DNA of 49,755 bases from an uncultured Flavonifractor sp. GTDB taxonomy: Bacteria; Bacillota; Clostridia; Oscillospirales; Oscillospiraceae. The notes under the pieces were generated by a model that was given only the letters and a program-made list of their open reading frames with translations, did no database searches and was not told the DNA's origin. The position numbers and the translations under genes were made by a program. The stretch is from the NCBI RefSeq assembly GCF_944383115.1, contig NZ_CALWOJ010000007.1:1-49755 (forward strand), given 5' to 3'. This document shows, one piece after another, positions 1 to 49,755 of the stretch. The stretch's first letter is position 1. Every line of letters starts with the position of its first letter.

Positions 1-719
1 TGGTAGAACTCGCCGGGGGAGCGGTCCCCCCGGGCGTCCTCGTCCCGGAAGCAGGGGGCGATCTGGAAGTACTTGTCAAAGCCCGAGGCCATCAGCAGCT
101 GCTTGAACTGCTGGGGGGCCTGGGGCAGGGCGTAGAACTTGCCCGGGTGCTTCCGGCTGGGCACCAGGTAGTCCCGCGCCCCCTCGGGGGAGGAGGCGGT
201 GAGGATGGGGGTGGTGATCTCCAAAAAGCCGTGGTCGATCATGGCCTTGCGCAGGGCGGCCACCACCTGGCAGCGGAGGATAATGTTGTTTTTTACCTCC
301 GGGTTGCGCAGGTCCAGGTAGCGGTATTTCAGCCGCTGGGTCTCGTCGGCCTCCCGGCTGCGGTTGACCTGGAAGGGCAGCTCGTTGTGGCGGCAGCGGC
401 CCAGCACCTCGATCTTCTCAGGCACCACCTCAATGTCGCCGGTGGGCAGCTTGGGGTTCTTGGAGTCACGCTCCTGCACCACGCCGGTGACGGCGATGGT
501 GGACTCCTTGTTCAGGGCCTTGATGGTCTTGACCATCTCTTCGGTCTCGGCCACCACCTGGGTGGTGCCGTAGAAGTCCCGCAGCACCGCAAAGCCCAGG
601 TTGGCGCCCACCTCCCGGAAGTTCTCCAGGAAGCCCGCCAGGGTGACGCGCTGGCCTACCTGCTCCATACGCAGCTCCCCACAGCTGTGGGTGCGGTAGG
701 CGGTTTTCACATTCGCCAT
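1..719 (-). CDS. aspS: Aspartyl-tRNA synthetase, N-terminal part (cut by window edge)
   Basis: Class II aminoacyl-tRNA synthetase that charges tRNA-Asp in the cytosol. The visible 239 residues begin [17 protein letters not shown] and hold the N-terminal OB-fold anticodon-binding domain (about residues 1-105). The start of the catalytic core follows, with [15 protein letters not shown]-like flipping-loop sequence and motif 2 ending [16 protein letters not shown]. The rest lies beyond base 1. The ATG at 719 opens the conserved start of the family. It sits downstream of hisS on the same strand, the usual hisS-aspS pairing of Firmicutes, but an SLH-protein gene lies between the two. Family assignment is secure; whether AspRS is discriminating cannot be judged from this part. 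Confidence 0.95.
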
Positions 720-767
720 GTAAAATCAACTCCAAATTGTAATATATGGTTGTAAAAATACAAATGG

Positions 768-840
768 GACGGGCCGATGTGGGCATCGGCCCCTACTGGG
801 CAACAAATCAATTGTAGGGGCGGGTGCCCACACCCGCCCG
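768..840. repeat. Two short GC-rich inverted repeats, likely dispersed intergenic element
   Basis: Between aspS and the SLH gene lie two palindromic stretches. One is at 768-795 (GGGCCGATGT/ATCGGCCC arms, ending CCCTAC) and one at 814-840 (GTAGGGGCGGGTG/CACCCGCCC arms). Both contain the GTAGGGGC/GCCCCTAC edge. The same edge and the ATCGGCCC arm recur at 23,202-23,230. The pattern resembles REP-like intergenic repeats. The second palindrome may also fold as a weak transcription terminator for the SLH gene, although it lacks a clear U tract. Confidence 0.55.
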
Positions 841-844
841 CTTT

Positions 845-1774
845 TTACGCTTTCAGGTCCAGGTAACGGCTGTAATACACCTGCACGTCGAAGTTCTTAT
901 ACAGCTCGGTGCCGTCCTTGGCGGTGACGCCGAAGTGGGTGAGGGCGGTGTTCTTCACATAGTCCAGGAAGGTAACCCCGTCCACGGTGTTGAACCAGTT
1001 GAATTCCATGCCCTGGGCGGCGCAGTCGGCCTCCAGGCCGTCGATCAGCTCCTGCAAATAGGGCAGGTAGGCCCCGGCGGTGGTACCGTTGGTAAACAGT
1101 ACGTCAGAGGGCTTGAGAGCGGCGGCGGTGAAGGGGGTGTAGTCCGCCGGGGTGAAGGTCTGGCGCAGGTCGGTGCGGGCCACACGGGCCACCATAGCGG
1201 CGGTCTCCGCCCGGGTCAGGCTGTTGCCGGCGGCAAAGGTGCCCCAGTTGTCCACGCCGGTGAGGATGCCCGCGTTGTAGAAGCGCAGCACGTCCTCATC
1301 CTGGGTGTCGGGCAGGGTGGTGATGGTGTTGATGGGGGCGAGCATGTCCTCCGGCACCACGGCGGCCAGAATGGACACAAACTCCTGACGGGTGGCCTGC
1401 TTTTCCGGGTCGGGTACGTCGATGCCCCGGTCCTCCAGGTACTTCACATAGGAGAAATACCAGGGCAGGGTCTCGCCGGGCTTGGGGGTGGCCACGGGAA
1501 TAGCCTCCCCGGTGATGGCCTCGTTCATGCGGGCGGCGATGGTGGCCACCTCGCCCACGGTGAGGATCTGGAAGGGGGCAAAGGCGTGGCCCGTGCCCTG
1601 CATCAGCCCCACCTCGGCGCAGATGCGGGCGGGATCTTCATACCAGGAACCGGCCTCCACATCAATGAAGCCGGGGTACTCGTTGACCTTGGGGAAGGCC
1701 TCCTCAGGGGCGACTGCGGCGGCGGAGCCCATCAGCAGGGCGGCGGACAGAATCAGAGCGGAAAGTTTTTTCAT
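845..1774 (-). CDS. Secreted S-layer-homology domain protein
   Basis: A 309-residue exported protein. The start at 1774 is chosen because it opens a clear signal peptide (MKKLSALILSAALLMGSAAA) and has AAGGAGG about 10 bases upstream; an in-frame extension to 1873 lacks both. Mature residues about 35-95, 100-150 and 155-215 look like three SLH modules, with features such as FIDVEAGSWYEDP and SLTRAETAAMVAR. The C-terminal 100 residues (from about TPADYTPF) match nothing I recognise. SLH modules usually anchor proteins to pyruvylated cell-wall polymer. It sits between hisS and aspS on the same strand, 70 bp after hisS, so it may be co-transcribed with them under the T-box. It is a paralogue of the broken gene at 5604-6873. 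Confidence 0.85.
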   Translation of the reverse strand: MKKLSALILSAALLMGSAAAVAPEEAFPKVNEYPGFIDVEAGSWYEDPARICAEVGLMQGTGHAFAPFQILTVGEVATIAARMNEAITGEAIPVATPKPGETLPWYFSYVKYLEDRGIDVPDPEKQATRQEFVSILAAVVPEDMLAPINTITTLPDTQDEDVLRFYNAGILTGVDNWGTFAAGNSLTRAETAAMVARVARTDLRQTFTPADYTPFTAAALKPSDVLFTNGTTAGAYLPYLQELIDGLEADCAAQGMEFNWFNTVDGVTFLDYVKNTALTHFGVTAKDGTELYKNFDVQVYYSRYLDLKA

Positions 1775-1844
1775 GGAAAAATCCTCCTTGTCAAATCTCA
1801 CAGGTTTGCCTTCTATAGACGGCTTGAAAGGGGGAAAGTTCCAT

Positions 1845-3194
1845 TCAGTCCTGGTCCCGGATGGGGGTGCCAACCGCCCGGGCGGCCAGACCGGCCTGGA
1901 TCAGCGCCGCCGCCTCAGCGGGGGTCACGGTCTGCTGCTCGCCGGTGGTCAGATCCTTCACCGTCACCTTGCCCTGAGCGATCTCGTCCTCGCCCAGGAA
2001 GGCGGCGTAGGGGATGGACAGCTTGTCGGCGTAGGACAGCTTCTGCTTGAATTTCTTCTTCTCACAGTGAAGCTGGGCCCGCACCCCCGCCTCCCGCAGG
2101 GTGGTGGCGAAGGAGATGGCGGGGGAGAGGTCCTCCGTCATGGGCAGGATCAGCACGTCTGCGGGAGCGGTGTTCATCTCCTCGTTCAGGTAGCCCTGGG
2201 CCTCCAGCACCGAGAACAGGCGGGTCAGACCAATGGAAATACCTACTCCGGGGAGTTGTTTGTCGGTATAATATTCCGCCAAGTTATCATATCGCCCGCC
2301 GGAGCAGATGGAACCCACCTCGGGATGGTCCAGCATGATGGTCTCGTACACGGTGCCGGTGTAGTAGTCCAGGCCCCGGGCGATAGTGAGATCCACCATA
2401 AAGTGGTCCTCAGGCACGCCAAAGGCGGACATATACTTCACCACGGTCTCCAGCTCGGCCACGCCCAGGTCGAACAGCTCGTTCCTGCCCTTGAAGGGCT
2501 CCAGGGCGGCCATGGGATCGGGAGCGGCCAGCAGGCCCAGCAGGGTGTCGGCGGTGTCGGGGGAGACGGCAAAGTCGTCCACCAGGATGGCCTTCACTTT
2601 CTCGGGGCCGATTTTCTCCAGCTTGTCGATGGTGCGCATCACGTCACCGGCCTGCTCCTCCAGACCCAGGACGGCGAAGAGGCCGTTCAGCACCTTCCGG
2701 TTGTTTACCCGGATCTTGAAGCGTTTCAGGCCCAGGGCGGTGAAGGTCTTGTAGATGATGGAGGGGATCTCGGCCTCGTTGGTGATGTCCAGAGAGCCGT
2801 CGCCGATGACGTCGATGTCGGCCTGATAGAACTCCCGGTAGCGGCCCTTCTGGGCCCGCTCCCCACGGTAGACCTTGCCGATCTGGAACCGGCGGAAGGG
2901 GAAGGTCAGCTCGTTCTGGTGGAGGGCCACATACTTGGCCAGCGGTACCGTCAGGTCAAAGCGGAGGGACAGGTCGCTGTCGCCCTTGGTAAAGCGGTAG
3001 ATCTGCTTCTCGGTCTCGCCGCCGCCCTTGGCCAGCAGCACCTCGCTGGCCTCGATGGCCGGGGTGTCCAGGGGGGTAAAGCCGTAGAGGGAGTAGCTTT
3101 TGCGCAGGATGTCCACCATCCGGTCGAACTGCACCTGACGGGCAGGCAGCAATTCCATAAAGCCGGACAGGGTACGGGGTTTGATCTGGGCCAT
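1845..3194 (-). CDS. hisS: Histidyl-tRNA synthetase
   Basis: Charges tRNA-His; class II synthetase acting in the cytosol. The 449-residue product starts MAQIKPRTLSGFMELLP, with AAAGGAG 8 bases upstream of the ATG at 3194. A longer open frame to 3599 runs through the T-box leader and is not coding. Visible motifs are motif 2 (YRGERAQKGRYREFYQ), the HisA histidine-binding loop (GLDYYTGTVYE) and the HisB motif (SICSGGRYDNL). The C-terminal anticodon-binding domain spans about residues 335-440. At 449 residues it is slightly longer than the usual 420-430, mainly through the C-terminal tail. A T-box leader lies immediately upstream, so transcription should respond to tRNA charging. Confidence 0.97.
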   Translation of the reverse strand: MAQIKPRTLSGFMELLPARQVQFDRMVDILRKSYSLYGFTPLDTPAIEASEVLLAKGGGETEKQIYRFTKGDSDLSLRFDLTVPLAKYVALHQNELTFPFRRFQIGKVYRGERAQKGRYREFYQADIDVIGDGSLDITNEAEIPSIIYKTFTALGLKRFKIRVNNRKVLNGLFAVLGLEEQAGDVMRTIDKLEKIGPEKVKAILVDDFAVSPDTADTLLGLLAAPDPMAALEPFKGRNELFDLGVAELETVVKYMSAFGVPEDHFMVDLTIARGLDYYTGTVYETIMLDHPEVGSICSGGRYDNLAEYYTDKQLPGVGISIGLTRLFSVLEAQGYLNEEMNTAPADVLILPMTEDLSPAISFATTLREAGVRAQLHCEKKKFKQKLSYADKLSIPYAAFLGEDEIAQGKVTVKDLTTGEQQTVTPAEAAALIQAGLAARAVGTPIRDQD

Positions 3195-3239
3195 AGTGAT
3201 GCTCCTTTGTATCGTAACATTTGGAATTTTGGCTCGGTG

Positions 3240-3495
3240 GGGGGATATCCGCAAAAAGGCGCTCTCGTCCCTTGTCACGGGACGAAAGCGCCTGCTTTCG
3301 TGGTGCCACCCATGTTCGGCGCTTAAAAAGCGCCCTCTGGCCTTCTGGTGCGGGAAGGGGACCGCGCCCGTCTCCGGGCCCGCTGATAAAGCCGTCTCCC
3401 GATCGCCTGCCGCAGGTCCTTCCAGCCAGGGGACCTTTCTCTGGTGCGGCGGTGTGAGCGGTACTTGCTCCGTCATTGCGGTATCATGCTGCTTA
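3240..3495 (-). promoter_or_regulatory. T-box leader of hisS, with antiterminator and terminator
   Basis: On the minus strand the conserved T-box sequence GGGTGGCACCACGAAAGC lies at 3311-3294. It is followed directly by a strong terminator hairpin at 3292-3258 (GGCGCTTTCGTCCC / GGGACGAGAGCGCC) and a run of T at 3257-3253. Further upstream, AGAGAAAGGTCC and GGCTGGAAGGACCT at about 3440-3415 look like the distal part of Stem I. Uncharged tRNA would stabilise the antiterminator and allow hisS to be transcribed. I could not place the specifier codon with confidence: a CAC/CAU triplet is not evident on the 3' side of Stem I, whereas GAT and GAC triplets are. Confidence 0.9.
3253..3292 (-). terminator. 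T-box terminator hairpin
   Basis: A 14-bp stem (GGCGCTTTCGTCCC with GGGACGAGAGCGCC, one imperfect pair) and a 7-base loop are followed on the minus strand by TTTTT. It overlaps the 3' side of the T-box antiterminator, as expected for mutually exclusive folds. Confidence 0.9.
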
Positions 3496-3501
3496 TTGCC
3501 G

Positions 3502-3918
3502 TCAAGCAGTAAAGGGTTTGGTCTTGGGATTGATGATGTCTCTCCAGTCCAAATCCCCCCGCTCCAGGCCGTGGATGAGCATCTCGGCGGTTGCCACATT
3601 GGTGGCCACCGGGATGTTGTACTGGTCGCACAGGCGGGTGATATACTTCAGGTCCGCGTCCAGGTCGCTGGACTGGGGATCGGAGAAAAACAGCACCATG
3701 TCGATCTCGTTGTAGGCAATACGGGCGCCGATCTGCTGGCTGCCGCCATGCTCATGGGACAGGAAGAGCTGGACCGGCAGACCGGTGGCTTCGGCCACCA
3801 GACGGCCCGTGGTGTTGGTGGCGCAGATCGTGTGCTTGGACAGGATGCCGCAGTACGCAATGCAGAATTGCACCATCAGCTCTTTCTTTCGATCGTGGCT
3901 CATCAACGCGATATTCAT
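3502..3918 (-). CDS. Methylglyoxal synthase-like protein with altered active site
   Basis: A 138-residue MGS-fold protein (methylglyoxal synthase turns DHAP into methylglyoxal and phosphate). It keeps the N-terminal phosphate-site strand MNIALMSHDRKKELM, the ATNTTGRL loop, FFSDP and the strongly conserved IPVATNVATAE. The catalytic loop, normally GGDQQ, reads HGGSQQIG, so the general-base Asp (Asp71 in E. coli numbering) is Ser. The family's PHDPD segment reads DLDADL, so the position of the active-site His appears to be Leu. By family knowledge these changes should impair normal MGS chemistry. It may be a related lyase, a sensor or an altered-specificity enzyme. It lies 31 bp after the minD-like gene and before the hisS leader. 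Fold assignment is strong; the activity is uncertain. Confidence 0.8.
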   Translation of the reverse strand: MNIALMSHDRKKELMVQFCIAYCGILSKHTICATNTTGRLVAEATGLPVQLFLSHEHGGSQQIGARIAYNEIDMVLFFSDPQSSDLDADLKYITRLCDQYNIPVATNVATAEMLIHGLERGDLDWRDIINPKTKPFTA

Positions 3919-3949
3919 ACTACACCTTCTCTTCCTTTTCCAGATAGGG

Positions 3950-4693
3950 TCATGCCCGCAGCTTCATCAGCGGAACCTTTTGGCCCAGAAGCCGCTTGGC
4001 GATATTCAGATAGGCGATGGCGGCCCCGCGGCTGGCCCGCAGAATCAGGGGTTCTCCCTGATTGCCGCTGAGGATGACCTGAGCGTCCTCCGGTATGATG
4101 CCCAGCAGGGGGAGTCCGGCGGTATCCATTGCGTCGTCAATGGTGGTGCGTAGCCGCCGCATGAGTTTGGGCTGTACCCGGTTGACCACCAGGTGGATCT
4201 GAGGGATACGCCCCCGCAGTATGGTCACCGTGCGCTGGGCGTCCCGCAGGGCGGAGGCGTCGGTGGTGGCGACCACCACGGCCCGCTCCGCCGCGCAGCT
4301 GGCCAGGCGAAAGCCTTCGCCCAGCCCGGCGGGGGAGTCCATCAGGATGTAGTCGTACTTCTTTCGGGCCTGCCGGATCATTTCCCGCATGGCCTGTTCG
4401 CTCAGCGGTTCCTGGGGCAGGGTCACCGGCGCGGTGATCAAACTCAGCCCCTGGATCACCGGGTGGGGGACCGCCGCCCGCTCCAGCGTGCAGCGTCCGG
4501 AAAGCACGTCGGTAAAATCCATCAGGGCCCGATCGCTGAGACCCAGGTTCAAATCCAGGTTCCGCAGGCCGATGTCCATGTCAATGCACAGGACCTGGTG
4601 CCCCAGGGCGGCCAGGCAGGAACCCACACCACTGGTGAGGGAGGTTTTCCCCGTGCCGCCTTTCCCTGAGGTGATAATAATTGCTGTGGACAT
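3950..4693 (-). CDS. minD: MinD-like septum-site ATPase
   Basis: A 247-residue deviant Walker-A ATPase of the MinD/ParA family, which dimerises with ATP, binds membrane and positions division proteins. It begins MSTAIIITSGKGGTGKTSL (deviant P-loop KGGTGKT) at 4693. GGGAGTGA lies upstream; an earlier ATG at 4747 has no ribosome-binding site. CIDMDIGLRNLD (switch I) and YDYILMDSPAGLG (Walker B/switch II) are typical of MinD. The C-terminus ends LNIAKRLLGQKVPLMKLRA, a basic amphipathic stretch like the MinD membrane-targeting helix. No minC or minE is adjacent, so it may work with a DivIVA/MinJ-type partner or be a MinD paralogue. The mgsA-like gene follows after 31 bp. Confidence 0.85.
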   Translation of the reverse strand: MSTAIIITSGKGGTGKTSLTSGVGSCLAALGHQVLCIDMDIGLRNLDLNLGLSDRALMDFTDVLSGRCTLERAAVPHPVIQGLSLITAPVTLPQEPLSEQAMREMIRQARKKYDYILMDSPAGLGEGFRLASCAAERAVVVATTDASALRDAQRTVTILRGRIPQIHLVVNRVQPKLMRRLRTTIDDAMDTAGLPLLGIIPEDAQVILSGNQGEPLILRASRGAAIAYLNIAKRLLGQKVPLMKLRA

Positions 4694-4781
4694 AGATTCA
4701 CTCCCGACATACAAGATTAGAATATCACATTCTTTTGCCAGACGCAATGCTTAACTTTGTAATTGGCAGGCGGAAACCGGC

Positions 4782-5543
4782 TTAAAGGGGTGATTTTTGT
4801 ATCCTCGCCCACCGGCGGGGATACCCCTTGGGGGTGGGGGCGATCTTCTCCACCACCACTACCCGGTGAGTCACTCCGGCGCCCGGGATCTCATAGTCCA
4901 CCCGGGGCAGCAGCAGGCCCCCCAGTTTGGCCACCGCACGGGCCGCCCGATCCACCTCGTCGCCGCTGTCCACGCTCTTCATGGCCAGGAATTTGCCCCC
5001 CACCTTCACATAGGGCAGGCACAGCTCGCTCAGCACCTCCAGGGAGGCCACCGCACGGGACACCGCATAGTCAAAGCTGTCCCGGAAGCCCTCCTGATGG
5101 GCCTGCTCCTCACCCCGGGCGTGGAGACAGGTGATGTTGTCCAGCTGAAGCGCCCTGCACACCTCCTCCAGCCAGGTAATGCGTTTGCCCAGGCTGTCCA
5201 GCAGGGTGACGTTGAGAGCGGGCTCCAGGATTTTCAGGGGCATACCGGGGAACCCGGCGCCGGTGCCCACGTCGATGAGGGTCTTGTGTTTGAAGTCCTC
5301 GCCAACGGTGAGCAGGGCGGCGCTGTCCAGGAAGTGGAGATCCACCACCTGGTCGGGGTCGGTAATGGCGGTCAGGTTCATAACCTGATTCTGCGCCAGC
5401 AGCATGGCGCCGTATCGGGCCAGGGTCTCAGCCCCGCCGTCGGTGTGGATGCCCAGGGCCTCCAGCCCCCTCTGGATCCGGGGGATCTGAGGGGTCAGGC
5501 TGACGGGTGTGGAAGCCTGGGGGGTGTTTGTTTCGTGGGGCAT
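4782..5543 (-). CDS. rsmG: 16S rRNA (guanine-527-N7)-methyltransferase
   Basis: SAM-dependent methylation of G527 in 16S rRNA (GidB/RsmG family), classically encoded near parAB and the origin. The 253-residue protein has the SAM-binding loop LIDVGTGAGFPGMPLKI, the acidic strand VTLLDSLGKRITWLEEV, and DYAVSRAVASLEVLSELC followed by FLAMKS. The start at 5543 is preferred because AAAGGAG lies 9 bases upstream; an extension to 5603 starts inside the end of the previous gene. The N-terminus carries about 25 extra low-complexity residues (Thr/Pro-rich) before the family core. There is no clear terminator in the 88 bp before minD. Confidence 0.95.
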   Translation of the reverse strand: MPHETNTPQASTPVSLTPQIPRIQRGLEALGIHTDGGAETLARYGAMLLAQNQVMNLTAITDPDQVVDLHFLDSAALLTVGEDFKHKTLIDVGTGAGFPGMPLKILEPALNVTLLDSLGKRITWLEEVCRALQLDNITCLHARGEEQAHQEGFRDSFDYAVSRAVASLEVLSELCLPYVKVGGKFLAMKSVDSGDEVDRAARAVAKLGGLLLPRVDYEIPGAGVTHRVVVVEKIAPTPKGYPRRWARIQKSPL

Positions 5544-5603
5544 GGATTTGACTCCTTTTTTCAGATACCTTTCCCCAAAGAGGGAACGGGAGGTGGAAAA
5601 CAC

Positions 5604-6873
5604 TCAGGCCTTGAGGGTAATGCGATAGGTGGCGCCGTCCAGCCCCACAAAGGCGCAGCCGTTTTCATCCACCGGCCCGGTCCAATCAAAGATCTGGGGG
5701 GTGACGGGCTGGAAGTTCCGGTCCAGGTAATAGGTGCCGCAGAGGAAGTAGTCGCCGGTGAGGGTGATGTTCTGGCCGTTGTAGGAAGAGGCCGCGGCAG
5801 GCACGGCGGAGCCGTCGGCGGCAAGCCACTGGCCGGAGCTGCTGTAGAACCAGGGGCCACCCCGGTGTTCCAGACTGGGCTGGGCGCAGGGGATGACCAG
5901 CTTGCCGGTGGTGTCGATGACGCCCCAGCCGCCCTCCTGCTTGAGGGCGGCATAGCCGTCACGGAAGTATTTGACCTCGATATACTGGGCCGGGATGACC
6001 CACTCACCTTTGGTGTCCACAAAGCCGTACAGCCGGGCGCTCTCGTCCAGGCAGGGGGCCAGGCCGTCGCTGAGTACGTCCCAATGGCCGTCGCCGGTGA
6101 GGGTTGCAATGGCTGCCCCGGTCCGGTCGTGGAGGATGGGATCGGCGTCATAAGAGGCCTGGCTGATAAAGTTGCCGTCCCCCAGCAGCTTGCAGGACCA
6201 GTTGGGGGTAAAGGGAACGGCGGTCCAGTCGCGGGAGCTGTCCACCACGGCGTAGGTGTCGTCGGCGGCCTGCATCATCACCAGACCGTCCTCATTGGCG
6301 TCCAGGAACACCATGCCCTCCTCCGGGGTGTACCAGGTGCCGTCGGCACGGTACAGGGCCCAGTGGTCCTCATAGGTCACAGGGAGCAGGGAGGAGGTGG
6401 CCCAGTCGCCGTCGGCCTTACCGCCCTTCAGATCCAGGGGGGTGAGGGTATAGCGGCTGTCGTCCACCGTCTTGAGGGTAAATTCCTGGCGCAGCTCCGG
6501 CCGGATGAGCCGGGCCGCCATGGTGGCCATCTCCGTCGGCCCGGGTGAGGACCACCTGGCCCCACTCTTCAGGCGCTTCAGGCAGAGTGCCGTCCCCGCC
6601 GCTGAGGATATGGTGGATGCGCCCGGCCAGAGTGGCCGCCTCGCCAATGGTGACGGAGCGGCTGGGGGAGAAGTTGCCGTTGCCGGTACCGTTGAGCAGG
6701 CCGGTGACGTAGCACAGCCCGGCGGCGTCGGCGTACCAGATGTCGTCGGCCACATCCCCGAAGGCGGCGGGTTCCCGCAGGGCGGGGAAGGAGGCCACCA
6801 CATCGGTCTGGGCGGCCAGGACAGGTGTGATCAGCAGCGCGCCGGTCACCAGCAGGGAAAGCAGTCGTTTCAT
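5604..6873 (-). pseudogene. SLH / WG-repeat surface protein, reading frame broken
   Basis: The gene starts at 6873 (GGAGG upstream; signal peptide MKRLLSLLVTGALLITPVLA) with an SLH module (FGDVADDIWYADAAGL...VTIGEAATLAGR). The frame changes near 6530-6545. Upstream reading gives GQVVLTRA; the continuing homology, EMATMAARLIRPELRQEF, is in the +1 frame and runs to the stop at 5604. Against the paralogous spot in the SLH gene at 845-1774 (ACCCGGGCGGAG, LTRAE), this gene reads ACCCGGGCCGACGGAG. That is a 4-base insertion which, removed, restores LTRAEMATMAAR. The C-terminal half carries WG-type repeats (GFVDTKGEWVIPAQY, GGWGVIDTTGKLVIP), usually binding or scaffold modules. It could be a true pseudogene, a phase-variable gene or a sequencing error. 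Confidence 0.8.
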
Positions 6874-6933
6874 CGTGCGTACCTCCGTTTCACGGTGGGA
6901 CGGCGGGATGCGCAGTTCCGGGCTTTTGTTTGT

Positions 6934-7287
6934 TCAGATGCCGAAGTTGGCCAGCAGGGGCGGCACACCCAGAATCAGGCTGACCACAAACCCTACGGCG
7001 CAGAGTACCGCCAGAATGGCCATAGACACCTTTCGGGAATAGGTGCTGTCCGGATGGCGGGCCAGATAGAGGGAGATGGCGAATATACCGGCAATGCCGG
7101 GGCAGGCAAAGAGGGGGGCAATGCCGGTGAGGTAGTTCCCCTGGTTGAAGAAGGGGTAGATGTTGAGGATCACAAGGCCCACCATGTAGACGATGCCCAC
7201 CCAGGCCATGATGCGTTTGACGGGGGAGGCAGGAACAAAGGGTTCCTGCTCCTCCCGGCGGTCGTTGTTTTCCGGACGCTCAGTCAT
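6934..7287 (-). CDS. Small three-helix membrane protein of unknown function
   Basis: A 117-residue protein I do not recognise. The first 25 residues are polar and acidic/basic (MTERPENNDRREEQEPFVP). Three hydrophobic stretches follow at about residues 27-45 (IMAWVGIVYMVGLVILNIY), 53-75 (LTGIAPLFACPGIAGIFAISLYL) and 88-112 (VSMAILAVLCAVGFVVSLILG). Its ATG overlaps the last 8 bases of mscL in another frame, so the two are translationally linked. Context does not say whether it modulates MscL or simply shares its transcript. Confidence 0.75.
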   Translation of the reverse strand: MTERPENNDRREEQEPFVPASPVKRIMAWVGIVYMVGLVILNIYPFFNQGNYLTGIAPLFACPGIAGIFAISLYLARHPDSTYSRKVSMAILAVLCAVGFVVSLILGVPPLLANFGI

Positions 7288-7699
7288 GGCGTTGCTCCTT
7301 CAGCAGGTCCCGGATCTCGGTGAGCAGCTGCTCCTGGGTGGAGAGGGCCGGCTCCGCCGGGACGGTCTCAGCGGCCTCCTCCTTCTTGCGGTGGAAGCGG
7401 TTGATGGCTTTTACCAGCAGGAAGATGACAAAGGCCATGATAAGGAAGTTGACCACGGACTGGATAAAACTTCCAAATGCAATGGTGGCATTTCCCACCT
7501 GGAAGGTGAGGGCGGCGAAGGTACTCTCGCCGATGAACAGGCCCACGAAGGGCATGAGAATGTCGTTGGTCAGGGAATCCACGATGGTTTTGAAGGCGCC
7601 GCCGATAATGACGCCCACAGCCAGATCCATCACGTTGCCCCGGGCAATGAACTTGCGGAACTCGGCCATAAAGCCTTTGGTTTTCTCTTTTGCGGACAT
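7280..7699 (-). CDS. mscL: Large-conductance mechanosensitive channel
   Basis: A pentameric membrane channel that opens under hypo-osmotic stress. The 139-residue product has the N-terminal amphipathic helix and first membrane helix (KGFMAEFRKFIARGNVMDLAVGV-type start, with GVIIGGAF pore lining), then IVDSLTNDILMPFVG. A periplasmic loop follows, then the second helix (SFIQSVVNFLIMAFVIFLLVK). The cytoplasmic C-terminal helix contains the usual LLTEIRDLL segment. The length is normal for the family. The start at 7699 has GGAG upstream. It sits 10 bp after serS and overlaps the next small membrane gene. Confidence 0.97.
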   Translation of the reverse strand: MSAKEKTKGFMAEFRKFIARGNVMDLAVGVIIGGAFKTIVDSLTNDILMPFVGLFIGESTFAALTFQVGNATIAFGSFIQSVVNFLIMAFVIFLLVKAINRFHRKKEEAAETVPAEPALSTQEQLLTEIRDLLKEQRHD

Positions 7700-7709
7700 C
7701 TGTTTCTCC

Positions 7710-9011
7710 TTATGCCTTGGGTACCAGCACTTCCTTGCCGCCCATATAGGGACGCAGGGGAGCGGGAATCTTCACGCTGCCGTCGGCCTGGAGGTTGTTC
7801 TCCAGGAAGGCAATGAGCATACGGGGAGGAGCCACCACGGTGTTGTTCAGGGTGTGGGGCAGGTAGGTGCCCTTCTCGCCCTTGACGCGCATTTTCAGGC
7901 GGCGGGCCTGGGCGTCCCCCAGGTTGGAACAGGAGCAGACCTCAAAGTACTTCTGCTGACGGGGGGACCAGGCCTCAATGTCGCAGGACTTGACCTTCAG
8001 GTCGGCCAGGTCGCCGGAGCAGCACTCCAGCTGACGCACCGGGATATCCATGCTGCGGAACAGTTCCACAGAGTAGCGCCACATCTGCTCGTACCACTTC
8101 ATGGAGTCCTCGGGCTTGCAGACCACCACCATCTCCTGCTTCTCAAACTGGTGGATGCGGTAGACGCCCCGCTCCTCGATGCCGTGGGCGCCCTTCTCCT
8201 TGCGGAAGCAGGGGGAGTAGGAGGTGAGGGTCTGGGGCAGCTTGTCCTCGGGGATAATCTGGTCAATGAATTTGCCGATCATGGAGTGTTCGGAGGTGCC
8301 GATCAGGTAGAGATCCTCACCCTCGATCTTATACATCATGGCGTCCATCTCGGTCTGGCTCATGACGCCCTCCACCACGTTGCCGTGGATCATGAAGGGA
8401 GGCACGCAGAAGGTAAAGCCCTTGTTGATCATAAAGTCCCGGGCGTAGGCCAGCACCGCCTCGTGGAGGCGGGCGATGTCGCCCATCAGGTAGTAGAAGC
8501 CGTTGCCGGACACCCGGCCGGCGGCGTCCATGTCAATGCCGTCAAAGGACTCCATGATCTGGGTGTGGTAGGGGATCTCAAAGTCGGGGGTGACGGGCTC
8601 GCCGAACCGCTGAACCTCCACATTGCAGGAGTCGTCGGGGCCGATGGGCACGGAGGGGTCGATGATGTTGGGGATGACCAGCATGATCTTGCGGATCTCC
8701 TCGGCCAGCTCGGTCTCCCGGCCCTCCAGGAAGGCCAGCCGGTCGGCGTCCGCCTTGACCTCGGCCTTGAGCGCCTCGGCCTCGGCCAGCTTGGAGGGGT
8801 CCTTCTTGGACTGGCCCATCAGCACGCCCACCTGCTTGCTCTTGGCGTTGCGGGCGGTACGCAGATCCTGGGCCTCCTGGATGGTCTTGCGGTTCTCAGC
8901 GTCCAGGGCAATGACCTGATCCACCAGGGGCAGTTTCTCCTCCTGGAACTTCTTTTTGATGTTTTCCTTGACAATCTCGGGGTTTTCCCGGACAAATTTG
9001 ATATCCAGCAT
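7710..9011 (-). CDS. serS: Seryl-tRNA synthetase
   Basis: Charges tRNA-Ser and tRNA-Sec. The 433-residue protein starts MLDIKFVRENPEIVKENIKK at the ATG at 9011, the usual family start; an in-frame TTG at 9023 abuts the AAAGG and is less likely. Residues about 30-100 form the tRNA-binding coiled-coil arm. The class II core shows TSEHSMIG, motif 2 (FRKEKGAHGIEERGVYRIHQ) and a motif 3 reading NNTVVAPPRMLIAFLEN. That motif 3 departs from the textbook GLAVGRTLVAILEN form but keeps the key Arg and LEN. There is no T-box in the 80 bp upstream; that gap holds a parS site instead. Confidence 0.96.
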   Translation of the reverse strand: MLDIKFVRENPEIVKENIKKKFQEEKLPLVDQVIALDAENRKTIQEAQDLRTARNAKSKQVGVLMGQSKKDPSKLAEAEALKAEVKADADRLAFLEGRETELAEEIRKIMLVIPNIIDPSVPIGPDDSCNVEVQRFGEPVTPDFEIPYHTQIMESFDGIDMDAAGRVSGNGFYYLMGDIARLHEAVLAYARDFMINKGFTFCVPPFMIHGNVVEGVMSQTEMDAMMYKIEGEDLYLIGTSEHSMIGKFIDQIIPEDKLPQTLTSYSPCFRKEKGAHGIEERGVYRIHQFEKQEMVVVCKPEDSMKWYEQMWRYSVELFRSMDIPVRQLECCSGDLADLKVKSCDIEAWSPRQQKYFEVCSCSNLGDAQARRLKMRVKGEKGTYLPHTLNNTVVAPPRMLIAFLENNLQADGSVKIPAPLRPYMGGKEVLVPKA

Positions 9012-9071
9012 GGTGTGATACAACCTTTCTAATGTGTGATAGGGGAGCGGCCCGTGGGCTTGCTCCGACGT

Positions 9072-9087
9072 TGTTTCACGTGAAACA
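9072..9087. promoter_or_regulatory. parS: parS centromere site (perfect 16-bp palindrome)
   Basis: TGTTTCACGTGAAACA, an exact match to the canonical bacterial parS. It lies in the short gap between the coiled-coil gene and serS, about 550 bp downstream of parB. ParB should nucleate here and spread as a CTP-gated clamp. Confidence 0.97.
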
Positions 9088-9094
9088 ATACCGC

Positions 9095-9646
9095 TTAATA
9101 CAGCGCCTCGTAGATCTCCTGATAGCGGTCGTAGGGGGAGAAGCGGCCGTTGTCGGTGACGCTTTCCTTGGGCAGATACTGGGGCAGTTCGTCGCCCATA
9201 TCCTCAATGAGGCTGCGGGCCTGGGTGTAGCGGCCCCGGGTATAGGCTTCGTTGATCTGCCAGAACCAGTCCAGCGCCTGGGAGGCCTTGGTCAGGTCGG
9301 ATACCTGCTGCTCCAGCTCCGCCAGGGACTGTTCCTGCTCCTGAATGGTCTCTTCCTGTTGGGAAAGGGTGGTTTGCAACTCTTCCACCTGTTTGGTCAG
9401 GCTTTCGTTCTGGGCAATGGTGTTGGCCAGAGACTGGGTGGCCGAGTCGGAGGTGTGCTGCAGGTTGTTGATGGCCTCTTCGTTGGCCCGGCGCTGCATC
9501 AGGAAGGACATGAGCAGCAGCAGGAAGGCGGCGGCAAAGAGGATCATCAGATAGAACAGGACCGGATTGCCTTTGGCGGGCTTTTTCCGGTCCGCCTCAT
9601 GCTGGGGACGGGCCTGATTTTGCTTCTCCGTGTCGGGATTGCTCAA
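9095..9646 (-). CDS. Membrane-anchored coiled-coil protein downstream of parB
   Basis: A 183-residue protein of no family I can name. A polar, basic N-terminus (about 27 residues, cytoplasmic by the positive-inside rule) is followed by one membrane helix (VLFYLMILFAAAFLLLLMSFL, about residues 29-49). A long coiled coil of about 75 residues rich in Gln, Glu and Leu comes next, and a short C-terminal domain with WFWQINEAYTRGRYTQA and PYDRYQEIYEALY. Topology predicts that the coiled coil and C-terminal domain are outside the membrane. Its start overlaps the parB stop by 4 bases, so it is co-translated with parB. It could be a membrane partner of the segregation genes, but only position supports that. 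Confidence 0.8.
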   Translation of the reverse strand: MSNPDTEKQNQARPQHEADRKKPAKGNPVLFYLMILFAAAFLLLLMSFLMQRRANEEAINNLQHTSDSATQSLANTIAQNESLTKQVEELQTTLSQQEETIQEQEQSLAELEQQVSDLTKASQALDWFWQINEAYTRGRYTQARSLIEDMGDELPQYLPKESVTDNGRFSPYDRYQEIYEALY

Positions 9647-10533
9647 GGCTGGGCACCTCCCTTGTCGGAGGAGGGGAGCTGCTCCAGCAGATCCAGCAAG
9701 GTGTTCAGGTCTTCCTGATTATAATACTCCAGTTCTACCTTGCCCTTCTTCTTGCCGCTAATAATATTGACCTTGCGGCCAAACCGGGCGGCCAGGGATT
9801 TCTCCGCCGCCCGCAGATAGATGGACAGGTCGGGGCCTGAGGGAGGAGCGGGGGGCTCTTTCTCGCCGTTGGACAGCCGCTTGGCCAGGGCCTCGGTCTG
9901 ACGGACGCTGAGATCTTCCGCAATGACCTTCTGGGCCAGCTTCTTTTGCAGCTGGCCGCTGGGTACGGAGAGGATGGCCCGGGCATGGCCGGCGGACAGT
10001 TTGCCCTCCTCCAGCAGCATATGCACCGCATCGGGCAGGGCCAGCAGCCGCAGGGCGTTGGCAATGGCCGGGCGGGATTTGCCTACCCGCTGGGCCACTT
10101 CTTCTTGGGTCAGGCCGTACTCCTCCATCAATACCTTGTATCCGTTGGCCTCTTCAATGGGATTCAGGTCCTCTCGCTGGAGGTTTTCGATAAGGCCCAG
10201 CTCCATGACTTTGCGGTCGTCGGCCTCGATAATCACGGCAGGCACCTCGGTGAGGCCGGCCAGTTTGGCCGCCCGCCACCGGCGCTCGCCGGCAATAATC
10301 TGGTAATAGCCGGAGGACAGCCGCCGTACCGTCAGCGGCTGAATCACCCCGTGGGTGCGGATGGAATCGGCCAGATCCTGGAGGGCCTCCTCGTCAAACC
10401 GCTTCCGGGGCTGTTTCAGACCCGGTTCTACCTGTGAAATAGGAAGGGAGAGGGATCCACCCTCCTGGGATTGGAGGGCGGCGTCGCCCAACAGTGCGCC
10501 CAGCCCTTTGCCCAGACCCCGTTCCAATGCCAT
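9643..10533 (-). CDS. parB: Chromosome partitioning protein ParB
   Basis: A parS-binding CTPase clamp that loads segregation factors at the origin. The 296-residue protein begins MALERGLGKGLGALLG, the conserved ParA-stimulating tail. It then has QPRKRF (CTP site), GERRWRAAK (GERRxRA CTP-binding motif), IENLQREDLNPIEEA and a helix-turn-helix reading VGKSRPAIANALRLLALP. The Arg after KS and the Ala before LP are ParB-type specificity residues for parS. The start at 10533 gives the AAAGGAG a 9-base spacing; the overlapping ATG at 10539 is only 3 bases from it. The C-terminal dimerisation helix ends near DLLEQLPSS. It is coupled to parA upstream and the coiled-coil gene downstream. Confidence 0.97.
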   Translation of the reverse strand: MALERGLGKGLGALLGDAALQSQEGGSLSLPISQVEPGLKQPRKRFDEEALQDLADSIRTHGVIQPLTVRRLSSGYYQIIAGERRWRAAKLAGLTEVPAVIIEADDRKVMELGLIENLQREDLNPIEEANGYKVLMEEYGLTQEEVAQRVGKSRPAIANALRLLALPDAVHMLLEEGKLSAGHARAILSVPSGQLQKKLAQKVIAEDLSVRQTEALAKRLSNGEKEPPAPPSGPDLSIYLRAAEKSLAARFGRKVNIISGKKKGKVELEYYNQEDLNTLLDLLEQLPSSDKGGAQP

Positions 10534-10535
10534 AC

Positions 10536-11321
10536 TCATTTGCTCCTTTCTTCCCGGGTGATGTTATAGCGATTATGCTCCAGCAGCTCGGCAGCCAGGG
10601 CGCCATAGGCCTCGGCCCCCCGGGAATAGGGGTCGTAGGCCTGCACGGGCTTACCAAAGCTGGGGGCTTCCGACAGACGTACGTTGCGGGGGATCACCGA
10701 GGCGTACACCTGGCCGGGGAAGTGCCGTTTGACCTCTTCAGCCACCTGCATGGACAGATTGGTCCGCCCATCGTACATGGTAAGGATGACGCCCTCCAGC
10801 GCCACTTTGGGATTCAGCGACCGCTTTACAATGCGGATGGTGGAGAGCAGATCGCTGAGACCTTCCAGGGCGTAATACTCGCACTGGACGGGCACCAGCA
10901 CCGAATCAGCGGCGCACAGCGCGTTCAGGGTCAACAGCTCCAGGGAGGGAGGGCAGTCAATAAACAAGTAGTCGTAGTCCTGGCTCAGGGCCGCCAGCGC
11001 GTTTTTCAGCAAATACTCCCGGTGGTCAGCGGTGATCATTTCCACCGTGGCGCCGGCCAGGGACTTGTTGGCGGGAATGACGTCGGCATAGGGGGTGGAT
11101 ACCACCGCCTTGCGCACCTCCGCGCCGTTAAGCAGCACATCATAAATGTTGGGGGAAATGGTCTTGTCCACGCCAAAACCGGAGGTGGTATTGGCCTGGG
11201 GATCAAAGTCGCAGACCAGCACCCGCTGATCCAAATTTTTTAGGGCGGCTGCCAGGTTGACGCAGGTCGTGGTCTTACCCACGCCGCCCTTCTGGTTGAC
11301 AATAGCAATGGTTTTTGCCAT
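10536..11321 (-). CDS. parA: Chromosome partitioning ATPase ParA/Soj
   Basis: A 261-residue deviant Walker-A ATPase that binds nucleoid DNA as an ATP dimer and moves ParB-parS complexes. It starts MAKTIAIVNQKGGVGKTTT (KGGVGKT P-loop). LVCDFDPQANTTSGFG (Walker A'), DYLFIDCPPSLELLT (Walker B) and GVILTMYDGRTNLSMQV follow, and the end is LSEAPSFGKPVQAYDPYS. All are textbook Soj features. The start at 11321 lies just after AGGCAGGTG; the in-frame extension to 11348 has no signal. A strong sigma-A-type promoter is present upstream at 11363-11391. Confidence 0.98.
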   Translation of the reverse strand: MAKTIAIVNQKGGVGKTTTCVNLAAALKNLDQRVLVCDFDPQANTTSGFGVDKTISPNIYDVLLNGAEVRKAVVSTPYADVIPANKSLAGATVEMITADHREYLLKNALAALSQDYDYLFIDCPPSLELLTLNALCAADSVLVPVQCEYYALEGLSDLLSTIRIVKRSLNPKVALEGVILTMYDGRTNLSMQVAEEVKRHFPGQVYASVIPRNVRLSEAPSFGKPVQAYDPYSRGAEAYGALAAELLEHNRYNITREERSK

Positions 11322-11362
11322 AGCGCACCTGCCTTTATATCTCTTCAAAGGTACCGAGCATT

Positions 11363-11391
11363 ATTATATCCCCTTACCCGACGCAATTCAA
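11363..11391 (-). promoter_or_regulatory. Predicted promoter of the parA-parB operon
   Basis: On the minus strand a -35 box TTGAAT (11391-11386), a 17-bp spacer and a -10 box TATAAT (11368-11363) lie about 40 bp before the parA start. Confidence 0.8.
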
Positions 11392-11440
11392 CTGAAAAAG
11401 AAAATTCCTTGCCCGGCCCAACGGGCACTATGAAAAAAAG

Positions 11441-11474
11441 AGGGAGTGTTTCACTGTTTCACGTGAAACACTCC
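11441..11474 (-). terminator. noc terminator whose stem contains parS
   Basis: Reading the minus strand, GGAGTGTTTCAC, loop GTGAAACA and GTGAAACACTCC form a perfect 12-bp stem with an 8-base loop. It is followed by CTCTTTTTTTC, a good Rho-independent terminator 13 bp after the noc stop. The same bases contain a complete parS. Confidence 0.85.
11455..11470. promoter_or_regulatory. parS: parS centromere site plus adjacent half-site
   Basis: Perfect TGTTTCACGTGAAACA at 11455-11470, preceded with no gap by a second TGTTTCAC half-site at 11447-11454. It lies between noc and parA. Confidence 0.97.
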
Positions 11475-11486
11475 AAAAAGAGAAGC

Positions 11487-12293
11487 CTAGGACTTGGGAA
11501 TGGTAATGGTCAGCTGAATGGCGTCCGCCGTCTCCTGCCGCCGGCAGTTGGCATTGACCCCCGCGCTCTTCATGATGGACAGCCCCCTGGTAATGGTGTT
11601 GAGGAAGAGCCGCACATCCTTAATAATAAAGGCGGGTTTCTTCCGCTGGGGCTTGTCCGGAAGGGGATGGAGCAGCTCCTCCACATATTGCTCGGTTTTG
11701 GCCACCGTCAATCCCTGCTCCACTACATAACGGGCCGCCTCCGTCTGGACGGCGGGGTCCTCCAGCTTGAGCAGGGCCCGGGCGTGGCGCTCGGTACAGC
11801 CGTGCTGCCGCAGGATGGACAGCGTGGCAGGGGAGAGCCGCAGCAGCCGCAGCTTGTTGGCCACAGCGGACTGTGATTTGCCAATCCGCTTAGCGGCCTC
11901 CTCCTGGGAGAGGTGATAGGTCTGAATCAGTGCGGACAGGGCGGCAGCCTCCTCCACAAAGTCCAGATCCCGCCGCTGGAGATTTTCCACCAGCGCCAGC
12001 AGAGAGGACTCCTGCCCGTCCACGGTGACAATAATACAGGGAACCTCGGACAGCCCCGCCAGCTTGGAGGCCCGCAGCCGGCGTTCCCCGGAGACCAGTT
12101 CATATCCGCCGCTTGTCCGGCGGACTGACAGGGGTTGAAGCACCCCATGCTCTTTAATACTGGCGGCCAGTTCCTCCAAAGAGTCCTGGGCAAAGTAGGT
12201 CCGGGGTTGTCCCGGATTGGGGGAAATGGAAGCGACGGGCAGAAACTGGACACGATTGCTCTCAAAAAGGCCCTTTCGACGCAACAGCGGCAT
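11487..12293 (-). CDS. noc: Noc-type nucleoid occlusion protein (second ParB paralogue)
   Basis: A 268-residue ParB-family protein. Noc binds dispersed sites, spreads on DNA and membrane, and blocks division over the nucleoid. It has ISPNPGQPRTYF and GERRLRASK (CTP site), VENLQRRDLDFVEEA and the helix-turn-helix IGKSQSAVANKLRLLRLS. Against ParB the specificity positions read Gln (KSQ), Lys (ANK) and Arg (LLR), which are the Noc-type or Noc-like choices rather than ParB's Arg, Thr/Ala and Ala. The short N-terminus MPLLRRKGLFESN could be the amphipathic membrane anchor. The start at 12293 has AAAGGAGGGG upstream. It lies upstream of parA-parB on the same strand but ends in its own terminator. 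A plain second ParB is the alternative. Confidence 0.85.
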   Translation of the reverse strand: MPLLRRKGLFESNRVQFLPVASISPNPGQPRTYFAQDSLEELAASIKEHGVLQPLSVRRTSGGYELVSGERRLRASKLAGLSEVPCIIVTVDGQESSLLALVENLQRRDLDFVEEAAALSALIQTYHLSQEEAAKRIGKSQSAVANKLRLLRLSPATLSILRQHGCTERHARALLKLEDPAVQTEAARYVVEQGLTVAKTEQYVEELLHPLPDKPQRKKPAFIIKDVRLFLNTITRGLSIMKSAGVNANCRRQETADAIQLTITIPKS

Positions 12294-12393
12294 AGTAGCC
12301 CCTCCTTTGCGATGGTAAATAATGGATATCTATAGATTATCACATTTTTTCGCAAAAAAAGCGGAAGGACGTCGAATGGGAAATATTTTCCAT

Positions 12394-13083
12394 TTAAGCG
12401 CCTGCCTGGTCCAGGGCCTGAGCCAGGCGGCGCAGAAAAACCAGGTTGCTGGGCCGCTGGAGAGGGAGGCCGCCCATGAGGGAGCGATAGGCGGGGGAGG
12501 CGGCGGTATGGAGCTTGTCCACCATGGCCCGGATATTCTTCTCCACACTGGCGTAGCAGGTGTGTTGATCGGAAATAGTGGGGGCGTAGGCCTGTTTCAG
12601 CAAGGCGGTGGGATCCTGGCAGAGTACCACGGCGGCCTGGGCGGCGGCCTCCATCCCCATGCCGGAGGCGCCCATCTCCTCCAACAGGGCCAAGGCGGCG
12701 CGCTTGAGGGGTGCCAGACAGAGGAACTGAAGCAGCTGCGGCAGGGCCTGGCAGTTGATGGGCTTAACCAGGTAGTAGCTGGCCCCCAGGGAGAGGGAAC
12801 ACTTCACCACACCTTGATGGGCGATCTGTGATGTGACTATCGTCACCGGCGGGGCAGGTAACCGGGACAGAGCCCGCAGCACGGACAGACCGTCCAGGCA
12901 AGGCATCACCAAATCCAGCAACAGAGCGTCGGGGCGCAGCCGGTCCACCAGTTCCAGACACTCCAGGCCGTTTTCCGCCGCGCCGCACAGACTCAGGCCG
13001 GGCAGGTGAGGGAGGGTGGCGGTCAGCAGACGCCTGGCGGCGGGGTCATCCTCCGCCACCAGAACCCGGATCTCCATTCCCAT
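12394..13083 (-). CDS. Spo0A-like response regulator
   Basis: A 229-residue regulator with an N-terminal receiver (residues 1-120). The receiver has the acidic pocket VLVAEDD, phospho-acceptor Asp in DALLLDLVMP, VTS (Thr/Ser) and VKP (Lys). The C-terminal about 100 residues resemble the Spo0A DNA-binding domain. CYASVEKNIRAMVD aligns with the Spo0A recognition helix (SRVERAIRHAIE), and RPSNLVFLRRLAQAL with its last helix (KPTNSEFIAMVADKL). The match is weak enough that it may be a Spo0A paralogue rather than Spo0A itself. The start at 13083 follows AAAGGGGGC; the ATG at 13077 is a close alternative. A promoter is predicted at 13154-13182. It lies directly upstream of noc. Confidence 0.75.
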   Translation of the reverse strand: MGMEIRVLVAEDDPAARRLLTATLPHLPGLSLCGAAENGLECLELVDRLRPDALLLDLVMPCLDGLSVLRALSRLPAPPVTIVTSQIAHQGVVKCSLSLGASYYLVKPINCQALPQLLQFLCLAPLKRAALALLEEMGASGMGMEAAAQAAVVLCQDPTALLKQAYAPTISDQHTCYASVEKNIRAMVDKLHTAASPAYRSLMGGLPLQRPSNLVFLRRLAQALDQAGA

Positions 13084-13153
13084 GGAACCAGCGCCCCCTT
13101 TCCAAATGGCCTGTTTCAGAAAATCAGACAAGGTTCGAGTTTCATGTAATTCT

Positions 13154-13182
13154 ATGATAAACGAAAGCCAGCCGGAAGTAAA
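13154..13182 (-). promoter_or_regulatory. Predicted promoter of the Spo0A-like gene
   Basis: Minus-strand TTTACT (13182-13177), 17-bp spacer, TATCAT (13159-13154), about 70 bp before the start codon at 13083. Confidence 0.55.
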
Positions 13183-13208
13183 CGGTCACTTTGGAGACGG
13201 ATGGAAAT

Positions 13209-13243
13209 AAAAGCAGCAGCGGGGCTTGCGCCGCCGCTGCTGC
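13209..13243 (-). terminator. Terminator of the PrsA-like gene
   Basis: On the minus strand, GCAGCAGCGG (13243-13234) pairs with CCGCTGCTGC (13222-13213) across an 11-base loop and is followed by TTTTATTT. It lies 22 bp after the stop at 13266. Confidence 0.85.
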
Positions 13244-13265
13244 GGAAAAACAAATGGAAATGGAA

Positions 13266-14501
13266 TCAAGCTGCCGGAGAGGCGGTAGGCTCCGCCGCCG
13301 GGCTTTCGGTTTCCACGGCGGGGCTGGCCGAGGCGGCGGCTTCCGCCTCCTGCTCTGCCTGCCACTGGAGGGCCATGTCCTTCATGAAGTCGTAGAGCTT
13401 TTTGGGGTCCAAATCGTCATAGGCCTGGGTGGTCTCCACCTTGGCCTCCGCCGTCCACTGGTCCAGCAGCTGGTTCATGGCGTAAGCCGAGTAGGCCGAG
13501 CGGGTATCCTCGTTGTCGGCGTCCTGCCGCAGGAGGATATGGTAGCCGTAGCTGGTCTCCACCGGCTGGCTGATCTCACCCACGGACAGGGCGGTGCCGG
13601 CGGTAACAAACTCGCTCACCAGGGAGGAGGTGCCGTCCACCAGAGCGCCGGAGGACAGGAAGGTGTAGCCCTCGGGCTTGTAGAGTTCGCCGGTGGTCTC
13701 ATCCCGGCCGTCGTCGCTCTTTTCGTTCATGGCCGTGTCAAAGGCGGCGATGGGGTCGGCGGAACCGGTAATCTCGGCATACAGAGCGTCGGCCTCCGCC
13801 TTGGTGGCCGCCTTCTCCTCATCGGTGGGATCGGAACCGTCGTCGTGCTGGGGGAAGGCCAGCAGGATGTGCTTACAGTTATAGATGTCCTCCGCCTCAA
13901 TCATGGCCTGGATCTGCTCGTCGGTAGGCGTCAGCTCCCCGGCCTCCTCCATGGAGGCCTGGAGGTTCTGGACCTGATAATAGGCGTCGTTGAGGGAGAG
14001 GTAGGCATCCCGGCTGATGCACTGCTGATCCAGCCACTCCTGGAGGGTAAGGCCGTAATACTGCTCATAGAAGCTGCCCATCTGCTCCAGCTGGGTCTCG
14101 GCTTCGGCCCGCTGCTCCTCGGTGACAAGGGCGCCCGCCGCTTCGGCGTGGCTGGCCACCGTGGCGTACAGCTTACTGATCTCCAGGGCCTGCTCCTTCA
14201 GGTAGTCGGCGGTGGGCTGGCCCTCGATCTCCTCCTCCCAGGCGTCGTCGTCGGCCAGGTAGCCGGCGTTCTTGGCGGTGGAGATACTGGTCAGCAGCCA
14301 GTAGAGATACTGGTCGGCGGTCACGTCCCTGCCGTCCACGGTAAAGAGTACGGTGTCACGGGGCAGGCCGATGGCCTGATAGGCCACGTCGTCGGCAGCG
14401 GGAGTGGCGGTGGGCTGGGCGTCAGAGGTGCCGCACCCAGCCATGGCGCCCAGCAGCAGCGCGCCGCTGAGGCCGGCGCACAGTGTTTTTTTCCAATTCA
14501 T
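13266..14501 (-). CDS. PrsA/SurA-like peptidyl-prolyl isomerase lipoprotein
   Basis: A 411-residue membrane-anchored foldase that would assist folding of exported proteins. A lipoprotein signal (MNWKKTLCAGLSGALLLGAMAGC, lipobox LLGAMAGC) puts it on the outer face of the membrane. The N-terminal domain resembles SurA_N (VDGRDVTADQYLYWLL). The rotamase-like domain is seen in CKHILLAFPQHDD, EFVTAGTALSVGEISQPV and YGYHILLRQD (about residues 210-340). It contains an acidic insertion. The tail is low-complexity Ala/Ser/Pro/Glu. The start at 14501 has AAGGAGG upstream. Own terminator downstream. Related to parvulin-type PrsA; no partner gene is adjacent. Confidence 0.88.
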   Translation of the reverse strand: MNWKKTLCAGLSGALLLGAMAGCGTSDAQPTATPAADDVAYQAIGLPRDTVLFTVDGRDVTADQYLYWLLTSISTAKNAGYLADDDAWEEEIEGQPTADYLKEQALEISKLYATVASHAEAAGALVTEEQRAEAETQLEQMGSFYEQYYGLTLQEWLDQQCISRDAYLSLNDAYYQVQNLQASMEEAGELTPTDEQIQAMIEAEDIYNCKHILLAFPQHDDGSDPTDEEKAATKAEADALYAEITGSADPIAAFDTAMNEKSDDGRDETTGELYKPEGYTFLSSGALVDGTSSLVSEFVTAGTALSVGEISQPVETSYGYHILLRQDADNEDTRSAYSAYAMNQLLDQWTAEAKVETTQAYDDLDPKKLYDFMKDMALQWQAEQEAEAAASASPAVETESPAAEPTASPAA

Positions 14502-14633
14502 TGTTTCGTTCCTCCTTACGGTTGCCGGAATCCCGGCGAAACAGAACTAGTTTACACCTTTTTCTTCTCCCCGGCAACCGGGCCGGAGCGGCGTTTACCG
14601 AAAGTTCACAAAGGTGACGGGGAGTGGGGAAGG

Positions 14634-15491
14634 CTATGCCCGCAAAAACCCCTTCCCAAAGATCTCGCTGGAGTTGGCCACAATCATAAAGGCGTGGGGG
14701 TCCACCTGCTTCAGGTGGCGGCGCAGGGCCACCGCCTGGCTCCGGGAGAGGACGGTGAGGACCACATGGTGTACGTCGTGGGTGTAGGCGCCCTGGGCGG
14801 TCCACACGGTGGCGCCCCGCACCAGGGTGTGGGTCACATAGTCGCAGACGTGTTCCGGGTCGGAGGTGATGACAAAGAAAGCCTTCCGGCGGTTGAGAGA
14901 CTCGATAGCGCCGTCCACCAGTACCGACTTGAGGGCCAGGCCCAGCAGGGAACACAGGCCGGCCTTGACGTCAAAGACGAAGAGAGCGGCAGCGGCAATG
15001 GCCACGTCCGAGATGAGCAGGGCGGTGCCCACGTCCAGGCCGGTGTACTTTTTCAGGATCATGGCGGCAATATCGGTGCCGCCGGAGGAGGCGTCGATAT
15101 TGAACAGGATGGCGGCCCCCAGGGCGGGCAGGATGACGGCGAAGAAGAGCTCCAGCATCAGCTGGTCGGTGAGAGGAGCGGTGAGCGGCCACACCCAGGA
15201 AAATACCTGGATCAGCCCCGCCGACAGCAGGGAACAGTACACCGTACGGAACCCAAAGCTCTTGTCCAGCATCAGAAAGCCCAGGATGAGGAAGAGTACA
15301 TTGATGATGGTGTTGTAGGAGGAGGCCGACAGCACGGGCAGCACCTTGCCCAGCAGGATGGACAGGCCGGACACACCGCCCATGGAGAAGTTGTTGGGGA
15401 ATTTGAAGCAGTAGACGCCCACGGAGATCATGACCGTGGCAAGGTTCATCCAGAAAAATTCCTTCCAGAATCGCTTTTTGTCCGATATCAT
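14634..15491 (-). CDS. YitT-family membrane protein (DUF2179)
   Basis: A 285-residue protein with five or six hydrophobic segments in its first 190 residues (for example MNLATVMISVGVYCF, IINVLFLILGFLML, LFFAVILPALGAAILF). The family's conserved NNFSMGGVSGLSILLG and IDASSGGTDIAAMIL loops are present. The cytoplasmic C-terminal DUF2179 domain (FFVITSDPEHVCDYV through HAFMIVANSSEIFGKGF) follows. The function of the family is not established. The start at 15491 (MISDKKRF) has AAAAGGAG at 8 bases; the ATG at 15497 is only 2 bases from it. It follows the GH18 gene by 33 bp and is probably co-transcribed with it. Confidence 0.92.
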   Translation of the reverse strand: MISDKKRFWKEFFWMNLATVMISVGVYCFKFPNNFSMGGVSGLSILLGKVLPVLSASSYNTIINVLFLILGFLMLDKSFGFRTVYCSLLSAGLIQVFSWVWPLTAPLTDQLMLELFFAVILPALGAAILFNIDASSGGTDIAAMILKKYTGLDVGTALLISDVAIAAAALFVFDVKAGLCSLLGLALKSVLVDGAIESLNRRKAFFVITSDPEHVCDYVTHTLVRGATVWTAQGAYTHDVHHVVLTVLSRSQAVALRRHLKQVDPHAFMIVANSSEIFGKGFLRA

Positions 15492-15524
15492 GTCCATCTC
15501 TCCTTTTCGTCAGGGGGAGGCCTG

Positions 15525-17180
15525 TCATCGGGCGGCCTGGACGGCGCTCCACACGTCGTAGCCGCTGCTGGCGGGGATGGTGCCTACCCGCCACAGGGAT
15601 ACTCCGGTGATGCCGAACATCTTGGCCAGCTGGAGCTTGTCCGCCACGCTGCGGGCGTCCTCATACCACACTTTGTATCTCTCGCCCTCCTCATTGGTGT
15701 AGATGGCGTAGGGATTGCGGTACTTATCGCTGTAGGTCACCACCGTGTCCGGCTGGGCCAGCCGGGCGGCCAGGGTGGAGGCGCCGGGGTGGTAGATGGT
15801 GGTGTCCAGCAGCTTTCCGTCCTCGTCAATATGGAACCCGGCGGTGCCGAAGGAGATGGCCAGGGCGATCTTGCTCACATCCCGGACGCCGGTATCCGGA
15901 TCGGTGATGTCCCGCAGGGCCTCATACACGCTGGCAATGGGGGTGACGGGGGAGTCGGTGTTGCCGGTGCCCACATAGGACTCCGGGATGGAGGTCCACT
16001 GGTAGTCGTGGGCCATGAGGATCACCTTGTCGCACACATCCCCCAGGCCCCGGTAGTCAAAGCCGGTGTACCAGGTGTCGGGCTGGACGCACACATACAG
16101 GGTCTTGCTGTCGGGCAGAGCGGCCCGCAGCTCCTGCATAAAGGTGACATAATTTTTCTTTATGGTATCTCCCTTCAGCCCCTCAAAGTCGATGGTCAGG
16201 CCGGCGTAGTCTCCGGCGGCGGCCACCAGGGCGTCAATGGCCTGGGCCCGGGCGTTGGAGTTGTTGACCACAGCGGCCACGGTGGAGGTGGTGGAGCCGT
16301 CGGCCAGGGTCACCGAGTCGGTGGCAGAGCCAAAGACGCACAGGTTGTAGTCTACCCCGTGGCTGGTAAAGTAGTCGGTGGCGGGGGTGGGGTCGGAGGG
16401 TTTCACCCAGTCGTTGCCGTTTGTGCTGGTGGAGTTGAGGGTGGGGCCGTTTTCGCCGTACTCCAGCCGGGCCCAGCCCACGCTGACGGCGTCCATATCG
16501 GCGGTCAGGTTGATCTGGGAGTAAGAGGAGAAGGCGTAAAAGCCGTGGAGCCAGTCCACCTTGGAGAGATACCGCTCATACACCCGCACCAGCATGGTGG
16601 CGGCCTCCTCCCGGGTGGCGGAGTGGGAGGGCAGGAACTTCAGCTGACCGCCCGGCCCGGCCACGCCGCGGATCATGCCGATGTCATAGGCGATGGCAAT
16701 GTAGCCCGCGTTGCTCTTTACATCGTCAAAGGGGAGGGACAGCTGAGACAGGTCCTGGGCCAGGGTGTCGTACCCCAGGGCCCGCACCAGCATCACCGCC
16801 ATCTCCTCCCGGCTGATGTAGTCCAGGGGGCGGAAGGCGCCGTTGGGGTCCATCACGTCGTGGGCCCGGGCGGTCTCCACGGCGGAGTAATACCACTCGC
16901 CGGTACCGCAGTCTATGTAGGAGGGGGAGGACGGGGAGATCATGTCCCAGCCGAACATGCGGCACAAAATGGTGACAAATTCCGCCCGGGTGATGTTGAC
17001 CCTGATGCCGAACCGGCCGTCGGGGTAGCCCTCCATCAGACCGTAATCCCGGGCCTTGTCAATGTCGGCCTGGGCCCAGTGGCCGCCGGTGTCGGAAAAG
17101 GCCCGGGCGGCGGGGGAGAGGGGGGCGGCGCAAAGCAGTAAAACGGCGGTAAGAGCCGCCGCGCAGATACGGCGCTTCAT
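15525..17180 (-). CDS. SLH-anchored glycoside hydrolase family 18-like protein
   Basis: A 551-residue surface protein with a signal peptide (MKRRICAAALTAVLLLCAAPLSP), then three SLH modules (about residues 30-195; SDTGGHWAQADIDKARDYGL, NITRAEFVTILCRMF, YISREEMAVMLVRALGY). A GH18-type barrel occupies about residues 205-545. The barrel shows YAGLTIDFEGLKG, where D-x-E matches the end of the family DxxDxE catalytic motif, plus KVILMAHDYQW and VSLWRVGTIP. Such proteins (YaaH/SleL-like) cleave peptidoglycan or chitin-type bonds, or act as inactive lectins. The start at 17180 is used because AAAGGAGG lies 11 bases upstream. It is divergent from xpt. Confidence 0.88.
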   Translation of the reverse strand: MKRRICAAALTAVLLLCAAPLSPAARAFSDTGGHWAQADIDKARDYGLMEGYPDGRFGIRVNITRAEFVTILCRMFGWDMISPSSPSYIDCGTGEWYYSAVETARAHDVMDPNGAFRPLDYISREEMAVMLVRALGYDTLAQDLSQLSLPFDDVKSNAGYIAIAYDIGMIRGVAGPGGQLKFLPSHSATREEAATMLVRVYERYLSKVDWLHGFYAFSSYSQINLTADMDAVSVGWARLEYGENGPTLNSTSTNGNDWVKPSDPTPATDYFTSHGVDYNLCVFGSATDSVTLADGSTTSTVAAVVNNSNARAQAIDALVAAAGDYAGLTIDFEGLKGDTIKKNYVTFMQELRAALPDSKTLYVCVQPDTWYTGFDYRGLGDVCDKVILMAHDYQWTSIPESYVGTGNTDSPVTPIASVYEALRDITDPDTGVRDVSKIALAISFGTAGFHIDEDGKLLDTTIYHPGASTLAARLAQPDTVVTYSDKYRNPYAIYTNEEGERYKVWYEDARSVADKLQLAKMFGITGVSLWRVGTIPASSGYDVWSAVQAAR

Positions 17181-17377
17181 AGGGGAAAAGACCTCCTTTG
17201 TCATGGGTGAAACAGGAAGTTTGGTCTGGTACCTCCTATTTTATCAAAGGCGGATGCAAAGTACAACGAGAAAAGGGACGGGCGGAGGAGCGGACTTAAG
17301 AAAAATACCTCGGCATATCAGACAAAATTGATAAAAAGGCGTGACGGCGAGCGGGTTTTTTGATAGAATATGGTCGG

Positions 17378-17406
17378 TTGCAGCAGGGGAGAAAATTCGA
17401 TACAAT
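17378..17406 (+). promoter_or_regulatory. Predicted xpt promoter
   Basis: TTGCAG (17378-17383), 17-bp spacer, TACAAT (17401-17406), then AAGGAGA before the ATG at 17439. The 258-bp divergent region up to 17180 contains no purine riboswitch that I can see. Confidence 0.7.
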
Positions 17407-17438
17407 GAAGATAACTATTTGATTAAGGAGACGGCGGT

Positions 17439-18011
17439 ATGAAATTGCTGGAAGAGCGCATCCGCACCCACGGGAAGATCCGGGAGGGCGGTGTGCTGAA
17501 GGTAGACAGTTTCCTCAACCATCAGATGGACGTCAAGCTGTTTCAGGAGATGGGTAAGGAGTTTTTGCGCTTATATCAGGACTGCGGAGTCACGAAGATT
17601 TTGACCATCGAAGCATCGGGGATCGGGATCGCATGTGTGGCTGCGCAGTTTTTTGATTGTCCGGTGATTTTTGCGAAAAAGAACAAGACCAAGAACATTG
17701 CCGGCGACGTATATACCTCCAAGGTGGAGTCTTTTACCCACGGCAGGGTATATGACATCATTGTGTCCAAGGAATTCCTGCTGCCGCAGGATCGGGTGCT
17801 GATCATCGACGACTTTTTGGCCAACGGCTCCGCCCTCCAGGGCCTCATCAAGCTGGTGCGGGACGCCGGGGCTACCCTGGTGGGCGCCGGCATCGCGGTG
17901 GAGAAGGCCTTCCAGCCCGGCGGCGACATGATCCGGGGCATGGGCGTGAGGGTGGAATCCCTGGCACGGATCAAGAGTATGAGTGTTGAGAACGGCGTGG
18001 AGTTCTGCTGA
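17439..18011 (+). CDS. xpt: Xanthine phosphoribosyltransferase
   Basis: Converts xanthine plus PRPP to XMP in purine salvage. The 190-residue protein matches Bacillus Xpt throughout: VLKVDSFLNHQMDVKLF near the N-terminus, the PRPP-binding motif VLIIDDFLANGSALQGL (about residues 122-138), AGIAVEKAFQPGGD and RVESLARIKSM. The length is normal. It heads the plus-strand run that continues with a BMP-type nucleobase/nucleoside transporter, which supports xanthine or purine as the imported substrate. A weak terminator-like hairpin separates it from the lipoprotein gene and may reduce read-through. Confidence 0.97.
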   Translation: MKLLEERIRTHGKIREGGVLKVDSFLNHQMDVKLFQEMGKEFLRLYQDCGVTKILTIEASGIGIACVAAQFFDCPVIFAKKNKTKNIAGDVYTSKVESFTHGRVYDIIVSKEFLLPQDRVLIIDDFLANGSALQGLIKLVRDAGATLVGAGIAVEKAFQPGGDMIRGMGVRVESLARIKSMSVENGVEFC

Positions 18012-18040
18012 GCGACCGGCCGTCATAGGTGTGTTCAGAC

Positions 18041-18066
18041 CAGCCTGTGGGGAAGCGGGCTGTTTT
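18041..18066 (+). terminator. Weak intra-operon hairpin between xpt and the BMP lipoprotein
   Basis: CAGCCTG (18041-18047) pairs with CGGGCTG (18056-18062), including one G-U pair, with an 8-base loop and TTTT following. It may act as partial terminator or RNA-stability element. Confidence 0.5.
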
Positions 18067-18113
18067 GAAGGAAAGTTGGAAGTCATATTGGATCTAAAGG
18101 AGGAAAACTGGAC

Positions 18114-19379
18114 ATGAACAAGAAAAGATTCCTGGCAATGCTGTTGGCCGGCGCCATGATGCTGGGCCTGGCCGCCTGCGGCGGCGGCAGCACCGAGACC
18201 CCCTCCGGCGGCGAGACTGTCTCCGGCAACAGCGAGACCCCCTCCGGCGAGGGCAAGACCGTCAAGGTGGGCCTGATCTGCATCGGCGACGAGAACGACC
18301 AGGGCTATACCTACAACTTCATCCGCGGCAAGGAGGCCGTCACCGAGAAGCTGGCCGCCAAGGGCATCACCGTGGACTGGCAGGTCAAGTGGAACATCGG
18401 CGAGGACTCCTCCTGTGAGGAGGCCAACATCGAGCTGGCCGAGGCCGGCTGCGACCTGATCATCAACAACTCCTACGGCTTTGAGCCCTTCATGCTGAAG
18501 GTGGCTCCCGACTATCCCGAGATCGAGTTCATCGCCTGCACCAACCAGGCTTCCTGGAACGACGGCCTGGACAACACCCACAACGCCTTCGCCAATATCT
18601 ATGAGGGCCGTTACCTGGCCGGCGTGGTGGCCGGCATGAAGCTCCAGGAGATGATCGACAACGGCGAGATTACCGCCGAAGAGGCCGTCATCGGCTATGT
18701 GGGCGCCTACTCCTTTGCCGAAGTGATCTCCGGCTTTACCGCCTACTACCTGGGCGCCAAGAGCGTGTGCCCCAGCGTGACCATGAAGGTCCAGTTCGTG
18801 GGTTCCTGGTCCGACGCCTCTGAGGAGGGCAACGCCGCCCAGGCCCTGTGCGACGCCGGCTGCGTCATGATCTCCCAGCACTCCGACAACACCACCCCCG
18901 CCACCGCTGCTCAGAACAACGGCGCCTTCCACACCGGCTACAACAACGACATGATCTCCGTGGCCCCCGACGCCTCCCTCATCGGCACCCGCATCGACTG
19001 GTCCGTGTACTTTGAGTACGCCATCGAGGCCGTGGCCAACGGCGAGGAGTTTGCCCAGGATTGGTGCCACGGCATGGACGAGGGCGCCGTGGTTATGACT
19101 CCCCTGAACGAGGACATCGCCGCCGAGGGTACCGCTGAGAAGCTGGCCGAGGTGGAGGAGCAGATCCGCTCCGGTGAGCTGCAGGTGTTCGACACCTCCA
19201 CCTTCACCGTGAAGGGCGAGCCCCTCACCACCTGCATGGCCCTGGATACCGACGGCGACTTCGTGGCCGACTCCGAGGAGGCCGTGTTTAACGGTGCTTT
19301 CCATGAGTCCGCCTTCCAGTCTGCGCCTTACTTTACCGTGCAGATCGACGGCATCGAGTGGCTCAACTCCGCCTATTGA
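18114..19379 (+). CDS. BMP-family nucleoside/purine-binding lipoprotein of an ABC importer
   Basis: A 421-residue extracellular substrate-binding lipoprotein. The signal is MNKKRFLAMLLAGAMMLGLAAC with lipobox LAAC, followed by a Gly/Ser/Thr/Pro linker of about 25 residues. The Med/BmpA fold shows VKVGLICIGDENDQGYTYN, DLIINNSYGFEPFML, EGRYLAGVVAGM, IGYVGAYSFAEVISGF and CMISQHSDNTTPA-like sequence. BMP proteins bind nucleosides or related bases, and the upstream xpt gene points to purines. AAAGGAGG lies upstream of the ATG. Its own strong terminator follows, so the ATPase and permeases downstream need read-through or a separate promoter. Confidence 0.93.
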   Translation: MNKKRFLAMLLAGAMMLGLAACGGGSTETPSGGETVSGNSETPSGEGKTVKVGLICIGDENDQGYTYNFIRGKEAVTEKLAAKGITVDWQVKWNIGEDSSCEEANIELAEAGCDLIINNSYGFEPFMLKVAPDYPEIEFIACTNQASWNDGLDNTHNAFANIYEGRYLAGVVAGMKLQEMIDNGEITAEEAVIGYVGAYSFAEVISGFTAYYLGAKSVCPSVTMKVQFVGSWSDASEEGNAAQALCDAGCVMISQHSDNTTPATAAQNNGAFHTGYNNDMISVAPDASLIGTRIDWSVYFEYAIEAVANGEEFAQDWCHGMDEGAVVMTPLNEDIAAEGTAEKLAEVEEQIRSGELQVFDTSTFTVKGEPLTTCMALDTDGDFVADSEEAVFNGAFHESAFQSAPYFTVQIDGIEWLNSAY

Positions 19380-19390
19380 TGACCTGACCC

Positions 19391-19423
19391 AAAAGAGGGC
19401 TGCACACGCAGCCCTCTTTTCTG
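19391..19423 (+). terminator. Terminator after the BMP lipoprotein gene
   Basis: AAAAGAGGGCTGC, loop ACAC, GCAGCCCTCTTTT: a perfect 13-bp stem ending in TTTTCTG. The A/T ends could work in both directions. Confidence 0.92.
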
Positions 19424-19426
19424 TCC

Positions 19427-19438
19427 TTTCCCGGGAAA
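19427..19438. promoter_or_regulatory. Noc-binding-site-like palindrome
   Basis: TTTCCCGGGAAA followed by T matches 13 of 14 bases of the Bacillus Noc-binding consensus ATTTCCCGGGAAAT (first base C instead of A). It lies in the 97-bp gap between the BMP gene and the ATPase gene, with a parS half-site (CGTGAAACA, 19442-19450) right beside it. A noc-type gene is present at 11487. Confidence 0.6.
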
Positions 19439-19476
19439 TCCCGTGAAACACCCACCCACGTCTCATCACAGGAAGG

Positions 19477-21066
19477 ATGACAGCCTTGGAAACTGTCCAC
19501 GCAATTGAACTCAAACACATCACCAAACGCTTCGGCAAGGTGGTGGCCAACGACGGCATTGACCTGGCCATCGACCGGGGGGAGATCCTCTCCCTGCTGG
19601 GGGAGAACGGCAGCGGCAAGACCACCCTGATGAACATGCTCTCCGGCATTTATCTGCCCGACGAGGGGGAGATCCTGGCCGACGGCAAGCCGGTGACCAT
19701 CCGCTCCCCCAAGGACGCCTTTGCCCACGGCATCGGCATGATCCACCAGCACTACAAACTGGTGGAGGTGTTCACCGCCGCCGAGAACATCGCCCTGGGT
19801 CTGAAAGGGAAGGATCATGACCGCAAGGCGGTGGCTGCCCAGGTCCAGGCCATCAGCGACAAGTACGGTTTCGGCATCGACCCCAACAAGAAGGTATACG
19901 ACATGTCGGTGTCCGAGAAGCAGACGGTGGAGATCGTCAAGGTACTCTACCGGGGGGCCGAGATCCTGATTCTGGACGAGCCCACCGCCGTCCTCACCCC
20001 CCAGGAGACCGAGCGGCTCTTTGACATCCTCCGGGCCATGAAGGCCGACGGCAAGGCCATCGTCATCATCACCCACAAACTCCATGAGGTGATGGCCCTG
20101 TCCGACAAGGTGGCGGTCCTCCGCAAGGGCAAGTACATCGGTACCGTCAACACCTGTGACACCAACCCCCAGAAGCTCACCGAGATGATGGTGGGTCACG
20201 CCGTCACCCTGAACATCGACCGGCCCCAGGCCAAGTACAAGGACCTGCGGTTGGAGGTGAAGGGCCTCAACTGCCGCAGCGGGGAGGGGGTCAGCGTCCT
20301 GAAGGATATCTCCTTCCAGGCTTTCGGCGGTGAGATCCTGGGCATTGCCGGTATTGCCGGCTCCGGCCAGAAGGAGCTGCTGGAGGCCGTGGCCGGCCTT
20401 CAGAAGGCCGAGTCCGGCCACATCTTCTACTATCCGCCCCACCCCAACAGTGACATCGCCGGCCACCATGTGCCGGTGGACAAGGCGGGGGAGGAGCTGG
20501 TGGGCAAGACCCCCGGCCAGATCCGCAAGGTGGGCGTCTCTCTGGCCTTTGTGCCTGAGGACCGGCTGGGCATGGGCCTGGTGGGGGGCATGGGCATGGT
20601 GGACAACATGATGCTCAAGACCTATAAGGACACCCCCGGCCCTCTGGTGGATCGGAAGGCCCCCAAGGCCCTGGCGGAAAAGCTCATCGACGAGCTGGAG
20701 ATCGTCACCCCCGGGGTGGCTACCCCCGTCCGGCGGCTGTCCGGCGGCAACGTGCAGAAGGTGCTGGTGGGCCGTGAGATCGCCTCCACCCCCACCGTAC
20801 TCATGACCGCCTACCCCGTCCGGGGCCTGGATATCAACTCCTCCTACACCATCTACCGGCTGCTCAACGAGCAGAAGATGAAGGGCGTGGCGGTGCTGCT
20901 GGTGGGCGAGGACCTGGACGTGCTGCTGGAGCTGTGCGATCGTATTCTGGTGCTGTGCGGCGGCCAGGTGTCCGGCATTGTGGACGGACCGGCCGCCACC
21001 AAGGAGCAGGTGGGCCTGCTTATGACCCATGTGGGCGGCGGAAAGGAGGCTGGATCGGATGCATGA
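19477..21066 (+). CDS. Double ATP-binding subunit of the purine/nucleoside ABC importer
   Basis: A 529-residue protein with two fused ABC ATPase domains, as in the YufO/RbsA type. The first domain has Walker A LLGENGSGKTT, signature MSVSEKQTVEIVK, and Walker B EILILDEPTAVLT. The second has a degenerate P-loop (GIAGSGQKELLEAV), an intact LSGGNVQKVLVGREI signature and MTAYPVRGLDI in place of DEPTRGLD. This is typical of the class, in which one site is catalytically weak. The ATG at 19477 directly abuts AGGAAGG; the in-frame TTG at 19486 has ideal spacing and may be the real start. The stop overlaps the next gene's start. Confidence 0.94.
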   Translation: MTALETVHAIELKHITKRFGKVVANDGIDLAIDRGEILSLLGENGSGKTTLMNMLSGIYLPDEGEILADGKPVTIRSPKDAFAHGIGMIHQHYKLVEVFTAAENIALGLKGKDHDRKAVAAQVQAISDKYGFGIDPNKKVYDMSVSEKQTVEIVKVLYRGAEILILDEPTAVLTPQETERLFDILRAMKADGKAIVIITHKLHEVMALSDKVAVLRKGKYIGTVNTCDTNPQKLTEMMVGHAVTLNIDRPQAKYKDLRLEVKGLNCRSGEGVSVLKDISFQAFGGEILGIAGIAGSGQKELLEAVAGLQKAESGHIFYYPPHPNSDIAGHHVPVDKAGEELVGKTPGQIRKVGVSLAFVPEDRLGMGLVGGMGMVDNMMLKTYKDTPGPLVDRKAPKALAEKLIDELEIVTPGVATPVRRLSGGNVQKVLVGREIASTPTVLMTAYPVRGLDINSSYTIYRLLNEQKMKGVAVLLVGEDLDVLLELCDRILVLCGGQVSGIVDGPAATKEQVGLLMTHVGGGKEAGSDA

Positions 21067-22147
21067 ATCTCATACTCCCCTGATCCGTCTGGCCAAGCGG
21101 GACGGGATGCCCAAGGGCCAGGTGTGGGCTATCCGGGGCGCCTCCTTCCTGGCGGCCATCCTCATCAGCGCCCTCATCTTCCTGCTGATGGGCCACAACC
21201 CCTTTGGGGCCTTCGGCACCATGGTGGGCGGCTCTCTGGGCAAGCCCACCGCCATCCGCCAGACCGTGAAGATTGCCGTGCCCCTGCTGGGCACCGCACT
21301 GGCCATCGCCCCCTGCTTCAAGATGCGCTTCTGGAACATCGGCGCCGAGGGCCAGATCACCGCGGGCGCCGTGGGCGCCTCCTACTTCGCCCTGTTCTGG
21401 GCGGATAAGCTGCCAGGCCCCATGCTGCTGGTGGTCATGGCCGTGGCCGGCGCCATCTGCGGCGGCCTGTGGGCCCTGGTGCCCGCCTTCTTCAAGGCCA
21501 AGTGGGGCACCAACGAGACCCTGTTCACCCTGATGATGAACTATATCATGATCGGCGTGGTGAAATGGCTCCAGGGCGGCCCCTGGGAGGGCCGTCCCGG
21601 CTCCCAGATCATTCCCCAGTTCGACTCCGCCGCCGTGCTGCCCAAGGTGCTGGGGGTCCACTGCGGCTGGATCATCGTCCTCATCCTGACGGTGGCCATG
21701 TTCTTCTACATGAAGTACACCAAGCAGGGCTATGAGATCGCCGTCATCGGCGAGAGTGAGAACACCGCCCGGTACGCCGGTATGAACGTGGGCAGGATCA
21801 TCATGCGTACCATGTTCCTGTCCGGCGCCATCGCCGGCCTGGTGGGCTTCATCGTGGCCTCCGGCGCGGACAACACCCTGTACTCCGGCGTGGCCGCCGG
21901 TGTGGGCTTTACCGCCATCACCGTGGCCTGGCTGGCCCAGCTCAATCCCTTCGCCATGGTGGGCATCTCGGTACTGCTGGCGGTGCTGGACAAGGGCGCC
22001 GACACCCTCCAGACCCAGCTGTCCGTGCCCGCCTCTATCTCGGATATCATCACCGGCATCTTCCTGTTCTGTATGCTGGGCTGCGAGTTCTTCATCAACT
22101 ACCGCCTCATCCTCCGGGGCGGCCATAAGGAGGTGGCCGAATCATGA
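21059..22147 (+). CDS. ABC importer permease 1 (YufP-like)
   Basis: A 362-residue integral membrane permease of the BPD_transp_2 family, with about nine or ten hydrophobic segments. The characteristic FWNIGAEGQITAGAVGASYFALF (about residues 93-115) and YTKQGYEIAVIGESENTARYAGMN cytoplasmic coupling loop are present. It partners permease 2 and the double ATPase to import nucleosides or bases. The start at 21059 has AAAGGAGG 9 bases upstream and overlaps the ATPase stop. The extension to 21029 lies inside the previous gene. Confidence 0.94.
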   Translation: MHESHTPLIRLAKRDGMPKGQVWAIRGASFLAAILISALIFLLMGHNPFGAFGTMVGGSLGKPTAIRQTVKIAVPLLGTALAIAPCFKMRFWNIGAEGQITAGAVGASYFALFWADKLPGPMLLVVMAVAGAICGGLWALVPAFFKAKWGTNETLFTLMMNYIMIGVVKWLQGGPWEGRPGSQIIPQFDSAAVLPKVLGVHCGWIIVLILTVAMFFYMKYTKQGYEIAVIGESENTARYAGMNVGRIIMRTMFLSGAIAGLVGFIVASGADNTLYSGVAAGVGFTAITVAWLAQLNPFAMVGISVLLAVLDKGADTLQTQLSVPASISDIITGIFLFCMLGCEFFINYRLILRGGHKEVAES

Positions 22148-23133
22148 GTGTCAACAGCAACGCGGTGCTGCTTCTCATTATGGCTGCTGTCCTCAACGGC
22201 GTGCCCCTGCTCTACGGCACCCTGGGTGAGATCCTGTCGGAAAAGGCGGGCAACCTGAACCTGGGCGTGGAGGGCATGATGTTCATGGGCGGAGCCATGG
22301 GCCTGGGCGCTGCCTTCTACTTCGAGGGGGCCGGCGGCACCAGCGGCGTGCTGGCCGTCATCCTGGCTTTGTTCTTCGCCTTCCTGGGCGGCGCCATCGG
22401 AGCCCTCATCTACTCCTTCCTCACCATCACCCTCCGGGCCAACCAGAACGTCACGGGCCTGGCCCTGGCCATCTTCGGCACCGGCGCCGGCCAGTTCATT
22501 GGCGAGTACATGCGGGTGACCTCCGGCGGCTATGTGGCGGTGAGCAACAACCTGAAGGCGGTGTTCCTCAACTCCCCCTTCCCGGCGGCCCTGCAGGAGC
22601 TGCCGGTGGTGGGACCCCTGCTCTTCGGTCACAGTATCTTCCTCTACCTGGGCATCGTGCTGACGGTGGGGATGCACCTGTTCCTCAATAAGAGCAAGGC
22701 GGGATTGTCCCTGCGGGCGGTGGGCGAGTCCCCCGCCACCGCCGACGCCGCCGGCGTCAACGTCACCCGGTACAAATACCTGGCTACCGTCATCGGCGGC
22801 GGTATTTCGGCCATCGGCGGCATGGTGTACATTATGACCATCGCCAGCTGTGTGTGGAACCATGAGGCCCTGTCCGGCGAGGGCTGGCTGGCGGTTGCCC
22901 TGGTCATCTTCTGCCTGTGGCGGCCCCTCAACGCCATCTGGGGCTCCATCCTCTTCGGCGCGCTGATGATCCTGTACCAGCGGCTCCACCTGGGCTTCAT
23001 CCCCGACGAGCTGTACAAGATCCTGCCCTATGTGGTCACCGTCATCGTGCTGATCTTTACCTCCCTGCGCAACAGCAAAGACAAGCAGCCGCCCAATTCT
23101 TTGGGCCTGCCCTACTTCCGGGAGGAGCGGTAA
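22144..23133 (+). CDS. ABC importer permease 2 (YufQ-like)
   Basis: A 329-residue BPD_transp_2 permease. It has GEILSEKAGNLNLGVEGMMF near the N-terminus (family NLGVEG motif), ANQNVTGLALAIFGTG, and the coupling segment SLRAVGESPATADAAGVNV. The start ATG shares ATGA with the stop of permease 1, so the two are translationally coupled. It is the last gene of the run and is followed by a strong hairpin terminator. Confidence 0.94.
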   Translation: MSVNSNAVLLLIMAAVLNGVPLLYGTLGEILSEKAGNLNLGVEGMMFMGGAMGLGAAFYFEGAGGTSGVLAVILALFFAFLGGAIGALIYSFLTITLRANQNVTGLALAIFGTGAGQFIGEYMRVTSGGYVAVSNNLKAVFLNSPFPAALQELPVVGPLLFGHSIFLYLGIVLTVGMHLFLNKSKAGLSLRAVGESPATADAAGVNVTRYKYLATVIGGGISAIGGMVYIMTIASCVWNHEALSGEGWLAVALVIFCLWRPLNAIWGSILFGALMILYQRLHLGFIPDELYKILPYVVTVIVLIFTSLRNSKDKQPPNSLGLPYFREER

Positions 23134-23145
23134 TAAAACCAGTAA

Positions 23146-23184
23146 GCGGCCCCGGCGCATTTGCGCCGGGGCCGCTCTTCTTTG
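23146..23184 (+). terminator. Terminator of the purine/nucleoside importer operon
   Basis: GCGGCCCCGGCGC, loop ATTT, GCGCCGGGGCCGC: a perfect 13-bp stem, then TCTTCTTTG. Confidence 0.9.
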
Positions 23185-23201
23185 TGGCATTTATGGCGTA
23201 T

Positions 23202-23230
23202 CGTAGGGGCCAATGTCCACATCGGCCCGT
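23202..23230. repeat. Copy of the GTAGGGGC...ATCGGCCC intergenic repeat
   Basis: CGTAGGGGCCAATGT and ACATCGGCCCG arms form an imperfect palindrome that matches the element at 768-795 in inverse orientation. It lies in the gap between convergent genes. Confidence 0.5.
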
Positions 23231-23238
23231 CTGCCATG

Positions 23239-24726
23239 TCATTGCAGCAGGGACTCAAGATAGTCCCAGTCTACCGGGCCATCCACCCGGCAGAGCACCG
23301 CAGAGATCTGGTCGCTGTTCACGTCCTGGACGGAGCACAGCTGGTCGGTGAGGTTCAGGAAGAGATATGCGTCCCCTGCGGACACAAAGGCGCTCAGGTG
23401 GCTGCCCTCGCTGTCACTGACCGTCTGACCGGTGGCCAGCTTGGTCACCGGCAGAGCGGACAGGTAGTCCAGCAGGGTCCCACTGATCTGGGGGTCCATA
23501 TCCCGCTGAGAATGGTAGCGGGTTCTCCCATCGATGGATACCGAGGACACCCTGTAGTCCGGCCCGTAGGAGGCCAAAGCCACCTCTCCCAGCGTGCCGT
23601 AGCTGCCGCTCACCCCCACCAGGCCGGAGCACAGCACCAGGGTCGCCATCATAAGGGCCAGCAACTTGGTTCCCGAGGTGTGTTCCCCGGGGTTGACCAC
23701 CCCCCGCAGCCGATGGCGCAGGCTGGAGGCGGAGGCGGACAGGCAGGTGGACAGCCCCCGGTCGTCCCCGGCGGATTCCAGCAGGAGGGAGGCATATTCC
23801 CGGCGGGTCTGGTCATCCGCGCCGTATACCACCATCTCGTCGCAGGACAGCTCCAGATCGGCGGAGGCCCTCCGGGCGGCCAGCCACATCAGGGGATTGA
23901 ACCAGCACAAGGCCTTACACAGGATGTAAAAACATTTGGTGTCCACGTCCCGGCGCTGGACGTGGCGCAGTTCATGGCGGAAGATGAGCCGGTACTGATC
24001 CAGTGTATAGGCCCGCTCCGGCAGCACCAGGCACATGGTGGAGTGAGACAGTCCGATGGTCAGGGGGGAGGTAGTGGCGGGGCTGATGAGCAGGGGAATG
24101 TGCCGCTTCAGCAAGACCTGGCGCTGTTCCTCCCACCATAGATTGATCACGTCCGGCTCCTCCAGCGGCCTGGCGTCTCTCAGAAGAGCCCGGCGGAACC
24201 GGAAGTGGGAGAACATATGCCACAGCACCACCGCCACAAAGCCCGCCGCCCACAGTCCCAGCAGCGATGGGACCACACCGGACGGCACCCGCAGGACCAC
24301 CAGGGGCGGCAGGTAACTCATCCGCCAGACCGTCAAGTTGTAATAGAGAAAGACGGGCAGCAGCCACAGGGTGGCGCAGGCCCGGGCGGAGATCTTCCGC
24401 CGCAGCAGGGGGAGCAGGAGCAGCAGCGCGCCGAAATAAAAGGTGAGCAGCACCATCAGCTGGAGGGAGAACTCCGTCAGTACGGCGGCCCCCACCGCCG
24501 GACCGGCAAAGACCAGGGTGATCAGCCACAGCACGGCTACCACGATGGGAAGAGACCAGGGGGTAAGCCAAACCACAGTGCTGCGTGTGCTGCTGTTCCG
24601 GCTGGTGCAGCCGGTGAGGGCCACCTGCTGTTCGTAGCTCCACTCCCGATGGAAGGCGTAGGCGATGCCGCCGGCCAGCAGGGCGGCCACAAACAGACGG
24701 TAGCCCCAGATAAGTACAAGGTTCAC
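23239..24726 (-). CDS. BlaR1/MecR1-type M56 membrane metallopeptidase (sensor)
   Basis: A 495-residue membrane protease paired with a BlaI-type repressor. Four or five membrane segments lie in the first 300 residues. The zinc motif is HELRHVQRRD (HExxH form), with the downstream Glu in ADLELSCDEMVV. A further membrane helix (LLALMMATLVLCSGLVGVSG) precedes an external domain of about 140 residues that is not recognisably a penicillin-binding domain. By family knowledge it senses a wall or drug signal and inactivates the repressor. The ATG shares ATGA with the blaI-like stop. The unusual sensor domain means the ligand cannot be guessed. Confidence 0.9.
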   Translation of the reverse strand: MNLVLIWGYRLFVAALLAGGIAYAFHREWSYEQQVALTGCTSRNSSTRSTVVWLTPWSLPIVVAVLWLITLVFAGPAVGAAVLTEFSLQLMVLLTFYFGALLLLLPLLRRKISARACATLWLLPVFLYYNLTVWRMSYLPPLVVLRVPSGVVPSLLGLWAAGFVAVVLWHMFSHFRFRRALLRDARPLEEPDVINLWWEEQRQVLLKRHIPLLISPATTSPLTIGLSHSTMCLVLPERAYTLDQYRLIFRHELRHVQRRDVDTKCFYILCKALCWFNPLMWLAARRASADLELSCDEMVVYGADDQTRREYASLLLESAGDDRGLSTCLSASASSLRHRLRGVVNPGEHTSGTKLLALMMATLVLCSGLVGVSGSYGTLGEVALASYGPDYRVSSVSIDGRTRYHSQRDMDPQISGTLLDYLSALPVTKLATGQTVSDSEGSHLSAFVSAGDAYLFLNLTDQLCSVQDVNSDQISAVLCRVDGPVDWDYLESLLQ

Positions 24727-25100
24727 AGCCGCCCCTCCTCCAGCATCCTGCGCAGTTCCTCCAGTTCCTCCCGGCTCACCCCGGCGTCCACCAGGGAGGT
24801 GGCCAGGGCGGCCACCGAGCCGCCGAAGAGCTGGTCCAGCACCCCACGGCTGGCCTGGGCCAGATAGGCCTTCCTGGTGACCAGAGGGGTGTAATAGTTG
24901 ACCTTCCCCCGGCGCTCCAGCTTAAGAAAGCCCTTGTCGCACAGCCGGGTAAGGAAGGTGAGGATGGTGGTGGGGGCCAGGGGATGAGTTTTGCCCAGCG
25001 CCTCCTCGATCTCCGACCGGGTCACCGGCGGCTCCTTGTCCCAGATGATCTGCATCAGCTCCAACTCGCTGTCGGGCAGGCGGCGAATGTCCTGCTTCAT
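24723..25100 (-). CDS. BlaI/MecI-family transcriptional repressor
   Basis: A 125-residue winged-helix repressor of the penicillinase-repressor family. RLPDSELELMQIIWDKEPPV, then VTRSEIEEALG and PTTILTFLTRLCDKGFLKLERRGKVNYY are the classical DNA-binding domain. The C-terminal helices form the dimer interface, where BlaR1-type proteases act. The start at 25100 is preferred since AAGGAGGTGCAAGCC precedes it; the ATG at 25121 is poorly placed. It sits upstream of and coupled to the M56 gene. A consensus promoter and a palindrome lie directly upstream, which fits autoregulation. Confidence 0.93.
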   Translation of the reverse strand: MKQDIRRLPDSELELMQIIWDKEPPVTRSEIEEALGKTHPLAPTTILTFLTRLCDKGFLKLERRGKVNYYTPLVTRKAYLAQASRGVLDQLFGGSVAALATSLVDAGVSREELEELRRMLEEGRL

Positions 25101-25126
25101 GGCTTGCACCTCCTTCTTCATCCGTA

Positions 25127-25176
25127 GAACTTCTTCTTCTGTAGAAGATTATAGCGGAGAAGGGGCGGGATGTCAA
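25127..25176 (-). promoter_or_regulatory. blaI-type promoter and candidate operator
   Basis: Minus-strand TTGACA (25176-25171), exactly 17 bp, TATAAT (25153-25148): a consensus promoter. Just downstream lies the palindrome CTTCTGTAGAAG (25136-25147) and a second TTCTAC copy at about 25129-25124, which would place a repressor over the start point. Confidence 0.8.
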
Positions 25177-25183
25177 GGGCGTC

Positions 25184-25217
25184 AAAAAGCCGCCGGGCAA
25201 CGCCCGGCGGCTTTTTT
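25184..25217. terminator. Bidirectional-type terminator after xdhC
   Basis: GCCGCCGGGC / GCCCGGCGGC with an AAC loop, flanked by AAAAA on the left and TTTTTT on the right. On the minus strand it ends the mntP-yqeC-yqeB-xdhC run, 10 bp after the xdhC stop at 25222. Confidence 0.9.
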
Positions 25218-25221
25218 GCAG

Positions 25222-25977
25222 TCAGATTTTTCTCGGCGTAAAGCGTACCTTCACCCGGCCGCCGCACACCATGCCCAGCTCGGCGGCGGCGTGGGACAGG
25301 TCGTACTCCACCACCTCCTCCGATCCGCCGGACTGCCACAGGGCCAGGGCGTGGGTTTTGGCCTCATACTCCACGGCGCCGCCGCCGATGGTACCGGTGC
25401 AGCTGCCGTCGGGGCGTACCAGCATCCAGGCGCCCACCCCCCGGGGGGCGGAGCCGTGCTTCTCCACAATGGTACACAGCACTCCCGGCCCCTCCGGCGG
25501 CCTGACCGCGCCGGGACCCAGGGCGGCGCGCACCTGCACCAGCTGGGCGGCAATGGACACGGCAATCTCCGCCGGGGTCTGGCCCCCGATGGACAGGCCG
25601 ATGGGGGAGTGTACCCCGTCCAGAGTTTCCTGGGGAAAACCCTCCTCCCGGAGGGCCTTATACACGGCGGCCACCTTGGTGCGGCTGCCGATCATGCCCA
25701 CATAGGCGTATTTGCCCCGCAGCACATGGGCCAGGCAGTCCTTGTCAAAGGCGTGGCCCCGGGTGAGGATGGCAAAATAGTCGCTGTCCCGGCTGCCCAG
25801 CTGGTTGAGGGCCGCCTCAAAGGGCATGCACAGCACCTGATGAGCCATGGGGAAGCGGTCCTGGTTGGCAAACTCCGGCCGGTCGTCCAGGACGATCACC
25901 TCGAATTCCAGCCGGGCGGCGATATGGGCCAGCTCCAGGGACACATGGCCGCCGCCGCACAGGATCAGTCGTTCCAC
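25222..25977 (-). CDS. XdhC/CoxI-family molybdenum hydroxylase maturation protein, swapped domain order
   Basis: A 251-residue protein for sulfuration or insertion of the molybdenum cofactor into xanthine-dehydrogenase-type enzymes. The Rossmann-type domain comes first (LILCGGGHVSLELAHIAARL, VIVLDDRPEFANQDRF, YVGMIGSRTK, SPIGLSIGGQTPAEIAVSI). The XdhC_CoxI domain is C-terminal (LCTIVEKHGSAPRGVGAWML, GTIGGGAVEYEA, MVCGGRVKVRF). Classical XdhC has the opposite order. The GTG at 25977 is chosen since AAGGAG lies 9 bases upstream. It overlaps yqeB by 13 bases, so the two are co-translated. The hydroxylase is not in this window. Confidence 0.88.
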   Translation of the reverse strand: MERLILCGGGHVSLELAHIAARLEFEVIVLDDRPEFANQDRFPMAHQVLCMPFEAALNQLGSRDSDYFAILTRGHAFDKDCLAHVLRGKYAYVGMIGSRTKVAAVYKALREEGFPQETLDGVHSPIGLSIGGQTPAEIAVSIAAQLVQVRAALGPGAVRPPEGPGVLCTIVEKHGSAPRGVGAWMLVRPDGSCTGTIGGGAVEYEAKTHALALWQSGGSEEVVEYDLSHAAAELGMVCGGRVKVRFTPRKI

Positions 25978-26768
25978 AGGTTCAATCTCCTTCCGAAGTA
26001 CAAAATGCCCTCCAGCACGCCGCCGGCAATGGCCCGGGACTTGTCCGACACGGTAAAGCAGTGGTGGGACTGGCACCGGGGATCAATGTCCCCGGCCTTC
26101 ATACCGGCGGTCACCGGGATGCCGGCGGGCAGCATGCCCCGGACGATGCCGGTGAGCTGGGCGGCCACGGGGATGCCGTTGACCCTTGCCACCACGTCCC
26201 CTGCCCCCACCTGTTGGCCGATGACGGCCAGCGGTTCAAAGGGCCCGTCGGCGGGAGCGCGGATGATGCGCTCCTTGGTATAGCCCCCCACATCGCCGGG
26301 CACGCCGGTGTTGGGAATGGCGGTCCCCTCCAGGATCAGGCGGCCCAGATCGTGGCCCCGCATGGTCTCAATGACGCCGTGGCAGTCCACCCCCGCGGTA
26401 AAGCCGGGGCCAAGGGCCAGCACAATGGGGGCGTCGCTGATGCTGGTGCCCAGATTCTTTTTGGCCAGGATGGCGTCTACCACCGCCATAAAGGGCAGCT
26501 GGGACAAGATCTCGCCCTGAGGATCGCACAGGACCGGGATCACGCCCTGTTCCAGCAAAGACTTGGCCTGGAGCCTGCCCTCCGCCTGCCGGGCGGTAAT
26601 GTCCTCCACGGTGGCGGAACCGTCATACATGCACTGGGAGAAGGCCACGGTACGGCGTACCGCCGTGGGCTGGGCCACTTCGGTCATGACCACCTGGAAC
26701 CCGGCCCGGTACAGCCGGATGGCGGTGCCGGTGGCCAGATCTCCCGCGCCTTTCACTAAAATAAGCAT
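25965..26768 (-). CDS. yqeB: Selenium-dependent molybdenum hydroxylase protein YqeB
   Basis: A 267-residue protein of the YqeB (EF2563-type) family, found with selenium-dependent molybdenum hydroxylases; its chemistry is not settled. MLILVKGAGDLATGTAIRLYRAGF is a Rossmann-like start. VVDAILAKKNLGTSISDAPIVLALGPGFTAG-like sequence, CHGVIETMRGHDLGRLI and VPGDVGGYTKERIIRAP follow. A biotinyl-like hairpin is suggested by VIGQQVGAGDVVARVNG. The start at 26768 follows GGGTGG. It overlaps yqeC upstream by 13 bases and xdhC downstream by 13 bases, a tight translational chain. Confidence 0.92.
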   Translation of the reverse strand: MLILVKGAGDLATGTAIRLYRAGFQVVMTEVAQPTAVRRTVAFSQCMYDGSATVEDITARQAEGRLQAKSLLEQGVIPVLCDPQGEILSQLPFMAVVDAILAKKNLGTSISDAPIVLALGPGFTAGVDCHGVIETMRGHDLGRLILEGTAIPNTGVPGDVGGYTKERIIRAPADGPFEPLAVIGQQVGAGDVVARVNGIPVAAQLTGIVRGMLPAGIPVTAGMKAGDIDPRCQSHHCFTVSDKSRAIAGGVLEGILYFGRRLNLWND

Positions 26769-27472
26769 TGTCCACCCCGCTCCTCTTCTCTGTAGTAAGT
26801 GACGGCGCTGTGGATGCCCTGCCGGGCCAGCAGCGCCTGTATCTCGTATCCCCAACGCCGCCGGAGAGGATCGTCCGCCTTGTTCAGCAGGCAGCGGAAG
26901 GCCATGTTGGGGCCGACGCCCTTCCGTCCCCCCTGGGGACTAGCCAGTACCGCCGCCACGTCGGCGGGGGTCAGGATGAGATCCGGGCCTGTCCCCAGCA
27001 GGGCACATACCCGTTCCGGCCGGTGGCAGACAACCTCAATGGCTTGTCCCACGCAGTCCAGGCCCGCCGAGGCGATGACGGCGTGGGCGCCGGGCGGGAT
27101 CACCGGTTCATGGTCTGCCGGGGCTTTCAGGGGGCGCAGCTTGGCTCCGTCCGCCTCCGCCAGCACCACGTCGGCCAGCGCCAGGCAGGCCCCGGGATCG
27201 CCCGCCCCGGTCAGCTTGCCCCGGGCGTCGTAGGCGCCCAGGGTGGCTACCGGATACCGCCCCAGCAGGGCGGCCAGCTCCCCAAGACCGCCTGCCAGGG
27301 GCAGGCCGGGATGGGGCAGAATGTGGGTGGTGGTGGTGACCACCGCCTTGCGGCCGCTGTCTGAGGCCTGTTTGGCCATAGCGTACATGGTGGAGGATTT
27401 CCCGCCCCCGCCCACCAGCGCCACCAGGCGGTGCGCGTCCATATCCAGATTCAGCCGTTCCCAGATTCCCAT
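26756..27472 (-). CDS. yqeC: Selenium cofactor biosynthesis protein YqeC
   Basis: A 238-residue P-loop protein of the YqeC family, linked to labile-selenium molybdenum hydroxylases. It has VALVGGGGKSSTMYAMAK (Walker-A-like GGGGKSS), KAVVTTTTHI, DVVLAEADGAKLRPLKAP and HEPVIPPGAHAVIASAGLD. The start at 27472 is supported by GGGAGG and by position just 2 bases after the mntP stop; the longer frame to 27922 reads through mntP. It presumably acts with YqeB and the XdhC-type protein. Confidence 0.92.
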   Translation of the reverse strand: MGIWERLNLDMDAHRLVALVGGGGKSSTMYAMAKQASDSGRKAVVTTTTHILPHPGLPLAGGLGELAALLGRYPVATLGAYDARGKLTGAGDPGACLALADVVLAEADGAKLRPLKAPADHEPVIPPGAHAVIASAGLDCVGQAIEVVCHRPERVCALLGTGPDLILTPADVAAVLASPQGGRKGVGPNMAFRCLLNKADDPLRRRWGYEIQALLARQGIHSAVTYYREEERGGQCLF

Positions 27473-27474
27473 GC

Positions 27475-28044
27475 TCAGCCTCCCAGGGTATGCTCGGCCA
27501 GGATCTTGAGGCCGATGCCGATGAGGACCAGGCCGCCCACCAGCTCCGCCCGGCGCTGAAATAGCTTCCCCAGACGCCGGCCCGCCAGGCCGCCCGCCAC
27601 CGACAGGACAAAGGCCACCACGCCGATAATAACGGCGGAGAGGAACACCGGCACGTTCATAAAGGCCATGGACACCCCTACGGCCAGCGCGTCGATGCTG
27701 GTGGCGATGGCCAGCAGGCATAGCCGCCGGGCGGACAGGTCGGAGGGGGCTTCCTCCTCCTCGCCGGCGCCGTGACGCAGAGCGCCCCACGCCATCCGCC
27801 CGCCGATGAGGGCCAGCAGGGCGAAGGCCACCCAGTGGTCCACCGCCTCGATGTAGCGGCTGACGCTGCTGCCCAGCGCCCAGCCCATGAGGGGCATGGC
27901 AAACTGGAAGAGGGCAAACCATATCCCCATCTTCACGGCCTGCCGGCCACCGAAGCCGGGGATGGAGATGCCGCTGGACACCGATACGGCAAAGGCGTCC
28001 AGAGCCAGACTGACGGCAATGAGAACGATCTCGATCAAATCCAT
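27475..28044 (-). CDS. mntP: Manganese efflux pump MntP
   Basis: A 189-residue, six-helix exporter of Mn2+. Both halves carry the family's acidic motif: VSLALDAFAVSVSSG in the first and ATSIDALAVGVSMAF in the second. The ATG at 28044 is used rather than the GTG directly before it. It is the first gene of the minus-strand run with yqeC, yqeB and xdhC, spaced by 2 bases from yqeC. Placement with selenium/molybdenum enzyme genes is unusual for mntP; a role with another metal or anion is possible. I see no yybP-ykoY Mn riboswitch upstream. Confidence 0.93.
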   Translation of the reverse strand: MDLIEIVLIAVSLALDAFAVSVSSGISIPGFGGRQAVKMGIWFALFQFAMPLMGWALGSSVSRYIEAVDHWVAFALLALIGGRMAWGALRHGAGEEEEAPSDLSARRLCLLAIATSIDALAVGVSMAFMNVPVFLSAVIIGVVAFVLSVAGGLAGRRLGKLFQRRAELVGGLVLIGIGLKILAEHTLGG

Positions 28045-28077
28045 CACCTGCGAGAATGTAAGGTTTCCTTAAAAGAG

Positions 28078-28106
28078 TATAGCATAGGAGTGGGAACTAT
28101 GCTATA
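28078..28106. promoter_or_regulatory. Perfect 10-bp inverted repeat between mntP and tadA
   Basis: TATAGCATAG, 9-base spacer, CTATGCTATA. It lies in the 88-bp divergent gap and includes -10-like sequences for both directions (TATACT on minus, TATAAC on plus). It could be an operator or overlapping promoters. Confidence 0.65.
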
Positions 28107-28132
28107 ACAAATGATAAGAAGGAGGGGTCTGC

Positions 28133-28576
28133 GTGGAACACGAGGTTTATATGGCCCAGGCGCTGACGCTGGCACGGCAGGCGATGGCGGAGGGCGAGGT
28201 GCCTGTGGGGTGCGTGATTGTAAAGGACGGGGTGGTGGTGGGCAGCGGCCGCAACCGGCGGGAGACCGCCCGCACCGCTCTGGGCCATGCCGAGATCGAG
28301 GCCATCCACCAGGCCTGCCGCACCCTGGGAGGCTGGCGGCTGGGGGGCTGCGCTCTCTACGTTACCCTGGAACCCTGCCCCATGTGCGCCGGAGCCATTG
28401 TCAACGCCCGCATTCCAGCCCTGTACTATGGGGCCAGGGACGACAAGGCCGGGTGCTGCGGTTCGGTGCTGAACCTGTTTGAGGAGCGGTTCAACCACCA
28501 TCCCCGCATCTACGGCGGCGTGCTGGAGGAGGAGTGCGGCGCGCTGCTCCAGGAATTTTTCCAGAACCTGCGGTAG
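28133..28576 (+). CDS. tadA: tRNA-specific adenosine deaminase
   Basis: Deaminates A34 to inosine in tRNA-Arg(ACG). The 147-residue protein has the zinc/catalytic motif GHAEIEAI (HAE) and the second zinc motif EPCPMCAGAIVNARI (PCxxC), plus GARDDKAGCCGSVLNL. The start is GTG at 28133 with AGAAGGAGGGG upstream. The length is normal. It is not followed by the SRP RNA often found after tadA in Firmicutes; instead the two sRNA-like units follow. Confidence 0.95.
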   Translation: MEHEVYMAQALTLARQAMAEGEVPVGCVIVKDGVVVGSGRNRRETARTALGHAEIEAIHQACRTLGGWRLGGCALYVTLEPCPMCAGAIVNARIPALYYGARDDKAGCCGSVLNLFEERFNHHPRIYGGVLEEECGALLQEFFQNLR

Positions 28577-28586
28577 CCGGCGCATA

Positions 28587-28733
28587 TTTAATCGAATTGT
28601 AACAATCCGCCCTACCTTTTTTAACAACCCGCTGTTAGGATAACACTTGCAAGAGACAAAGCTTCTTTTCATTCTATCCTCCAATCATTCAGGAACGGAC
28701 AGCGAGCGCAACGCTGTCCGTTTCGCTTTTTTC
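28587..28733 (+). ncRNA. Candidate small RNA, unit 1 of a tandem pair
   Basis: A non-coding unit with conserved blocks TTTAATCGAATTGTAACA (28587-28604), TTAACA (28621-28626) and TGCAAGAGACA (28648-28658). A pyrimidine-rich single-stranded stretch with CTTCTTTTCATT and ATCCTCC follows. It ends in a terminator (AACGGACAGCG / CGCTGTCCGTT, then GCTTTTTT). All blocks recur exactly 181 bp downstream. There is no ORF with a ribosome-binding site. The TCCTCC stretch is complementary to Shine-Dalgarno sequences, as in CU-rich regulatory sRNAs. Confidence 0.6.
28694..28733 (+). terminator. Terminator of sRNA-like unit 1
   Basis: An 11-bp stem AACGGACAGCG / CGCTGTCCGTT with a 7-base loop, followed by TCGCTTTTTT. 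Confidence 0.9.
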
Positions 28734-28767
28734 GTGTTTACAGGATGTTTACACAAAAAGTGGCGGA

Positions 28768-28919
28768 TTTAATGGATTTGTAACACCTTCCGTTTTTTTC
28801 GTTAACATCTTTTGGGTAACATAGAATCTGCAAGAGACAGTTTCTTTTCATTTCATTGTATCCTCTTTCCTTCAGCAGGGGCCGGACGCCAGGAGCGGGC
28901 GTCCGGCCCCTGCTGTTTT
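28768..28919 (+). ncRNA. Candidate small RNA, unit 2 of a tandem pair
   Basis: Same architecture as unit 1: TTTAATGGATTTGTAACA (28768-28785), TTAACA (28802-28807), TAGAAT, TGCAAGAGACA (28829-28839), TTTCTTTTCATT and ATCCTCTTTCC. It ends in an 18-bp perfect terminator stem starting CAGCAGGGGCC with TTTT. The terminator stems of the two units are unrelated in sequence, whereas the promoter-side and 5' blocks are conserved. Confidence 0.6.
28873..28919 (+). terminator. Terminator of sRNA-like unit 2
   Basis: An 18-bp perfect stem (28873-28890 with 28898-28915), 7-base loop, TTTT tail. Confidence 0.9.
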
Positions 28920-28926
28920 GGCCGCA

Positions 28927-28963
28927 AAAAGGCCGGGCCGCCGTGAAAACGGCGGCCCGGCCG
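28927..28963 (-). terminator. Terminator of the downstream lipoprotein gene
   Basis: On the minus strand, GGCCGGGCCGCCGT / ACGGCGGCCCGGCC with a short TTTC-type loop is followed by TTTTTGCGG. It ends the gene at 28990. Confidence 0.9.
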
Positions 28964-28989
28964 GAAGATGTAAGCAGGGAAAGAGAGCC

Positions 28990-29364
28990 TCAGCGTTTGA
29001 AGGTCATGGAGATCCCGTCCTCCTCCATGACCACTGCGTTGCCGGTCAGGGTGGCGGAGACGTCGGAGCCGTCCGAGCTGAGGGTCAGCTCGCTGCCCTC
29101 GGCAGTCCAGGTGCCCTCCACCGTTTCGCTCTCAAGGCCCCCAGCGTTCATTTCCAGGGTGAAGCTGCCGTCCGCTTTCAACGCCAGGGTACCGCTGACC
29201 GTGGTGCCGATCAGGGCGCTCAGATCCGCAACGCTCATTTCATTCATGCCCGGCACTTTTGCCGAAGACAAACTATAGACGCCCACAGGACCGCTGCTGC
29301 CGCAGGCGGCCAGGCTAAACATCATTGCAAGGGCCAGGAACAGAGCCAAGGTGCGCTTTTTCAT
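28990..29364 (-). CDS. Small lipoprotein, tandem paralogue A
   Basis: A 124-residue exported lipoprotein: signal MKKRTLALFLALAMMFSLAAC with lipobox SLAAC. The mature part is a short beta-rich domain with GTWTAEGSELTLSSDGSDVSATL, reminiscent of lipocalin-like/META-type small folds, but no function is known to me. It is clearly a tandem paralogue of the gene at 29464-29841, sharing the signal peptide, the GSDVSATL block and VVMEEDGxSxTF. The start at 29364 follows AAAGGAAGG. Each copy has its own terminator. Confidence 0.88.
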   Translation of the reverse strand: MKKRTLALFLALAMMFSLAACGSSGPVGVYSLSSAKVPGMNEMSVADLSALIGTTVSGTLALKADGSFTLEMNAGGLESETVEGTWTAEGSELTLSSDGSDVSATLTGNAVVMEEDGISMTFKR

Positions 29365-29407
29365 GGCATCCTTCCTTTCTCCTTCGGTTTCAGATCGGTC
29401 TGGCAAG

Positions 29408-29446
29408 ATCAAAACCGGGCCGCCGCTTCTGCGGCGGCCCGGTTGA
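29408..29446 (-). terminator. Terminator between the paired lipoprotein genes
   Basis: Minus strand AACCGGGCCGCCGC, loop AGAA, GCGGCGGCCCGGTT, then TTGATC; 18 bp after the stop at 29464. Confidence 0.85.
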
Positions 29447-29463
29447 CAGGCGATGTAATCGAT

Positions 29464-29841
29464 TTACTGCTTCTCAAAGGTGAGGGACTGGCCGTCCTGC
29501 TCCATGACCAGAGTCTTGCCGTTCAGGGTGGCGGAGACGTCGGAGCCTTCGGAGGTGAGGGTCAGGTTGTTGCCGTCGGCAGTCCAGGTGCCGGAGACGC
29601 TCTCGCCGGTGCCCAGGGCGCTCATGTCCAGGCTAAAGTTGCCGTCTTCCTTGAGTTCCAGGGTCACGCTGACATCCACGCCGGCCATAGCGGCGATGTC
29701 GTCGATGTTCATCTCAATGCCGCCGGCGTTCATCTTGGTCATCTTGTAGGAACCGGCAGGACCGCTGCCGCCGCCGCCGCAGGCAGCCAGGCTGACGATC
29801 ATCGCAAGAGCCAGAAACAGAGTCAATGCACGCTTCTTCAT
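29464..29841 (-). CDS. Small lipoprotein, tandem paralogue B
   Basis: A 125-residue lipoprotein: signal MKKRALTLFLALAMIVSLAAC (lipobox SLAAC), a Gly-rich linker (GGGGSGPAGS), then a beta-rich domain with VTLELKEDGNFSLDMS and SGTWTADGNNLTLTSEGSDV. Function unknown. It has the only strong promoter of the pair (29918-29946), so copy A may be expressed by read-through past the terminator between them or from an unseen promoter. Confidence 0.88.
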   Translation of the reverse strand: MKKRALTLFLALAMIVSLAACGGGGSGPAGSYKMTKMNAGGIEMNIDDIAAMAGVDVSVTLELKEDGNFSLDMSALGTGESVSGTWTADGNNLTLTSEGSDVSATLNGKTLVMEQDGQSLTFEKQ

Positions 29842-29891
29842 AACATTCTTCCTTTCTTCTTCAGCCGCAATGCGGCGGAGGTCGAAATAAA

Positions 29892-29946
29892 CGAAATACG
29901 TTCATTTCGCAAATAGGATTATAGCATAGAATGGAAAAAGAGGCAA
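29892..29946 (-). promoter_or_regulatory. Promoter and inverted repeat of the lipoprotein pair
   Basis: Minus-strand TTGCCT (29946-29941), 17-bp spacer, TATAAT (29923-29918). Just downstream is the inverted repeat CGAAAT-6-ATTTCG (29892-29909), which may be an operator or a 5' hairpin. Confidence 0.75.
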
Positions 29947-30004
29947 CATGAAATAAACCTTAAATCAATCTGGCTCTTGAAAAGAAGTGCAAAGATCAGC
30001 CCAT

Positions 30005-30571
30005 TCACAAGTTCAGGTCCGCCGGCGTGTCCACGTCGAAGAGTTCCCGGGGGCTGTCCGCCTCCACCAGCAACAGCCGCTCCCGGTGGCGTTTCACCAC
30101 AGCTCCGCCGCCGGTGTCCCCGGTAAGGACGGCCAATTCTCCGAAAAGATCGGCTGGGAAGATCACCGGGTTGCCCCGTTGCCCCATCCAGGACAGGGCG
30201 CAGATGGCGTTTTCTGATTCCTTAAAGGTATCTTTTAGACGTATAATACTATTTGTGGTCAAAAAAGGCTGGTCGCACACCGAAAACAGCACCCCATCCA
30301 TGCCCTCCATTCGGGACAGGCCCAGACGAATGGAGGCGGAGATACCCTCCGCCCCGTCCGGGTTGTGGAGCGGGAGGAAGCCCAGTTCCTCCCCGGCGTG
30401 CAGCACCTCCTGATAGGGGGAGCAGACCGCCAGTCGGTCCAGACCCGCCCCGGCCAGGGTGGTCATAGCGCGGCGGTAGAGGGGGACGCCCTCTACCAAC
30501 CTCAACAGTTTATTGGAGCCGAACCGCCGGCCCTGACCGGAGGCCAACAGTACCGCCCCGATCCGTTTCAT
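30005..30571 (-). CDS. mocA: Molybdenum cofactor nucleotidyltransferase (MocA-like)
   Basis: A 188-residue NTP-transferase that attaches CMP (or GMP) to molybdopterin for hydroxylase enzymes. It begins MKRIGAVLLASGQGRRFGSNKLL (nucleotide loop, MobA-type LASGxGxRFG). LHNPDGAEGISASIRLGL, LFSVCDQPFLTTNSI and GQRGNPVIFP follow, then GDTGGGAV and FDVDTPADL. These favour MocA over MobA. Its start overlaps the hydA stop by 4 bases. It links the hydA operon to molybdenum-hydroxylase function. Confidence 0.9.
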   Translation of the reverse strand: MKRIGAVLLASGQGRRFGSNKLLRLVEGVPLYRRAMTTLAGAGLDRLAVCSPYQEVLHAGEELGFLPLHNPDGAEGISASIRLGLSRMEGMDGVLFSVCDQPFLTTNSIIRLKDTFKESENAICALSWMGQRGNPVIFPADLFGELAVLTGDTGGGAVVKRHRERLLLVEADSPRELFDVDTPADLNL

Positions 30572-31950
30572 CGCCAGAACTGGGCGGGGCCACGGGACAC
30601 ATAGCGGCCCAGACCCTCCTGAACCACCTTGCCGTCCTTTACTGCCACCTGGCCGTCCAGCAGCACCGTGTCGGTGCGCCCCGCCATCTCCATGCCCTCG
30701 TAGGGGGTGTAGTCCACCCGCTGATATTGGGCCTCGGCGGTAATACGCCAGGTATAATCAGGATCAAAGATTACGATATCGGCGTCGCTGCCCACCGCCA
30801 GAGCGCCCTTCTGGGGGAACATGCCGAAGAGCTGGGCGGGGTGCTGGGCCAGAGCCAGCATCATCTGGTGGGGGGTGATGCGGCCGGACTTCACGCCGCA
30901 GGTGTACATAATGGGGGGGCGGTGCTCGGTGCCGGGGATGCCGCCGGGGATGGCGGAGAAGTCATCCTTGCCCAGCATCTTGGTGGGGTTGAAGTTGAAG
31001 GAGCAGTGGTCGGTACCGATGGTGTCGATCTCTCCGTTCTCCAGGGCCTCCCACAGGGCGTCCACATCGGACTGGGGCCGGGCGGGAGGGGCGCACACAT
31101 ACTTGGCGCTCTCGAAGCCGGGCAGGTGGTACTTGTCCTCGGTGAGGGTGAAGTACTGGGGACAGGACTCCAGGTAGACCTTCTGGCCCCGGTTCCGGGC
31201 GGCACGGGCCGCCTCCAGGCCCCGCTGGGTGGACAGGTGGACCACATTGACGGGGTAGCCCGCCTGCTCGGCCAGAGCCAGCCAGCGGTCCACCGCCTCC
31301 GCCTCCATGACGGCGGTGTGGGACAGGGGATGGCTGGCGGGGGAGAGCTTGCCGGCGGCCTTCAGCTCGGCGATGGCCCGGTCAATGAGGTCGCCGTTCT
31401 CGCAGTGGCAGCCCACCACGCCGCCCTCCTTGCCCACGGCCTTGATGACCTCGTAGGCCACGCCGTCGGAGATGCGGATGTTGGCGTAGGCCAGGTACAC
31501 CTTGTAGGAGGTGACGCCCTGGGCGGTCATCCGGGGGATCTCCGCGATGATGCGGCTGTCCCAGTCCTTGATGGTCATGTGGAAGCCGTAGTGGCAGCTG
31601 GCGTGGCCGTCGGCCCGGGCATGCCACTCGTCCAGGGCGGACTGGAGGGAGGCCCCCCGCTCCGGCTCGGCAAAGTCCAGCACGCAGGTGGTGCCGCCGG
31701 CCAGGGCGGCTTTGGTGCCGCTTTCCCAGTTATCGGCGGTCTCCCGGATGGTGCCCTTGTTCATTTCAAAGTGGGTGTGGGTGTCGATAAAGCCGGGGAA
31801 CACCAGCTTGCCCGCGGCATCGATGACCTGGCTGTCTCCCACCGGCAGGCCGGGGCCGATCTCGGTAATTTTGTCCCCCTCCACCCGCAGGTCGGCCTGA
31901 ACGGGGCCCTGGGGACAGATCAAAGTGCCGTGTTGAATAAGGATGGACAT
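30568..31950 (-). CDS. hydA: Dihydropyrimidinase/D-hydantoinase-type cyclic amidohydrolase
   Basis: A 460-residue metal-dependent hydrolase that opens cyclic amides (hydantoins, dihydropyrimidines or purine breakdown rings). Metal ligands seen: FIDTHTHFEM (HxH), the carbamylated-Lys site SYKVYLAYANI, His in GCHCENGDLI, His in NVVHLSTQRG, and Asp in IGTDHCSFNF. It is most like the HydA (YgeZ/SsnA-neighbourhood) group that travels with selenium-molybdenum enzymes. It is coupled to mocA downstream. Upstream on the same strand are a small membrane gene and two PLP enzymes. The substrate is not deducible from sequence alone. Confidence 0.9.
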   Translation of the reverse strand: MSILIQHGTLICPQGPVQADLRVEGDKITEIGPGLPVGDSQVIDAAGKLVFPGFIDTHTHFEMNKGTIRETADNWESGTKAALAGGTTCVLDFAEPERGASLQSALDEWHARADGHASCHYGFHMTIKDWDSRIIAEIPRMTAQGVTSYKVYLAYANIRISDGVAYEVIKAVGKEGGVVGCHCENGDLIDRAIAELKAAGKLSPASHPLSHTAVMEAEAVDRWLALAEQAGYPVNVVHLSTQRGLEAARAARNRGQKVYLESCPQYFTLTEDKYHLPGFESAKYVCAPPARPQSDVDALWEALENGEIDTIGTDHCSFNFNPTKMLGKDDFSAIPGGIPGTEHRPPIMYTCGVKSGRITPHQMMLALAQHPAQLFGMFPQKGALAVGSDADIVIFDPDYTWRITAEAQYQRVDYTPYEGMEMAGRTDTVLLDGQVAVKDGKVVQEGLGRYVSRGPAQFWR

Positions 31951-31969
31951 GAGAGGGACCTCCTTTCCT

Positions 31970-32308
31970 TTACAGCTGCATGATCAGGATGGGAACAACG
32001 ATTTTTATAGCGCCTACGATCAGGGTCATAAAGGTGAGCAGGGCCAGGGCGCTGAACCGCTTGCCGAAAGCGTCCTGCCAGCGGTCCAGCATACGGGTGA
32101 AATTGGCCATCCGGCGCTGGGGGCCCAGCAGGTCGGCCATGCCCCGGAACAGGGTGTAGGCCAGATAGCCCAGCCACACGGCGATGAGTACGAAGGTGAG
32201 GGTACCGTCATGGCGCCAGAACAGCAGAAGATAGAGGGAGAGGATAAAGCTGGCCAGGGTCAGGATAAAGTGGGCCCAGACCCCCATTTTGGCGGCGCGT
32301 TCATTCAT
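31970..32308 (-). CDS. Small membrane protein in the hydA operon
   Basis: A 112-residue protein not recognised. Hydrophobic segments lie at about residues 9-29 (GVWAHFILTLASFILSLYLL), 36-54 (LTFVLIAVWLGYLAYTLF) and 88-110 (LALLTFMTLIVGAIKIVVPIL). A basic amphipathic loop (PQRRMANFTRMLDRWQDAFGKRF) lies between the second and third. It sits 19 bp before hydA and 29 bp after the threonine-synthase-like gene, so it is probably co-transcribed. It could be a transporter accessory or a membrane anchor for the enzymes; only position suggests this. Confidence 0.75.
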   Translation of the reverse strand: MNERAAKMGVWAHFILTLASFILSLYLLLFWRHDGTLTFVLIAVWLGYLAYTLFRGMADLLGPQRRMANFTRMLDRWQDAFGKRFSALALLTFMTLIVGAIKIVVPILIMQL

Positions 32309-32337
32309 GGTGATAGATTTCCTTTCTTTGGTTGGTT

Positions 32338-33576
32338 TCAGGGACGGATGCCCGCCCGGTCAAAGGCGTCCAGAAGGGCGTCCATGTCCGGTTTCACCAG
32401 CATGGGTTCCCCGGCAGCCTTGATGCCGTTTTGCACGTCCTTGAGGCCGTTGCCGGTGACAATGCTCACCACCGTGCTGTCGGGGGAGATGAGGCCCAGC
32501 TCCAGGGCCTTCTTCACCCCGGCGGTGCCGGCGACCCCGGCGGGTTCCCCAAACACGCCCTGGGTGCGGCCCAGCAGGCGCATGGCGGCCAAAATCTCCT
32601 CGTCGGATACGTTGACGGCCACACCGTGGGAGGCCCGGATGGCGCCCAGGGCCTTATCCGGGTTGCGGGGCACCCCCACGGCGATGGAGTCGGCCAGGGT
32701 GTTCTCCTCCATGGGCGACCAGGGCTGTCCGGTCTGGATAGCCCGGTTCAGGGGGCAGCAGCCCTCGGCCTGGACGGCGATAAGCCTGGGCAGCCTGTCA
32801 ATGAGGCCCACCTCGTAGAGGTCCACAAGGCCCTTCCAGGCCCCGGCGATGGTGCAGCCGTCCCCCACGGACAGGGCGATGTAGTCGGGCACCTGCCAGT
32901 TCAGCTGCTCCATGATCTCCAGGGTCACCGTCTTTTTGCCCTCGGACAGGTAGGGGTTGATGGCGGCGTTGCGGTTGTACCAGCCCCACTTGTCGATGGC
33001 GGCCTTGGACAGCTCGAAGGTGTCCTCATAGGAGCCGTCCACGCTGATGACGGTGGAGCCGAAGATCCGCAGCTGGGCCACCTTGCCCTTGGGGGCCCGG
33101 CTGGGTACGAAGATGTAGGTGGACAGCCCCGCCGCCGCGGCGTTGCCCGCCAGGGAGGAGGCGGCGTTGCCGGTGGAGGAGCAGGCGATGGTATCCGCCC
33201 CCGCCTCCTTTGCCTTGACCACCGCCAGGGCGGAGGCCCGGTCCTTCAGGGAGGCGGTGGGGTTCTGGCCGTCATCCTTGATGTACAGCTGTTTCAGCCC
33301 CAGTTCCGCCCCCAGCCGGCCGGCCTCGTAGAGGGGGGACCAGCCCACCCGCAGGGGCGGGGGAGCGGAGTCCTCCTCGATGGGCAGCAGAGACCGGTAC
33401 CGCCACATGGAGCGATCCGGGTTTTGGGCCAGCTTTTCCCGGGAAAGATCCCGGCGGAGGGCGGCGTAGTCGTACCGGATATCCAGGATGCCCCCGCAGG
33501 AGCAGGTGGTGAGGTTGGGGACGGCGGCGTATTCCCTGCCGCATTTGACGCACTTGGCGCCCAGAACGTATTTCAT
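32338..33576 (-). CDS. Threonine synthase-like PLP enzyme with zinc-ribbon N-terminus
   Basis: A 412-residue fold-type-II PLP enzyme. The N-terminus has four cysteines (CVKCG and TTCSCGG) of a small zinc ribbon, common in archaeal/clostridial threonine synthases. The core has NPTASLKDRASALAV (PLP Lys in SLKDR), ACSSTGNAASSLAG (phosphate loop), ALSVGDGCTIAGAWKG, EPAGVAGTAGVKKAL and SIVTGNGLKD. By family it would make threonine from phosphohomoserine. However, its place beside hydA and a second PLP enzyme suggests a beta-elimination role in a catabolic path. It holds one Noc-site-like palindrome at 33,435-33,446. It lies 14 bp after the other PLP gene. Confidence 0.85.
   Translation of the reverse strand: MKYVLGAKCVKCGREYAAVPNLTTCSCGGILDIRYDYAALRRDLSREKLAQNPDRSMWRYRSLLPIEEDSAPPPLRVGWSPLYEAGRLGAELGLKQLYIKDDGQNPTASLKDRASALAVVKAKEAGADTIACSSTGNAASSLAGNAAAAGLSTYIFVPSRAPKGKVAQLRIFGSTVISVDGSYEDTFELSKAAIDKWGWYNRNAAINPYLSEGKKTVTLEIMEQLNWQVPDYIALSVGDGCTIAGAWKGLVDLYEVGLIDRLPRLIAVQAEGCCPLNRAIQTGQPWSPMEENTLADSIAVGVPRNPDKALGAIRASHGVAVNVSDEEILAAMRLLGRTQGVFGEPAGVAGTAGVKKALELGLISPDSTVVSIVTGNGLKDVQNGIKAAGEPMLVKPDMDALLDAFDRAGIRP
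33435..33446. promoter_or_regulatory. Second Noc-binding-site-like palindrome (in coding sequence)
   Basis: TTTCCCGGGAAA lies within the threonine-synthase-like gene, with T and G as flanking bases instead of A and T, so 12 of the 14 consensus bases match. Confidence 0.5.
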
Positions 33577-33590
33577 GAAGCAGCCTCCTT

Positions 33591-35057
33591 TTACAGGCCC
33601 TTCAGCACCCCGGTCTCCTCGTTAAAGGCCCGGATCAGCTCATCCAGCGCGTCGGCCTGGCTGTGGACGTCGGCCCATTCGGAGCCGTACCACAGGTCGT
33701 TGAGCTGCTGGGCGGTCTTGCCCTGCTGCTCCACCCAGGTGTAATACTTCAGGTTGTGGACCCGCTTGCGGTCGTAGTAGCCCAGCTCCGCCATGCAGTC
33801 GGTCTTCAGGCCCATCAGGTGCAGGGCGAAGTCAAAAGCGGCCGTCTTGGCGTCGTATTCGCCCAGCTGCTCGGTCAGCTCCGCCAGGCGGGAGCGGTAC
33901 ATATCCGCCGAGTCGGTCAGCACGGTACACACCACGTCATGCTCGGTCAGCTCGTAATACTTGGCCAGCTTGATGCAGCACAGCACGTTGGCGATGCCCG
34001 AAATGCCCATGAAGGACAGAACCTCCACCACCGCCGGGTCCACGCCCGCCTCGGCCAGCTGGGCCTTGCCCGCCGGTTCGTTGAACAGCCGCAGCAGAGC
34101 CATAGCGTCGGCGTCGTCCACGTCGATGACCATATCGGTGTTTTTCACATTGTGGATCCAGGGCACATGCTTGTCGCCGATGCCCTCCACCCGGTGGTCG
34201 CCGAAGCCGTTGTTCAGGATGGTGGGGCACTGGACGGCCTCGCCCACCGCCAGCTTCATGGCGGGGTAGACCTCCTTCAGGTAGTCGCCGCAGCCGATGG
34301 TGCCGGCGGAGCCGGAGGTGAAGCAGGCGCCCGCCAGCCGGTCGCCTGGCCGCTTGGCGTCCTCAAAGGCCTCGGCCACCGCCGCGCCGGTGACCTTGTA
34401 GTGCCACAGATGGTTGCCCATCTCGGCAAACTGGTTAAAAATCATGCAGCTGGGGTCCCGGCTCAGCTCATTGGTCTTGTCGAAGATCTCCTTCACGTTG
34501 GACTCGCAGCCGGGGGTCTTGATGACCTCGGCGTCGATGGAGGCCAGCCAGTCAAACCGCTCCTGACTCATGCCGGCGGGGAGAATGGCCACCCCGTGGA
34601 CTCCCAGCAGCCGGGAGTTGAAGGCGCCGCCCCGGCAGTAGTTGCCGGTGGAGGGCCATACCGCCTTTTGGGCGGCGGCGTCGAACTGGCCGGTGACCAG
34701 CCGGGGCGCCAGGCAGCCGAAGGAGGCGCCCACCTTGTGGCAGCCGGTGGGGAACCACTTGCCCACCAGGCACAGGATGCGGGCGGGCACGCCGGTGAGG
34801 GCGGGAGGCAGCTCGATATAGTTGGGGGCGGAGCGGTACAACCCGCCGCTGGCAACCGGCTGGTTCTTCCAGGTAATGCGGAAGAGGTTGGCCGGGTCCA
34901 CGTCCCACAGGCCCACATGGGTCAGCCGGTCCTGGATGGGCTGAGGCACCGTCTCAGGATGGATCATATTCTCAAAAGTGGGGATCACCACGCCGTTTTC
35001 CCGGGCAATGCGGATGTTATGCTCCAGGGTCTGGCGATGAACGGTCAGGTCAATCAT
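33591..35057 (-). CDS. Fold-type-II PLP enzyme of unassigned specificity
   Basis: A 488-residue enzyme resembling the cysteine synthase/tryptophan synthase beta fold. FPTGCHKVGASFGCLAP holds the probable PLP Lys, VWPSTGNYCRGGAFNSRLLG is the phosphate-binding STGN loop, and GACFTSGSAGTIGCGDYL is a second glycine-rich loop. It is longer than standard O-acetylserine sulfhydrylases, with a long N-terminal extension and C-terminal helical part (YYTWVEQQGKTAQQLNDLW). The start at 35057 has AAGGAGG 7 bases upstream. It is first in the run that continues with the threonine-synthase-like gene, the small membrane gene, hydA and mocA. A diaminopropionate ammonia-lyase-like reaction is one possibility; function not assigned. 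Confidence 0.8.
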   Translation of the reverse strand: MIDLTVHRQTLEHNIRIARENGVVIPTFENMIHPETVPQPIQDRLTHVGLWDVDPANLFRITWKNQPVASGGLYRSAPNYIELPPALTGVPARILCLVGKWFPTGCHKVGASFGCLAPRLVTGQFDAAAQKAVWPSTGNYCRGGAFNSRLLGVHGVAILPAGMSQERFDWLASIDAEVIKTPGCESNVKEIFDKTNELSRDPSCMIFNQFAEMGNHLWHYKVTGAAVAEAFEDAKRPGDRLAGACFTSGSAGTIGCGDYLKEVYPAMKLAVGEAVQCPTILNNGFGDHRVEGIGDKHVPWIHNVKNTDMVIDVDDADAMALLRLFNEPAGKAQLAEAGVDPAVVEVLSFMGISGIANVLCCIKLAKYYELTEHDVVCTVLTDSADMYRSRLAELTEQLGEYDAKTAAFDFALHLMGLKTDCMAELGYYDRKRVHNLKYYTWVEQQGKTAQQLNDLWYGSEWADVHSQADALDELIRAFNEETGVLKGL

Positions 35058-35173
35058 GTACACGCCTCCTTACAGAGATACTTACCAACATGATAGCACA
35101 TGACGCTGAGAAATCAAGGAAAAGTATCCCGCAGAAAAGGGAAAAAGTGGGGATATGGTGTCAAAGCAATCAA

Positions 35174-35206
35174 AAGGACGGGCTGCAAAAACAGCAGCCC
35201 GTCCTT
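35174..35206 (-). terminator. Terminator of the GntR-ABC operon
   Basis: On the minus strand AAGGACGGGCTGC / GCAGCCCGTCCTT with a 7-base loop, followed by TTGATT. It lies 17 bp after the permease stop. The remaining 116 bp up to the PLP gene start hold nothing else recognised. Confidence 0.88.
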
Positions 35207-35223
35207 GAAGGGGGATGGGGGGA

Positions 35224-37125
35224 TCACTGGTTGCTCATCTGATGCACCTCTGTCTGGGAGAGGAAGGCATGAGGGTAGTCGCTCAGCACCTGCATGGTGT
35301 GGACGGCGCTCTTTTGCAGGGTGATGGTGACGGTGTAGGTGGTGGCTGCGGAGGAGGAAGCGGTGCCGCCGGAGACGCCGGTCTGGTCCAGCCGGAAGGT
35401 CAGCTCCAGGTCGGTATAGCAGCAGTTATCCATCCGCTCCTGGTCCTCCAGCAGGTAGCGGCGGCCCAGATTGCCCTGGGCCAGGTCGGTCTGCACCGCC
35501 TCCAGCAGAGGCTCCAGCAGGTCGGCGGGCAGGTACTCGAAGCCGTAGCTGTCGTCCTCCGGGTTGTACAGGTTCATCAGGCAGGCGTCCACCAGCCGGG
35601 CGGTCTCCCCAATGGAGCCGAAATAGATCTCGCTGGTCACCTGGGGCTGGTTGATGAGCTGGGACAGCCGGGCGGCGGGGGTGGAGGGGTCCTCCAGATC
35701 CTCCGCCCGGATGGGCAGATCATACCTCCGCTCCAGCACAGTGCCGTCGGTCAGCTCATACCACAGGCGGACGGAGGTGTTGGTCTCCACCTGCAGGTCC
35801 AGGCCGTTGGACTGGGTGATCCAGGACTCGGTGCTGATTCCGCTGGCCTGCACCGCCTCCAGTTCATCCTTGCGGTCGGTGATGGCGGAATGAAGGGCGG
35901 TAATCTCCCCAATGGTCTGGGGGTCGGTGGCGGTGAAGCTGGGGTAGCTGCCGGTGTCATAGGGCGCGCTGTTCATACCGCTGATCTGCACCGACTTGAC
36001 CTGAGCGGCGTCGGGCACCTTCCGCTCAAAGCCCAGCAGGTCCAGCTCCAGGGTGGCCATGGCGGCCACCAGACACACCAGAAAGATCACGCAGCCCTTC
36101 CAGCTGGTTTTGAATACCCACAGCCGCTTTTTCAGCAGCATTTCCGCGATGAAGCAGCCCACGGCGCCCCACAGCAGCATCCAGCCCAGCAGGGTCCAGG
36201 CCCCCTGGGGCAGCAGGGTGTAGAAGATGGAGTAGAAGAAGGCCCCCAGGGTAATGGCGCAGCACAGGGCCATGCCGTAGCGGAACACCGGGCGCACCCA
36301 GCCCACGGTGATCACGTCGCCCGCCCGCTCCAGCTGGCGGCGGTTATAGACCGCCAGGGCGATCCCCGCCAGCACCAGGCCGATGAGGGCGTAGAGGACC
36401 ACCAGACCCAGGCCGCAGTAGCGGGGGGTGCTGCTCATGTAGTCCAGGCCGGTGGCTCGAAGCAGCTTGAGAGCGGGGGTAAACCACATGGCCCACTTCT
36501 CGGCCCACTCCGCGCCGTTAAAGCCGAAGAGAAATTCCCGTGCAATGTTCTCTAACAGATAGGTGATAACGGCGGCCAGGAAGTTGAGGATCAGATAGAA
36601 GGCGGGCAGGGCCAGGATGTGGCCGGTAAACATGGCGCAGAACACGGCGAAGGAGTAGAAGAACAGGCACAGAAGGCAGGTGACCACCAGCCAGGTGAAC
36701 AGGGAACTGAACACCACCGAGCCGTTGAGGGCCTCCGCCACCAGGGCCAGCAGAAAGACCCCGAAGTTGGGCACCCACAGAAAGGCCAGTCCGGACAGAT
36801 AGTTGGTGAGGAACAGGCCCTCCCGCCGCATGGGCAGGGCGTGGAGCATCCCCACCGAGCGGACGGAGTAGAGGTAGGAGAACACCGCCATGGCGCACAG
36901 GATACCAAAGAGGAAGGCCAGCACCAGGGCCATGTTCCGGCTGCCGTCCAGCAGGGTCAGGGGGAATTCCCAGGCGTTCCCCTTGTTCCAGACGTCCCGG
37001 CGCAGCAGCACTCCCGCCGGCAGCAGCACCACCCAGATCAGGGCGTACAATCCCCAAATGGGCCAGAACCGGGCCAGATTCTTTCCAAACAGGGTAGGAT
37101 TAAAGTACGATTTCCCGGATCCCAT
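35224..37125 (-). CDS. Large ABC-2-type membrane subunit
   Basis: A 633-residue membrane protein. The first 400 residues have about ten hydrophobic segments (for example WGLYALIWVVLLPAGVLL, NMALVLAFLFGILCAMAVFSYL, LGWMLLWGAVGCFIAEMLL). HALPMRREGLFLTNYLSG resembles the coupling region of bacitracin/antibiotic-efflux permeases. The C-terminal about 230 residues form a soluble domain with beta-rich and polar sequence after a last helix near ISL-type GCVIFLVCLVAAMATLEL. The ATG at 37125 follows GGGAGGTGAGG. It overlaps the ATPase gene by 26 bases. Probably exports or protects against a peptide or lipid compound; the substrate is unknown. Confidence 0.85.
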   Translation of the reverse strand: MGSGKSYFNPTLFGKNLARFWPIWGLYALIWVVLLPAGVLLRRDVWNKGNAWEFPLTLLDGSRNMALVLAFLFGILCAMAVFSYLYSVRSVGMLHALPMRREGLFLTNYLSGLAFLWVPNFGVFLLALVAEALNGSVVFSSLFTWLVVTCLLCLFFYSFAVFCAMFTGHILALPAFYLILNFLAAVITYLLENIAREFLFGFNGAEWAEKWAMWFTPALKLLRATGLDYMSSTPRYCGLGLVVLYALIGLVLAGIALAVYNRRQLERAGDVITVGWVRPVFRYGMALCCAITLGAFFYSIFYTLLPQGAWTLLGWMLLWGAVGCFIAEMLLKKRLWVFKTSWKGCVIFLVCLVAAMATLELDLLGFERKVPDAAQVKSVQISGMNSAPYDTGSYPSFTATDPQTIGEITALHSAITDRKDELEAVQASGISTESWITQSNGLDLQVETNTSVRLWYELTDGTVLERRYDLPIRAEDLEDPSTPAARLSQLINQPQVTSEIYFGSIGETARLVDACLMNLYNPEDDSYGFEYLPADLLEPLLEAVQTDLAQGNLGRRYLLEDQERMDNCCYTDLELTFRLDQTGVSGGTASSSAATTYTVTITLQKSAVHTMQVLSDYPHAFLSQTEVHQMSNQ

Positions 37126-38002
37126 AGTCCTCACCTCCCAACTCGTAAATAAAGATCTCCTCCAAGGTCAGAGGCAGGGCATCCATCAGGATGGGGGCAT
37201 AGGCGGCCAGCCGGTTGGTAACGTCGGTGGCGTTGCCGCGGACAATGAGGGTGTGGATGCGGCCCACCTGAGAGACGTGAAGAACCTCCAGATCCTCCGG
37301 CATCTGGGGCATCTCCCGCTCCTGAAACACGATCTGCATTTTCACCACGTTCTCCTGCAGGTCGGACAGGGAACGCTCAATGAGTACCTTGCCGTGGGAC
37401 AGGATACCCACATGGTCGCACACATCCTCCAGCTCCCGCAGGTTGTGGGAGGACACCAGCACCGTGGTGCCCTGCTCGGCCACGTCCCCCATGAGCAGGG
37501 ACCACACTTGCCGGCGCATCACCGGGTCCAGGCCGTCCACCGGTTCGTCCAGTACCAACACCTCCGGCCGGCAGCACAGGGCCAGCCAGAAGGCGGACTG
37601 CTTCTGCATGCCCTTGGACAGGCGGCGGATGGGCTGGCGCTCGTCCACATTGGTAAACACGTCCTTGAGGGCCTTGTATCGAGCCATGTCGAACCGTGGG
37701 TAAAAACCCTTGTAAAAACGCATCATGTCCCGGGTGGAGGCGGACAGGAAATAGTACAGCTCGTCAGGGATGTCGGCAATGCGGGCCTTGGCGGCGGGGT
37801 TTTCGTAGATGGGGTTGCCGTCCAGCAGCACCGAGCCGGAGTCCTGCCGGTACACTCCGGTGACATGGCGCAGCAGGGTGGACTTGCCCGCCCCGTTGGG
37901 GCCCACCAGGCCGTAGATGGAACCCTGGGGTACCGTCATGGTCAGCCCGTCCAGGGCGCGAAAGCCGTCGAAGGTCTTGATCACATTTTTGGCTTCGATC
38001 AT
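37100..38002 (-). CDS. ABC transporter ATP-binding protein
   Basis: A 300-residue ATPase, YtrB/BcrA-like. Walker A GLVGPNGAGKSTLLRHV (GPNGAGKST), signature RLSKGMQKQSAFWLALCC (the consensus SGG/SKGM type), Walker B VLVLDEPVDGLDPVM, and switch VLVSSHNLREL. The C-terminal part ends EEIFIYELGGED. The start ATG at 38002 has GAGGAGGG upstream and shares ATGA with the GntR stop. It energises the membrane subunit downstream. Confidence 0.94.
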   Translation of the reverse strand: MIEAKNVIKTFDGFRALDGLTMTVPQGSIYGLVGPNGAGKSTLLRHVTGVYRQDSGSVLLDGNPIYENPAAKARIADIPDELYYFLSASTRDMMRFYKGFYPRFDMARYKALKDVFTNVDERQPIRRLSKGMQKQSAFWLALCCRPEVLVLDEPVDGLDPVMRRQVWSLLMGDVAEQGTTVLVSSHNLRELEDVCDHVGILSHGKVLIERSLSDLQENVVKMQIVFQEREMPQMPEDLEVLHVSQVGRIHTLIVRGNATDVTNRLAAYAPILMDALPLTLEEIFIYELGGEDYGIREIVL

Positions 38003-38388
38003 GGGTTGCCCTCCTCTCTGGCAGCCTGACGGGCGGCGGCCTCGTCCAGGCGGCGGGCCAGTTCCCCCGCCGTCATGCCCAGAAAGAGCAGTTCTGCCGC
38101 GGAGGAATCAAAGTCCCTGAGCAGCAGCTCCCGCCGGGCGGACTTCACGTCGGCCTGGGGGGCGGCAAAGGAACCCTTGCCCGCCACCGTATACAGATAA
38201 CCCTCCTGCTCCAGGGACTCATAGGCCCGCTGGATGGTGTTGGGATTGATGGCCAGCGAAGTGGCCAGCGCCCGTACCGAGGGTAGTTTGTCCCCCTCCT
38301 GGAGGGCCCCCGTGACCACCAGGTGCCGCAGCCCATCCTTTACCTGTTCGTAGATGGGCCGGGCGTCCCGGTAATTCAGTTGGATCAT
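37999..38388 (-). CDS. GntR-family regulator, YtrA type
   Basis: A 129-residue repressor. The N-terminal winged helix shows RPIYEQVKDGLRHLVVTGAL, DKLPSVRALATSLAINPNTIQRAYESLEQEG and YTVAGKGSFA. The short C-terminal helical part (about 45 residues) is typical of the YtrA subfamily, which controls ABC export operons such as ytrABCDEF. It heads the operon with the ATPase and membrane subunit. A dyad at 38412-38432 upstream is the probable operator. Confidence 0.93.
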   Translation of the reverse strand: MIQLNYRDARPIYEQVKDGLRHLVVTGALQEGDKLPSVRALATSLAINPNTIQRAYESLEQEGYLYTVAGKGSFAAPQADVKSARRELLLRDFDSSAAELLFLGMTAGELARRLDEAAARQAAREEGNP

Positions 38389-38411
38389 CCTGGCATCTCC
38401 TTTCCGGGAAG

Positions 38412-38432
38412 TGTATCACTTGCATTAGTACA
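38412..38432. promoter_or_regulatory. Candidate YtrA-type operator
   Basis: The imperfect dyad TGTATCA-cttgca-TTAGTACA (21 bp, with TGTA/TACA ends) resembles operators of YtrA-type GntR repressors and lies 24 bp upstream of the regulator start. Confidence 0.6.
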
Positions 38433-38439
38433 GTCAGTA

Positions 38440-39004
38440 TACCTATCTCTGAAAAGAAAATCTTTAAAAAAGTCTGACGATTTTCCGGCCCTTTGGTAAA
38501 AAGATGGCCTTTTGTTTAAAATTGTTTAAATTCACCAAAGTAAAGTGGTAGGAAAAGCAAAAAATAGGCAAAAAACTGTAAGATTATGAAATAATTTTAC
38601 TGATAATGGATGATCGGCGAAACTTTAAGCGTGTGACGGAGTAAAAATAAAAATTTTTTAAATGCAAGTTGTCCCTGCAAAAATATCGAGAAATAAAAAA
38701 TGTTGCCTAAAGAAACTTTTTTGTGCGCAAAGAGAGGACAATCAAAATAAATTTGTGCGCTGCAAGAGGAATAACGAGGTTAATGATAAAAATGCGACTC
38801 AATAAAATTACGCATGAATAAAATAATGCAAAACAATGCAGAACTGGATGTAAAAACACAGCAAATACAAATACATACATGTAAAATTTTATGAGAATGG
38901 ACGTATATTTGGCGATGTTGCCCTTGAAATTTAGTAAGGTGAATGATAAAATAGTGAAACAACGGGTACAAATACAACAAGTTGCCCAAAAACACAATGG
39001 CGAG
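38440..39004. other. AT-rich non-coding stretch
   Basis: About 565 bp of strongly AT-rich DNA in an otherwise GC-rich window. No reading frame has a ribosome-binding site or family resemblance. Several copies of GTTGCCT/GTTGCCC (near 38,700, 38,916 and 38,981) and two TTGTGCGC (near 38,721 and 38,753) are present. No terminator or tRNA is seen. It may be imported DNA flanking the surface-protein gene. Confidence 0.6.
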
Positions 39005-39017
39005 TAGCAAAACAAGC

Positions 39018-39300
39018 AGGAAAGGCCGGGCCCCGCGCGAGCGTGGCTGCGGCCTCTCAATGCAAAAGGGAGGGGATTTTATCGGCTATGAGAATGGCGA
39101 ATGGGGCCAGGGCGGGACCTGAATTCCCAGCCCGGGCGAGAGATCCCAACGAGGCCGCCCGGCCGGCGGCCGGCGGAGGTCTCACACTGCTGTAGGACGT
39201 GTGTCCGGCTCTGGAGGGCGGCGTTCAGGCGGTGATGCAGAACAAAGCAATCCAGAGACGGTAAGAGTAAATTACAGCATACGGCAAAACAAAGTTTGGA
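39018..39300 (+). promoter_or_regulatory. GC-rich, hairpin-rich leader of the giant surface-protein gene
   Basis: After the AT-rich stretch the sequence becomes GC-rich and folds on paper. A long hairpin at 39023-39055 (AGGCCG and GCC-CGC arms) is capped by a GCGA (GNRA) tetraloop. A second hairpin lies at 39110-39133 (GGGCGGGA / TCCC-A-GCCC). A third is at 39153-39171 (GGCCGCC / GGCGGCC). Weaker pairings are possible near 39184-39212 (CACAC/GTGTG or GGAC/GTCC). None matches a riboswitch class I can name. Confidence 0.5.
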
Positions 39301-39309
39301 GGAAGAGAA

Positions 39310-42300
39310 ATGCGAAAACGGATGTTGGCTATATTGTTGGCTGTGATGATGATTATATCCTTGCTGCCGACAACTGCGTTCGCGGCTGGCAGCATTACGG
39401 AACTGAAGCTCATGCAGGGCGATTCTGTAACGCTGGACATGCTGGCCAGTAGCGGCGGTACGGCAAACCTGGATGTTGCGACAACGTATACATTAAGTAT
39501 GCAGCTGGATCATCCCTCAACGCTGACAATTACGCTGCCTGAGGGCATGAAGTTTGTCAGCCTGGATGAGGAGACTCTGAAGGACAGCTATTCTGCCGTC
39601 ACAGATGTGACCTGGCAGAAGGGCGCCTCGGTCTATGGTTATCGGCCTAACAACGGGACGCTGACGGTTCAGTTTGACCCTGGTACGGAGTCTACCCCGT
39701 TCAGTGTGCTGGTTCAGCCAGACGAGGGGCTTATTCCTTATGAAGAAGTAGAGGACGGATATGCAATCAATACTGCCATCAAAGTGGAGCTAGACGGCAC
39801 GGTTCGGACCATGAATGCAGTGGCAAGCATTGCTTCCGTAGCCTCAAATTTAACTGCTGTAAATGTCCCGGAAAGCAGATCGGGTGTGATTGGCGATACG
39901 GTTAGACTGAGCGGCAATTTTTTGCTGGGCAGAATTACCGAGAACTCGCCTGGCCGAGCAATGAAGGAGCTGACTCTTACATTTACTGCGCCCAGCACAA
40001 TTACAAAAATTGAAGGTATAGAGAGCAGCGGCTGGACGGTAACAAAAGGCAGCACCTCCGGAAGCACGACGACTTGGACTGCGGTCAAACAAAATTATTT
40101 TTCCAGTAGTGCAGAACTCGGTGATTTTCGCGTTGGGATTCCTGCCGACGCAAGTGATGGAGCCACCTACCAGATAAGTATTACTAAAGTCACCGTTGCG
40201 CCATACGGTTCAACTCAGAGCTATGATTATCCAATTAGCAGAGTAAGGTTGAACATTATTGCGATGGACCCTGATGTGATTCATCTGAATCTGATTGACA
40301 GAAGCGCGGTTAACGTCTTCAAATACGATACTGACAATTACCAGACCCAGTTTGGTTCTGTCCGAATTGTAAACGAAAACATCACTGATATTGATATCCC
40401 TCTTACTTATAAGCTGGAGGCGGATACGACCTATCAGTTTGTGACCCGGGTCTCTGTCCCCTGCTATTATAGCGAGACCGACGACACCTGGATGCCCACC
40501 AAAATTGTGGTAACCGACGAGGACGGTAAACAGTATACTATTGACGGCGTAGACAACATCCGGGCGGTGTTGTCCATTCCATTTGAGCAGCGCGGTTTTG
40601 CCATTTGCGCTTCGGACATTCCTGGCTTTGATACCTCAAAGAGTATCAAAGCCGTGGAAGTATCCCTGCCTGGATACCCTGCTGGCTATGCGTCCACCGC
40701 CGGGTATGACTTTAAGCAGGGCAATGTCTCGGATACTGACCGGGCGGCGGCCTGGGGCCGCATTCGCGATACTGCCCCTGATAAGACTGTTGCGAACAAC
40801 ACCTATTCCGTGACGTGGGATGGCGGAAATGTAACTCAAGTTGCCACAACGACGATTTCCACCGATACGAATAAAGCCCAAATCATGGTAAGTGCGTCTG
40901 CTGTCAAATTTAAGGTGGATGATGTTCCGGTCAGCGGTACTACCGTGACTGCTTCCGCCGGTGATGTTATTAATGTAGAGTATGAGTTGGGCGCAGGTAA
41001 TTACAATGCTGGTTACCACGCCAGTGAAACGATACTTTATGATCCTGTAATTTACCTTGTGCAGCCGGCTAATATCCTGATGGAAAATGTTACGTTTACT
41101 CTGCGTGGCGAGCCTCTCACTGTTTCGGAGAATAAAGAAATCTCTCCGTCCGGGCTGCCAGCAGGCGCTAAAATGTGGGAATATCATCTGACGGATGCTG
41201 AAGGCGGGAAGCTCCTGGTTGGTTGCTATGATAAAGACTGGAATACGGATAATATCGTCGTCAACTATGACTTGACGGTGCTGTCGTCTATCTCCAGTGT
41301 TAGCCACAATCTTTCAGAGCTGGTATTCTGTAAATCGAGCCTGGGTATGAAGTATATGGCCACCAGCGATGCCGCCAATCGACTGGCAGCTGACACGTAT
41401 AATCTCAACGGTGGAAAACCAATGCTGACGGTGCCTGGCACCATTTCCATCCAGCAGGCTGCCGCCTTTGAGATCTCCTCCGCTATTCAGATCGAGGGCG
41501 AGGACGATTACTATGCGTTTGACCCCGAGAATCCCAACGGTACCAGTGCTGTTTTTGCCAGAAACGACACGGCCAACATCAAGGTGACGGTGACCAACTA
41601 CAGCGGATATAGTGCTGACCATGTTGAGGTCTATATCCCCGTCCCCAAGGTAAAGGATAACGGTATCTTTAGTGACGCCTTCAAATCCGGAGACTTTGGC
41701 TTCGATATGTACGCGGAAGGCGTCGAGGGTGCCGTGCCTGATGGCTGGAAGGTGGAGTATGCCACCGTCAGCAGCATCTCCGGCGATCCATCAACGGGAC
41801 TGACATTTAATGTCGACGCCTGGGAGACCACACCCAGCAACACCGACAATATGATCAAGCTGTCCCTGAATACCGACTCAAATGCCACCATGCCCAACGC
41901 GACCAGCGAGGAGTTCGTGCTGAAGTTCCGCGCCTCCGACATTGAGGAGCAGATGGATCAGCGCAACCTCTTCAAGAGCTGGTGGTCCTTCTCCGCCCAG
42001 GGGACCGTTAGTATGTATGATTCTTCCAAGATCTACAACTTTGGTACTATCGTACAGAATGGTATTCTCACCGGTACTGTCTACGAGGATACCAACCGCA
42101 ACAGCCAGAAAGACGACGGCGAAAGCGGCATGGCCGGCGTTACCCTGGAGGCCGAGGACCAGTTTGGCCGTATCTACACCGTGACCACCGGGCCGGACGG
42201 CACCTATGAGTTTGACAATCTGCCCGGCAAGAGCCAGGTGGAGATTACGGTGACCAACCCCGGCAGCACGGATCCCAATGCCACCGATAAAACGCCCTAT

Positions 42301-45300
42301 TGGTTCAGCCCCTATAAGGCCACTCCGGCGGGTTCACCAAGCGTAAACAGCGACGCTGTACCCAGCGAGGATCAGGCGACCGGCGTTATCACCATTTATT
42401 CTCTGAGCGGTATCGTGGGCGGCAAGGGTTACGCCCATGTAGGCCTGATGCCCCCGCTCACAGTCCAGTTTGATCACGACGCCAACGTCACTTCTGTTGA
42501 CCCCACCAGCACCAAGGTGTTTAAGGGACAGACCATTGGCGCCGCGCTGAAGGATTCCGCTCCCGTGGTTGCCACGAACACCGGCTACTTCCACAGCGGA
42601 TGGAAAACCGGCGACGGACCCGTCATGACTACGGATGCGCTGATGGCTACCGTTGCAAACAGCGACATAACCTATACCGCCGTCAGCGAAGCGGGCAAAG
42701 TAAGCGTTACCTACGAGCAGGCTTCCGGCAAGACCACCACCAAGAACAACGACCCCCTGCTCGTCATCGGTACCGTCACCGGCAACGACGAGGTACCTGT
42801 GGGCGACGTGTTCTTCATGTTCAGCGGCGATCTGACTGGCAGCAGCGTAGATCTGGACGACCAGGCGGAAGTGGATAGGTATGCTGCCACCATTACCCGG
42901 GTTATGGACAGCAGCGAGGCCTGGACGGAAGAGAAGGCCCAAAATCCGTCCCAATACTTCAACGGCTATGCCGACCTGATCCCCGCCGACATTACCTTCG
43001 CCAACGAGGATAGTTACAAGAGCGAGGGTGAGTTTGTCAGCATTCCCGCCGAGCTGCTGGCCCTGCCCGTGCGTATCGCCATCGGCAACGACATTACCAC
43101 CTATTATAATGACAGCGCGCTGGGCAACTTTACACCGGAGAATGCGGTGCCTGACGCCAGCTCCGCCAAGTACAAGGTGGTCCGCACCTATGAGTACACC
43201 ACCCTGAAGAACGGCAGCAGCACTGCCGTGACCTTGGGTGAACTTCTGGACGACAACTGTAAGTACGGCGGCACCATGACCTACTCCGACGTGGAAGTGT
43301 ATGAGAAGCAGGGTGACGGCACCTGGAAGTCCATCACTACCGATAACGGTTATAACATCGGCAACGTGAATGATCCCCAGGCCGGCGTAAGCTATGAGGC
43401 CGACTTCTCCAACATCAAGCAGGAGATCCTCAATCGGTTGAACAGCACGGATCCCTCAAAGAAGTTCTGGAACATGGCAAACTCCAGCTTCGGCCTGGCC
43501 ATTACCTACGAGTACATCAGCGACAACATCTGCCTCACCAAGTATGTACCCGATGATTCCCAGGTGGCCCTCTACGAGACCACCAACTCCCCCGCCCAGG
43601 CCTTCCAGCCCACTGAGCGGACCCACAACATTACCGCCCAGGTATATTATCGGGACAAGGGCCAGGGTGACGAAGCCTGGCAACTTCTGAGCCCCATGGG
43701 CGATACCTACACCATTAACTATAACCAGGAACTCAGGTTTGTAGCCACCGACTCCGACGCCACCGTGTCCGGCCAGTGGGCCTATACGGTGAATCCCGAG
43801 GACGGCCTGTCCGGCACCATTACTGCTGGTTCCGAAAACGCCACCAAGGGACAGACTGCCAGCTGGGTCTATTCCCAGGACAGCGAGGACGGCACCACCG
43901 GGCCTGTAACGGTGTATCTGATCCGCGAGTCCGACGGTACCTTCGACACGGTCAACACCTCTGTCAAGGTGCGGATCAACCCGAAGACGAGCGCCGAGAC
44001 TCCTATGCTCACCATGAACCCCGAAAAGGTGACCCAGTTCTTTGCCACCTCCGGCGAGCCCACCCTGACGGTGGATGCCAGAGTCAGCGACAACGGCACC
44101 CTGACCTATCAGTGGTACAAGAGCGATACCAAGCTGTCTGGTGAGCAGCTGGATGACCTGGAGGGTAACGGCGCCACCAAGATCGATTCTGCCACCAGCG
44201 AAAGCTATCAGGTGACCCGGTCCGACAGTCAGAACGCCGACACGACGGTGTACTACTACGTCAAGGTCACCAATACCAAGACCGGCGCCTCCGGCACCGC
44301 CACCGCCACCGCCGTGGGCGAGGTTCCTGTCCAGTGGCTGATCCACACCGCCCCCGCAAAGCCGACACTGAGCGATGCCAGTTACAACGTTGGCGCAGCT
44401 GCGACGGCCCTGGATGCTACCGTCAGTGCGGTGGAAGACAACACCACCATCACCTATCAGTGGTATTCCAGCACCGATCCCAATGCTGATTTCGAGAGCT
44501 ACAACAGCATCGGCAGCGCCAAAGACGCCACCTATACGCCCCCCACGAACAGTGCTGGCACCACCTACTACTATGTCAAGATCACCAGCACCCGCACCGT
44601 GGACGGCGTGTCCCACGCTGTGACCGTCGACTCCGATCGTGTCACCATCACTGTGGGCGTGGAGACCTTCACGCTGACCTTCAATGCCAACGGCGGTAAG
44701 AATCCGCCCAGCGAGAAGACCTACAGCAAGGGCACCACAGCTTATCTGGGAACCGTCACCGCACCCACCCACGATCCTGAGGATGGAACCGCCATCGTGT
44801 TCGTGGGTTGGAGCGCTACCAAGGATGAAACCATCTACGCCTTTGACAGCGAAACCGATCCCGATCTCATCACTGAGATTGTCATGGATCAGCACAAGGA
44901 AGTCTATGCTGTCTGGAGTTACGACACCAACAACAACGGCATCCCCGACGTCAACGAAAAAGGCAGCGTGTATACCCTGACCTATCAGGCCACGGGCAAT
45001 ACCGGCGCCACGCCTTCTGCTGTAAAGGCCCTGTCCGGTACCGTCATGGAACTGCATGACGGCGAGGGCATGAGCCACGATCCGGACGGCACCGGCAAAA
45101 TCGTGTTTGCCGGCTGGAGCGAGAATATCGGTGATGATGGTAAGATCCTCTCTTCCGGTGACAGCACCGCCATGCTCAGAGATCAGGTGACCATGTCCAA
45201 CAGCGACAAGACCGTGTACGCGGTCTGGGGCTACGACCTGAACGGTGACAACGTGGCCGACGTGAACGAAAAGAGCTACAGCCTGAACTACGACACCAAC

Positions 45301-48300
45301 GGCGGTATCAACGGGCCCACCGACTCCAACAAGTATGTGAAAAACCAGAAGGTGACCCTGGATACCAAGACGGTGCCCACCCACGCTGCCGACGGCGGCA
45401 CCGCCGTGGTGTTCATCGGCTGGACCGCAACCAGGGACACCAAGATCTACGAGGCCAAGGACAGCAAGCCCACCACCATCCCCGAAGTGACGTTTGCCGA
45501 TGCGGACATCAAGGTCTATGCCGTCTGGGGCTACGACCGCAACAACAACGGCCAGGCTGACGTTACGGAGGATGACAAGAAGGTCACTCTGAGCTACGAC
45601 AAAAACGCCATTGATGGTACCGTAGGCGGTATGCCTGCCGGCGATACCTATGTGGTCGGCCAGGAGGTAACCCTCAGCACCGAGAAGCCCACCCACGATT
45701 CTGTCAGCGGCAAGACCGTCCTCTTCGTGGGCTGGACCGAGACCCAGAACAGCAAGATCTACACCAGCGCCGACAGCGACGCCATGCCTGAGACCAAGGA
45801 CAAGGTCACTATGGTGGCCGGCGGCAACACCGTGTACGCCGCTTGGGGCTATGACGAAAACACGAACGACATCCCCGACGTGCTGGAGAAGGGCCAGTTC
45901 ACCCTGACCTACGACGCCAACGGCGGCACTGGCGATGTACCCACCGATTCCTTCAAGTACAGCACAGGTGCCACCGCTACCCTGAAGGGTAAGGGCACTC
46001 TGACCCATGCCCCGCAGGATGGCAAAAACGTGGTCTGGATGGGCTGGAGTCGGACCCAGTACGGCGTGCTGACTGCCAACGATCCCGCGCCCAGTGTGAC
46101 GGATAAGGTCACCTTCACCAACAACAACATCACCGTGTATGCGGTCTGGGGCCTGGATACCGACGGCAACGGCACCCCCGACGTCAAGGAACCCAAGAAA
46201 TTCACCCTGACCTATGACTCCAGCGGCGGCAGAGGCACCGTGACCGACAGCAACAACTATGTCAGCGGCAGCACCGCCACCCTGGTGGACACGGAGGCCG
46301 CTAAGGAACAGATCTTCCACGATGAGGTAAACGGCGTCAAAGTGGCACTCATCGGCTGGACCCTGACCGACCAGCAGGACAAGGTCCTGACTGCCAACGA
46401 CACCCTGCCCGAGCTGAAAACCAGAGTGTCCTTCACTGGCAGCAGCATCACGGTGTATGCGGTTTGGGGCCTGGATACCGATGGCGACGGTACCGCCGAC
46501 GTCCAGGAGACCGACAAGTATAGGCTGACCTATGATGCCAACGGCGGTTCCGGGGCACCCACCGACAGCAACAAATATGTGTCCAAACAGACGGTGACTC
46601 TGAGCGAAAGCAAGCCCACCCATGCGAAAGCGGATGGGAAAAAGGTTGTCTTTATCGGCTGGAGTACTGAGGACACCGATGAAAAGATCTGGGACAGCAC
46701 CGTTGACAATGCCCAGGAGGTGCAGGCCAAGATCAAGGCCGACGTGACCTTTACAGACAACGACATCACGGTCTACGCCCTGTGGGGCTACGACACCAAC
46801 GACAACGAGATCGCCGATATCCTGGAGGGCGCCCAGTACCGCCTGACCTATAACGTCAACGGCGGCAGCGGTTCCGTCACCGACAGCAAGCTGTACAAGG
46901 CCGGCGACGAGGTGACGCTGGACGAGGGCGCAGGCCTGACCCACAGCGATTCCAACGGCAAGAAGGTCCTGTTCTACGGCTGGAGCCGGTCCCAGCATGT
47001 GGACATTCTCACCGCCAACGACACCGTACCCAGCGACATGGCGAATAAGGTGGCCTTCTCCAACGGCGACATCGAGGTGTTTGCCGTCTGGGCGGAGAGC
47101 AGCGACGGAAACACCCCGGATATTGATGGTGACAAGCGCACCCTGACCTACGATTCCAACGGCGGCGTAGGTACGGTAACAGACACCAAGGCCTATGTGG
47201 ACGGCAACACAGTGACCCTGCTGGACAAGAAAGGCATTCAGGGTTCTCTGGCCCACCTGCCTGTGGGCGGCGTGCCGGTGGAATTCGTGGGCTGGACCAG
47301 CGACAAGGCCTACGACACCATTTACGAGGCCAAGGATACCCTGCCCGACACCATCGTCACCGAGGTGACGTTTAACGGGGCCAACATTACCGTGTACGCC
47401 GTCTGGGGCTACGACCGCAACGGCGACGGCAAGCCCGACGTGCAGGAGCCTGAAGGAAGCAAGTATGACCTGATCTACGACCAAAACGCCATTGAGGGTA
47501 CCGTAAGCGGCATGCCCACCGACAGCAACAAGTATGTGGTCAACCAGAAGGTGACCCTCAGCACCCAGGAGCCCACCCATGAGGATGTGGGCGGCAAGAG
47601 GGTTCTGTTCATCGGCTGGACTGAGAGCCAGAACAGCACGATCTATGCCAGCGGCGAGTCCGCTCCCACTGTGGCTACCGAGATTACCTTCGGCGCGGGC
47701 GACAAGACCGTGTATGCGGCCTGGGGCTACGACGAGAACAAGAACGACATCCCCGACGTGCTGGAGAAGGGCCAGTTCACCCTGACCTACAATGCCAACA
47801 CCGGCAGCAACCCGCCCACCGATTCCTTCAAGTACAGCGCGGGCGCTACCGCTACGCTGGCGGGCCAGGGCAGCATGACCCATGATCCTGTGGGTGAGAT
47901 CCCTGTACTCTTTATCGGCTGGAGCCTGACCCAGTGCGGTGTACTCACTGCCAACGATTCCAAGCCTGATATCGTGACCGAGGTCTCCTTCTCCAACGGT
48001 AATATTGTCGTATATGCGGTCTGGGGCCTGGATACCGACAAGGACAACACCACCCCGGATGTGGACGAGACCAAGTACACCCTGACCTACGATCCCAACG
48101 GCGGCGTGGGTTCTGTCACCGACGGCAACAAGTACGTCAACGGCAGTGTGGCCACCCTCAAGACCAAGGATGAGGTAACCAACCTGCTCTCTCACCCCGA
48201 CCAGGACGGCGCCAAGGTGCTGTTCATGGGTTGGAGCAAGACCAAGTACGATGTGCTGACCGCCAACGACAGCATGCCTGGCGACATCATCCCCACCCTG

Positions 48301-49755
48301 ACCTTCGGCGAGGGCAACGAGACGGTGTATGCCGTCTGGGGCCTGGACGCCAACGGCAACAAAACTCCCGACGTGGACGAGGGCGAGGACAACAAGTTCA
48401 GCATCACCTACCACGACAATGCCCAGGGCGGCATCGTCAGCGGCATGCCCACCGACAGCAACAAGTATGTTGAGGGGCAGAAGGTGACGCTCAGTACCCA
48501 GAAGCCCACCCACACCGAGGTGGACGGCAAGAAGATCCTGTTCGTGGGCTGGAGCACCACCCAGCTGAACAAGGTGTATTCCGGTACTGACGATCTGGAT
48601 GAACTGAACCGCCAGATGTCCACCGAGGTGGTAATCACCGCCGATACGGATGTGTACGCCGTCTGGGGCTACGACAGTGACGGCGGCGGAATCCCCGACA
48701 TTATGGAGGGCGCCCAGTTCACTCTGACCTATAACGTCAACGGCGGCAGCGGTTCCGTTACCGACGGCACCATGTACAAGTCCGGCGACGAGGTCACCCT
48801 GAAGGACGGCACCGGCCTGACCCACACCAACGCCGCCAACGGCAAGAAGGTTGTGTTCATCGGCTGGAGCCTGACCAAGTACGATGTGCTGACCGCCAAC
48901 GATCCCGCGCCCAGTGTGACGGATAAGGTCTCCTTCTCCAACAGCAACATCGAAGTGTTTGCTGTCTGGGGCGAGAGTACCAACGGCACCGACCCCGACG
49001 TGAACGCCGGCAAGTATACCCTGACCTATGACGTCAACGGCGGCATCGGTTCCGTCACCGACAACAACCAGTATGTGGCGGGCAGCAATGTCGACCTCAA
49101 GACCAAGGGCGAGGTGGCCGCACTCATCTCCCATGCCGATCAGGACGGCGCCAAGGTGGCCTTCATCGGCTGGACCGCAACCAAGGACACCAAGATCTAC
49201 GAGGCCAAGGATAGCAAGCCTGCGGTCCTGACCGAAGTGGACTTTGTGGACGATGACATCACCGTGTACGCCGTCTGGGGCTATGACCGCAACGGCGACG
49301 GCGATGCCGACGTGGAAAAGCCTGAAGGCAGCAAGTACACCCTGACCTACAACGCCAACGGCGGCAATGCCGACAGCGTACCCACCGATACCAACAAGTA
49401 TGTGGCCAATCAGGTCGTGACCTTGGTCACCGAGCCCAAGCCCACCCATCCCGGCGACGGCACCGACGTGGTGTTCATTGGCTGGACCAAGGATGAGGCC
49501 ACGGCAACCAGCAAGATTTACTCCGGCACCGACGACTGGGCGGCGCTGGATGCGAACCTGGCGGACAATGTGACCTTTACCGACAGAAGCATCACCGTGT
49601 ACGCCGTCTGGGGCTACGACAGTGACGGCGGCGGAATCCCCGACATTATGGAGGGCGCCCAGTTCCGCCTGACCTACGACATCAACGGCGGTGATGTGGC
49701 GGCCCCCACCGACAGCACCATGTACAAGTCCGGCGACGAGGCCACCCTGGTGACC
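39310..49755 (+). CDS. Giant repetitive surface protein / adhesin (runs past window end)
   Basis: An open frame of at least 3,482 residues with no stop in the window. The start at 39310 has GGAGG upstream and a signal peptide (MRKRMLAILLAVMMIISLLP, cleavage near TAFAAG). Residues about 30-900 are beta-rich and unassigned. An SdrD-B/Cna-B-like module lies near 918-975 (TGTVYEDTNRNSQKDDGESG, GTYEFDNLPG). Two Ig-like modules with LTYQWY lie near 1583 and 1687. From residue about 1788, seventeen Flg_new/InlB-type repeats follow (TLTYDANGG, VFIGWT, VYAVWGY). Sixteen of them end in an EF-hand or thrombospondin-3-like acidic loop such as DTNNNGIPDV or DTDGDGTADV, likely Ca2+-binding. The anchor lies outside the window. 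Role: adhesion or surface interaction. Confidence 0.9.
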   Translation, partial: MRKRMLAILLAVMMIISLLPTTAFAAGSITELKLMQGDSVTLDMLASSGGTANLDVATTYTLSMQLDHPSTLTITLPEGMKFVSLDEETLKDSYSAVTDVTWQKGASVYGYRPNNGTLTVQFDPGTESTPFSVLVQPDEGLIPYEEVEDGYAINTAIKVELDGTVRTMNAVASIASVASNLTAVNVPESRSGVIGDTVRLSGNFLLGRITENSPGRAMKELTLTFTAPSTITKIEGIESSGWTVTKGSTSGSTTTWTAVKQNYFSSSAELGDFRVGIPADASDGATYQISITKVTVAPYGSTQSYDYPISRVRLNIIAMDPDVIHLNLIDRSAVNVFKYDTDNYQTQFGSVRIVNENITDIDIPLTYKLEADTTYQFVTRVSVPCYYSETDDTWMPTKIVVTDEDGKQYTIDGVDNIRAVLSIPFEQRGFAICASDIPGFDTSKSIKAVEVSLPGYPAGYASTAGYDFKQGNVSDTDRAAAWGRIRDTAPDKTVANNTYSVTWDGGNVTQVATTTISTDTNKAQIMVSASAVKFKVDDVPVSGTTVTASAGDVINVEYELGAGNYNAGYHASETILYDPVIYLVQPANILMENVTFTLRGEPLTVSENKEISPSGLPAGAKMWEYHLTDAEGGKLLVGCYDKDWNTDNIVVNYDLTVLSSISSVSHNLSELVFCKSSLGMKYMATSDAANRLAADTYNLNGGKPMLTVPGTISIQQAAAFEISSAIQIEGEDDYYAFDPENPNGTSAVFARNDTANIKVTVTNYSGYSADHVEVYIPVPKVKDNGIFSDAFKSGDFGFDMYAEGVEGAVPDGWKVEYATVSSISGDPSTGLTFNVDAWETTPSNTDNMIKLSLNTDSNATMPNATSEEFVLKFRASDIEEQMDQRNLFKSWWSFSAQGTVSMYDSSKIYNFGTIVQNGILTGTVYEDTNRNSQKDDGESGMAGVTLEAEDQFGRIYTVTTGPDGTYEFDNLPGKSQVEITVTNPGSTDPNATDKTPYWFSPYKATPAGSPSVNSDAVPSEDQATGVITIYSLSGIVGGKGYAHVGLMPPLTVQFDHDANVTSVDPTSTKVFKGQTIGAALKDSAPVVATNTGYFHSGWKTGDGPVMTTDALMATVANSDITYTAVSEAGKVSVTYEQASGKTTTKNNDPLLVIGTVTGNDEVPVGDVFFMFSGDLTGSSVDLDDQAEVDRYAATITRVMDSSEAWTEEKAQNPSQYFNGYADLIPADITFANEDSYKSEGEFVSIPAELLALPVRIAIGNDITTYYNDSALGNFTPENAVPDASSAKYKVVRTYEYTTLKNGSSTAVTLGELLDDNCKYGGTMTYSDVEVYEKQGDGTWKSITTDNGYNIGNVNDPQAGVSYEADFSNIKQEILNRLNSTDPSKKFWNMANSSFGLAITYEYISDNICLTKYVPDDSQVALYETTNSPAQAFQPTERTHNITAQVYYRDKGQGDEAWQLLSPMGDTYTINYNQELRFVATDSDATVSGQWAYTVNPEDGLSGTITAGSENATKGQTASWVYSQDSEDGTTGPVTVYLIRESDGTFDTVNTSVKVRINPKTSAETPMLTMNPEKVTQFFATSGEPTLTVDARVSDNGTLTYQWYKSDTKLSGEQLDDLEGNGATKIDSATSESYQVTRSDSQNADTTVYYYVKVTNTKTGASGTATATAVGEVPVQWLIHTAPAKPTLSDASYNVGAAATALDATVSAVEDNTTITYQWYSSTDPNADFESYNSIGSAKDATYTPPTNSAGTTYYYVKITSTRTVDGVSHAVTVDSDRVTITVGVETFTLTFNANGGKNPPSEKTYSKGTTAYLGTVTAPTHDPEDGTAIVFVGWSATKDETIYAFDSETDPDLITEIVMDQHKEVYAVWSYDTNNNGIPDVNEKGSVYTLTYQATGNTGATPSAVKALSGTVMELHDGEGMSHDPDGTGKIVFAGWSENIGDDGKILSSGDSTAMLRDQVTMSNSDKTVYAVWGYDLNGDNVADVNEKSYSLNYDTNGGINGPTDSNKYVKNQKVTLDTKTVPTHAADGGTAVVFIGWTATRDTKIYEAKDSKPTTIPEVTFADADIKVYAVWGYDRNNNGQADVTEDDKKVTLSYDKNAIDGTVGGMPAGDTYVVGQEVTLSTEKPTHDSVSGKTVLFVGWTETQNSKIYTSADSDAMPETKDKVTMVAGGNTVYAAWGYDENTNDIPDVLEKGQFTLTYDANGGTGDVPTDSFKYSTGATATLKGKGTLTHAPQDGKNVVWMGWSRTQYGVLTANDPAPSVTDKVTFTNNNITVYAVWGLDTDGNGTPDVKEPKKFTLTYDSSGGRGTVTDSNNYVSGSTATLVDTEAAKEQIFHDEVNGVKVALIGWTLTDQQDKVLTANDTLPELKTRVSFTGSSITVYAVWGLDTDGDGTADVQETDKYRLTYDANGGSGAPTDSNKYVSKQTVTLSESKPTHAKADGKKVVFIGWSTEDTDEKIWDSTVDNAQEVQAKIKADVTFTDNDITVYALWGYDTNDNEIADILEGAQYRLTYNVNGGSGSVTDSKLYKAGDEVTLDEGAGLTHSDSNGKKVLFYGWSRSQHVDILTANDTVPSDMANKVAFSNGDIEVFAVWAESSDGNTPDIDGDKRTLTYDSNGGVGTVTDTKAYVDGNTVTLLDKKGIQGSLAHLPVGGVPVEFVGWTSDKAYDTIYEAKDTLPDTIVTEVTFNGANITVYAVWGYDRNGDGKPDVQEPEGSKYDLIYDQNAIEGTVSGMPTDSNKYVVNQKVTLSTQEPTHEDVGGKRVLFIGWTESQNSTIYASGESAPTVATEITFGAGDKTVYAAWGYDENKNDIPDVLEKGQFTLTYNANTGSNPPTDSFKYSAGATATLAGQGSMTHDPVGEIPVLFIGWSLTQCGVLTANDSKPDIVTEVSFSNGNIVVYAVWGLDTDKDNTTPDVDETKYTLTYDPNGGVGSVTDGNKYVNGSVATLKTKDEVTNLLSHPDQDGAKVLFMGWSKTKYDVLTANDSMPGDIIPTLTFGEGNETVYAVWGLDANGNKTPDVDEGEDNKFSITYHDNAQGGIVSGMPTDSNKYVEGQKVTLSTQKPTHTEVDGKKILFVGWSTTQLNKVYSGTDDLDELNRQMSTEVVITADTDVYAVWGYDSDGGGIPDIMEGAQFTLTYNVNGGSGSVTDGTMYKSGDEVTLKDGTGLTHTNAANGKKVVFIGWSLTKYDVLTANDPAPSVTDKVSFSNSNIEVFAVWGESTNGTDPDVNAGKYTLTYDVNGGIGSVTDNNQYVAGSNVDLKTKGEVAALISHADQDGAKVAFIGWTATKDTKIYEAKDSKPAVLTEVDFVDDDITVYAVWGYDRNGDGDADVEKPEGSKYTLTYNANGGNADSVPTDTNKYVANQVVTLVTEPKPTHPGDGTDVVFIGWTKDEATATSKIYSGTDDWAALDANLADNVTFTDRSITVYAVWGYDSDGGGIPDIMEGAQFRLTYDINGGDVAAPTDSTMYKSGDEATLVT
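44671..49755 (+). repeat. Seventeen tandem protein-repeat units (about 300-330 bp each)
   Basis: Unit starts are near 44671, 44974, 45280, 45583, 45901, 46204, 46521, 46839, 47139, 47467, 47779, 48079, 48400, 48721, 49017, 49339 and 49666 (the last cut by the edge). Each encodes a TLTY(D/N)xNGG strand, a PTDSNKY strand, a VTL-PTH segment, VxFIGW, VxVYAVWGY and an acidic DxNxDGxxD loop. Some DNA stretches are almost identical between distant units, so recent recombination or gene conversion is likely. Confidence 0.9.

Follow-up and report, generated by a model that had tools for sequence, protein, structure and literature searches.

The csRNAs of Streptococcus, which belong to the CiaRH system, occur as several siblings per genome, some of them in tandem, and some of the tested targets are transporters. 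Their leaders carry anti-Shine-Dalgarno (anti-SD) and anti-AUG sequences, an intrinsic terminator follows, and an OmpR-type 11-bp direct repeat is located about 10 bp upstream of the -10 element (PMC3091779, PMC8186281, in the parts considered here). The CiaR repeat is given as NTTAAG-N5-TTTAAG with an invariant G, and the csRNA promoters are an instance of in-phase boxes at OmpR-family activated promoters (PMC3091779, same parts). In Listeria, LhrC1-5 are multicopy sRNAs under control of the two-component system LisRK; their CU-rich motif binds the SD region, and the target lapB encodes a cell-wall-associated protein (PMC4132741, in the part considered). GcvB of the Enterobacteria represses substrate-binding components of ABC transporters (PMC11878033, in the part considered) and, according to the title of a reference therein, targets C/A-rich elements.

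Here we investigated a stretch of 49,755 nucleotides (the window) from an uncultured Flavonifractor sp. of the Oscillospiraceae, for which a tandem pair of sibling sRNAs had been proposed from the sequence alone (the original prediction). Among the titles listed by literature searches none concerns an sRNA study of these gut bacteria, and the main text of PMC8040213, as far as considered, names neither Flavonifractor nor Oscillospira. The interpretation as sibling sRNAs is supported by our analysis. The units themselves, their conservation, promoter geometry, terminators and complementarity to mRNAs can be read from the DNA, and the view that they are RNA genes appears well supported. The best reading, which we regard as probable, is that of sibling sRNAs, probably driven by a two-component system, which would repress lipoproteins of uptake systems.

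Layout and distribution of the locus

The two units are confirmed as real. Each consists of an activator-type promoter, a leader of about 42 nt beginning with GCAAGAGACA, and a terminator, in the following order:

28133 to 28576, plus strand: ORF of 147 aa, upstream neighbour of sRNA A, which we, like the original prediction, take to be tadA (tRNA adenosine deaminase)
28586 to 28641, plus strand: predicted promoter of A, with boxes TTTAAT (28587-28592), TGTAACA (28598-28604) and TTAACA (28621-28626) and -10 element TAGGAT (28636-28641)
28649 to 28732, plus strand: sRNA A, about 84 nt, predicted start GCAAGAG; leader 28649-28691, terminator hairpin 28692-28724, T-run 28727-28732
28767 to 28822, plus strand: predicted promoter of B, with boxes TTTAAT (28768-28773), TGTAACA (28779-28785) and TTAACA (28802-28807) and -10 element TAACAT (28817-28822)
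28830 to 28919, plus strand: sRNA B, about 90 nt, predicted start GCAAGAG; leader 28830-28872, terminator hairpin 28873-28915 with the loop AGGAGCG (28891-28897), T-run 28916-28919

Three blocks do repeat at exactly 181 bp, as had been claimed: TTTAATCGAATTGTAACA at 28587 and TTTAATGGATTTGTAACA at 28768, TTAACA at 28621 and 28802, and TGCAAGAGACA at 28648 and 28829. The offset of ATCCTC (28676 and 28860) is 184, because the second leader is longer there. Just two exact copies of TGCAAGAGACA exist in the window, and with two mismatches it occurs 11 times against 10.4 expected, which is not above chance; therefore its significance rests on the comparison between genomes. Also the claim of an own terminator for each unit holds, with a hairpin and T-run in both and folds of -27.0 (z -3.3) and -47.4 kcal/mol (z -6.9). 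At gathering scores Rfam gave no match in the window, and around the locus just unrelated ones below threshold. Own promoter, lack of an ORF, intrinsic terminator and a conserved intergenic unit, as one would expect for a base-pairing sRNA, thus all appear to be present.

On the minus strand of the window two adjoining small lipoprotein genes (28990-29412 and 29464-29841) lie near the sRNAs. They begin nearly alike (MKKRTLALFLALAM...), are paralogues by reading, and are of the kind that the leaders could pair with. The minus strand from 25222 to 33576 presumably holds a molybdenum-hydroxylase and pyrimidine/purine-degradation-like cluster, with members that we take, from their translations, to be XdhC-like, MocA-like, dihydropyrimidinase-like and threonine-synthase-like.

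The 336-bp locus was matched in all 20 same-genus genomes, its own included, and in 4 of 40 that are more distant. When 32 units were used to build a model of promoter and leader from sequence only, it matched 186 of 300 genomes of the family, in 74 of 106 genera, so the blocks are conserved far beyond this genome. Among 391 genomes drawn from the class the same model gave five matches: the own genome, one further family member and three weak ones (G370, G553, G708), all three outside the family and without the full layout. A pattern scan of a named collection yielded 49 stretches, titled Flavonifractor, Pseudoflavonifractor, Intestinimonas, other Oscillospiraceae or with less specific names; the cultured F. 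plautii ATCC 29863 is among them with a match of type B.

Conservation is concentrated in the leaders. Over 19 tandem loci the mean pairwise identity is 95% for the A leader and 100% for the B leader, which is identical in 19 of 19. By comparison, the final 150 bp of tadA reach 73%, the promoters of A and B 77% and 76%, the A terminator and spacer together 56%, the B terminator 87% and the downstream sequence 32%. By tblastn, 48 of 77 loci (with overlaps among several of them) have a tadA gene alongside, and this in several genera; therefore the site behind tadA looks old and the other sites look like later copies, an order of copying that we infer from these neighbourhoods. tadA itself is probably merely a neighbour. 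In G200, a single contig of 3.7 Mb (loci L083, L102, L110, L115, L117-L120), the model matches 11 times, 9 times with more than 44 bits; many of these copies are scattered and B-like, and their leader is shortened, as though the unit had spread within this genome by copying.

Leaders and their predicted mRNA partners

The putative pairing region consists of three collinear blocks, GCAAGAGACA, CUUUUCAU and UCCUC, which complement early signal-peptide codons, AUGAAAAAG and the SD, respectively. ATCCTC had been named as the SD-complementary seed; it does belong to the pairing region, however as one part of three, and the anti-AUG segment, the pairing of GCAAGAGACA itself and the -10 element had been missed. 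Similarly, the CU-rich run had been described as open. This is true for CUUUUCAU in both predicted folds, but weak pairing is predicted for the 5' block of either RNA: it involves the tail beyond the T-run in A and the leader segments AUUGU and CUCUU in B, where also part of the anti-SD is weakly paired. Thus, the leader is not simply open, and the 5' block would have to open for target pairing.

Possible targets were ranked in 0.8 Mb of the relative G018, with 654 crudely called genes including spurious ORFs. At start regions in general both leaders modestly beat their shuffles (means of -16.1 versus -13.5, sd 1.4, for A and -17.1 versus -16.1, sd 0.8, for B; 30 mononucleotide shuffles each); mid-gene means could not be used, since a filler value stood in for every window that had no duplex. 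The best partner of A among the 654 is pstS, at -29.7, followed at -29.5, a lead of 0.2 kcal/mol. With the pstS of its own genome A reaches -26.0 to -33.0 kcal/mol in 17 of 17 same-genus genomes, and this was equalled by none of 200 shuffled leaders in 15 genomes, by one in another and by two in the last. These come from 32 pstS loci, five of them without a start; of the 27 starts, 18 were paired with a leader (the 17 and G033). G008 and G019 had no pstS match and G011 was outside the pstS search. The predicted duplex joins CUCCAAUCAU to AUGAUUGGAG (at least 10 bp in most) and UCUUUUCAU to AUGAAAAAGA, and CUUGC, around codons 6-8, would be bound by the 5' end of the leader. Each of the 17 pstS starts contains TGATTGGAG; GATTGGAG is shared also by two genomes from other genera, G307 and G200. 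For B and pstS no consistent fit was obtained, 1 to 44 of 200 shuffles being as good.

Read as its reverse complement, the A leader forms a start region, GGAGGATAGAATG. A search of 20 genomes for the target pattern GGAG-N4-13-ATG-N3-27-CTCTTGC (SD, ATG and complement of the 5' block) gave 244 matches, the antisense of A included, versus 94 for the reversed pattern. One recurrent match is a LivJ-like start, ATGAAAAAGTCTCGCATCCTGTCTCTTGC and variants, in at least 10 genomes with the ORF read in 7; the complement to GCAAGAGACA is present in it as TGTCTCTTGC or as a variant that is identical at this place. Complementarity to these two distant mRNAs is thus kept across genomes, and pstS and the LivJ-like mRNA are well supported as candidate partners by it.

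Twenty matches were chosen by eye for lipoprotein-like starts, and of the 19 readable ORFs among them 17 read like substrate-binding lipoproteins. Pfam was run on eight, of which seven pass the cut-off for a family of binding proteins (Peripla_BP_6, Peripla_BP_2, NMT1 twice, SBP_bac_8, TctC and SBP_bac_1) and the eighth has a TctC match just below it; L327, from the search with the B core, is SBP_bac_3, and L343 a Germane lipoprotein. Over 18 chosen starts the energies are -24.5 to -40.3 kcal/mol for A (0 to 6 of 100 shuffles as good) and -24.2 to -42.0 kcal/mol for B (0 or 1 of 100), a fit that is partly by construction, since the starts were picked for a match to the 5' block or, in one case, to the B core.

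A preference for lipoprotein starts in general was examined with a crude sequence pattern as label, several labelled genes being doubtful in both genomes used. In G018, 20 lipoprotein-like starts pair better than 200 sampled out of 583 others, by -3.4 (A) and -2.3 (B) in the median, with 0 and 2 of 60 shuffled leaders as extreme. By the identical procedure G119, of another genus, gave -7.0 and -5.4 for 16 lipoprotein-like starts of 563, with none of 60 shuffles as extreme for either leader; here the best partner of both leaders is the antisense of the sRNA locus, which at first stood among the non-lipoproteins and was dropped for the following comparison. With controls matched for ATGAA, A keeps a weak preference in G018 (13 versus 95 genes; p 0.035) and B has none (p 0.45); in G119 (7 versus 78) the preference persists for both, with p 0.0002 and 0.0009. 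CTTGC within codons 2-20 is found in 9 of 36 lipoprotein-like and 41 of 1129 other genes (p 9e-6) and TCTTGC in 4 and 14 of these (p 0.002); the full CTCTTGC, with 1 of 36 and 4 of 1129, is not significantly enriched (p 0.15).

These numbers bear on the alternative that survives best, namely that the sRNAs are real and act on one or few mRNAs such as those of pstS and the LivJ-like protein, with the wider preference resulting from CU-rich sequence meeting AUGAA starts. The small excess over shuffles at starts in general and the weak matched-start result in G018 would fit this. However, the matched-start result is strong in G119, albeit with seven lipoprotein-like genes, CTTGC is enriched in lipoprotein-like genes, and varied substrate-binding families are among the strongest partners, picked as these were by pattern and eye. 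We therefore consider so narrow a target range rather unlikely, and action on the lipoprotein class as supported, partly confounded by the start sequence common to the targets.

Searches for exact reverse complements did not add useful candidates. The A core had 20 matches in 19 of 20 genomes, 19 of which are the sRNA itself; the B core found the sRNA itself in 20 of 20 genomes plus 17 scattered sites with two mismatches, several clearly not at starts, and a string common to G009, G015 and G008 precedes different proteins. The one remaining match of the A core, L180 (G006:C216:82034), is a start region with a perfect 15-nt complement, seen in 1 of 20 genomes, and presumably belongs to a CoA-transferase. 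In G018 the top partners of B adjoin a GntR-ABC operon (one genome).

Promoters, terminators and the remaining alternatives

Both units had been thought to have one promoter type in common, with a possible regulator site upstream, and both points were borne out, the latter in the form of regulator-like boxes. The order is TTTAAY, 11 bp to TGTAAC, about 22 bp to [GT]TAACA (with variants), about 9 bp to TAnnnT and 7-8 nt to GCAAGAGACA, the first two boxes being TTTAAY-N5-TGTAAC. In 43 distinct units the GCAAG block always follows ATTTAA (ATTTCA in one) at a distance of 62 or 63 nt, one unit without a box at a contig end having been dropped; the alignments took 42 and then 32 units, and TAnnnT is invariant in all 32. 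Strict promoter patterns match these promoters only, in 26 of 26 matches among 20 genomes (18 with matches) and, in a second set, in 10 of 10 among 8 genomes (7 with matches), where a reversed control pattern gave 2. Looser copies occur, for instance an extra unit in G014. Boxes in phase that replace a good -35 element are typical of promoters activated by the OmpR family. Judged by this geometry, the promoters with their poor -35 most likely need an OmpR-family response regulator on the 11-bp-phased boxes.

Such a regulator could be PhoP. According to this second alternative the locus belongs to the phosphate regulon: PhoP would bind the boxes, A would be a feedback on pstS, and both RNAs would limit other uptake proteins in phosphate starvation. 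The rank of pstS as best A partner speaks for it, and so do the pstS promoters of the genus, which have the geometry of the sRNA promoters (box, 11 bp, box, about 23 bp, box, 9 bp, -10). In G018 a pst-phoU cluster is followed by an OmpR-type regulator and a kinase, names that come from reading translations. But the boxes differ systematically in sequence, CTTTACA at pstS versus TTTAAY / TGTAAC / [GT]TAACA at the sRNAs, which speaks against a simple PhoP answer, and repression of pstS under phosphate shortage would be odd unless it serves as damping. We regard this alternative as unlikely. A literature search by title for PhoP boxes in Clostridium gave nothing on point. The pstS promoters (loci L029-L040) also show conserved CTTTACA repeats and, farther upstream, inverted TGTAAAG.

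The original prediction contrasted conserved 5' parts with diverged 3' stems. Between A and B this is correct; within type B, however, stem and loop are kept across genera with compensatory changes. The terminator of type A (unit 1) is variable, that of type B (unit 2) is conserved, with the loop AGGAGC(A/G) in most copies. Over 38 B copies its 13-pair stem has 99.0% standard pairs in 491 cells and 8 pairs that change on both sides, and 0 of 500 shuffles reach either value. The loop (28891-28897 in the window) resembles an SD; UCCU or CUCC in the leaders of A or B are possible partners for it.

This strong conservation of loop and closing stem across B copies would also be expected if the RNAs acted chiefly by protein binding, for example of a CsrA-like protein at the GGA of the loop, and not by base pairing. 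The loop is missing, however, from most A copies, a single GGA per RNA makes a poor sponge, and the most conserved part is the leader and not the loop, all of which renders this very improbable. A small protein gene on the minus strand, suggested by the good start region in the reverse complement of A (GGAGGATAGAATGAAAAG; ORF 28097-28684), can practically be dismissed: this sole long candidate runs antisense through tadA, in agreement with the earlier statement that no ORF fits, its frame in A is broken by one-base length differences in relatives, the reverse strand of B reads ATGAAATGA with an immediate stop, and promoter and terminators are oriented along the plus strand.

Proposed action and comparison with known sRNAs

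Returning to the sibling sRNAs as repressors of uptake lipoproteins, we propose that the locus encodes two trans-acting sRNAs, A of about 84 nt and B of about 90 nt, which would be transcribed under a two-component system whose OmpR-family response regulator acts on the phased boxes. The three blocks of the leaders may then pair collinearly with the translation-initiation regions of mRNAs for exported lipoproteins, favouring the substrate-binding proteins of uptake systems (PstS, LivJ-like, NMT1-type, siderophore-, sugar- and TctC-type): UCCUC would cover the SD, CUUUUCAU would cover AUGAAAAAG, and GCAAGAGACA at the 5' end would cover early signal-peptide codons such as CUGUCUCUUGC. With the initiation sites covered, translation would most likely be blocked, and the signal sensed by the two-component system would therefore lower the load of uptake lipoproteins. 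We infer that the RNAs are made and bind their targets, and likewise the signal, the regulator and the direction of the effect; we hold the whole at probable and no higher because the 5' block is paired in the predicted folds and the lead of pstS is narrow.

If this is right, a post-transcriptional regulator exists in most sampled genera (74 of 106) of one gut family, and its named targets (PstS, LivJ-like and other substrate-binding proteins) can be tested directly. In addition, it would clearly exemplify how an sRNA, through the codons of the signal peptide, can recognise a class of proteins instead of single genes. More tentatively, and at somewhat less than even chances, one may see here an sRNA class spanning the Oscillospiraceae, whose leader is antisense to lipoprotein starts in general (the SD, then AUG-Lys-Lys, then early signal-peptide codons) and whose promoter motif, in its strict form, drives no other RNAs in the genomes searched, so that one two-component signal tunes the nutrient-binding lipoproteins as a class.

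Among the known systems, GcvB is Hfq-linked, and LhrC and GcvB are both represented in the Rfam library. A and B resemble GcvB, as far as the cited parts describe it, in that their predicted targets are substrate-binding proteins of uptake systems; unlike the C/A-rich targets of GcvB, their leaders match SD, AUG and signal-peptide codons, and they have no Rfam match. With LhrC, to the same extent, they have in common the multiple copies, the CU-rich, SD-complementary leader and the predicted two-component control. However, LhrC carries repeated UCCC motifs within two loops and a linker, whereas the leaders of A and B carry three different blocks, there is no UCCC in the two leaders of the window, and Rfam again does not match. 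Like the csRNAs, in what the cited parts report, A and B are siblings in tandem with 11-bp-phased boxes, anti-SD and anti-AUG sequences in the leader and an intrinsic terminator. The csRNAs differ by their two stem-loops and by their occurrence in another class of Firmicutes, and, unlike in these, the 5' block of A and B also pairs, by prediction, with signal-peptide codons. Moreover, instead of the CiaR box TTTAAG-N5-TTTAAG we find TTTAAY-N5-TGTAAC plus a third box, without the G there, so the test for a CiaR box was negative. Because of this result and the lack of an Rfam match we do not file A and B under csRNA, LhrC or GcvB. By analogy, the best reading is nevertheless that they work like these three.
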